From a bacterium (GTDB taxonomy: Bacteria > Myxococcota_A > UBA9160 > UBA6930), in assembly GCA_024228115.1 (NCBI GenBank), contig JAAETT010000291.1, positions 1 to 36,277 on the forward strand: DNA of 36,277 nt, in the 5' to 3' direction. The notes beneath the pieces are model-generated. The model did no database searches. It saw only the letters and a list, made by a program, of their open reading frames with translations, and had not been told where the DNA came from. Positions 1 through 36,277 of this stretch are shown in pieces. The first letter of the stretch is position 1. Every line of letters starts with the position of its first letter. Both the position numbers and the translations under genes were made by a program.

Positions 1-1
1 A

Positions 2-127
2 AGCACACTCCGCATTCGCGCCACGGAATGGGCATCGACCACCCAAAACGAGATCCGTCAGCGTCAATCGCCGCGCGGCACGCTGAAACATTGGAAAGCC
101 AGCTTCTCAGCCAACTTTCGTGCATAG
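2..127 (+). CDS. Possible 3' end of an unidentified gene (partial)
   Basis: The frame beginning at base 2 is open from the window edge to a TAG at 125-127, giving 41 residues rich in basic and polar side chains and ending in NFRA. It has no start codon inside the window, so it could be the C-terminus of a gene that begins upstream. Nothing in it is recognisable as a domain. The stretch is too short for codon statistics to separate it from chance, so it is listed only to account for the first 127 bases. Confidence 0.2.
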   Translation, partial: STLRIRATEWASTTQNEIRQRQSPRGTLKHWKASFSANFRA

Positions 128-154
128 TTCAGGCTAGGCGCTTCGGTAGCCCGC

Positions 155-1213
155 GTGGCGGCACCGGAGCTTGGCCGGCGCGCCCTCATCTGGGGAGCTC
201 TCGTCGGCATGTCGCCGGATCTCGACGTCATGGCCGCACCGCTCCGCGAGGGCTACGGCGAACTTCTCTATCACCGCGGTTCGACCCACTCCTTGTGGTT
301 CGGTCCGGTCGTCGGCCCCATGCTCGGCTGGCTCTCCTGGCGCTGCTGGGATCCGCGCCGGAAGACCGCCCTGCGTAGTTGGGTGATGGTTTGCGTACTC
401 GCGCTCTTCACCCATCCGCTCCTTGATTGGTTCACGCCTTACGGCACGCAGCTTCTGGCGCCATTCAGCCGCATGCGGTTTGCACTGAACGGAGTCGGCA
501 TCATCGACCCGTTCTACACGGGAATACTCGCGATCGGGCTCTTCGCACCAGCCGGGCTGGGCCTCGCCAGAGCCGCACCCCGGCGCGTGGGCTTCGCGCT
601 CTTGCTCTCCAGCCTCTACCTGGTGGGGGGTGTCGGGCTGAACGAACTTGCGCGCTTCGATACAGCCCGAGCGCTGAACGCGGCTCCGGCGGAGATTCGC
701 GTCTATCCGACGCTGCTCCAGCCTTTCATGCGGCGGGTGGTCGCCCGCCACGACGGTCGGGTCTGGGTCGGGTGGCATACGACACTGGCCCTTGGTTGTC
801 CGTTCGGGGAAAGCTTCATCCCGCCGACCGCTACGCGGGCATCTGTCGAACTCGAGAGTACGTGGGAAGGCCAGATGATGCGCTGGTTCGCAATGGACGA
901 AGTGGTCGTCCATACCACGACCCTTCCGGAGGGCGGGGCCATCGCCGAGATGGAGGACCTCCGCTACGGCATGCCCGGCCAACCGGCGGCGCGAAGCATG
1001 TGGGGTGTGCGTGCCAGCTACGATGCAGCGGGGAAGCGCATCGGAAAGGTCAAGAGATTCCGCCGCCCCCGCGCCGAAGGAACGAGCTTCGCAGTGCTGG
1101 GCGATCTCACCCTCGGTCGCTTCGCCCGTAGCGGCCTCACGGGCCGTGGCGTGGGCGCCTGTGCAGATCCGATCGGTGCGAGGGCCCAGGCTGTGCCACC
1201 TTCTACGCCATGA
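155..1213 (+). CDS. DUF457/YdjM-family membrane-bound metal-dependent hydrolase, short N-terminus
   Basis: This is a 352-aa membrane protein of the DUF457 (YdjM-like, 'membrane-bound metal-dependent hydrolase') family; its substrate is unknown. The signature segments are GALVGMSPDLDV (about residues 14-25), YHRGSTHSLW (about 39-48) and HPLLDWFTPYGTQLL (about 86-100). These carry the Asp/His residues expected to bind metal and are separated by hydrophobic helices. The C-terminal ~150 residues are soluble and beta-rich, as in longer family members. The only start is GTG 155, because the frame is closed by TAG at 125-127. Homologues usually carry about 20 further N-terminal residues with a D-x-x-T-H/Q motif, which this copy lacks. 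The stop overlaps the aminotransferase start as ATGA (1210-1213), which suggests translational coupling. The family call is solid; activity of this short form is uncertain. Confidence 0.8.
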   Translation: MAAPELGRRALIWGALVGMSPDLDVMAAPLREGYGELLYHRGSTHSLWFGPVVGPMLGWLSWRCWDPRRKTALRSWVMVCVLALFTHPLLDWFTPYGTQLLAPFSRMRFALNGVGIIDPFYTGILAIGLFAPAGLGLARAAPRRVGFALLLSSLYLVGGVGLNELARFDTARALNAAPAEIRVYPTLLQPFMRRVVARHDGRVWVGWHTTLALGCPFGESFIPPTATRASVELESTWEGQMMRWFAMDEVVVHTTTLPEGGAIAEMEDLRYGMPGQPAARSMWGVRASYDAAGKRIGKVKRFRRPRAEGTSFAVLGDLTLGRFARSGLTGRGVGACADPIGARAQAVPPSTP

Positions 1214-2445
1214 ACTGGTCGAACGAGCGAAACCTGGAGCTGCAGACTCGCGCCCGCCAGGTGATCCCCGGCGGCATGTACGGCCATCAGTCCGTCCGCC
1301 GCCTGCCCGACGGGTTTCCCCAGTTCTTCTCGCGTGCCGAGGGCTGCAGATTGTGGGACGCCGATGGAAATGAGTACGTCGACATGATGTGCGCCTACGG
1401 CCCGATGCTGCTCGGCTACCAGCATCCGAAGGTCGAGGCCGCAGCTTCCGAACAGGGCCGCCTTGGCGATACGATGACCGGCCCATCCGAGATCATGGTC
1501 GATCTCGCAGAGCGCTTCGTAGCACGCATCGAACATGCAGATTGGGCCGTCTTTTCCAAGAACGGAACCGATGCGACTAGCGGAGCCATCGCGATCGCAC
1601 GCGCCACGACGGGACGCCGAACGATTCTCCTCGCTGAAGGCGCCTACCATGGTGCCGCCCCGTGGTGCACGCCCTTCCCCACTGGAACCCTCGAGGAAGC
1701 CCGCGCCCACCAGATCGAGTTCTGCTACGGCGACCCGGAAAGCCTCGATACGGCGATCCGACGGGCGGGCGATGATCTCGCGGGCATCCTGGTCAGCCCT
1801 TTTCGTCACGATGCGGCCCACGACCAGACAGAGCCGGATGCGGCTTTCGCCCGCGAGGTGCGTGATCGCTGCACGGAGTGCGAGGCGCTGCTCATCCTCG
1901 ATGAGGTGCGCGCCGGATTGCGGCTCTCTTTCGGGGGAAGCTGGGAATCGCTCGGCGTGAAGCCGGATCTCAGCGCCTGGGGCAAATCGATCGCGAATGG
2001 ACACGCGCTCTCGGCGCTGGTCGGCAACGAGCGCTGCCGCGAAGCCGCCAGCAAGGTCTACATGACCGGCTCGTTCTGGTTCCAGGCGGTTCCGATGGCC
2101 GCTGCCCTTGCCACCTTCGACGAACTCTCACGTGAACCCTACGTCGAGCATGTCGTAGAGATGGGAACAAGACTACGCGATGGCTGGCGAGAACAGGCCG
2201 CCAGACATGGTGTGGGGATCCGGCAGACCGGTCCCGTCCAGATGCCCATGGTCCTCTTCGACGGTGACTCGCATTTTCGAAAGGCCTACCGATGGACGAG
2301 CGAGGCGCTTCGCCGAGGCGCCTACCTCCACCCCTGGCACAACATGTTCCTCAGCACCGCCCATCAGGAATCCGACGTCGATCGCGTTCTGGAGGCCACG
2401 GAAGAAGCCTTCGCGGCAATCGCGAACTTCGATCCGAGCGCCTGA
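1210..2445 (+). CDS. Class-III PLP aminotransferase (glutamate-1-semialdehyde aminomutase-like)
   Basis: A 411-aa fold-type I PLP enzyme of the class-III aminotransferase/GSA aminomutase group. It opens with the family pattern ...IPGGMYGHQS, followed by DADGNEYVDMMCAYGPMLLGYQHP, which is split here into its parts at about residues 50-73. Visible active-site landmarks are SKNGTDATS (116-124, phosphate cup), AYHG (145-148), DEVRAG (231-236, the Asp contacting the pyridine nitrogen) and AWGKSIANG (256-264), in which Lys259 would form the Schiff base. Length is normal for the family. The usual GSA aminomutase partner genes for tetrapyrrole synthesis are absent nearby, and this protein resembles the broader set of GSA-like transaminases acting on unknown amino acids or amino sugars. 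It overlaps the upstream DUF457 gene by four bases and lies 20 bp before the phosphatase gene. Confidence 0.9.
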   Translation: MNWSNERNLELQTRARQVIPGGMYGHQSVRRLPDGFPQFFSRAEGCRLWDADGNEYVDMMCAYGPMLLGYQHPKVEAAASEQGRLGDTMTGPSEIMVDLAERFVARIEHADWAVFSKNGTDATSGAIAIARATTGRRTILLAEGAYHGAAPWCTPFPTGTLEEARAHQIEFCYGDPESLDTAIRRAGDDLAGILVSPFRHDAAHDQTEPDAAFAREVRDRCTECEALLILDEVRAGLRLSFGGSWESLGVKPDLSAWGKSIANGHALSALVGNERCREAASKVYMTGSFWFQAVPMAAALATFDELSREPYVEHVVEMGTRLRDGWREQAARHGVGIRQTGPVQMPMVLFDGDSHFRKAYRWTSEALRRGAYLHPWHNMFLSTAHQESDVDRVLEATEEAFAAIANFDPSA

Positions 2446-2465
2446 GCGCGGATAGGACGGAGCCC

Positions 2466-3326
2466 ATGCATCGCGCCCTCTTTCTCCTGCTCTTTCCTGC
2501 ACTCCTTGCCTGTTCCGGCCCGGATCTCTACGCCGACATGCCCGGACATGTGAAGAAACGACATGTGGCACTCGAGGGCGCCCACAACTTCCGCGATCTC
2601 GGAGGCTATGCAACCCAGGACGGGCGCACGGTACGCTGGGGGAAATTCTACAGATCGGATGCCCTGGGAGACCTCACCGACGGCGACGTCTCGAAGATGG
2701 GTGAACTTGGCATCAAACTTGTTTGCGATTTCCGCTCGGCTGAGGAGAAGGCCGAAGCCCCGGACCGCCTGCCGAGCGATCCGGCACCCGAAGTTCTCGA
2801 ACTGGAGATCGCGGTCGAGGGCGCCGAGATGAACGAACTCCAGGACCGCATCCTCTCCGGCGATCTCGAAGGCATCGATCTGGCCCAGATGCTGGTCGAT
2901 GGCAATCGCGCCTTCGTGACAGACTTCGCCGACCGCTACGCACATCTGCTCGAGCGAGTGCAACACGAGGAGAGCCTGCCCGCCCTGGTGCATTGCACCG
3001 GCGGCAAGGATCGGGCTGGCATGGCGTCAGCGCTCATTCTTCGCACACTGGGCGTTCCAGAGAAAGTCGTCTTCGAAGACTTCCTGCTGACGAACCACTA
3101 CACGGAGCAGAGGATCGAGCAGATTCTCCTCTTCATCCGCCTCGCCTCGTTCTTCCGGACGGATCCGGAGGATGTGCGCCCGATTCTCGGCGTGCAGCGC
3201 GCCTACCTGGAGGCCGGCTTCGACGAGATCCTCGAACAGCACGGCAGCTTCGGCGCATTCCGCCGCGATGCACTCGGCGTGAGTGACGAGGAACTGGTTG
3301 CGTTCCGGGCGATGGCCCTGGAGTAG
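2466..3326 (+). CDS. Lipoprotein tyrosine phosphatase (Y_phosphatase3 family)
   Basis: A 286-aa protein-tyrosine/serine phosphatase of the Y_phosphatase3 (IphP/LipA-like) type. Start ATG 2466 gives a short hydrophobic signal ending in the lipobox LLAC (Cys16), so it is probably lipid-anchored on the periplasmic side. The family hallmark NFRDLGGY is at 41-48. The P-loop HCTGGKDRAG is at 176-185, with catalytic Cys177 and phosphate-binding Arg183; family members usually end this motif in TG, here AG. The C-terminal helical region (about 200-286) fits the family's lid and tail. It lies 20 bp downstream of the aminotransferase and is probably co-transcribed. It converges on the PhyH gene with an 11-bp gap and no terminator-like hairpin between them. 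Substrate (phosphotyrosine, phosphoinositide or phosphoserine) cannot be told from sequence. Confidence 0.9.
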   Translation: MHRALFLLLFPALLACSGPDLYADMPGHVKKRHVALEGAHNFRDLGGYATQDGRTVRWGKFYRSDALGDLTDGDVSKMGELGIKLVCDFRSAEEKAEAPDRLPSDPAPEVLELEIAVEGAEMNELQDRILSGDLEGIDLAQMLVDGNRAFVTDFADRYAHLLERVQHEESLPALVHCTGGKDRAGMASALILRTLGVPEKVVFEDFLLTNHYTEQRIEQILLFIRLASFFRTDPEDVRPILGVQRAYLEAGFDEILEQHGSFGAFRRDALGVSDEELVAFRAMALE

Positions 3327-3337
3327 CCTGCCGCGAT

Positions 3338-4207
3338 CTAGCCATCTGCGAGAGTGGAGCTCTTCAGCTGCACGGGCGTCAGGTCACCCAACCCCTTCTC
3401 ATCGAGCAGGTCCGGGCGAACGGCGGCGATCGGATCACGGGTATCGTCGATGTAGCCGAGAGCGTAGGCGCCACGCGCGTAGCCCATCAGTCGAAGCGGA
3501 TCCTTGGGCAAGGTTGCCGCGATCTCACGGGGAACCGTGAGGTATTGGTTCTCCTCCTGCCGGAGAAAGCCCACCACGTAGGTGATGTTCACACCCATGC
3601 GGACAGCGCCGCTTCGGTTCGGACCGCCACCGTGATAGACCGAACCCGTGTAGAAGAGCACGGACCCGGCATCCATTTCAGCCGGCTCGGTCTCCTCGAA
3701 GGCGTAGCGAAGCTTGTCCTCATGGCGATGGGAGCCGGGGATGACCCGCGTGGCGCCGTTCTCTTCCGTGAAATCCGTCAGTGCCCAGATCGTATTGCAT
3801 TGCACTTCGTACCCGTTCGGGAAGGGAAAGAAATCGAAAGCCCACTGGTCCCTGTGTACATCCTGGGCCTTCTCCCCCGGACCGATCGCGATCACCTGGG
3901 TGAGATGCAGTTGATAGTTGGTGACGTGGCCTAGCACCTTGTCTGCCGTCCCGAGAACCAGGGGGTGTTGAATCCACTCCCGGGCTTGCTCAGAGCGGGC
4001 AATCAGAGCACCGGTGCGGCGCGTGGATCGACCTGAAAAGCCATCGACCCCGGTCGGAGTCGCGTCGAGGAAGGGACCCATCTCCGTTCGGAAACGGGTC
4101 AACTGGTCGGGAGACGCCACGCCATCCACGATCACGCATCCGTCCCGCTCGAGAATTTCTGCGATTCGCTCCGGGCCGTCCTGGGGCTTCAGATGCTCGA
4201 CGGGCAT
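3338..4207 (-). CDS. Phytanoyl-CoA dioxygenase (PhyH) family Fe(II)/2-oxoglutarate oxygenase
   Basis: A 289-aa PhyH-family non-heme iron, 2-oxoglutarate-dependent dioxygenase. The double-stranded beta-helix core carries the HxD motif as DVHRDQW (His118, Asp120) and the distal metal histidine in SVYHGGGPNRSG (His192). Arg203 (AVRMGVNITY) probably binds 2-oxoglutarate. The iron triad is therefore intact. The start is ATG 4207, preceded by AAGGAG at good spacing; the frame stays open further upstream but reads through low-complexity sequence. It is last in a five-gene minus-strand run (GST, MBL hydrolase, amidohydrolase, GST, PhyH) with 41 bp to the preceding GST. Members of this family hydroxylate or halogenate many small molecules, so the substrate is unknown. 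Confidence 0.92.
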   Translation of the reverse strand: MPVEHLKPQDGPERIAEILERDGCVIVDGVASPDQLTRFRTEMGPFLDATPTGVDGFSGRSTRRTGALIARSEQAREWIQHPLVLGTADKVLGHVTNYQLHLTQVIAIGPGEKAQDVHRDQWAFDFFPFPNGYEVQCNTIWALTDFTEENGATRVIPGSHRHEDKLRYAFEETEPAEMDAGSVLFYTGSVYHGGGPNRSGAVRMGVNITYVVGFLRQEENQYLTVPREIAATLPKDPLRLMGYARGAYALGYIDDTRDPIAAVRPDLLDEKGLGDLTPVQLKSSTLADG

Positions 4208-4248
4208 TGGGACTCCTTCTCGGGAACGACCGAGGACGCTACCACCCC

Positions 4249-4920
4249 TCAGGCATTCCGGCTGGCAGCGAGGGCAGCGCGAACCTCCGGCGGGAAATTC
4301 ACGTCTACCGCACGCTGGTACGCACTTCGGCCAGCGAGACGCAGGCGATAGGCCTCGAGGGTCTCCGAAAGCGTCTCGCCGTAGAAACGGGCCCAGTCGA
4401 GACACGAGCCCAGCAGGACATCGACCCCGGTCAGATGCGAGCCGAGAAGGAACCCGTCGCCTCGTGCCAACGCGGCATCCGCTACCTCGACCTGCCGTTG
4501 GAAGTATTCGCGGGCGGCGCGGAGGGCCGCTGGTGCCTCACCGTAGAGATTCGCCAGATCGCCGTGGCGACGAAGGATGTAGAGCGTGTGGGCGTCGAGT
4601 TCAGTCAGGATCCAGAATGCCCACTGGTCGTACAGGGCGCGCTCCCGACTCGCCGGCGGCGGGATGCGCCTCTCGTCGCCCGAGAAGTGTTCCGCCAGAT
4701 ACCCGACGATCGCCGCGCTCTCCGCCAGAACCAGCTCGCCGTGGCGCAGCAAGGGGATCTTGCCACGCGGATTCAAGGCGAGGAACGCCTCCCCCTGGGT
4801 TTCACCCGAACGTGACTGCAACGGATGCACGCTATGAGCCACGCCGATTTCCTGGAGCATCCAATGGACGCGAAACGTTCGAGCCGTTCCAACTCCGAAG
4901 ACTTCGAGAGATGCGGACAT
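4249..4920 (-). CDS. Glutathione S-transferase family protein (GST A)
   Basis: A 223-aa GST with the standard two-domain layout. An N-terminal thioredoxin-like domain contains GKIPLL (about 53-58, cis-Pro) and LAESAAI (about 66-72, the Glu-Ser pair that holds the glutathione gamma-glutamyl group). A C-terminal all-helical domain contains GSHLTGVDVLLGSCLDW (about 160-176), the conserved N-capping box region. It starts at ATG 4920, with a GTG one codon upstream; GAGG lies 8-11 bases before. It follows the amidohydrolase by 66 bp and precedes PhyH by 41 bp. Bacterial GSTs in such runs typically conjugate, dehalogenate, isomerise or cleave ethers in aromatic breakdown. A Ser/Thr near residue 12 (GTART) rather than Tyr is the probable catalytic side chain. 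Confidence 0.9.
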   Translation of the reverse strand: MSASLEVFGVGTARTFRVHWMLQEIGVAHSVHPLQSRSGETQGEAFLALNPRGKIPLLRHGELVLAESAAIVGYLAEHFSGDERRIPPPASRERALYDQWAFWILTELDAHTLYILRRHGDLANLYGEAPAALRAAREYFQRQVEVADAALARGDGFLLGSHLTGVDVLLGSCLDWARFYGETLSETLEAYRLRLAGRSAYQRAVDVNFPPEVRAALAASRNA

Positions 4921-4986
4921 CACGATTCAGACCTCGAGTGCAGCACGCGATGCGGGGGGCGCACGGGGTCGTGGCCCACGATCCAC

Positions 4987-6204
4987 CTAGGGAACGATCT
5001 TCTCCGGCAGCGGATGCCGGTAGAGCGCCGCGGCGTTCTCGCAGGTGATGGCGCGGATCTCGTTCTTAGGAAGATCCCCAAGCGTTTGATGGATCACGTC
5101 CTGGGTATCCGGCCAGGTGCCGTCGCCGTGGGGATAGTCGGACTCGAAGAGGATGTTCTCGATGCCGATCGTATGGCGGGTAACGATCGTGGAAGGATCG
5201 TCGATCATGCAGAACCAGAAGTTGCGGCGCAGCACCTCGGAAGGGGACGTCCCCGGGTCCGGCCATCCCTGCCCGTAGCCGGAGCGGCTCATGATGTTGT
5301 CGAGCCGATCGATCAGCCCGGCGACCCAGCCGATGCCACCTTCGCTGAGGGCGATCTTCAGCTCCGGATAGCGAGCCGGCCAACCGCTCCAGAGCCATTC
5401 GGCGCAGGAGGCCAGAGCCATCGGACCAAACAGGGTCGCACCGAGCTCGAGCATGGGGGCACCGGCCGGCATCTGGGCGAAACCCGATGAACCGACGTGC
5501 AGGTTCAGGACCGTCTGTGTTTCCGCACAGGCTCGGATGATCGGCTCCCAATGGTCGCTGAAGACCGCCGGTAAGCCCTGGCGGTGAGGTTGCTCGGGCA
5601 AGGTCACGGCGGTGAAACCGCGCTTCGCGTTGCGCCGGATCTCCTCGGCACCCTTCTCCGCATCGGCCAGATAGGTGATCCCGAGCGGAACGATTCGCTC
5701 GGGATAGGAGCCGTACCACTCTTCGAAGAGCCAATCGTTCCAGGCGCGCACGCAGGCCAGGCCGAACTCCGCATCTTCGAGTTCCGAGAAGAGATGGCCT
5801 CCGAAGCCGGTAACGCCGGACGGAAAATTCACGGACCCCCACGTCCCGTTGATGTCCATGTCCTTGATGCGCGCATCGATCTCGAAGCACCCGGGGCGCA
5901 TCTCCTCATAGCGCGCAGGTTCGAATCGATGATCTTCTTGCGGCCGGCCCGCAACACACATGAAGCCGACCTGGAAGTAGGGCGTACCATCGATGACCCA
6001 GACCTCGTGGCCCTCCTCGGTCTCCACGACGTGGGGCGCTCGGGCTTCGAATTTCCGCGGTAGGCGGCCCACGAACGTATGCTTCGGCTCCATCAGGTGA
6101 TCGTCGACGGAAATCAGCGTGTAGCGAACATCGCGCGGCTCCGGATCGGGAAGGAGCGGCCGGGTGACAGGCCGCTTGATTCCGAGCTTGATGACGGAAG
6201 GCAT
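4987..6204 (-). CDS. Amidohydrolase-2 family (ACMSD/LigW-like) TIM-barrel hydrolase or decarboxylase
   Basis: A 405-aa metal-dependent TIM-barrel protein of the Amidohydro_2 (ACMSD-related) family. Metal and active-site landmarks run in the expected order. SVDDHLMEP (about 32-40) matches the first-strand D-x-H position. LNLHVGSSGF (about 233-242) supplies the barrel histidine, LSEGG (286-290) follows, and LFESDYPHGDGTWP (352-365) carries the final Asp with the downstream His-Gly-Asp. The start is ATG 6204 with GAGGAG seven bases upstream. Relatives are hydrolases or non-oxidative decarboxylases of aromatic or heterocyclic acids; many paralogues in Actinobacteria and deltaproteobacterial lineages are uncharacterised. 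It sits centrally in the minus-strand run between the MBL-fold gene (75-bp gap containing two hairpins) and a GST. Confidence 0.92.
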   Translation of the reverse strand: MPSVIKLGIKRPVTRPLLPDPEPRDVRYTLISVDDHLMEPKHTFVGRLPRKFEARAPHVVETEEGHEVWVIDGTPYFQVGFMCVAGRPQEDHRFEPARYEEMRPGCFEIDARIKDMDINGTWGSVNFPSGVTGFGGHLFSELEDAEFGLACVRAWNDWLFEEWYGSYPERIVPLGITYLADAEKGAEEIRRNAKRGFTAVTLPEQPHRQGLPAVFSDHWEPIIRACAETQTVLNLHVGSSGFAQMPAGAPMLELGATLFGPMALASCAEWLWSGWPARYPELKIALSEGGIGWVAGLIDRLDNIMSRSGYGQGWPDPGTSPSEVLRRNFWFCMIDDPSTIVTRHTIGIENILFESDYPHGDGTWPDTQDVIHQTLGDLPKNEIRAITCENAAALYRHPLPEKIVP

Positions 6205-6219
6205 GGTCTCTCCTCGAAG

Positions 6220-6278
6220 GGAACGCGGGGACGTTCCTTGAGGTAGCACGAACCCGGCAGGGTTTGCGTTCGTGCTAC
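6220..6278 (-). repeat. Two tandem hairpins between the MBL and amidohydrolase genes
   Basis: The 75-bp gap holds two inverted repeats. GTAGCACGAAC at 6243-6253 pairs perfectly with GTTCGTGCTAC at 6268-6278 (11-bp stem, 14-nt loop), and the stem begins one base after the MBL stop codon. A second, GGAACG/CGTTCC (6220-6225 and 6232-6237), lies nearer the next gene's ribosome site. Neither is followed by a T-run on the minus strand, so they are not typical intrinsic terminators. An mRNA-stabilising or processing element inside an operon fits better. Confidence 0.5.
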
Positions 6279-6279
6279 G

Positions 6280-7548
6280 TCAGGAAGCTCCCCCTGCGTT
6301 GCGTTGGAGTCTGGCAATTTGCTTTTCGAGCCAGCGATGCTCCCAGAAGTTGCTGGCCTGGGCGAGCAGCATGCGGTGAGCTTCGAGGCTTGCATCGGTA
6401 GCGGCGGCGTGGTGGCGATCGGCGGCCAGGGCCACTTCAGCGAGGTGGATGGCTTCGACCGCTGCGCCGCTTGCGAGCTTCTTCCGGGCCGCCTCGGCGA
6501 TGATGTCCGGACCACCAGCCAGCTCGCAGAGATCCGGCGATACGCTCCATGGCGGCGTCGAATACAACTCCGTGGTCGAGTGGTGATGGAACCATCCGAC
6601 GTAGTTCTCCCAGATGGCGCGGACCGACCAGGAGACCTTGCCGTAGCCCTCGCCCACCTCGAGTTCCGGCGGAAGCTCGATCTCGCGCATCAGCGTATAG
6701 ACGTCCTTGCCCTCGTTCATGCCCTTCACCGTGGCATCGTGGACGAAGAGCACCGCCTCACGCATTCGGGAAAGTTCACGTCGGATCAACTCGCGCCCGC
6801 GAACCGGCTCGTGATGACCTACACAAAGCATCTCCGGATCGAGCGCCTGGATCTTCTCGAGTGTGGCGACGTAGGTGAGCGCATCGCGGTAGCGATCGCC
6901 GCGCACCGTCACGAGGTTCGGAAAATGACCGAAGAGTGCGCCGAACACGTTGCCAGTGAAACAGATCCCGTGCTGGGGAAGCCAGACGACCAGCGAATCC
7001 TTCGTCTCGGCACCCGGTGTCGAGATCAGCTCGACCTCCAGGCCACCCAACATGAACGCGAAGCGCTCGTCGAACGTGATCGTCGGCACGGGCCGTGCTT
7101 GCCCGGAAACCACCCCGCCCAGCTTTTCCTTGACGTAGGCATTCGCACGTTGGATCGAGTCGGCAAAGGCAAAGTAACTACGCCGCGCCCGGATACCGGC
7201 AATCAGTGCATCCTCCGCCTGATGGGCAGGGTTGTGGGCGTGCGCCACGAGTTCCGTGCCGTCTTCGACGAAGAGATCCGAGCCACCCACATGATCCACA
7301 TGGCCCTGGGTGAAGATCACATAACGGACGGGACCGGAATCGATGGAGTCGAAATACGCTTTGTGCATGGGCGCTTCGAAACCCATGCCCGTGTTGATGA
7401 CGATGCGCCCTTCCGATGTCACGATCAAGAATGCGTTCGAGTTTCCCTCCGATAGGTAGATGAACTCGTTGACCGGCCCGTTGCGCACCGTAGTCGCCGG
7501 GAGCATCTCGAAGGCCGTCGGACGGGATCGGTAGAGCGGATCAGACAT
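6280..7548 (-). CDS. MBL-fold hydrolase with alkyl-sulfatase-like C-terminal region
   Basis: A 422-aa metallo-beta-lactamase-fold protein laid out like the BDS1/SdsA1 alkyl sulfatases. The N-terminal MBL domain has the metal loop as TQGHVDHVGG (80-89), then TPGAETKDSLVVW (177-189), GNVFGALFGHFPNLVTVRGDRYRD (199-222, the alkyl-sulfatase 'NLYTLRG' equivalent) and CVGHHEPVRG (242-251). A helical dimerisation-type domain follows (about 255-345, with the YVGWFHHHSTTELY segment). The odd point is Gln81 where the HxHxDH motif normally has its first His; His83, Asp85 and His86 remain. The final segment (about 345-422) is alpha-helical. It lies 27 bp downstream of a GST gene and is probably co-transcribed. 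Sulfatase activity is not assured. Confidence 0.88.
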   Translation of the reverse strand: MSDPLYRSRPTAFEMLPATTVRNGPVNEFIYLSEGNSNAFLIVTSEGRIVINTGMGFEAPMHKAYFDSIDSGPVRYVIFTQGHVDHVGGSDLFVEDGTELVAHAHNPAHQAEDALIAGIRARRSYFAFADSIQRANAYVKEKLGGVVSGQARPVPTITFDERFAFMLGGLEVELISTPGAETKDSLVVWLPQHGICFTGNVFGALFGHFPNLVTVRGDRYRDALTYVATLEKIQALDPEMLCVGHHEPVRGRELIRRELSRMREAVLFVHDATVKGMNEGKDVYTLMREIELPPELEVGEGYGKVSWSVRAIWENYVGWFHHHSTTELYSTPPWSVSPDLCELAGGPDIIAEAARKKLASGAAVEAIHLAEVALAADRHHAAATDASLEAHRMLLAQASNFWEHRWLEKQIARLQRNAGGAS

Positions 7549-7575
7549 CGTGGCACCGTTGGCAAGCAGCGAAGG

Positions 7576-8364
7576 TCAACTTGCGACCAACCCCTCCACA
7601 TCCGCCCACACCGCCTTGCCTTGCGCTTGAAAGGCATCGACGACGGGCTGAGGGACGAAAGCCGCAACGGCCTCCTGGTACGACGCTCGTTCCTTGATTC
7701 GCGTGAACCACGCAGCTGCGCGAGGGTGCGCGTCGATGAACGGTGTCATGGCAAGATGGTCGAGGCGGAGCACATAGGGCAGGACGCAAGCGTCGGCCAG
7801 ACTGAACGCGTCGCCGGCCAGGAAGGCCTGATCGGCGAGAGCGATCTCCATCGCATCGAGCATGGCGACGAAAGCAGCCAGGGCGCCCTTCATCTCCGGC
7901 GCTTTCACACCGTGGTCGATCACAGAACGACGAGCGGCCCGGCGCGCCGGGTCCGGAATGGCCTGTACCCCCGCCTCGATCTCTTCCGGCGTCTTCTGCA
8001 GGATGACGGGTCGGGTCCCGATGGCGAATGTGATCACACCGGCGCTGGGATGCACTTGCCCATCGATTCGCTTCGTCCAGAGCCGCATCGCGTGACGCTC
8101 CAGCGCATCTGCCGGCGCGCAGGGCGGCTCAGGAAACGCATCCTCCAGGTACTCGTTGATCAGGGTCGATTCGACCAGCGCCCGACCATCGTGCACGAGG
8201 GTTGGCACGACGTGGCCCGGATTCAACTTCACGTAGGCCTCGGCATGCTGGTCCCCGGCCATCAGATCCAGCATATGGGACTCATACGGGAGGCCCTTCT
8301 CAGCGAGAACGAGCCGCACCTTCTGAGAGCAGCTGGAGAGGAAATGATGATAGAGCTCGAGCAT
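7576..8364 (-). CDS. Glutathione S-transferase family protein (GST B)
   Basis: A 262-aa GST, slightly longer than usual. The N-terminal thioredoxin fold begins MLELYHHFLSSCSQKVRL, with Ser/Cys at 10-12 in the active-site position. It continues through NPGHVVPTLVHDG (about 48-60, cis-Pro) and LVESTLI (about 63-69, Glu-Ser glutathione site). The C-terminal helical domain contains GDAFSLADACVLPY (about 193-206), the conserved Ser/Asp N-cap. The start ATG 8364 has AAGGAGG five bases upstream, deciding against the longer open frame. It appears to be the first gene of the five-gene minus-strand run. The inverted-repeat element at 8443-8617 lies 79 bp upstream of its start. Having two different GSTs in one run suggests two glutathione-dependent steps or redundancy. 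Confidence 0.9.
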   Translation of the reverse strand: MLELYHHFLSSCSQKVRLVLAEKGLPYESHMLDLMAGDQHAEAYVKLNPGHVVPTLVHDGRALVESTLINEYLEDAFPEPPCAPADALERHAMRLWTKRIDGQVHPSAGVITFAIGTRPVILQKTPEEIEAGVQAIPDPARRAARRSVIDHGVKAPEMKGALAAFVAMLDAMEIALADQAFLAGDAFSLADACVLPYVLRLDHLAMTPFIDAHPRAAAWFTRIKERASYQEAVAAFVPQPVVDAFQAQGKAVWADVEGLVAS

Positions 8365-8710
8365 GGGGCCTCCTTGCCTGGCGCGGAAAGAGAGTAGTGC
8401 GGACCGGTCTGGGCCGCTTCGCTCCTCTTGCATGGATTGGAGTCGCCGGGGCTGGGCACAGGCCGGGCGGAATGGCTCGGCCGGGATCGGATGACCGCGT
8501 AGAAAGATGGACGGGGTGTTGCCTTTCGCGGCTTCGCCGCAGGGCAACCTACGCGCACGCTGAACCGCACCTATGCCTGCGCTTTATTTCCGCCCGGCCT
8601 GTGCCCAGCCCCGGCGAAGCGGTTCCGGTTGCCAACGCGGCCGATCGCGGGTGGGGGCGGTCAGCGCGGAAACTACGCGCAGGCATCTCGGCTGTTGGGT
8701 GGGTGGGGAT
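8365..8710. other. 346-bp non-coding region rich in inverted repeats
   Basis: No convincing gene lies between the GST start (8364) and the sulfatase-like stop (8711). The region holds the 30-bp perfect inverted repeat (8443-8472/8588-8617). It also holds an internal hairpin at 8518-8548 (GTTGCCTT/AGGGCAAC outer stem, GCGGC-TTC-GCCGC inner stem), a 10-bp inverted pair ATGCCTGCGC 8573-8582 with GCGCAGGCAT 8677-8686, and a 9-bp direct repeat CTACGCGCA at 8549 and 8673. The promoter of the downstream five-gene run should also be here, but I could not identify it. Confidence 0.6.
8443..8617. repeat. 175-bp element with 30-bp perfect terminal inverted repeats
   Basis: Bases 8443-8472 and 8588-8617 are exact reverse complements over 30 positions (key core GGGCACAGGCC / GGCCTGTGCCC), separated by 115 bp that itself folds into a hairpin at 8518-8548. 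Complementarity stops abruptly at both edges (8442 against 8618 and 8473 against 8587 do not pair). No clear target-site duplication is seen and there is no ORF inside. The structure fits a miniature inverted-repeat element or a long structured RNA; which one is open. Confidence 0.75.
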
Positions 8711-10420
8711 TCAACGGCGTTCGGGTGTGCAGTGCACCTGCTTGTCAGCATCGGCGCCCTGCACTTCGAAACCGCGGCCTTCTGCGTCGCATTCGATGGC
8801 CGCGGCCAGGGCCGTTCCTGCGCGGTGGCGTAGGCGTTCCCAGGGTTGCTTGGCGGGTCCTTCGTCGAAGAAGGGTGCCTGAGCGTAGCCCCAGGTCCGA
8901 TCGAGCAGCGTGATCCGGCGCCAGCGTTGGAGTGCAGCGAGCAGATCGCCCTTCGCCAGCGCCTCCCATTGCGCCTTCTCATGATTGTCTGCGCCAGGAA
9001 GCACCAACTCGGCCGTGTGACGGAGGTTCTCGGCATCCCATGCCTCGCGAGCGCGTTCGAGTTCTCGAAACTCCCCGGGTTTGTCGGCGTAGAGATCCTC
9101 GCGTTCTTCGGGATCGGCGAACAGGTCGAATCCCTCGCGGCGCGCAGGCCGGTCGGCCTCCTCCGGCCACCAGACGAGTTTCCGGTCCAGGCTTCGCACG
9201 GCGACGACGCGTCGCTGCATCTCGTGCCTGGGCGTGGTCCAGCCTTTGCGGGTGGTTTGCAGAAAGACGAACTCGCGTACCTGCTTCGCTCGGCCGTCGG
9301 TCAGCGGAGCAAGGCTCTTCCCTTGCATGGCCGGCAGCATGGCCCCCGATGGAATGCCCAGCCACTCGAAGAGTGTCGGCATCAGATCCACTCCCTGCAC
9401 CAGGGCCGTGCTCCGCCCAGCGTGCGGGGAGTCTCCGCGGAGCATTTCCGGCACCCGAATGACGAGGGGGATGCGCACGAGTTCGTCAGTGAGTTTTCCG
9501 TCGTAGGCGGTCGACGCATGGCCAACCCAGCCGTGCTCGAACAACTCTTCTCCGTGGTCTGCCGATACGATGACCAGTGTCTGCTCCAGCAACCCGGTTT
9601 CGCGAAGCGCGTTGAATGCACGTCCCAGATGGTCGTCCGCGTCGCGCACCGTCTCGTCGTAGAGCGCGCGAATCGCCTCGGCATCGCCAGGCACGAACGC
9701 GACCTCGCCCGGGTGGGTGAAACGCAGCTCGGGAATAGGAGGGCGCAGCACGAAATGGTGATTGTGGACCGCGTCGAATCCGGGCGTCGACGGCGGGGAC
9801 TTCAAGAAGCGCCCCGCGTTGCGTGCCGACGGCCGATAGGGGAGATGGGGCTCCTTGCTATGCAGCCAGGCAAAGAAGGGCTTTCCGGGCTCCTGTTCTG
9901 CCCGCTCTCGAACGAACGTCTCGAAATCCAGTTTGCCCAATTCTTCTTCGAACCCCAGGCCGCCATAGGTCGCCCCGCGGCCACTGCGCCCGAGTACCTC
10001 ATAGCCTTGATCCGCAAGGACGCGCAGCGGAGACGCTAGTTCGTCGTCGTAGACGCTATGTCGTCCGTTCTGCCCGTGCACCGGCGGGTAGTAGCCGGTC
10101 AGCATCGAGACGATCCCTGGGCTGGTCCAGGCCGACGTGGCAAAGGCGTTCTCGAAGACCCACGCCTCCCTCGCGAAGGCCTCGAGCTGGGGTGTCGTGG
10201 AACGAGCATGTCCGTATAGCGACATGTGATCCGGACGAAGGCAATCGATGGTGAGCAGCAGGACGTTAGGCTTCGGCGGCACCGGCTCGGAGTGCACGGG
10301 CTCGGCGTGCGCCCGCATCGAGAGCACCAGCAGGACGAGGAGCAGCAGGTGACTTCGCATGGACGAAAAGGTAGTCAGCCACCGCTTCGGGGGACAGGAG
10401 CCGCAGGGAAACGACATCAT
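8711..10420 (-). CDS. Secreted sulfatase-superfamily hydrolase/transferase (non-formylglycine type)
   Basis: A 569-aa alkaline-phosphatase-superfamily protein of the sulfatase family. It opens TIDCLRPDHMSLYG (about 57-70, first metal Asp) and contains SADHGEELFEHGWVGHAS (the late metal Asp/His pair). Its nucleophile region reads AWTSPGIVSMLTG (97-109). Against the C/S-x-P-x-R signature this gives Thr99-Ser-Pro and no Arg, so formylglycine maturation is unlikely and Thr99 may be the nucleophile. A hydrophobic stretch LLLLVLLVLS followed by RAHA indicates export. The start is taken as 10420, where ATGA overlaps the upstream phosphotransferase stop; ATG 10360 would give a more classical signal peptide and is a real alternative. 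The C-terminal ~100 residues are family-typical sulfatase tail plus an unassigned extension. Substrate could be a sulfate, phosphate or phosphonate ester. Confidence 0.85.
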   Translation of the reverse strand: MMSFPCGSCPPKRWLTTFSSMRSHLLLLVLLVLSMRAHAEPVHSEPVPPKPNVLLLTIDCLRPDHMSLYGHARSTTPQLEAFAREAWVFENAFATSAWTSPGIVSMLTGYYPPVHGQNGRHSVYDDELASPLRVLADQGYEVLGRSGRGATYGGLGFEEELGKLDFETFVRERAEQEPGKPFFAWLHSKEPHLPYRPSARNAGRFLKSPPSTPGFDAVHNHHFVLRPPIPELRFTHPGEVAFVPGDAEAIRALYDETVRDADDHLGRAFNALRETGLLEQTLVIVSADHGEELFEHGWVGHASTAYDGKLTDELVRIPLVIRVPEMLRGDSPHAGRSTALVQGVDLMPTLFEWLGIPSGAMLPAMQGKSLAPLTDGRAKQVREFVFLQTTRKGWTTPRHEMQRRVVAVRSLDRKLVWWPEEADRPARREGFDLFADPEEREDLYADKPGEFRELERAREAWDAENLRHTAELVLPGADNHEKAQWEALAKGDLLAALQRWRRITLLDRTWGYAQAPFFDEGPAKQPWERLRHRAGTALAAAIECDAEGRGFEVQGADADKQVHCTPERR

Positions 10421-11637
10421 CCACCCACCCGTGAGAGTTGTTCATCCCAGAAGCCCGGGGGGCGGGCGTCGAATCGCGCGATCAGGCGATCGAGCCAATG
10501 GGCCTGCAGCTCGAAGCCGCGTCGGTTGGTGAAATCCACCGTGGCGAAAACGGCGAGAACGCGAGGCAGGATGTAGAGCGACGCCAGCCGGTAGTCGGCC
10601 AGGCATGTCTCCAGGGCGTAGCCGGAGACTCCGGCCTTCTCCAGCTCCCCGTGATAGCCAGAAACCCAACCATCCTCCTCGTCAGCACTCACCTGGGGTC
10701 CCAAGGTGCCGGACATCAGATAGGCCAGGTCATTGACCGCCCGGCCCCGGCTCGGCACCTGCCAATCGGTGAAGATGACATCGCTCGCGGTGGGCCCGGC
10801 GAAGAACAGGTTGTCGAGGCGCAGATCACCGTGCAGCAGTGTCCAAGGTGGTCCTGCGAGCGCCGCAGCCAGCTCGTGCGAACGAGCGTTGGCACGGTCA
10901 GCGAGGGCCACGAGCGCCCCCGGGAGACGATCGCCCCATCCGCGCAAAAGCCGGCGGCGGGCGATCCGATAGATGGCCTGGGGGACGGAAGGCGCGGTAT
11001 CGACCGACGGTAACCAGGTTTGCTGCAGCAGGATCGGGGCGTTCCAGGAACCCGCATGGGCGTGGGCCACTGCGCGCAGCAGGGCATCGAGCGCGCCGTC
11101 GTCCAACGCAGTGAGCTGATCCCCGGGCGCGGCGGGTGCAAGATCTTCCAGCAGGAGCACGGCGGGACGCCGAACCCAGCCCGCCAGACGCATCCCGAGG
11201 CGCACGAGGCCCCCCAGAAGCCAGCCCGGCAGGCGGGCGAGCTTCTTCCCCAATTCGGGGTCCGGCGCGGGGCCTGGCGCCTGGTCGGCCGCCATCGCCG
11301 CCCCCAGGAACTGCGGAATCCGGTAGTCGACGTGGGGTGCCAGTTCCCGGTAGAACTGGATCTCGCGCTCGTAGAGGCCCAGGAACTCTCCCTGGCCCCG
11401 ATTGGCACGGTGATCCGCGGGCAGCTTCGCTACCAGGGTCGGTGGCACGTCCGCCCCGGTGAGATGAAATCGGCCCACCTGACCCAGCATCCCCTCACCT
11501 TCCCCGATTCGATCCCAGCGAAAGGACTCGACCCGGGCCCCAGGCGCCCCAGCCTGAAGGAGCCGGGAGAGGAATTCGGGTGAGAGCGCCCCCAGTTGCC
11601 GCGGGAGCTGATCCGACCCTGCGCTTCCTGCCCCCAT
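10417..11637 (-). CDS. Phosphotransferase (ecdysteroid kinase-like / aminoglycoside phosphotransferase fold)
   Basis: A 406-aa protein-kinase-like-fold phosphotransferase of the EcKinase/APH clan. ATP-site Lys71 is in TLVAKLP, and the partner Glu lies in LYEREIQFY (about 89-97). The hinge region is VLLLEDL (160-166). The catalytic loop is LLHGDLRLDNLFF (268-279), with Asp271 and Asn276, and the metal Asp is in FTDWQ (Asp291). All catalytic residues are present. It is the first gene of a pair overlapping the sulfatase-superfamily gene by ATGA. In bacteria such EcKinase-like proteins are often annotated 'aminoglycoside phosphotransferase' without evidence for resistance; a steroid, lipid or alcohol substrate is equally possible. 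It is divergent from the RRM gene across a 253-bp spacer. Confidence 0.88.
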   Translation of the reverse strand: MGAGSAGSDQLPRQLGALSPEFLSRLLQAGAPGARVESFRWDRIGEGEGMLGQVGRFHLTGADVPPTLVAKLPADHRANRGQGEFLGLYEREIQFYRELAPHVDYRIPQFLGAAMAADQAPGPAPDPELGKKLARLPGWLLGGLVRLGMRLAGWVRRPAVLLLEDLAPAAPGDQLTALDDGALDALLRAVAHAHAGSWNAPILLQQTWLPSVDTAPSVPQAIYRIARRRLLRGWGDRLPGALVALADRANARSHELAAALAGPPWTLLHGDLRLDNLFFAGPTASDVIFTDWQVPSRGRAVNDLAYLMSGTLGPQVSADEEDGWVSGYHGELEKAGVSGYALETCLADYRLASLYILPRVLAVFATVDFTNRRGFELQAHWLDRLIARFDARPPGFWDEQLSRVGG

Positions 11638-11757
11638 GGACCCGAGAATACGTCAGTCCCGATCGGCTTCGAGCGGAAGTGGACAAAAAACCGGCTCGGG
11701 CTCCCCATGGCCATGTCCCGGGGAACGGGCGTTTTCTCTACCCTTCCAACAAGCCGG

Positions 11758-11787
11758 TTGCTTTCCGTGGGCGAGCGTCTAGCGTAT
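11758..11787 (+). promoter_or_regulatory. Possible sigma-70-type promoter for the RRM gene
   Basis: TTGCTT at 11758-11763 is followed after 16 or 18 bp by TAGCGT (11780-11785) or GCGTAT (11782-11787), in the otherwise GC-rich divergent spacer. A start near 11793 would give a leader of about 100 nt that includes the hairpin at 11835-11877. Matches are partial and many such pairs occur by chance. Confidence 0.25.
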
Positions 11788-11834
11788 CTGTCGTCAGAGG
11801 CCCCCTTTCGCAGCGATCAGGCTCCCGGGATTCC

Positions 11835-11890
11835 CAGGTTCGTGCATCTCTCGATCGAAGCCTCCTTTACGAACCTGAATCGGAGACCGA
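11835..11890 (+). promoter_or_regulatory. Hairpin leader before the RRM gene with anti-Shine-Dalgarno loop
   Basis: CAGGTTCGT (11835-11843) pairs perfectly with ACGAACCTG (11869-11877), a 9-bp stem closing a 25-nt loop. The loop contains CCTCC (11861-11865), and its CTCC is complementary to the GGAG ribosome-binding site (11882-11885) of the RRM gene just outside the stem. This could mask the ribosome site in one fold and expose it in another, as in temperature- or self-regulated leaders. The pairing is seen; the regulation is inference. Confidence 0.45.
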
Positions 11891-12199
11891 ATGAGCAAGA
11901 AGCTCTATGTGGGCAACCTGCCCTTCCGCACCAACGACGACGAACTACGCGACATCTTCTCAACCCATGGCAACGTGCTGTCTGCACGCGTCATCACCGA
12001 CCGTGAGACCGGTCGCTCCCGAGGCTTCGGCTTCGTCGAGTTCGAAAACGGTGAAGACGCCGACAAGGCCATGCGTGCCCTGGACGGCAGCGACATGGGT
12101 GGTCGACCCCTGCGTGTCAACGAGGCGGAAGACCGTCGCGGTGGCGGCGGCGGTGGCGGCGGCGGTGGCGGCGGTGGCGGAGGCGGCCGCCGCTTCTAG
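11891..12199 (+). CDS. RRM-domain RNA-binding protein with polyglycine tail
   Basis: A 102-aa single-RRM protein of the glycine-rich, cold-inducible type found in cyanobacteria and proteobacteria. RNP2 is KLYVGNL (4-10) and RNP1 is RGFGFVEF (44-51), with aromatic residues in both positions that stack on RNA bases. The RRM ends near residue 80. A short acidic/basic linker follows, then 16 consecutive glycines and RRF. The start ATG 11891 has GGAG five bases upstream. The glycine codons form an imperfect GGT-GGC-GGC-GGC repeat, prone to length change. Such proteins act in the cytoplasm as RNA chaperones or mRNA-stability factors and are often cold-induced; the structured leader here would suit that. 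Its TAG stop shares the CTAG tetranucleotide with the convergent FG-GAP gene. Confidence 0.95.
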   Translation: MSKKLYVGNLPFRTNDDELRDIFSTHGNVLSARVITDRETGRSRGFGFVEFENGEDADKAMRALDGSDMGGRPLRVNEAEDRRGGGGGGGGGGGGGGGGRRF

Positions 12200-13863
12200 C
12201 GGGCCCTTCCAACACTCATCAGGATCTCGAGGCGGACCCGCTCGTGGGGCACCTCCTCTTCCTGCTTGCGAGCCCGGCGTGCCTCTTCGGCACGTCGGGC
12301 TCGTTCGCGTTCGGTTCGGCGCCGTTTCACCGCATGAAACCCGTGGCCGCTGATCTGTTCCGTCACCGGGCGCGTACCGTGATAGGCGAAGAGATCCGTG
12401 AGGCCATCGCCATCTGCATCGATGAGGTCGTAGGCCAGCGTCGATTCGAAGGGAACGACTTGGTCGGGTGAGCTCGAATAACGCGCCTCCGCGTTGCCCC
12501 AATAGATTCGCAGCTTGTCGCCACCATCATCCGCAGCCAGATCTGCGTAGCCATCGCCATCGAAATCCGCGCCGAAATCGAGCAGCGGTGCGATGCGACC
12601 GGTCGGCCGTGCCTGGTTGCCGAACAGCAGTTTGAGGATGTCGAGCTTGTAGTCGAGCACCACCCGATCATCGATGCGTGCGAACTCCTTGCCCTCATCC
12701 TGGCTGTAGCGCCCGTTCTCTCCCAACAAGAAGACGCGCAGCTGCCAGCGCAGGGCATTCTGGGTGAGCACCTTCACGGCCTGGGAGGGTGCGATGTGGA
12801 AGAACGGAACCACCATATCGCGGGTGCCGTTGCCATCCAGATCCACCAGATCGAAATCCGGCGTAACGCTCTCGGAACGCACGAGCTGATCGGGCGAGTC
12901 CGGATAGCTGCCGTCGGGGCGCGAGAAGAAGACGGCCCGGTCCATCCGGGTGCGCTCCTCCGAGCTCCCCCACTTCGTGAGGATCAGATCTGCCTGCCCG
13001 TCGAGATCGAGCTGGGCGAAGCTCGTCACTTCGCCGGTGAACGAGGAATCGAGCTCGGCCTCCGCCAGGGTGCTGCGTTCGACCGTCCGGGAAGGTTGGC
13101 TGGGCAGACCGCCCGCCCCGTCCTGAAGAAAGATGCGCACGACGTTGTCGAGCTGGGTCACCACATCGAGACGCCCATCCCCATTCCAATCGAAGACGTG
13201 CGCATCGGGTGTGTTCATCTCGCTCGTCACCCGGCTCTGAAAACCTCTGCTCAGCACGGCATTCACGTCCGCGCCCCGATTGGCGAGGCGGTAGAGCACG
13301 ACCGCCGGACTCTCGAAGAGCTGGACCTGGCCATCGGGCTTCACCCAGGTGGGCCCGGCCTGGCCTGGCAGAAGAAGTTCGTCGCGCCCATCACCATCGA
13401 GATCGAAGAGCACATCGAGAGGACGCGGAATATCCGGATCGGTGCCCACGAAAACGGATGGCACCTCCGTCAAGGTGTGACGCGGGCCGAACCCATCCTT
13501 TTCGAAGGCCGACCAGGAGATGCCGGATGTCGTCACCATCACGAACTCGGCGCCCGGTGCGGGATCTACGTTGCCGACATCGAACGCGCGTACATCTTCG
13601 GAGAGATCGAGGATCTCACAGCCGTCGAATTTCTTCTCGGCCTTCTGGCGGCAATAGGCGAGCCGGTAGTCGTAGCGATCGCCCGCGGCAGCGTGAACGA
13701 CCAACACATCGAGGCGTCCATCTCCATCGACATCTGCAAGTAGATGATCCTCGATCTTGCCCGGAAACTCGATCTTGGAGCGCACGAAGAGAGCGTCCGC
13801 AGCAGCGACGGGGGAACCCATGAGGACCAGGGATGCGACGACCAGCCACTGTCCGCCCCTCAT
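12196..13863 (-). CDS. Secreted FG-GAP/VCBS-repeat beta-propeller protein
   Basis: A 555-aa exported protein. Start ATG 13863 (overlapping the permease stop as ATGA) gives a signal peptide ending GSPVAAA (about residue 22). Calcium-binding FG-GAP loops of DxDGDGxxD type recur at about 44-52, 154-162, 225-233, 285-292, 341-349, 433-441 and 482-490. A degenerate one near 96-106 brings the count to seven or eight blades, i.e. one full beta-propeller. The C-terminus (about 513-540) is a highly charged Arg/Glu helix that looks like a coiled coil. It is the last gene of an operon with an ABC ATPase and permease, so it may be cargo, partner or extracytoplasmic sensor of that exporter. FG-GAP propellers bind proteins or glycans; the ligand here is unknown. 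Confidence 0.88.
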   Translation of the reverse strand: MRGGQWLVVASLVLMGSPVAAADALFVRSKIEFPGKIEDHLLADVDGDGRLDVLVVHAAAGDRYDYRLAYCRQKAEKKFDGCEILDLSEDVRAFDVGNVDPAPGAEFVMVTTSGISWSAFEKDGFGPRHTLTEVPSVFVGTDPDIPRPLDVLFDLDGDGRDELLLPGQAGPTWVKPDGQVQLFESPAVVLYRLANRGADVNAVLSRGFQSRVTSEMNTPDAHVFDWNGDGRLDVVTQLDNVVRIFLQDGAGGLPSQPSRTVERSTLAEAELDSSFTGEVTSFAQLDLDGQADLILTKWGSSEERTRMDRAVFFSRPDGSYPDSPDQLVRSESVTPDFDLVDLDGNGTRDMVVPFFHIAPSQAVKVLTQNALRWQLRVFLLGENGRYSQDEGKEFARIDDRVVLDYKLDILKLLFGNQARPTGRIAPLLDFGADFDGDGYADLAADDGGDKLRIYWGNAEARYSSSPDQVVPFESTLAYDLIDADGDGLTDLFAYHGTRPVTEQISGHGFHAVKRRRTERERARRAEEARRARKQEEEVPHERVRLEILMSVGRAR

Positions 13864-14735
13864 AGCGTGAAATCCCGCTTGCGAACACCGAGCGCAGACA
13901 GCCCGACGAAGAAGACGAGATAGGCGAGGCAGATCGTGAGCATGCGTTGAATCGGCGGTATCCACCAGCTCTCGATGGAGACCCCCGTCGCCAGATCATC
14001 GAGGACGCCCAGGGGGATGAGCGGCTGGTTGGGTAGCGCGAAGGAGCTGAACGGCAACACGAAATCTTCACCGCCTAGCGAGAGGGTCAGCCCGAGGCTC
14101 GTGGGGATGACCGCGAACAACTCGAGCATGAAGAAGAAGATGAGTCCGATGATGATGGCACCGCCCATCGTGCTCGAAAACGTGGAAACTGCAACGCCCA
14201 TGGCTGCGACACAGCTGAGGCCGATGAGCAGGAAGAATGCGCCGATCGCAAACTGTCCGAGAACGTATCCGCCGCTGAAAACCACGTAGCCGTTCTCCGT
14301 GAGGTCGCCCAGACCGTAGTAGGCGGCACCACCGACGAGCGCCACTGCCCAGAGCATGGCCGTACCCAGCGTGACCATCCCGAAGGCCGTCACATACTTC
14401 GAAACGAGCAGCTCCATGCGTGTCACAGGGCGGGTCAGGATGCATTTGACGGTGGAATTCGAGACGTCGATGGCGAACAGGATGCAGACGAGCACGTAGA
14501 CGATCGGCATCGAGACATCCACGAGCCGGTTCACCACCGCCAACGCAAACCCGTAGCCCGAGTTCGACGTGACGTTGGCCGCCAGCTCGATCCGGTGGAA
14601 GACCACCGTGCCCGAAACGGCGAGGAGAGCGATGGCAGCGAAACCCGCAAGAACGACCCAATAGCGCGAGAGTTTCGTCACATCGGCACGCACAAGGCGT
14701 GCCACGGTTCGCAGGAAATCGAAGGGGGCGTTCAT
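13860..14735 (-). CDS. ABC-2 type transporter permease
   Basis: A 291-aa integral membrane protein with six predicted helices (roughly 25-47, 73-90, 113-138, 155-180, 190-213 and 262-283), matching the ABC-2 permease layout. The cytoplasmic segment between helices 2 and 3 contains KCILTRPVTRMELLVSKY, the amphipathic coupling region typical of NatB/YhaP-like ABC-2 exporters. The extracytoplasmic loop between helices 5 and 6 is long (about 214-260). ATGA overlaps join it to the ATPase upstream (14732-14735) and the FG-GAP gene downstream (13860-13863). It would form a homodimer with two ATPase subunits to export an unknown compound or act on membrane lipids. Confidence 0.92.
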   Translation of the reverse strand: MNAPFDFLRTVARLVRADVTKLSRYWVVLAGFAAIALLAVSGTVVFHRIELAANVTSNSGYGFALAVVNRLVDVSMPIVYVLVCILFAIDVSNSTVKCILTRPVTRMELLVSKYVTAFGMVTLGTAMLWAVALVGGAAYYGLGDLTENGYVVFSGGYVLGQFAIGAFFLLIGLSCVAAMGVAVSTFSSTMGGAIIIGLIFFFMLELFAVIPTSLGLTLSLGGEDFVLPFSSFALPNQPLIPLGVLDDLATGVSIESWWIPPIQRMLTICLAYLVFFVGLSALGVRKRDFTL

Positions 14736-15667
14736 TGGATGTCCGAAGCCTCCCCGGTCAGTTCGACGAAGACCTGCTCGAGGCTGCGCCGACGGCTGCG
14801 AAGGCCGCGCACTGCGAGCCCCTCCTCGACCAGCACGCGGTTCACATCGGAAGCGCCGACCCTACCATCGACGACCAGTTCGAGCTGGCCGTGCCGGATC
14901 CGACGGGGCTCGAGCTGGAAGCGACGCTTCAAGACCTCGGCAGCCTCCGTGTCCCGGTCGGGCTCGACCGCCAGCTCCACGACGCCCTCATCCGCCCCGA
15001 GCAACTCGTCGAGCGAGCCCTCCCGCAACATCCGTCCCTGGGAGATCACGGCCACCCGATCGCAGATGCGTTCCATCTCGCCGAGTAGATGACTGGAGAG
15101 GAACACGGTCGTGTCGCCATCATCACGAATGCTGCGCAGGAGTTCGCGGATCTCCCGGGTGCCTTGAGGGTCCAGACCGTTGGTCGGTTCATCGAGTACC
15201 AGCAGACGAGGTTTCTCGAGCATCGCCAGGGCGATGCCCAGACGTTGGCGCATCCCCTGAGAGAAGCCAGCCACCTTCTGGTCTGCGCGCCGGGAGAGGC
15301 CGACCCGATCGAGCATCTCCTCGATGCGCCCGGCGGGGATGCCCCCGGACAGGCGCCCGAAGAGCTGGAGATTCTTCTGTGCCGTCAAGAAAGGATAGAA
15401 CGCCGGCCCTTCCACCATCGCTCCTACACAACGGATCGCGCGCTTGAATTCCCGCCGTATGTCGTGGCCAAAGATCTTCACCGAGCCGCCCTGCGGCGCG
15501 ATCAGCCCGAGAAACATCCGGATCGTCGTGGTCTTGCCTGCTCCGTTGGGTCCGAGAAAGCCATAGACCTTGCCCTCTTCCACCGTAAGGCTCAGATCGT
15601 CGACCACCGTCATGGATCCAAAGCGTTTGTGCAGATGCTCAGCAACGACCGGCGGGGCAGAACTCAT
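14732..15667 (-). CDS. ABC transporter ATP-binding protein (ABC-2 exporter)
   Basis: A 311-aa nucleotide-binding subunit with every core motif intact: Walker A GPNGAGKT (39-46), signature FSQGMRQ (135-141), Walker B LLVLDE (155-160), D-loop GLDP and H-loop His193 in SSHLL. The C-terminal ~95 residues form the extra domain common in ABC-2 exporter ATPases of the drug/lantibiotic/Na+ (CcmA-like) group. Start ATG 15667 was preferred because an earlier in-frame start would run into the divergent VOC gene at 15725. It is the first gene of the three-gene operon with the permease and FG-GAP protein; its promoter must lie in or near the 57-bp divergent gap. Confidence 0.95.
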   Translation of the reverse strand: MSSAPPVVAEHLHKRFGSMTVVDDLSLTVEEGKVYGFLGPNGAGKTTTIRMFLGLIAPQGGSVKIFGHDIRREFKRAIRCVGAMVEGPAFYPFLTAQKNLQLFGRLSGGIPAGRIEEMLDRVGLSRRADQKVAGFSQGMRQRLGIALAMLEKPRLLVLDEPTNGLDPQGTREIRELLRSIRDDGDTTVFLSSHLLGEMERICDRVAVISQGRMLREGSLDELLGADEGVVELAVEPDRDTEAAEVLKRRFQLEPRRIRHGQLELVVDGRVGASDVNRVLVEEGLAVRGLRSRRRSLEQVFVELTGEASDIQ

Positions 15668-15724
15668 TGCTGCGAGCTTAGCGGCAAGAATTCGAGGAGC
15701 GGTGAAGCGCGGTAGGCTTCCTGC

Positions 15725-16204
15725 ATGCTGCTCGGAACCGTCAACCACATCTCGATCACGGTCAGCGATCTCCCGGTGGCCATGAGATTCCTGGGCCCCA
15801 TCCTCGAATTCCTGGGATACGAGTCGGAGGGCGCCGGGGACGGCGTGGGCGTCCCGGTCGTCGTCAGCATCTCAGCGCGGATCGGCGGGGCTTTCAACGT
15901 CTGGGCTGCCAGGCCCGAACATGCGAGCCAGCCGTTCGAGGTGTACGCACCCGGCCTCCACCATGTCGCCCTCAACGTGGCTCGTCATGAGCAGGTGGAC
16001 GAAATCGCCCGCCTGGTTCGACGTCTCGGCGGGGAGATCACCGATGGGCCCGGCGAGTTCCCCTACGCGGATGGCGGCTACTACGCGGTCTATTTCCTCG
16101 GACCGGACCGCATCAAGTTCGAGGTGGTCCACATGCCGGAACTCGAACGGGCATGGCGAGAACGGGCGCTATTGGACACCCACCTCATCATCGAGGACGA
16201 CTAG
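15725..16204 (+). CDS. VOC (glyoxalase/dioxygenase) superfamily protein
   Basis: A 159-aa vicinal-oxygen-chelate protein with paired beta-alpha-beta-beta-beta modules. The first begins VNHISITVSDLPVAMRFLGPIL (about 6-27), in which His8 is the usual first metal ligand. The second begins LHHVALNVAR (about 78-87; its His is another ligand), and the terminal strand IKFEVVHMP (about 133-141) supplies the Glu. A metal site is therefore plausible. Substrate class (isomerase, ring-cleaving dioxygenase or resistance protein) cannot be assigned. It is divergent from the ABC operon and converges with a small minus-strand ORF 11 bp beyond its stop. Confidence 0.85.
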   Translation: MLLGTVNHISITVSDLPVAMRFLGPILEFLGYESEGAGDGVGVPVVVSISARIGGAFNVWAARPEHASQPFEVYAPGLHHVALNVARHEQVDEIARLVRRLGGEITDGPGEFPYADGGYYAVYFLGPDRIKFEVVHMPELERAWRERALLDTHLIIEDD

Positions 16205-16215
16205 ACCGTCCGAAG

Positions 16216-16488
16216 CTACGGCGCCAATCCGGGCACAGGGCCCGGCGCGACCGGACCGACAGAAACCGTTGCGCGGAGGCCGGTCACCTCGACCTGAACG
16301 TCATCGGTGACGACTTCCCCACCGGGAAAAGGAGTCATCTCGGCATGCACGTTGTAGGTGCCCACCCGGTCGAAGGTGAGCCCGGATCGACGCGTATCCA
16401 ATTCGCTCACGTAGCCGTCGGGATCGGTCACGCTGATCGTCGACTCCGCGGTCACATCTTCCGTATCGCGCAAGCAGGGGAACCACAA
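16216..16488 (-). CDS. Small beta-rich hypothetical protein, possibly a gene remnant
   Basis: A 90-aa frame whose composition is protein-like. It includes alternating polar/hydrophobic strands and a VTDPDGYVSEL turn, then a V-G-x-Y-x-V pattern near the middle, resembling an immunoglobulin-like or carboxypeptidase-regulatory-like beta-sandwich. It ends in a Pro/Val/Gly-rich tail. The only starts are TTG codons. The frame stays open upstream to a TAG about 48 bases beyond, with no ATG or GTG, so it may be the C-terminal remnant of a larger secreted protein. It lies 125 bp after the acyl-CoA ligase stop, on the same strand. I do not recognise a specific family. Confidence 0.4.
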   Translation of the reverse strand: MWFPCLRDTEDVTAESTISVTDPDGYVSELDTRRSGLTFDRVGTYNVHAEMTPFPGGEVVTDDVQVEVTGLRATVSVGPVAPGPVPGLAP

Positions 16489-16613
16489 TTCGGCCGTTGG
16501 AAGATGAGCCTCCCCGACCTCCGTCTACACGGACGAGGAGTCAGCCGAAGAACATGATTTCCGCGAATCGGGATCCCGGTGTCATTCGCGGACAGAGGGT
16601 GCCCGACCGAGGC

Positions 16614-18218
16614 TCATGAGGGCTCCGCGGCGCCTCCCAGGGCTCGCTCGCGCAGAATGAACTTCTGGACTTTCCCCGTCGCGTTCATCGGCAGCTCATC
16701 GATGAGTTCGATCCGGCGCGGCACCTTGTAGTTGGCCATGTGTTCGCGGCACCAGATGCGAAGCTCTTCGGGAGAGGGCGCGGTGCCGGGCTCGGGGACG
16801 ACGAAGGCCTGCCCGACCTCGCCCATGCGTTCATCGGGAATGCCCAGCACCGCCACCTGGGCGATCTGCGGGTGCTCGAACAACAGCGCTTCGATCTCCG
16901 CCGGGTAGCAGTTGAAGCCTCCCATGATGAACATGTCCTTCTTGCGATCCGTGATATCGAGATAGCCCTGCTCATCCATCACGCCGATATCACCGGTGTG
17001 CAGCCAGCCCTCCGCATCGATCGTCTTGCGCGTCTCCTCTTCGTCCTCGAAGTAGCCCTGCATGACGTTGTAGCCGCGCACGACCACTTCTCCCGGCTTG
17101 CCCCGGGGCACCTCCTTGCCTTCGTCGTCGACACAGCGCACCTCGACATCGGGGATCGCGCGGCCGGAACTGTTGGCGATGATCTCCGGGGCATCACCAT
17201 CGCGACACATGGTTGCTATGCCGGTCGATTCGGTGAGGCCGTAGCCGGTGATCACGGTTTCGAAGCCCAGCTCGTCACGCATGCGCCGGATCAGCTCGAC
17301 GGGCGTCGGGGCCGCACCCGTTACGGCAAGCCGCAGATGCGAGAGGTCGCACTTTCCCCGATCCGGATGCATCAGGATCGACTGGTAGAGTGACGGCACA
17401 CCGGGAAGTGCACTGATCCGCTCCTCCCCTACCCGTCGGAGCACCTCCGGCACGTCGAAGACCTTGTGGGGCAGGCAGGTGACGCCCCGCATGATGCACG
17501 AGAGCCAGCCCGCCTTGTATCCGAACGTGTGGAAGAAGGGGTTCACCACCAGGTAGCGGTCTCCAGCCCGCAGGCCGACGACTTCACTCCACGACTCGAA
17601 TGCTCGCAGGTTCTGCTCATGGGTCGTCATCACTCCCTTCGGGTTCCCGGTCGTTCCCGAGGTGAACATGATGTCCGCAAGATCGGTCGCCGCCGCGGCG
17701 TCGATGCGCTCGCGAGCCTGGCGTTCCGTGACAGCATCGCCGCCGGAGAGAAAGGTCTCCCAGGTTTCGGCTTTCGGATGCGCACCCGAGAAGAGCACGA
17801 TGCCTTCGAGTGCCGGCAGTTCCTGGCTCGCCACCATCTCCGCGTAACGTTCACCGAGGAATTCGTCGACGGTGAACACCATGCGTGCACCGCTCTTGCG
17901 CAACTGATACCCGGCTTCCGAAGCCTTGAAGCGCGTGTTCATCGGCACCAGAACGCCACCGGCCGATTGAAGCCCCACGGCCGCCAGCACCCATTCGAGC
18001 TGATTGGGCGCCCAGACGGCCACCCGGTCTCCCGGCTGGATGCCGGCCGCCATGAACGCCCGGGCGCTGCGCAGCGCAAGCTCGCCCAACTCGTCGAAAC
18101 GCAGCTCGTGGCCGTCGCCCTCGAACGCCGGCCGCTCGGCGAACCGCGACGCCGAATCCTGAACCAGCCGCGGGATCGTGCCAAGAGAAGAAGGACGGAA
18201 GTTGCTGACTGCGTTCAC
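16614..18218 (-). CDS. Acyl-CoA synthetase (AMP-binding family, FadD3/medium-chain-like)
   Basis: A 534-aa adenylate-forming ligase that activates a carboxylic acid to its CoA thioester. Motifs are the P-loop FTSGTTGNPKG (185-195), FFHTFGYKAG, TGAAP, GYGLTEST (adenine site), LHTGDIG (ribose Asp), the hinge DRKKDMFIMGGFNCYP, and NATGK with catalytic Lys516. All catalytic residues are present. The overall pattern resembles FadD3 and related ligases acting on ring-derived or medium-chain acids, but specificity is not decided by these motifs. GTG 18218 is the start, with GGAG six bases upstream. It lies 55 bp downstream of an aldehyde dehydrogenase on the same strand. That gene could supply the acid, giving aldehyde to acid to acyl-CoA. 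Confidence 0.93.
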   Translation of the reverse strand: MNAVSNFRPSSLGTIPRLVQDSASRFAERPAFEGDGHELRFDELGELALRSARAFMAAGIQPGDRVAVWAPNQLEWVLAAVGLQSAGGVLVPMNTRFKASEAGYQLRKSGARMVFTVDEFLGERYAEMVASQELPALEGIVLFSGAHPKAETWETFLSGGDAVTERQARERIDAAAATDLADIMFTSGTTGNPKGVMTTHEQNLRAFESWSEVVGLRAGDRYLVVNPFFHTFGYKAGWLSCIMRGVTCLPHKVFDVPEVLRRVGEERISALPGVPSLYQSILMHPDRGKCDLSHLRLAVTGAAPTPVELIRRMRDELGFETVITGYGLTESTGIATMCRDGDAPEIIANSSGRAIPDVEVRCVDDEGKEVPRGKPGEVVVRGYNVMQGYFEDEEETRKTIDAEGWLHTGDIGVMDEQGYLDITDRKKDMFIMGGFNCYPAEIEALLFEHPQIAQVAVLGIPDERMGEVGQAFVVPEPGTAPSPEELRIWCREHMANYKVPRRIELIDELPMNATGKVQKFILRERALGGAAEPS

Positions 18219-18273
18219 GGCGGGCTCCGATCGGGTTGCGGCTGCGGAGAATAGGCCCTTGGTGAAGGCTCTT

Positions 18274-19662
18274 CTACATGAACCGCTGCGCGATCCTCCG
18301 CTTCCGATCGCTATACGGCGGGTACATCAGCTTCAGGTCGAAGCGGAAGCCACGCTTCATCACCGTCTTGCGATGACTGAACGTCTCGAAGCTATGCCTG
18401 CCGTGATAGGCACCCTGTCCACTCGGGCCGACACCGCCGAAGGGCGCTCTCGCATCCATGATGTGCATGAGCGTGCCATTCACACAGGCGCCGCCGGAAC
18501 TGGTCTCCTGCAAGACCTTCTCCTCCACGGCGTCGTCCTTGGTAAAGATGTAGAGGGCCAGCGGCTTGTCCCGCTCGTTCACGAAGCGGATCGCCTCGTC
18601 CATGTCGTCCACGGGCAGGATCGGCAGGATCGGACCGAAGATCTCTTCCTGCATGATCGGGGAATCGGCGGTGACGCCACGCAGCACGGTCGGCGCAATG
18701 TAGTTCTGCTCGGCATCGGCCTCTCCGCCGAAGGCGGGGCGACCACTCTCGAGGAGCTTTGCGAGGCGTTCGTGGTGGCGGCGGTTCACCACCCGCGCGA
18801 ATTCCGGAGCGGCCTTGGGATCGTCTCCGTAGAATCCGCGGGTGACGGCCTCGAGCGCGCCCACCAACTCCTCTTCACGATCCCGGTGGACGAGCACGTA
18901 GTCCGGGGCAATGCAGGTCTGTCCCGCATTGACGAACTTCCCCCAGGCAATGCGCCGCGCGGTGATCGCGATATCCGCGTCCCGATCGACCAGGCACGGG
19001 CTCTTTCCGCCGAGTTCCAGGGTGACCGGCGTCAGGTTCTTCGCCGCAGCTTCCATCACGATGCGGCCGACGTGCCCATTCCCGGTATAGAAGATGTGGT
19101 CGAAACGTTCTTCGAGGAGTGCTGTCGTCTCGGCGACGCCGCCTTCGACGAGAGCGATCGCTTCCGGATCGAGATACTCCGGCACATAGCGAGCAAGCGC
19201 AGCCGAGGTATGGGGTGTGACTTCCGAGGGCTTCAGCATCACCGCATTGCCCGCAGCAATCGCCCCCGCCAGCGGAGAGAGCAACAAGCCGATCGGGTAG
19301 TTCCAGGGCGAGATGATCAGCGCCACGCCGAGCGGCTCGCGTAGCACGAACGTACGCCCCATCAGCGGAACCGGACCGATCCGCTCGGGCCGCGTCCACT
19401 TCTTCAGGTTTCGAAGCGCGGAGGCGGCCTCCGTCTTCCCCTGGGACACGTCCATCATGAGTGCCTCGAGAGGCGGCTTGCCGAAGTCCGCGCGCAGGGC
19501 CTCGACGAATTCGTCGGCCCGCTCGGTGCACATCGCCTTCAAGCCTTCGAGCTGTTGGCGGCGCCACGCCAACGGGCGGGTGCGGCCGGCATCGTAGGCA
19601 TTGCGCAAACGCGCCACGGCATGGGAGATCTCGGCGATCGCGGTCTGGGGAGTTTCGCTCAT
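18274..19662 (-). CDS. Class-3-like aldehyde dehydrogenase (coniferyl-aldehyde dehydrogenase type)
   Basis: A 462-aa NAD(P)-dependent aldehyde dehydrogenase of the ALDH3/coniferyl aldehyde group, which is shorter than classical ~500-aa ALDHs. Landmarks are SPWNYP (118-123), the cofactor-site LKPSEV (143-148), YTGNGHVGR (192-200), the general base Glu216 in LELGGKSP and the nucleophile Cys250 in NAGQTCIAPDY. The C-terminal part has EIFGPILPI and PFGGVGPSGQGAYHG. ATG 19662 has AAGGAG at ideal spacing. The very basic C-terminus (about 430-462) resembles ALDH3 proteins that associate with membranes. It is encoded 63 bp after the HD-GYP gene and 55 bp before the acyl-CoA ligase. Likely substrates are fatty or aromatic aldehydes. 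Confidence 0.92.
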   Translation of the reverse strand: MSETPQTAIAEISHAVARLRNAYDAGRTRPLAWRRQQLEGLKAMCTERADEFVEALRADFGKPPLEALMMDVSQGKTEAASALRNLKKWTRPERIGPVPLMGRTFVLREPLGVALIISPWNYPIGLLLSPLAGAIAAGNAVMLKPSEVTPHTSAALARYVPEYLDPEAIALVEGGVAETTALLEERFDHIFYTGNGHVGRIVMEAAAKNLTPVTLELGGKSPCLVDRDADIAITARRIAWGKFVNAGQTCIAPDYVLVHRDREEELVGALEAVTRGFYGDDPKAAPEFARVVNRRHHERLAKLLESGRPAFGGEADAEQNYIAPTVLRGVTADSPIMQEEIFGPILPILPVDDMDEAIRFVNERDKPLALYIFTKDDAVEEKVLQETSSGGACVNGTLMHIMDARAPFGGVGPSGQGAYHGRHSFETFSHRKTVMKRGFRFDLKLMYPPYSDRKRRIAQRFM

Positions 19663-19725
19663 CGGGTGTCTCCTTCAGGTCCACGGAATGTACCTGAAGC
19701 CCCCCTTCGGGCGCCGGACTGGCTC

Positions 19726-21642
19726 CTAGCCTTTCTCCGCCAGGACGCTCCAGGCCCGGCTCCCCAGGAAGATCGCCAGGATCTGGGAGTCGATTCTCCC
19801 TCGGCTCGCCTCGTCCTGAAGGACGTCGAGAGCCCGCTCGAGGGGCAGCGCCTTCTTGTAGGGCCGATCCGCCGCGGTGAGCGCATCGAAGATGTCGACG
19901 ATCGTCAGCAGCCGGGTCGGGACCGGAATCGCGCCGGCCGAGAGGCCTCGCGGATAGCCGCCGCCATCGAGCTTCTCATGGTGGCCCCAGGCGATTTCTT
20001 CGACTCCGCGCAGATCCCGGGTCCAGGGGATCTGGGCCAGGAAGCGGTGCGTGTAACTGACGTGCGATTGGATCTCCTGGCGCTCTTCTTCCGTCAGGCT
20101 TCCGCGAGCGACGCCGAGGAAAGCGATGTCATCCTCATCGATCAGGCGCTGTTCGCCGTCGCCGGTTGCCAGGAAGCGATAGGCCGCGACCCTTCGCAGT
20201 TCCGCCGGGGCCTCTTCGGGCAGGATGCGCGGTTCGTTTGCGTTCCGAATCGCCTGTTCGAAATGGGAAAGACGCAGACGCTCCTCGCCCAGCGCTGCCA
20301 CGAGGTTCTTCTCGAAAGCGTCGAATCCATCGTGGCCCGAGGAGAGCAGGTAGTCCGCACGCTCCCGATGGAAGCGCGTCTCCAATGCCTCGCGTGCACG
20401 TGCGATGCGGCCGAACACCTCGGCTTCGCGGGAACGAGGAAGCTTGCGATCCTTGCCGAGAACCTGCTCCGAAACGAAGACCTTCCCGAAATCATGGAGC
20501 AAGGCGGCATAACGAAGCTCGCGAATGGATTTCCGGTCGAAGCTCACGCCAGCCAGGCTTCCACGATCGCAGCGATCGACGGCGGACGCGAGCGTGCAGC
20601 TGAGATCGGCCACTCGCACGGAGTGGCCGGATGTTCCGGGGTCGCGTTGATCGATCGCATCGACGGAGGCGCGCACGAATCCGTCGAAGAGTTGCTCGAT
20701 CTCCGCGCGTAGGCGCCCATTTTCGATCGAGACCGCGGCCTGGCCACTCAACGCAGCAGCCATCTGGCGGTCCCGTTCCCCGTAGTACCCGGCGGCCGGG
20801 TTGATCAACTGGAGGACGCCCACCAGTTCGCCTCGCGGGCTCTTCATGGGGACGACCAGAACCGCGCCTGTCTTGTAGCCCGTGACCTCGTCCATGCGTG
20901 GATCGAAACGATGCGGCGCATCTGCAGGCAGGTCATAGGCATCGTCGATGCAAAGGATTTCTCCGCTTGCCCCCGCCCGCCCCGCGAAGCTCGAGGCGTC
21001 GATCGCCAGACGGAGATCCGGTTGGTCCAGTTCGGGCAGCGTTGCGTTCTGGGTGAGCCGGAAGTGCAGCTCGCCCTCCTCTACCAGGTAGAGGCTTCCG
21101 GCATCGCTGGAGGTCACCCGGCGCGCCTCGGTGAGAATCTGGGCCAGCAGGTGTGCCGGATCCCTGTCCTGCATCAGTGCCGCGCCCACGGAGGAAAGCT
21201 CTGAGAGATCCCGGTCCGCCTGCTTGCGCAGTTCTTCCAGACGTTGCATCTCGGCCAGGCCCGAAGCGTGGAGCGCCGCTGCACGCAGGGCGTCCTCCCA
21301 GCCGGAATCGGGTGTCGTATCGGGCAGGGTGAGGAACCGCCTCTGCGCTGCGGAGGCCTGCTGTTCCGGCTCGCCCGGGCAGGCCAGAAGCACCCAGGTA
21401 GGCGGAAGTGCCCGGAGCCAGGCTTCACCGTCCGACCGCAGCAGATGCGCATCGAGCACCAGGATGGCTGGCCCGCTTGGAAGCTCATCCAGTGCCGGCA
21501 GCTCCCGAGGCGATGGGCCCTCGGGCAAAACGGCGACCAGGCCCGGAACGAGGGCGGCGGACGCGAAGAGCTGCACGGGATCGGGCTTCACCCGTACGGC
21601 ATCGGTCGAACCCTGGAGGCCCTGAAACGCCTCATAGGTCAA
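19726..21642 (-). CDS. GAF + HD-GYP cyclic-di-GMP phosphodiesterase-type signalling protein
   Basis: A 638-aa cytoplasmic regulator from TTG 21642. Residues about 20-125 resemble a degenerate receiver-like domain (ILVLDAHLL at 60-68 but no clear phospho-acceptor arrangement). A short coiled coil follows (about 130-158) and then a GAF domain (about 160-310; AGSLYLVEEG, GVLQLINPAAG). The C-terminal HD-GYP domain has HSVRVADLS (340-348), LLHDFGK (381-387; HD pair 383-384) and HHEKLDGGGYP (554-564; the GYP motif), then DIFDALTAADRPYK. The metal-site residues look intact. About 110 residues (roughly 400-510) are inserted between the HD and GYP halves compared with minimal HD-GYP domains. The start is uncertain: TTG 21642 or GTG 21591. 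It is head-to-head with the cNMP-binding protein gene. Confidence 0.88.
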   Translation of the reverse strand: MTYEAFQGLQGSTDAVRVKPDPVQLFASAALVPGLVAVLPEGPSPRELPALDELPSGPAILVLDAHLLRSDGEAWLRALPPTWVLLACPGEPEQQASAAQRRFLTLPDTTPDSGWEDALRAAALHASGLAEMQRLEELRKQADRDLSELSSVGAALMQDRDPAHLLAQILTEARRVTSSDAGSLYLVEEGELHFRLTQNATLPELDQPDLRLAIDASSFAGRAGASGEILCIDDAYDLPADAPHRFDPRMDEVTGYKTGAVLVVPMKSPRGELVGVLQLINPAAGYYGERDRQMAAALSGQAAVSIENGRLRAEIEQLFDGFVRASVDAIDQRDPGTSGHSVRVADLSCTLASAVDRCDRGSLAGVSFDRKSIRELRYAALLHDFGKVFVSEQVLGKDRKLPRSREAEVFGRIARAREALETRFHRERADYLLSSGHDGFDAFEKNLVAALGEERLRLSHFEQAIRNANEPRILPEEAPAELRRVAAYRFLATGDGEQRLIDEDDIAFLGVARGSLTEEERQEIQSHVSYTHRFLAQIPWTRDLRGVEEIAWGHHEKLDGGGYPRGLSAGAIPVPTRLLTIVDIFDALTAADRPYKKALPLERALDVLQDEASRGRIDSQILAIFLGSRAWSVLAEKG

Positions 21643-21646
21643 GCCA

Positions 21647-23101
21647 ATGTGGGGTTCGGACGATCGCGAGAAGATGACGCCGCGAGAAGCCCGGAAGCGA
21701 CAGGCTGCGATCCGCAAGCTGAAGGACGCGGCCAGCAAGGCCCTCCGAAAGGGCAAGCTCGACGATGCCCGCGATGCCTACGAAGAGCTCGAGAAGCTCG
21801 ATCCCGAAGAGGGCCAATGGCCTCAGCGCCTGGCCGATGCGCTGCGCCGCATGGACGACAGGGAAGGCGAGGTACGGGCACTCGGACGTGCGGCCGACCG
21901 CTGGGCGGATGGCGGCTTCCTGCTGAAAGCCATCGCCGCTTGCAAGATGGTGCTCGATCTCGAACCGGAGCATACGCGCATCCAGGAGCGGCTGGCCGAG
22001 TTGTATTCAAGCCGTGGCATCGAACCGAAAGCCGCAGATGCGCCCGCGGCCGAAGCCTCTGGCCTCGAGCCCGGGCAGCCCCTCGAAGAGATCGTGCTCA
22101 CGGAAGTCGTCCCGACCCGGGAGCAGCTCGATCTCGAACTCGAAACCGATAGCAGCGCAGTCGAAGTCCTTCTCACATCGGACCCGCATTCGCACGACGC
22201 TCCTGCACCCGATGGGTTGGACGCTTCGTCCGCGGGCGATTTCGATCCGGCCGCCCTGGCTCGCTCGGAGATTCGGCGGACGCTGCCGCGCGTGCCGCTC
22301 TTCTCATCCCTCGATGCAGGCGGTCTGCGGCTTCTGATCGACGGCACCGAACGGGTACAGTTGCGCGAAGGCGAGGTGCTCTTCGAAGAGGGCGACCTGG
22401 GCGACGCCCTCTACGTCGTGGCCGAAGGCGCCGTCGTGCCCGTGGCGCGAAGCGACGATGGGCGAACGAAGCGACTGGCGGTGCTCGAAGAGGGCACCTT
22501 CTTTGGCGAGACTGCCCTGCTCGCCAATCAACCGCGAAACGCGCGCATCGAGGCGTTGGTCGACAGCCAACTCCTGGCCGTCGACCGCCGAATCTTGACC
22601 GAACTGCTCTCTCGCGATCCCGAAGTCCTCTCGACACTGCTCGGGTTCTTCCGCGATCGTTTGATCGAGCGCCTCGCCCTCACCAGCTCTTTCTTCGGGC
22701 CTCTCGACGCGACCGCACGACGGGAACTGCTCTCGAGCTTCCGCTTCCTCGAAGTCGAAGCGGGCGGCAAGTTGATTGCCGAAGGGCGCCCGGCGCCTGC
22801 TCTCTTCGTTCTGCTGGCTGGCGAGATCGAAGCCATCCAACGAGACGAACAAGGCGCCGACACCACGACCCTTGCAACGCTTAAGGCGGGGCATGTCTTC
22901 GGCGAGATGTCGATCCTCGAAGAAGGACCCGCGGTGGCATCCTGTGTGGCTTCGCGGAAATGCTGGGTGCTCGCCCTGGCCAAGCGGCACGTTGCCGAGC
23001 GCATGGCTCTCCACCCTGAAGTCCGAGCCGCGGCAACGGCCCTCGCAGAACAACGACGCGCCGAGAACACCACGCTCGCGAGCCAGCTCGAACTCGTCTG
23101 A
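21647..23101 (+). CDS. Protein with helical/TPR-like N-terminus and two cyclic-nucleotide-binding domains
   Basis: A 484-aa cytoplasmic protein. The N-terminal 20-125 region is helical, with two TPR-like pairs (KGKLDDARDAYEELEKLDPE, then FLLKAIAACKMVLDLEPEH), followed by an acidic linker (about 126-205). CNB domain 1 (about 213-335) contains the phosphate-binding cassette FGETALLANQPRNA (286-299), with Glu288 and Arg297 as expected for cAMP/cGMP binding. CNB domain 2 (about 350-465) contains FGEMSILEEGPAV (418-430), in which the arginine position is Ala429, so it probably no longer binds a nucleotide. There is no HTH or other output domain, so it likely works through protein contacts. ATG 21647 is used; ATG 21674 is an alternative. 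It is divergent from the HD-GYP gene with almost no gap. Confidence 0.88.
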   Translation: MWGSDDREKMTPREARKRQAAIRKLKDAASKALRKGKLDDARDAYEELEKLDPEEGQWPQRLADALRRMDDREGEVRALGRAADRWADGGFLLKAIAACKMVLDLEPEHTRIQERLAELYSSRGIEPKAADAPAAEASGLEPGQPLEEIVLTEVVPTREQLDLELETDSSAVEVLLTSDPHSHDAPAPDGLDASSAGDFDPAALARSEIRRTLPRVPLFSSLDAGGLRLLIDGTERVQLREGEVLFEEGDLGDALYVVAEGAVVPVARSDDGRTKRLAVLEEGTFFGETALLANQPRNARIEALVDSQLLAVDRRILTELLSRDPEVLSTLLGFFRDRLIERLALTSSFFGPLDATARRELLSSFRFLEVEAGGKLIAEGRPAPALFVLLAGEIEAIQRDEQGADTTTLATLKAGHVFGEMSILEEGPAVASCVASRKCWVLALAKRHVAERMALHPEVRAAATALAEQRRAENTTLASQLELV

Positions 23102-23107
23102 ACGCGG

Positions 23108-23131
23108 CGCACCATACGGTTCTCTGGTGCG
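23108..23131 (+). other. 7-bp hairpin between the CNB and enoyl-CoA hydratase genes
   Basis: CGCACCA (23108-23114) pairs with TGGTGCG (23125-23131) around a 10-nt loop, starting seven bases after the CNB stop. There is no downstream T-run, so termination by it alone is doubtful. Confidence 0.35.
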
Positions 23132-23159
23132 GTAATGTTGCCGTTCCGAAGGAGGACCC

Positions 23160-23936
23160 ATGGGCGAATTCAGCCAGGTCGAAACAGACGGACACCTCAC
23201 GATCGTCACCATCACCCGGCCGGAGCGGATGAATGCATTGCATCCGGCGGCGAATCGGGAGCTGGCCGAGACGTTCGACGATTTCGCCAACGATCCAGAT
23301 CAATGGGTCGCGATCATCACCGGCGCGGGAGACCGGGCCTTCAGCGCCGGAAACGATCTCAAACACCAGGCAACCGGCGGCGACATGAGCGGGCAACCGA
23401 CGAGCGGCTTCGCCGGGCTGACCGCGCGCTACGACCTGACCAAGCCGGTGATCGCCGCAGTGAATGGCGTCGCCATGGGCGGCGGCTTCGAGATCTGTCT
23501 GGCCTGCGATCTGATCATCGCGGCCGAGGGCGCCGTCTTTGCCCTGCCCGAACCACGGGTCGGCCTGGCCGCCCTGGCCGGAGGGTTGCATCGGCTCCCG
23601 CGGCAGATCCCGTTGAAGCAGGCACTCGGCATGATTCTCACCGGACGCCGTGTTCCGGCGGCCGAGGGCCAGCAGCTCGGTTTCGTGAACGAAGTCGTCC
23701 CGAACGGCGAGGCGCTGGCCGGCGCCCGTCGCTGGGCGGAAATGATTCTCGAATGCGCCCCCATCTCGGTGCGCGGCAGCAAGCAAGCCGTCCACCAGGG
23801 CCTGGACATCGCCGACCTCGAAACGGCCGTCTCGGGCCACTACGACCAGATCCGCGAGATGATCAAGAGCGAGGACTTCATCGAAGGCCCCAGAGCCTTC
23901 GCCGAAAAGCGCCCGCCCGCCTGGAAGGGAAAGTAG
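23160..23936 (+). CDS. Enoyl-CoA hydratase/isomerase (crotonase) family protein
   Basis: A 258-aa crotonase-fold enzyme. It has the oxyanion-hole segments FSAGNDLKHQ (61-70) and GVAMGGGFEICLACD (103-117), and both catalytic glutamates of hydratases are in place: Glu111 in GGGFE and Glu131 in LPEPRVGL. That supports real 2-trans-enoyl-CoA hydratase chemistry rather than only isomerase activity. The start ATG 23160 has GAAGGAGG six bases upstream. The C-terminus ends RPPAWKGK, typical of crotonases (xRxPxFxG). The gene stands alone on the plus strand and converges with the HAD gene. It would fit fatty-acid or aromatic-acid beta-oxidation together with the acyl-CoA ligase at 16.6-18.2 kb, though the two are not in one operon. 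Confidence 0.93.
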   Translation: MGEFSQVETDGHLTIVTITRPERMNALHPAANRELAETFDDFANDPDQWVAIITGAGDRAFSAGNDLKHQATGGDMSGQPTSGFAGLTARYDLTKPVIAAVNGVAMGGGFEICLACDLIIAAEGAVFALPEPRVGLAALAGGLHRLPRQIPLKQALGMILTGRRVPAAEGQQLGFVNEVVPNGEALAGARRWAEMILECAPISVRGSKQAVHQGLDIADLETAVSGHYDQIREMIKSEDFIEGPRAFAEKRPPAWKGK

Positions 23937-23966
23937 GCGCAACAGAAGGAACGCCCCCTGCTGCGC
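23937..23966. terminator. Possible bidirectional hairpin between convergent genes
   Basis: GCGCA (23937-23941) and CAG (23943-23945) pair with CTG (23958-23960) and TGCGC (23962-23966), filling the 30-bp gap between the crotonase stop and the HAD stop. There is one mismatch and no T-run on either strand, so only a weak or factor-assisted terminator is plausible. Confidence 0.3.
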
Positions 23967-24713
23967 TCAGGTGAGGTGGGAGGGGAGTTCCGAGAGATCG
24001 TGGAGGATGAGATCCGGGGCGGGGCCTTCATGGGCCTCGAGGGACCCGTCCGGGTCGGCGACTCGGCGGGTGATCCAGGCGGTGCGCAGCCCCGCGGCCG
24101 CCGCGCCGGTGACGTCGGCCTTCAGGTTGTCGCCGACATGGAGGGTCTCGTCGGGCGCGACCCCTAGCGCTGCGAGGGTTGCCTGGAAGATCTCGGGGCG
24201 CGGCTTGCGCCAGCCCGTGGCATCGGAAACCACGACGACGTCGAAGTGCCAACGCAAACGGGCCTCTTCGAGCACGCGAAAGGCGGTCTGGCTATGCGAG
24301 AAGTTGGAGCAGACGGCGAGCTTGCGATCGCCGAGCGCCTCCATCACCTCGGGATGATGGTCGACGAAGCCGACCTGCCCGCGCAGCATCTCCATGTGGG
24401 TCTCGGTCAACCGTGCAGCGAGGTCCGGCACCTTCTCTGCACCGGGTAGCCATGGAAGGAGCCGCTCGAAACGCTCGAGGGTGGGAAGCTCGCGGCCCTG
24501 CTGGTAGCGGCTCTTACGCAGCTCGCTATCCAGCGCGAAGAGCGTGTCGGCGAAATCCTCGAAGCCCATGTCCGTGAATTCGGCGACGATCTCGTGGAGC
24601 ACGCCGAGACTCGAGGGAAATTCCTGGTTGCGCAGCCGCACCGTCGGCAGGCCCTCCAGCGAGAGATCGACCAGGGTATCGAAGAGATCGAACACGACGG
24701 CGCGAATCGGCAC
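23967..24713 (-). CDS. HAD-superfamily hydrolase
   Basis: A 248-aa HAD-fold phosphatase/dehalogenase-like protein with cap domain type 1. Motif I is VVFDLFDTLVD (nucleophile Asp9; the usual +2 Asp is Phe11, with Asp12 next to it). Motif II is VCSNFS (about 133-138), motif III is the Lys in GWRKPRPEIF (about 166-175) and motif IV is HVGDNLKADVTGA (about 191-203). The Phe at +2 is common in dehalogenase-like and some phosphatase HADs and weakens a simple phosphomonoesterase call. The helical cap occupies about 18-95. Start GTG 24713. It lies 16 bp after the threonine-dehydratase-like gene on the same strand and is probably co-transcribed. Confidence 0.88.
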   Translation of the reverse strand: MPIRAVVFDLFDTLVDLSLEGLPTVRLRNQEFPSSLGVLHEIVAEFTDMGFEDFADTLFALDSELRKSRYQQGRELPTLERFERLLPWLPGAEKVPDLAARLTETHMEMLRGQVGFVDHHPEVMEALGDRKLAVCSNFSHSQTAFRVLEEARLRWHFDVVVVSDATGWRKPRPEIFQATLAALGVAPDETLHVGDNLKADVTGAAAAGLRTAWITRRVADPDGSLEAHEGPAPDLILHDLSELPSHLT

Positions 24714-24729
24714 GGCGCCAGCTTAGCCC

Positions 24730-25698
24730 TCAGCCAGCTAAAATGCGGCGCAGCTCTTGCCAGGCCAGGTTTCCACCGGAGAGCACCAGCACGATCTGCT
24801 TGCCGGTCGCCAGCGCAGGATGTTCGAGCGCAGCCGCGAGTGCCGCAGCGCCCGCGTGCTCTGCCAGGTTGCGTGTGTGCTCCAGCAACATGCGGATGGC
24901 AGTCTCCATGCTCGCGTCGCTCACGAGGACGAAATCCGAGAGCCCGACCTCCGCATCGCGCATGATGCGCTGGGTGTTCTCGAAGGGAACCCGCGTCGCG
25001 AGCCCCTCGGCCACGGTCTCCGTCGATGCCGTCGCGAGGGTTCCCGTCTGCCAACTCCTTTGCATGGCGGGAGCCGCCTCGGCTTGCACACCGACGACGC
25101 GGGTTTCCGGGGAGCGTGCCGCCGCCACGATTCCGCAGCCACAGACGCCACTCCCCGCTCCAACCGGCACGATCAAGACATCGGGTTTCGGCAACACATC
25201 GAAGATCTCGACGGCGTAGGTACCGACCCCTGCGATCAGCTCGGCATCCGTGGGCCCGACGAAGCGAGCCCCCCGCTTCGTCGCCTGCTCACTCGCCCAC
25301 TCCCGGGCCTCATCGAAATCCTTGCCGTGCAGGACGACTTCCGCCCCGAGCGCTCTCATCGCCGCCACCTTGGTCGGGTTCGCATTCTCCGGTGCGGCCA
25401 CGGTAACGGGGGTCCCTATCGCCCGGCCCGCGTAGGCAACCGATTGTCCGTGATTCCCGGTCGACGCTGTGACCAGACCAGCCGCCTTTTCCTCCGCGCC
25501 CAACTGCGCCGCCATGTTGAGACCACCGCGCACCTTGAATGCGCCCGTGGGCAGGTGGTTCTCGTACTTCACCCAGACATCGGCGCTGAGCCGCTCCGAA
25601 AGCCCCGGCGAATGGCGCAAGGGAGTCGGCTGCAGATGGCGGTAGACGACGGCACGAGCCCGAAGGATGTTGCGGTAGGCCGGCACAGGATCTCCCAT
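24730..25698 (-). CDS. Threonine/serine dehydratase-like PLP enzyme (fold type II)
   Basis: A 322-aa PLP enzyme of the tryptophan-synthase-beta family, sized like biodegradative threonine dehydratase or serine racemase (no C-terminal ACT regulatory domain). Lys55 in TGAFKVRGGL would bind PLP. ASTGNHGQSVAYAG (about 78-91) holds the substrate carboxylate, VPVGAGSGVCG (about 177-187) the phosphate, and VLSGGNLAW near the C-terminus contacts the pyridine nitrogen. It would convert threonine or serine to 2-oxobutyrate or pyruvate plus ammonia, or hydroxy-aspartate-like substrates in some relatives. ATG 25698 has no strong ribosome site. It is followed closely by the HAD gene and is divergent from the PEP-CTERM gene. 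Confidence 0.9.
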   Translation of the reverse strand: MGDPVPAYRNILRARAVVYRHLQPTPLRHSPGLSERLSADVWVKYENHLPTGAFKVRGGLNMAAQLGAEEKAAGLVTASTGNHGQSVAYAGRAIGTPVTVAAPENANPTKVAAMRALGAEVVLHGKDFDEAREWASEQATKRGARFVGPTDAELIAGVGTYAVEIFDVLPKPDVLIVPVGAGSGVCGCGIVAAARSPETRVVGVQAEAAPAMQRSWQTGTLATASTETVAEGLATRVPFENTQRIMRDAEVGLSDFVLVSDASMETAIRMLLEHTRNLAEHAGAAALAAALEHPALATGKQIVLVLSGGNLAWQELRRILAG

Positions 25699-25819
25699 GT
25701 CGTCACGGTAGCTAGTCGAGGCGAAGCCGACCGCTGCCCCGGGAGAAGTGCCCTGGGTGCTTCCACCGGGTCGATCTAGGTGTTCTCGGTTCTCAAGAGC
25801 ATGCTGGCGGTTGTCGAGA

Positions 25820-25845
25820 GACCAAGCGCTGGTCGCGTCGTTTTT
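25820..25845 (+). promoter_or_regulatory. Weak hairpin plus T-run in the leader of the PEP-CTERM gene
   Basis: GACCA (25820-25824) pairs with TGGTC (25830-25834) around AGCGC. After GCGTCG there are five T residues (25841-25845), 16 bases before the start codon. The distance between stem and T-run makes a real attenuator doubtful. Confidence 0.2.
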
Positions 25846-25860
25846 CGAGGAGGGGTTTCG

Positions 25861-26589
25861 ATGTCCACAGGTTCTCTACGCCTGCTTGCAGTTGCGCTCA
25901 CGATGTTTGGCCTTCTCACCCTGGGCGCATCACGATCCGCCGAAGCCACCTCGCTGTTCGTCGATCTCGTTGGCCAGGTCTATTCGGTGCCGGATGTGTT
26001 GCAGAGCGAGTTCTCAGTCGGCGATCCGTTATCCCTCCGCTTCGAGATCCGTCTCGATGCGGATAATGCCTACGCTGACCGCTGGGACTACTCCGTACTC
26101 CCACTTGGACTGGCGAACATGGAATTGAACGTGGAAGCCTTCTCGCCTCGAGCGGTCTGGGGTTCGCTCGTGGTTGGCAAACCATTCATGCTAGGGCAGT
26201 TTGCATTCTTCAACTGGTCCACCCATGCCCGCTTCGGCAACCAGTTGATCGAGCGCTTGGCTTGGTACAACGGCCGCCAGGTGAGTGAAAGACTGACTCT
26301 TGGCCAGGTCAACCTCGGCGCCCCATCCCACAAACTGAATTCTGTTGATCCCGCGAACCTTCTATCACTACTGGATCTCGACCTGGCGGGTTCGCGCGGA
26401 ATGCTTGAATTCTATCACCGCCCGTATGGCGAAAGGCTTGGCGCAAGGCACCCGCTCTCCTTTTTTGTTGCTCGCTCCGAGATCACCGTCCCCGAACCGG
26501 GAACCGGTCTGACTCTCTCCCTCGCTGCGCTGGGCCTGGCGGGGCGATGGCGCCAAGGGCGCCATCGCCCGAAGCCTCAGAGCCGCTAG
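25861..26589 (+). CDS. PEP-CTERM sorting-domain exported protein
   Basis: A 242-aa exported protein. ATG 25861 with GAGGAGGGG upstream gives a signal peptide (hydrophobic 8-22, cleavage near RSAEA 25-29). The mature part (30-205) is beta-rich and resembles the all-beta ectodomains common in PEP-CTERM proteins, but I do not recognise its family. The C-terminus is a textbook PEP-CTERM signal: VPEPG (210-214), a short hydrophobic helix (LTLSLAALGLAG) and an Arg-rich end (RWRQGRHRPKPQSR). Such proteins are cut by exosortase and attached to the surface or biofilm matrix. No exosortase gene lies in this window. A strong hairpin (26542-26570) overlaps the Arg-rich codons, and the TAG stop is shared as CTAG with the convergent sigma-54 activator. 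Confidence 0.88.
   Translation: MSTGSLRLLAVALTMFGLLTLGASRSAEATSLFVDLVGQVYSVPDVLQSEFSVGDPLSLRFEIRLDADNAYADRWDYSVLPLGLANMELNVEAFSPRAVWGSLVVGKPFMLGQFAFFNWSTHARFGNQLIERLAWYNGRQVSERLTLGQVNLGAPSHKLNSVDPANLLSLLDLDLAGSRGMLEFYHRPYGERLGARHPLSFFVARSEITVPEPGTGLTLSLAALGLAGRWRQGRHRPKPQSR
26542..26570. repeat. 13-bp perfect hairpin inside the PEP-CTERM coding end
   Basis: GGGCGATGGCGCC (26542-26554) and GGCGCCATCGCCC (26558-26570) are exact reverse complements with a 3-nt AAG loop. The hairpin encodes the Arg-rich tail of the PEP-CTERM protein and ends 16 bases before the shared stop. It could act as a terminator or RNA 3'-end stabiliser for either strand because no intergenic space exists. There is no T-run after it. 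Confidence 0.7.
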
Positions 26590-27512
26590 TCGCGGGGAAT
26601 CAGCTCTTCCAGCCCCGCGGCTCGGATGCGCCTGCGCAAGGTCGTGCGCGCCATGCCGAGACGGCGCGCCGCTCGCGACACGTTGCCACCGGTCTCTCGC
26701 AGCATCGCCTCGAGCGAATCGGCTGCACCCCGCGCCCTCGTAGGCAACCGGCACGCCCGTGGCTCGATGCGCATCAAGTCCTGCACATCGAGGCGCGGCC
26801 CCGGCGCCCATACGACGAGTCGCTCCAGCAGGTTGCCCAGCTCGCGAACATTGCCGGGCCAGGGCCGCTCTGCCAGCCGGGCGAGGAACTCAGGCGTCGG
26901 CTCCGGAACCGGAGCGTCCACCTCTCGCGCACATCGCGCCAGGAAATGAGTGACGAGGATCGGAAGATCTTCCGGTCGCTCCCGCAGCGGCGGGAGCTCC
27001 ACGTGGAGGACATCGAGGCGATGAAAGAGATCGGCGCGGAAGCGACCCTCTGAAACGGCCTGCTCCAGAGGCAGATTCGTTGCCGCCACGATACGCGCCG
27101 TCATTCGCAGACTCGACCGGCCCCCGACGCGCTGGAAGCACCGATCCTGGAGGACCCGCAGCAGACGGGTCTGGCCGCGAAGCGACAACTCTCCGATCTC
27201 GTCGAGGAAGAGGGTTCCCTTGGCCGCCGCTTCGAAAGGGCCGACCCGCGTGCCGATGGCACCGGTGAACGCACCTCGCTCGTGTCCGAAGAACTCGGCT
27301 TCGAGCAACCCGTCCGGCAGCGCGCCGCAATCGACATGAACGAAGGGACCTGCGTTCCGCCCCGAGCAGCGATGGAGCAGGCGCGCGAGCACGCCCTTCC
27401 CGGTTCCCGTCTCCCCGGTGATCAGGACGGTCGAATCGAGAGGTGCGGCCCGCTCCAGCCAACGCTGCACCCCTCGGGCCGCCCGGCCTTCCCCCAACCA
27501 ACGCTCCCGCAC
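26586..27512 (-). CDS. Sigma-54 interacting transcriptional activator lacking a sensory domain
   Basis: A 308-aa enhancer-binding protein consisting almost only of the AAA+ core and a DNA-binding tail. Walker A is GETGTGKG (33-40). The sigma-54 contact loop is an intact GAFTGA (80-85). Walker B is LFLDEI (101-106), and the arginine-finger region around FRADLFHRL and RPWPGNVREL is present. The last ~40 residues form a Fis-type HTH (GGNVSRAARRLGMARTTLRRRI). GTG 27512 is used because GGAG lies five bases upstream; a GTG at 27614 would add an unconvincing Cys/Arg-rich extension. With no receiver, GAF or PAS domain it resembles PspF-type activators controlled by a partner protein. It converges on, and shares stop bases with, the PEP-CTERM gene. 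Confidence 0.9.
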   Translation of the reverse strand: MRERWLGEGRAARGVQRWLERAAPLDSTVLITGETGTGKGVLARLLHRCSGRNAGPFVHVDCGALPDGLLEAEFFGHERGAFTGAIGTRVGPFEAAAKGTLFLDEIGELSLRGQTRLLRVLQDRCFQRVGGRSSLRMTARIVAATNLPLEQAVSEGRFRADLFHRLDVLHVELPPLRERPEDLPILVTHFLARCAREVDAPVPEPTPEFLARLAERPWPGNVRELGNLLERLVVWAPGPRLDVQDLMRIEPRACRLPTRARGAADSLEAMLRETGGNVSRAARRLGMARTTLRRRIRAAGLEELIPRD

Positions 27513-27638
27513 ATGCGCTCCGCTCCCCCAGCACAGGATGCAGGGACACCGTCGCCCATGGCAACGAACGATCACGCCTTCGTGCGTCCGCCCACCCGGA
27601 TTCCGGGCGGGCACGCATCCCTGGCGAATCTGCGCTGG

Positions 27639-28532
27639 TCAGGCGCTCATGCCGTGTTCGCTCTTCAGGCGGGCGATCCGGTCGTCCAGCGGCGGATGGC
27701 TCATCATCAGACGCGCCAAGCCCGTGCGGACGCTTCCGGAGATACCGAACGCGCCCAGCTGTTCCGGAAGCTCGGTCTGCGGGCCCGCTTTCAATCGCTC
27801 GAGGGCCGCGATCATCTTCGGCGCACCCGCCAGACGCGCTCCGCCAGCATCAGCGCGGAACTCGCGCTGCCTCGAGAACCAGAACACGATGAAGCTGGCC
27901 AGGATGCCGAGCACGATCTGGGCGACGATCACGACCCCGAAATAGCCAAACCCGTAGCCCCGTTCGTTCTTGAGGACGACACGGTCGACGAAATGCCCGA
28001 TCACCCGCGCCAGGAAGATCACGAAGGTATTCACGACACCCTGGATCAGCGCCAGGGTGATCATGTCGCCATTCGCGACATGGCTGACCTCATGAGCGAG
28101 CACCGCCTCGATCTCTTCCTTGCGCATGCCTCGCAACAGCCCGGCGCTGACGGCCACCATCGCGTGGTCGCGGCGAGCGCCAGTGGCGAACGCATTCGGC
28201 TCCGGGGAATCGAAGATGGCCACCTCGGGCATTCCGATCCCCGCGGCATCGGCCTGCTGACGCACGGTCTCCACCAACCACATCTCGGCCTCGCCACTGG
28301 GCTCGGTGATGACCCGCGCACCTGTCATCCTCCTGGCCATCCATTTGGACATCGCCAACGAGATGAACGAACCGCCCATGCCGAAGACTGCAGCGAACAA
28401 CAACAGCGACGGCAGGTTCAGATCGACACCCCGCTCGTCGAGGAAGCCCTCGAATCCAACGAGGTGAAGCACGACGGACAAGAGCGCAATGACGGCGATG
28501 TTGGTGGCCAGGAAAAGCAGAACGCGTTTCAT
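27639..28532 (-). CDS. htpX: HtpX-like membrane zinc metalloprotease
   Basis: A 297-aa M48B peptidase, full length for HtpX. Two N-terminal membrane helices (about 4-26 and 41-60) precede the zinc motif HEVSH (147-151), with the third ligand Glu224 in REFRAD. Two more hydrophobic segments (about 158-180 and 196-219) lie in between. The conserved NAFATG (about 113-118) and the C-terminal [12 protein letters not shown] box are present. HtpX degrades misfolded inner-membrane proteins from the cytoplasmic side, alongside FtsH. Start ATG 28532 has AAGGAG upstream; the ribosome site sits in a palindromic GGAGATCTCC. It is divergent from the 1434-aa membrane protein gene and precedes the sigma-54 activator by 126 bp on the same strand. 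Confidence 0.95.
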
Positions 28533-28889
28533 CGAACGGAGATCTCCTTGGATGCAGACAGGCAGGGCGCACGAACTTGGACGCCCGCGCTCCCGCCTCG
28601 GTTCGGAAGCGTCCCCCTAGGATGGGGCCCGCGAGCAGCCCGTCAACCGTGCTCGACCCCGCGGGGCTCGCCCGCCTTCTGGACATCGGGTGTAGAGCCC
28701 TTCGCCCCCGATGCACCTACTGTTCCGCCTTCAACTCACCAGGCACCATGCCCGGAACCGCAGGAAGTGCTGTACGAACCCGAGCGATCTGCCGAATCCA
28801 GCTTCCACGAACAGGCCTCCGATGGACTGGCACGAGGCGTGCACATGGCCTTCGAGGACTGTCCCTTCTCTCGAGCCGAGGAGCCATCC
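28533..28889. other. 357-bp divergent spacer between htpX and the large membrane-protein gene
   Basis: I found no convincing gene here. The frame of the downstream protein is open throughout, but its translation upstream of 28890 is low-complexity, lacks a ribosome-site-supported start and continues antisense through htpX. The region should contain promoters for both neighbours. No confident -35/-10 or heat-shock-type sequence could be recognised by eye. Confidence 0.5.
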
Positions 28890-31800
28890 GTGGCGAACGC
28901 AACCTCCCGTGCCAGATCCGCCCCGAGCCAGTCGTGGTCACGCCTGCTCGCCGGGGCATGCCGTTTCGGCCTCCTGCTGGGCGTTCTGTGCGCTCCCGCA
29001 AGCTCGGCCGCCCCCCTTGCCAGCGCTGATGTACCCGAACCCCTTCAGCCATGGATCGAATGGGTGCTGCGCGGACACGAAGCCGGACTTTGTCCGCAAC
29101 TGGCCGGCCGTGACGGACGCCGCTGCGTCTGGCCGGCGCGCCTTGATCTGGCGCTCGATTCAACCGGAGGCCGTTTCGTCCAGACCTTCCGCGTCGATGC
29201 CGAGAGCGAAGTACGTCTCCCAGGCGACCCGGACCGATGGCCCGAACGGGTCGACGTAGATGGCGTTCCAGCAGCCGTCGTGCAGGGAAACGATGGACTG
29301 CCGAGCTTGCGCCTCGCGCCCGGCCGACACCGCGTGTCGGGCCATTTCGTGTGGTCCAAGCTGCCGCAGCGCCTGCGCGTCCCGCCCGAGACCGGGCTCG
29401 TCTCGCTCCGTGTGGCCGGGCTGGTTGTCCCGTTTCCGACCCGTGATGCCGGAGGACAGCTTTGGCTTCGCACGAGGACGGTGAAACCTGCAGCGCTGGA
29501 AGATCGCCTCGAGGTCGAAATCCATCGGCATGTCATCGACGAGATCCCGCTTCGACTCGTCACACAGATCGAGCTCCGGGTTTCCGGAGAAAGCCGGGAG
29601 CGATTGCTAGGCCAAGCGTTGCCCGAGGGCTTCGTGCCGCTTTCCCTCACGGGTCCAATTCCGGCCCAGATCGAGCCCGACGGCCGCCTGCGGGTGCAGG
29701 TGCGCCCGGGCCGATGGACACTCACGCTCGACGCGCGCCACGAGGGAATCGCCGCGAAGCTGAAGGTGCCACCCCTGGAGAAACCGGCAGGGGATCGCCG
29801 GGGCGAGGGCGAGCTTTGGGACCCGACCGAGATCTGGGTGTTCGAAGCGCGCCCCAACCTGAGGCTGGTCGAAGTCCAGGGCCCCGCCCCGATCGATCCT
29901 ACGCAGACCGAGCTCCCGCCTGCCTGGCGCGCGTTCCCCGCGTTTCGAATGGAGCCCGGCGACGAACTCACCCTCGTAGAGAAACGCCGAGGGAGCGCCA
30001 GCCCGGCGCGCGACGAACTCGCCCTCGTGCGCGCTTGGCACCTCGATTTCGACGGCCAGGGCGCGACCGTGGTCGATCGGATCCAAGGCACGATGCGTAC
30101 AGAGGCCCGGCTCGAAATGGGCGAGGAGACACGCCTCGGCCGCGCCGCGGTGAACGGGAGCGACCAGCCGATTTCGCAGCTCACGCCTTCCGTTGGCGAA
30201 CCTGCCCGGAGTGGGATCGAGGTTCCGCTCGGGGCGGTCCTGATCGATGCAGACAGTCGCGTCGAGGGCGGCGTGCGCAGCCTCCCAGCCACGGGCTGGA
30301 GCCACGATTTCGCCGCGCTCGAGGGGACTCTCGAGTTGCCGCCGGGCTGGAAGCTCTTCCACGTTTCCGGTGCCGACCGGGCCCAGTCGACATGGATAGG
30401 GCGCTGGACACTCCTCGACCTGTTCATCGTGATGGTGGCGGCCATGGCCTTCCGCCGGCTCTTCGGGCCGTGGGTAGGCGGGCTCGCTGTCCTGACGCTG
30501 GTGCTCACCTACACGGAACCGGGGGCACCGCAGTTCGCCTGGGTTTCCGTGCTCGCAGCCGAAGCGCTCCACCGCGTGGTACCTCCAGGCCGTTTGGCCG
30601 CGGTCGTGGCTTCCGCACGGATCGTTTCGCTCGCCACCCTCGTTCTGCTGGCGGTGCCCTTCGCGCTCCACCAGATGCAGGTCGGTCTCTACCCCGCCCT
30701 GGAGCGCCCGTGGGAAGTGGTCACAGTCGCCCAACTGGAGGATGCCGACGTCAAGGGAGTGCCGGGCAGCCCGGAGGCCAGCGGAGACCAGCTGCGAAAC
30801 CTCGGATACGTGGAAACGGAAACAGCTGGGGCCCCCACGGGTCTTGTAAGAGATTCGGTCTCATCCATTGCCCCGAAGAAGCGGGTGAGCCGCCGCACCA
30901 GCTCCTACGCGCCCGATCCGGATGCCCGCGTCCCGACTGGACCCGGCCGTCCCGATTGGAATTGGCAGACCGTGAGGCTCGAGTGGAGCGGCCCGGTCGA
31001 ACGCAGCCAACGACTCGTACTCTGGCTCGTCCCTCCGTGGGCGAATGGCCTGCTCGCGCTGCTCCGCACCGGGCTCCTGCTCGCCCTCGTCGGCGTGGCC
31101 CTCGGAACCGTCCGCGACCTCCTGTCGCGTTGGCTGACGACAGGCGGCGGAAAAGGCGCAACCGCTTCCGCTGGAATTCCGGGACTGATGGTCGCCACAG
31201 CGCTGGGCCTCGCGGCCGGGCCCGTGACCCCGGTGGCCGCCGCAGCGGAGCTTCCTTCGACCGAACTGCTGGACGAGCTTCGCACCCGCCTCCTCGAAGC
31301 GCCGGAGTGCGCTCCCAACTGCATCTCGATCCCGCGGCTCGCCCTCGACGTAAAGCCCGACGAACTGCTGGCACGCCTCGAGGTAAGCGCTGCGGCAGAT
31401 ACGGCGTTTCCTCTCCCGGCCAGCGTAAAGACGAGCGGCGGAACCGGCAGCAATGGAGCCGGCTTCACCCCAACCGTCGTGCAAGTCGATGACAGACCTG
31501 CCGAAGCCCTGTTTCGAAGTCCGGACGGACGGCTCTGGCTGCGGGTCTCGAAGGGCACCCACCTGGTGCAACTCCGAGGTGCACTTCCGGCCCAGGAAAC
31601 GGTGGAGCTACCACTACCGTGGCGCCCTCACCGGGTCGAAGCCCGAGCCGTCGGTTGGATCATCGAGGGGCTCCGCGAGGACGGGCGCGCACCGCGGGCA
31701 TTGCAGCTCGTTCGAGAAAGCGACGCGTCGGTTCCCGAACCGGAAACCCTGCAGTCGAGCCGCGTACCGCCTTTCGTGAAGATCACTCGACACATCGAAC

Positions 31801-33194
31801 TCGGCTTGACCTGGCAGGTGCGGACCCATGTTGAACGGGTCGCACCGATCGATGAGGCCATCATCCTGGAGGTGCCGCTGCTTCCCGGAGAACGGGTGAC
31901 AACCGCGCAGCGCCAGATCAAGGACGCCCGCGTGCTCGTCAGCCTGAAGGCCGGTGCGAACAGCGACGCATGGTCGTCCCTCCTGCCGGTGACGGAGGAG
32001 CTCGAGCTGGCAGCGCCGGACTCGGTGCCGTGGGTCGAAATCTGGCGTGTGGACGTGAGCCCCCTCTGGCATGTGGAGCCAGACGGAATTCCGTGGGTCG
32101 AGATCAACGCGGCCGAGGGTCGGCGACTGCGGGAGTGGAGGCCCTGGCCCGGCGAGCAGGTCGTACTCAGCGTGGCCCGCCCGGCCGGGGTTGCTGGAAG
32201 CACCTTGACACTCGATGCCAGCCATCTGGCCATCCATCCGGGCCTGCGAGCGACCGATTCGACACTCTCCCTGCGCATTCGCAGCAGCCAAGGTGGCCCC
32301 TACGCCCCCATCCTGCCCGAGGGAGCGGAGCTCACGCGCGTCGAAGTAAACGGTCGCCAACAGCCCCTTCGCCAGGAGGGCCGCGAGGTTCCGCTCACGC
32401 TCAGCCCGGGCACCCAGCAGATCGTGCTCGAGTGGCGCGAGCCACGAGGCATCGCGGTGCTGACTCGCGCCCCCGAAGTCGATCTCGGCCTGCCGAGCGT
32501 GAACCATCACGTCGAGCTCCATATGCCGCCGAGCCGTTGGACGCTCTGGGCTTCGGGCCCGCGCCTCGGGCCGGCCGTTCTCTTCTGGCCGATCCTGGCG
32601 CTGCTCGGCGTGCTGGCCGTCTTGTTGGGGCGCATTCGCGCGACACCACTGCGTGCACGGCATTGGTTCCTGCTCGGCGTCGGGCTGACACAGGTTCCCG
32701 TTCTCGCATCCGGTTGTGTGGTCGTGTGGCTCCTGGCCCTTGGCTGGCGCAAAGAACGCGGCGCGCTGCTGGCCCGCGAGGACAGCTCGAGCAGGCTCTT
32801 CGATCTGATGCAGCTCGCGCTCGCAGCGCTCACGCTGGCCGCGATCTCAGCATTGTTCTGGTCGGTCGAGAACGGTCTGCTCGGCGATCCGGCGATGCAG
32901 ATCGCTGGAAACGGTTCGAGCGCGGAGATCCTGCGCTGGTACCAGGATCGGGCGCCCAAGATCCTGCCAATGCCGGCGGTGCTCTCGGTTTCGCTCTGGT
33001 TCTACCGGCTCGCCATGCTCGCCTGGTCACTCTGGGTGGCCCAGGCCCTCGTCAGCTGGCTGCGCTGGGGCTGGGATTGCTTCAGTGCCGGTGAACTCTG
33101 GCGCCCGCTCTTCCAGACCACCTCGCAACCGGCACGGCCGCAGACTCCGGCTTCGGATTCAGATCCGGACGCGGGCCGGAAAGAGAACGACTGA
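28890..33194 (+). CDS. Large exported membrane protein made of two diverged copies of one module
   Basis: A 1434-aa protein of unknown function. GTG 28890 with GAGGAG seven bases upstream gives a signal peptide (hydrophobic 24-33, cleavage near ASSA 37-40). Module 1 (about 50-500) is beta-rich and ends in membrane helices (about 507-541, 548-562 and 575-595). Helix 712-742 and a hydrophobic, signal-like segment (763-786) follow. Module 2 (about 787-1225) repeats the order of module 1: a Cys pair (Cys68/Cys79, then Cys807/Cys811), an R-L-x-L-D strand (84-90; 816-820), a V-D-x-D/R-P-A turn, an EIW strand (314-316; 1050-1052) and a closing E-L-x-P-P segment. Helices follow at about 1226-1248, 1258-1283, 1303-1325 and 1360-1392. 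Most of each module should lie outside the cytoplasm. It is divergent from htpX. Confidence 0.85.
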   Translation: MANATSRARSAPSQSWSRLLAGACRFGLLLGVLCAPASSAAPLASADVPEPLQPWIEWVLRGHEAGLCPQLAGRDGRRCVWPARLDLALDSTGGRFVQTFRVDAESEVRLPGDPDRWPERVDVDGVPAAVVQGNDGLPSLRLAPGRHRVSGHFVWSKLPQRLRVPPETGLVSLRVAGLVVPFPTRDAGGQLWLRTRTVKPAALEDRLEVEIHRHVIDEIPLRLVTQIELRVSGESRERLLGQALPEGFVPLSLTGPIPAQIEPDGRLRVQVRPGRWTLTLDARHEGIAAKLKVPPLEKPAGDRRGEGELWDPTEIWVFEARPNLRLVEVQGPAPIDPTQTELPPAWRAFPAFRMEPGDELTLVEKRRGSASPARDELALVRAWHLDFDGQGATVVDRIQGTMRTEARLEMGEETRLGRAAVNGSDQPISQLTPSVGEPARSGIEVPLGAVLIDADSRVEGGVRSLPATGWSHDFAALEGTLELPPGWKLFHVSGADRAQSTWIGRWTLLDLFIVMVAAMAFRRLFGPWVGGLAVLTLVLTYTEPGAPQFAWVSVLAAEALHRVVPPGRLAAVVASARIVSLATLVLLAVPFALHQMQVGLYPALERPWEVVTVAQLEDADVKGVPGSPEASGDQLRNLGYVETETAGAPTGLVRDSVSSIAPKKRVSRRTSSYAPDPDARVPTGPGRPDWNWQTVRLEWSGPVERSQRLVLWLVPPWANGLLALLRTGLLLALVGVALGTVRDLLSRWLTTGGGKGATASAGIPGLMVATALGLAAGPVTPVAAAAELPSTELLDELRTRLLEAPECAPNCISIPRLALDVKPDELLARLEVSAAADTAFPLPASVKTSGGTGSNGAGFTPTVVQVDDRPAEALFRSPDGRLWLRVSKGTHLVQLRGALPAQETVELPLPWRPHRVEARAVGWIIEGLREDGRAPRALQLVRESDASVPEPETLQSSRVPPFVKITRHIELGLTWQVRTHVERVAPIDEAIILEVPLLPGERVTTAQRQIKDARVLVSLKAGANSDAWSSLLPVTEELELAAPDSVPWVEIWRVDVSPLWHVEPDGIPWVEINAAEGRRLREWRPWPGEQVVLSVARPAGVAGSTLTLDASHLAIHPGLRATDSTLSLRIRSSQGGPYAPILPEGAELTRVEVNGRQQPLRQEGREVPLTLSPGTQQIVLEWREPRGIAVLTRAPEVDLGLPSVNHHVELHMPPSRWTLWASGPRLGPAVLFWPILALLGVLAVLLGRIRATPLRARHWFLLGVGLTQVPVLASGCVVVWLLALGWRKERGALLAREDSSSRLFDLMQLALAALTLAAISALFWSVENGLLGDPAMQIAGNGSSAEILRWYQDRAPKILPMPAVLSVSLWFYRLAMLAWSLWVAQALVSWLRWGWDCFSAGELWRPLFQTTSQPARPQTPASDSDPDAGRKEND

Positions 33195-33217
33195 ACCGGT
33201 GAGAGAACGGCCCGCTG

Positions 33218-33523
33218 CTAGCGGCCGCCGAGCCGCTTGAACACGGCATCCGGGGTCTCGGCCTCGGCGACCGAATCCAAACTGGCCAGGCCGCTGGCAA
33301 TTTCGACGCACATCGCCTCACCGCCCTCGATGCCGCGAGCAACGAGCTCGGAGGGCAGCACCTTGTCCAGCACCACACCCATCTGATCGCCCGTCACGGT
33401 TCGCGCCTCGAGCCCGGCCTGTTTGAGAGCCGGGCGAACGGTTCCACGCGCGGCCAGGCGATCCAGGTCGGTCAACGCTTCGAGCTTGGTACAGACGAAA
33501 TCGAATACCGGCGAATCGGCCAT
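33218..33523 (-). CDS. Small conserved-looking cytoplasmic protein of unknown function
   Basis: A 101-aa acidic, mostly helical protein. Start ATG 33523 has GGAGGGGG close upstream, which fixes it against a much longer open frame. The sequence has a helix-turn pattern with DFVCTKLEALTDLDRLAARGTVR split over about residues 8-30, then QAGLEARTVTGDQMGVVLDKVLP (about 36-58) and a C-terminal region ending DAVFKRLGGR. The TVR/LKQAGL part is reminiscent of small proteins of unknown function that regulate or chaperone others, but I cannot assign a family. It is divergent from the lipoprotein gene across a 121-bp spacer and converges with the 1434-aa protein gene (23-bp gap). Confidence 0.7.
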   Translation of the reverse strand: MADSPVFDFVCTKLEALTDLDRLAARGTVRPALKQAGLEARTVTGDQMGVVLDKVLPSELVARGIEGGEAMCVEIASGLASLDSVAEAETPDAVFKRLGGR

Positions 33524-33644
33524 TCGCCCCCTCCAGCCACACAAGTGGCAGAACTCCAATCGGGCGTTTCCTGGCCCGACTTGAGGGCTTCGCAGGTCAC
33601 TTGCCGCCTGACGGAACCCCTGTGGGGTATGCTCCGGCCCGCTC

Positions 33645-34298
33645 ATGGCCCTTCCCTTCTTTGGACGCCTCCCCTTGTGGATCGCCGCCGCGGCCCTGGT
33701 CGCTGCCTGCGCCGGCCCGGATATGGCAAAAAGAGCCCAACGACAAGAGCAGAGCCGAGCCCGCTGGGAGGTCACCATCTCCGAGGTGCAGGAACTCGGC
33801 CCCTACCGCGTGGCCACCCTGAACGGCAGCAAAGGCACCTGGCGACTCTATTTCCCTGGGGTAGGAGCCTGCGCAGCCATGGTCCGCTCTGGCGCCAAGG
33901 GCATCTACCGGTTCGAAGGCCCGTTTGGGGTGTTGCGCGCCGAAGAGGGGCAGGACTGCTCCCCGGTTGGTGTCGCCTCGCTGCTCGCGTGGCGGGACGA
34001 ACAACCCCGGCGACGCTCCCAGTTCTTGATGCCCCGGGAACAAGCTCGCTTCGCGGTCCTCCACCGCGGAGAATCGTTCCTGCTGATTCGCGGCGCCTTC
34101 CCCCTCGCACTCGAGATCCGCTGGCCGGAGCCGATGGATTCCGTCGCCGTGCTTCCCGCCACGCCGGCTTGCCAAGAGCAGCTCGAGCGGTCCCATGCAA
34201 CCCTGGAATTCCATGCGAGCGGGCCGGATGTCTTCCTGCTCGAGAGCGAAGTCGGGCCCTGCCCGATCATCGGGCTGGCCCTGCCCCTCGGGCTCTAG
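33645..34298 (+). CDS. Hypothetical lipoprotein
   Basis: A 217-aa predicted lipoprotein. The start ATG 33645 gives a signal with hydrophobic core LWIAAAALVAAC; the lipobox is VAAC with Cys22, and +2/+3 residues Ala-Gly suggest outer-membrane sorting. The mature part after a charged linker is beta-rich (WEVTISEVQELGPYRVATL, then strands through GTWRLYFPG), with Cys pairs (Cys75/Cys104 and Cys175/Cys207 by position) that could form disulfides. I recognise no named domain. It is 28 bp upstream of a VOC gene on the same strand, so it may head a four-gene unit ending with the zinc-ribbon gene. Confidence 0.7.
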   Translation: MALPFFGRLPLWIAAAALVAACAGPDMAKRAQRQEQSRARWEVTISEVQELGPYRVATLNGSKGTWRLYFPGVGACAAMVRSGAKGIYRFEGPFGVLRAEEGQDCSPVGVASLLAWRDEQPRRRSQFLMPREQARFAVLHRGESFLLIRGAFPLALEIRWPEPMDSVAVLPATPACQEQLERSHATLEFHASGPDVFLLESEVGPCPIIGLALPLGL

Positions 34299-34326
34299 CC
34301 CGCGAGCCGAACATGAAGGAGACCCC

Positions 34327-35076
34327 ATGCGACTGCGCCAGATAGCCCTCGTCGCAAGCGAGTTGGATCCGGTCGTCGAACGCCTTTGTGCGGTGCTCGG
34401 GATCGAGGTGGGCTTCAACGACCCGGGCGTCCGCGAGTTCGGTTTGGTGAACGCCGTGATGCCGATCGGCGACACCTTCCTCGAGGTGGTCGTGCCGGAC
34501 CGGGAAGGCACGACAGCCGGCCGCCTCATCGAACGCCGAAACGGCGACGGCGGCTACATGGTGATCGTGCAGAGCCAGGCACGCGACGAGGATCGAAAAC
34601 GCGTCGATGCATTGGGCGTGCGGGTCGTGTGGGAGGCCCACCTTTCGGATGCCCACGCCATCCACTTGCACCCGCGCGACGTGGGCGGTGCCATTCTCTC
34701 CCTCGACTGGATGGATCCGCCGAGTTCCTGGAGATGGGGCGGCCCGAACTGGCAAGCCAAGGCGCGCACCGATGTAGCTCGCGAAATCGTCGGCGCCGAT
34801 GTGCAGGCCGAGGATCCCGCCGCCATGGCAACCCGGTGGGCCGAGGTCATGGGCCAGAAGGCGCCCACGAAGGAGGATCAACACTTCCGCATCGATCTGG
34901 ACGAGGGCGGATTCGTGCGATTTCACGCGCCACGAGATGAACGCGGCGAAGGGGTTTCCGGTTTTACCGTCTCCGCCGCAGACCCAACGCACATTCAGAG
35001 CGAGGCCGAGAAGCTCGGCTGCGTGAACGACGCTTGCGAATTGCAGATCTGCGGCGTGCGGATCGGCATCGCATGA
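34327..35076 (+). CDS. VOC-superfamily protein with two glyoxalase-like halves
   Basis: A 249-aa protein composed of two glyoxalase-like modules. The first starts LRQIALVASELDPVVERL (3-20; Gln5 takes the place of the usual metal His) and ends near residue 130. The second covers about 140-249, is more divergent and ends LQICGVRIGIA. The fold assignment rests on the L-x-I/H-x-A-L-V-A opening and the LEVVVP strand around residue 58. The missing metal His suggests a binding or scaffolding role, or metal ligands taken from elsewhere. ATG 34327 has AAGGAG six bases upstream. The stop region belongs to a 26-bp tandem duplication that joins this gene to the GNAT gene. Confidence 0.8.
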   Translation: MRLRQIALVASELDPVVERLCAVLGIEVGFNDPGVREFGLVNAVMPIGDTFLEVVVPDREGTTAGRLIERRNGDGGYMVIVQSQARDEDRKRVDALGVRVVWEAHLSDAHAIHLHPRDVGGAILSLDWMDPPSSWRWGGPNWQAKARTDVAREIVGADVQAEDPAAMATRWAEVMGQKAPTKEDQHFRIDLDEGGFVRFHAPRDERGEGVSGFTVSAADPTHIQSEAEKLGCVNDACELQICGVRIGIA

Positions 35077-35105
35077 GCGCAAACGGGATCGGCATCGCGT
35101 GAACG
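35060..35105 (+). repeat. 26-bp-period imperfect tandem duplication at a gene junction
   Basis: Bases 35060-35079 and 35086-35105 match at 18 of 20 positions (core GGATCGGCATCGC, then A/G-TGA-G/A-CG). The offset is 26 bp, not a multiple of three. Copy 1 carries the VOC stop overlapped by an ATG (ATGA 35073-35076). Copy 2 carries the same site as GTGA (35099-35102), which is where the GNAT gene now starts. Confidence 0.8.
35073..35102 (+). CDS. Nine-codon leader ORF coupling the VOC and GNAT genes
   Basis: ATG 35073 opens a nine-codon frame encoding MSANGIGIA and ending at TGA 35100-35102. Its start overlaps the VOC stop (ATGA) and its stop overlaps the GNAT start (GTGA). Ribosomes could pass through it by re-initiation at both junctions. 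It appears to be a by-product of the tandem duplication rather than a functional peptide, but it may set GNAT expression. Confidence 0.35.
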   Translation: MSANGIGIA

Positions 35106-35587
35106 GAACACGGATCGAGCTGGCGGATCTCGAGGTACCGCAGCAGGCCGACGCCTTTCTGGAGGTACTCGATGCCTACGCTCGCGATCCGATGGGAAGC
35201 AGTGCTCCCCTCCCCGACGAGGTTCGCCAACACCTCGTACCCGGCTTGCTCGCCCACCCCACCAGCCGGGTCTGGCTGGCCTGGGAAGGCGAGCAGGCGA
35301 TCGGCGTGTTGGTCGGCTTCCTTGGCTTCTCGACATTCAAGGCCAAGCCGATTCTCAATGTTCACGACCTGGCCATCGTTCCCGAACGCCGTGGTCAGCG
35401 CCTGGGAGAGCGACTCCTCGAGGCCGCCGAAGCCCACGCGCGCAGCCTCGGCTGCTGCAAGCTGACCCTGGAGGTGCAGGAACATAACAAGCGTGCCCGT
35501 GCCCTGTACAAGCGTGTCGGCTTCGGGCACTTTTCCCCGGGCGTAGAGCAGAACCCGACCGCTTTCCTGGAGAAGCCCCTGGCATGA
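35099..35587 (+). CDS. GNAT-family N-acetyltransferase
   Basis: A 162-aa acetyltransferase of the GNAT fold using acetyl-CoA. The core strands and acetyl-CoA pyrophosphate loop are visible as LNVHDLAIVPERRGQRLGERLL (about 85-106), where RRGQRLG matches the R/Q-x-x-G-x-G/A motif. It is followed by the C-terminal HNKRARALYKRVGF (about 130-143), the standard motif B end with Asn and Tyr. Substrate (amine, peptide N-terminus, antibiotic) cannot be inferred. The start is GTG 35099 within the second copy of the tandem duplication, with weak ribosome-site sequence, consistent with translational coupling. Its stop overlaps the zinc-ribbon gene start by ATGA (35584-35587). Confidence 0.9.
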   Translation: MNGTRIELADLEVPQQADAFLEVLDAYARDPMGSSAPLPDEVRQHLVPGLLAHPTSRVWLAWEGEQAIGVLVGFLGFSTFKAKPILNVHDLAIVPERRGQRLGERLLEAAEAHARSLGCCKLTLEVQEHNKRARALYKRVGFGHFSPGVEQNPTAFLEKPLA

Positions 35588-36099
35588 ATGAACCGGTGAA
35601 GAACTGCCCGTCGTGTGGTGACGAATTCCAGGCCTGGGTCGAGCGATGCCCGGATTGCCACGTTCCGCTGGCCGTCGGCGGAGGCGATGGGGCCGGGGCC
35701 GAGAACCTGCCTCCGGAGTTCCCCCCGGCCAGCCAGCTCGAAAAAGTACTCGTCGGGGGCCCTTGGCAAACCCGTAGCCTGGCGGACCGGCTAGCGGAAG
35801 CAGGCATCGCCTGCCGGGTCGATTCGTATCCGCCGGAATCCGATCTCGACACGGGCGGAGGCGGGAGCTTCGGCCAGGCCGGCCGGGGAATCGACATGGG
35901 CGTCTATGTCCGCGCCGCCGATCATGAACGGGCCCTCGAGATTGCAGAGGCCTTCCAGACCGAAGGTCTGCCGGAGCTCGATGACCACGACACCCCTGAG
36001 CCCGGGACCGAACTCGATGCCTGCCCGGGATGCGGCGAAACCCTGGCGCCCGAGGCAACCGGATGTGGGGAATGCGGCCTTGAGTTCCCGGAGGTCTAA
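35584..36099 (+). CDS. Zinc-ribbon / DUF2007-like protein with ribbons at both ends
   Basis: A 171-aa protein with a symmetric layout. Residues 8-25 form a zinc ribbon (CPSCG...CPDCH), then a Gly/Pro-rich linker. Next is a central domain (about 50-125) resembling DUF2007 (LVGGPWQTRSLADRLAEAG and VYVRAADHERALEIAEAF), a ferredoxin-like 'putative prokaryotic signal transducing' fold. After an acidic linker a second zinc ribbon (CPGCG...CGECG) closes the protein near 147-165. Both ribbons keep four cysteines, so two structural zinc sites are expected. It likely works as an adaptor rather than an enzyme. It overlaps the GNAT gene by four bases and is the last gene of the run. Confidence 0.85.
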   Translation: MNEPVKNCPSCGDEFQAWVERCPDCHVPLAVGGGDGAGAENLPPEFPPASQLEKVLVGGPWQTRSLADRLAEAGIACRVDSYPPESDLDTGGGGSFGQAGRGIDMGVYVRAADHERALEIAEAFQTEGLPELDDHDTPEPGTELDACPGCGETLAPEATGCGECGLEFPEV

Positions 36100-36106
36100 C
36101 GCGAGG

Positions 36107-36129
36107 GCTGTCCCCAGCACAGCGTTTTT
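36107..36129 (+). terminator. Candidate intrinsic terminator after the zinc-ribbon gene
   Basis: GCTGT (36107-36111) pairs with ACAGC (36119-36123) around a 7-nt loop, followed by G and five T residues (36125-36129), eight bases after the stop of the zinc-ribbon gene. The stem is short, but the T-run directly after it and the position fit an intrinsic terminator for the plus-strand run. Confidence 0.45.
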
Positions 36130-36192
36130 CCCTCGAATCTCTCTATTCGGCTGCGCCATAGCTCGAACCCGGGATAACACATCCGCTCACGT

Positions 36193-36276
36193 TCAAGGAG
36201 AGCGACGCGGGCCGACGGCCGCGCCCAGTGCATTCTGGATCGCACGGACTTGATGGCTCAGATCCCCGTAGTAGAG
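36193..36276 (-). CDS. 3' end of an unidentified minus-strand gene (partial)
   Basis: On the minus strand the frame entering from the window edge reads 27 residues, beginning LYYGDLSHQVRAIQNALG and ending PRRSP, before a TGA at 36193-36195. The amphipathic helix-like pattern and alternation look protein-like, and convergence with the plus-strand run 94 bp away is sensible. Too little is visible to name a family. Confidence 0.4.
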   Translation of the reverse strand, partial: LYYGDLSHQVRAIQNALGAAVGPRRSP

Positions 36277-36277
36277 G

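Follow-up and report, generated by a model that had tools for sequence, protein, structure and literature searches.

A dispersed hairpin element with a freely changing stem and an almost invariant internal loop behind genes of an order of Myxococcota_A

The perfect 30-bp inverted repeat in the 36,277-nt stretch of DNA analysed here (the window) is unit A of a dispersed element of about 430 bp, which consists of two inverted hairpin units, A(+)B(-). Each unit is a near-perfect stem of 22-37 bp with a lineage-specific sequence around an asymmetric internal loop, GAATGGCTCG...CTGCGCTTTATTTC. We give slightly better than an even chance to the view that the repeat in the window belongs to a dispersed, non-autonomous family of mobile DNA hairpins with a mode of action like that of REP/REPIN. 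The family is previously undescribed. Comparison with 4227 Rfam families gave no match at gathering or relaxed thresholds, and a literature search on the core sequences returned chance primer matches alone among the matches listed.

The inverted repeat of the original prediction proved to be real. Its arms at 8443-8472 and 8588-8617 are complementary at 30/30 positions across a spacer of 115 nt, the inner hairpin at 8518-8548 lies inside it, and the first arm is 79 bp from the start codon of the glutathione S-transferase (GST) gene at 8364 on the minus strand. The arm sequence occurs at just these two sites in the window, with 0 occurrences expected from 100 shuffles. Folding of the strand over the repeat region yielded z = -6.1 relative to shuffles. 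As to the extent, the arms lie where they were claimed, but the element is larger and reaches from about 8412 to 8705. Its parts and flanks are as follows.

8412-8705, no strand assigned: window copy, a complete unit A and a truncated unit B, delimited by alignment with copies L002-L020, the ortholog in the sister species G003 and a match of covariance model R1 at 8441-8620
8413-8422, plus strand: outer terminal repeat GCCGCTTCGC, common to the copies
8443-8472, plus strand: unit A stem arm 1, from arm complementarity
8588-8617, plus strand: unit A stem arm 2, from arm complementarity
8470-8479, plus strand: 5' half of the invariant internal loop, GAATGGCTCG, kept across the order
8577-8590, plus strand: 3' half of the invariant internal loop, CTGCGCTTTATTTC, kept across the order
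8497-8502, plus strand: GCGTAG, which pairs with CTACGC at 8549-8554 as the genus-level apical helix
8518-8548, plus strand: apical hairpin, lineage-variable and, in certain units, only a few nt long
8614-8622, plus strand: inner copy of the terminal repeat, GCGAAGCGG, from the copy alignment
8623-8705, minus strand: inverted remnant of unit B, with its first arm GCGGTCAGCGCGGAA at 8657-8671 and the remainder deleted
7576-8364, minus strand: GST gene (Pfam GST_N/GST_C), downstream flank of the element
8711-10420, minus strand: sulfatase gene (Pfam PF00884), its stop codon abutting the element at a distance of about 6 bp

Aligned copies define a full element of 425-435 bp with the ends GCCGCTTCGCTTCTC...GAGAAGCGAAGCGGC and with terminal inverted repeats, GCCGCTTCGC...GCGAAGCGGC. 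A search of the window's assembly (G000; 6.4 Mb in 700 contigs) with positions 8420-8710 detected about 20 copies of substantial length along with several half copies; the identity of about 20 further copies elsewhere in the genome to the window element was 77-91%. The conserved 16-mer GAATGGCTCGGCYGGG had 32 exact matches, and 40 matches with at most one mismatch compared to 2 for the reversed control pattern. Taken together there are about 25-30 copies in G000 and more than 45 in G003, numbers that are lower bounds because all assemblies are fragmented and the candidates per genome were limited in the genome searches. Genomes G001 and G004 of the genus contain a few copies each. G002 carries a separate, uniform subfamily with a mean identity of 96% versus 89% among the G000 copies. 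Many of its copies are located at contig ends, and the subfamily was amplified recently.

None of the fetched copies, which stem from fragmented assemblies, was a gene-bearing (autonomous) version, and no coding ORF was assigned to the element. Two candidates for such a version were rejected: the unit pairs of L305 and L371, spaced by about 1.2 kb, enclose a secreted-type protein and no recognised transposase, and L307 encloses an unassigned ORF, likewise no recognised transposase. In L305 (1447-2929) and L371, which belong to two sister genomes, two inverted units stand around the gene of the secreted-type protein; the enclosed proteins are 68% identical versus 95% for the product of the neighbouring gene. 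Copies L016, L018 and L191 are single units that join the left arm of A to the right arm of B; their stems pair poorly, and they look like products of recombination between the A and B halves of a dyad. Furthermore, L013, L015, L017 and L192 have in common an extra module of about 150-170 bp between or after the units.

The stem evolves freely while the loop is frozen. Stem length was 22-37 bp in 51/52 units with a median of 29 bp, and the apex measured between a few nt and about 120 nt. Among 50 genus units, the asymmetric internal loop is formed by the almost invariant bases GAATGGCTCG and CTGCGCTTTATTTC on its two sides. Covarying substitutions, which the original prediction had named as a sign of a structured RNA, were found both in the genus, where 17/20 stem pairs had changed on both sides with a covariation score reached by 0/500 shuffles, and order-wide, where 17/17 outer stem pairs covaried with at most four standard pair types and about 1% of the pairs were G.U. 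The core was present in 30/30 inspected distant units with at most a few changes; their stems were unrelated in sequence, yet still about 95% paired. In nearly all copies the arms are highly complementary despite sequence change. Thus for the perfect arms, selection on structure or hairpin-templated correction is the right family of explanations, as the arms stay paired while their sequence changes. Units frequently come as inverted dyads, a plus unit followed by a minus unit, and these had the same relative orientation in several families.

Stem mismatches in the genus were strongly biased: in unit orientation we counted 101 A.C versus 9 G.T, or 34 versus 7 distinct types. The opposite strand would therefore carry G.U pairs. 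This bias of the genus was not seen order-wide. It can be due to selection on RNA or to a C-to-T bias on an exposed strand.

The reach of the family was determined with two covariance models, R1 built from genus units and R2 from distant units. R1 identified units in 33/80 genomes of the order. R2 identified units in 39/379 genomes sampled across the phylum, 39/39 of them inside the order and none among the sampled genomes outside it. The union of both models was 40/80 order genomes with units. Because the antisense strand of a palindrome also scores with the models, at up to 49 bits, distant matches were accepted solely after inspection of the core sequence. Exact-pattern scans of 84,980 genomes plus viral contigs gave matches outside the genus that, where checked, mostly looked coding and had no stem; these scans missed distant relatives which the covariance models recovered.

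Comparison of orthologous sites showed that the element comes and goes, with sites occupied in G003 and empty in G004 or G002. In a search for joined flanks, 10/10 other G000 loci were occupied in G003. For at least three loci, base-by-base inspection established uninterrupted flanks, i.e. empty sites, in G004 or G002. At the window locus itself G003 retains the flanks of the element and lacks the centre of the palindrome and the B part; either the hairpin was lost later or it was collapsed by the assembler. Since this remnant occupies the same locus in the sister species, the window insertion is older than the species split, and the recent origin that had been suggested for the window copy is wrong. 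A target-site duplication was not found at 10 loci, where the longest word common to both flanks averaged 2.8 nt versus 3.4 nt for mismatched flanks. The proposed miniature mobile element is thus supported in broad terms by the multiple copies and the empty sites in relatives; with neither a target-site duplication nor a linked DDE transposase, the label of a classical MITE is not established.

The genomic context was assigned by a simple codon-usage gene caller. The copies were located in 12 convergent and 9 tandem gaps in G000 and in 22 convergent and 8 tandem gaps in G003, and divergent gaps were absent from both, i.e. 0/51 classified loci of the genus. Other families occupied 15 convergent, 18 tandem and 2 divergent gaps, the latter being one locus in two sister genomes. 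Order-wide the nearest stop codon was mostly less than 60 nt from the unit. In tandem gaps single units had either orientation with respect to the upstream gene (10 versus 5). A T-run directly after the stem was absent in 50/52 units and present in 2/52.

We favor the view of a mobile DNA hairpin that acts as a folded strand. The element would have spread while one strand was folded, as in replication, and a putative trans-acting enzyme or binding protein would recognise the internal loop within the hairpin. The stem would need only to pair, so that its sequence could drift by compensatory change with the loop frozen, and hairpin-templated correction perhaps aids the pairing. Insertions may survive mainly 3' of genes, where they would do the least harm. 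We infer single-stranded DNA to be the active form and a mobilising enzyme the partner. Sites that are empty in G004 and G002 but occupied elsewhere in the genus argue for spreading; the occurrence in either orientation to the upstream gene together with about 1% G.U pairs order-wide argues for folded DNA rather than RNA. Further support comes from the multiple copies in G000 and its sister species, the uniform G002 subfamily, the stem covariation, the core shared by the distant units, the equally oriented dyads of several families and the restriction to one order. On the other hand, several results speak against the mobile DNA hairpin. No mobilising enzyme was found, there is no target-site duplication, and a 3'-end function would likewise place the copies almost exclusively at gene 3' ends. 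With 10/10 tested G000 loci occupied in G003, the comparison of the two closest species yielded no insertion that separates them. Finally, pure DNA neutrality does not predict the strand-biased mismatches of the genus.

The latter are the best argument for a 3'-end RNA element, i.e. a bidirectional terminator, an mRNA stabiliser or a protein-binding RNA, because the wobble bias agrees with pairing in an RNA of the strand opposite to the unit orientation. In such an arrangement the dyad would give each convergent transcript one unit in active orientation, with an RNA-binding protein on the loop. The position of the units, mostly 0-60 nt behind stop codons order-wide and without divergent gaps in G003 and G000, and the strong stem covariation also suit an RNA. 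Yet single units lie behind genes in both orientations, G.U pairs are almost missing order-wide, 50/52 units have no T-run after the stem, and copy-number bursts with empty sites are the behaviour of mobile elements, so that we regard a 3'-end RNA as rather unlikely. The order-wide conserved core, the free stem and the occurrence in both orientations would also suit binding sites of a cruciform-recognising protein for chromosome organisation or repair, which would have spread as sites of the host and not as a selfish element. The uneven copy number between sister species, the burst-like subfamilies and the failure to find units in about half of the order's genomes make this improbable. A leader RNA of the GST-PhyH operon, one of the two forms in which the original prediction had cast the repeat, finds no support, as the element stands behind many unrelated genes, mostly between convergent ones; the dispersed multi-copy family likewise refutes a local inverted duplication. 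Although the feature adjoins the operon and folds strongly, the chance of either is very slight.

We considered separately whether the element is a REP/REPIN moved by a Y1 transposase (RAYT, IS200/IS605-like) of its own cell. It resembles group 2 REPs (PMC8266576, PMC3116915) in its inverted doublets, its extragenic position and a stem irregularity with a conserved mismatch, and Y1/RAYT genes were present in 5/5 genomes of the genus. REPINs are inverted doublets with compensatory changes (PMC3116915), and for E. coli TnpA-REP at the REP bulge it is unpairedness that matters, not sequence (PMC8266576). The internal loop of our element may be recognised in a similar way to the mismatch bulge that TnpA-REP reads in the REPs of E. 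coli. However, among 80 genomes 18 had both element and RAYT, 22 the element only, 15 RAYT only and 25 neither (Fisher p = 0.65), and G052 had 17 units and no RAYT match. The flanks of about 1.5 kb of 69 Y1/RAYT loci contained 0 units. GTAG or GTGG occurred within 12 nt of the stem in 4/52 units on the reverse strand and 7/52 on the forward strand, i.e. there is no GTAG foot, and one RAYT type of the genus has a different palindrome of its own. As far as tested, the Y1/RAYT family is not the partner, and mobilisation of the element by it is quite improbable. Because the GTAG foot and the RAYT link both fail, we state that the element works like REP/REPIN and not that it is one.

The RAYT gene with its own palindrome (296 aa; G000 and its ortholog in G003) is flanked by the perfect palindrome TTTCCGATGTTTCCGTTACGGCCTTGGCAGGC... 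(L076 1366-1408 and 2349-2385; L089 at the same positions). The TTTCCGATGTTTCCGTTACGGCCTTGGCAGGC palindrome has also been inserted into L019, a copy of the hairpin element; here a distinct REP/RAYT system is nested within the element. In addition, G000 contains a RAYT-like gene family (L077-L081) of about 9 copies in repeats of about 1.0-1.15 kb, 84-89% identical among those compared; their imperfect inverted ends of about 200 bp are unrelated in sequence to the hairpin element.

A more general proposal, which we put forward only tentatively, is an order-specific hairpin class, mobile or functional, defined by an asymmetric loop between two freely evolving helices and read in the folded state by a protein other than Y1/RAYT. 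If true, the class would be a novel mobile element system guided by structure, or else a novel 3'-end RNA of order-wide reach. The family as such would offer a clean natural example of recognition by shape, in which the stem is swapped completely between genera yet paired and 24 loop bases are fixed. This allows direct tests for the factor that reads the loop, and the covariance models supply a marker family with which 3' ends and genome rearrangements can be annotated in this little-studied order. Should the partner be a new enzyme, it would extend the short list of systems known to work on single-stranded DNA in folded form.

The element shares properties with several known systems. Like MITEs (ERIC/RU-1 and other small dispersed enterobacterial repeats) it is non-coding, non-autonomous and intergenic with terminal inverted sequences and long hairpins; unlike in those, no target-site duplication was found, its arms change wholesale between lineages around an invariant internal core, and it is spread order-wide. 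Bidirectional intrinsic terminators are likewise GC-rich hairpins between convergent genes, but the element has no T-tract, has a conserved asymmetric internal loop and is dispersed in multiple copies. With REP/REPIN (group 2, E. coli) it has in common the extragenic, dispersed and multi-copy occurrence in inverted doublets, an unpaired irregularity that is conserved within the stem, compensatory change where the strands pair and the lack of a target duplication. It differs from REPs of 20-40 nt by units of 80-210 nt with a free-sequence stem of 22-37 bp outside the conserved loop, by tens and not hundreds of copies, and by having neither a GTAG foot nor a RAYT association. Integron attC sites act as a folded single strand with extrahelical features, a free stem sequence and a variable terminal structure, directly behind stop codons. 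The hairpin element resembles them in all of these features, the extrahelical ones included, and does not occur in cassette arrays. While attC has its conserved bases at the base of the hairpin, those of the element are internal, with the free outer stem on one side and the free apex on the other.
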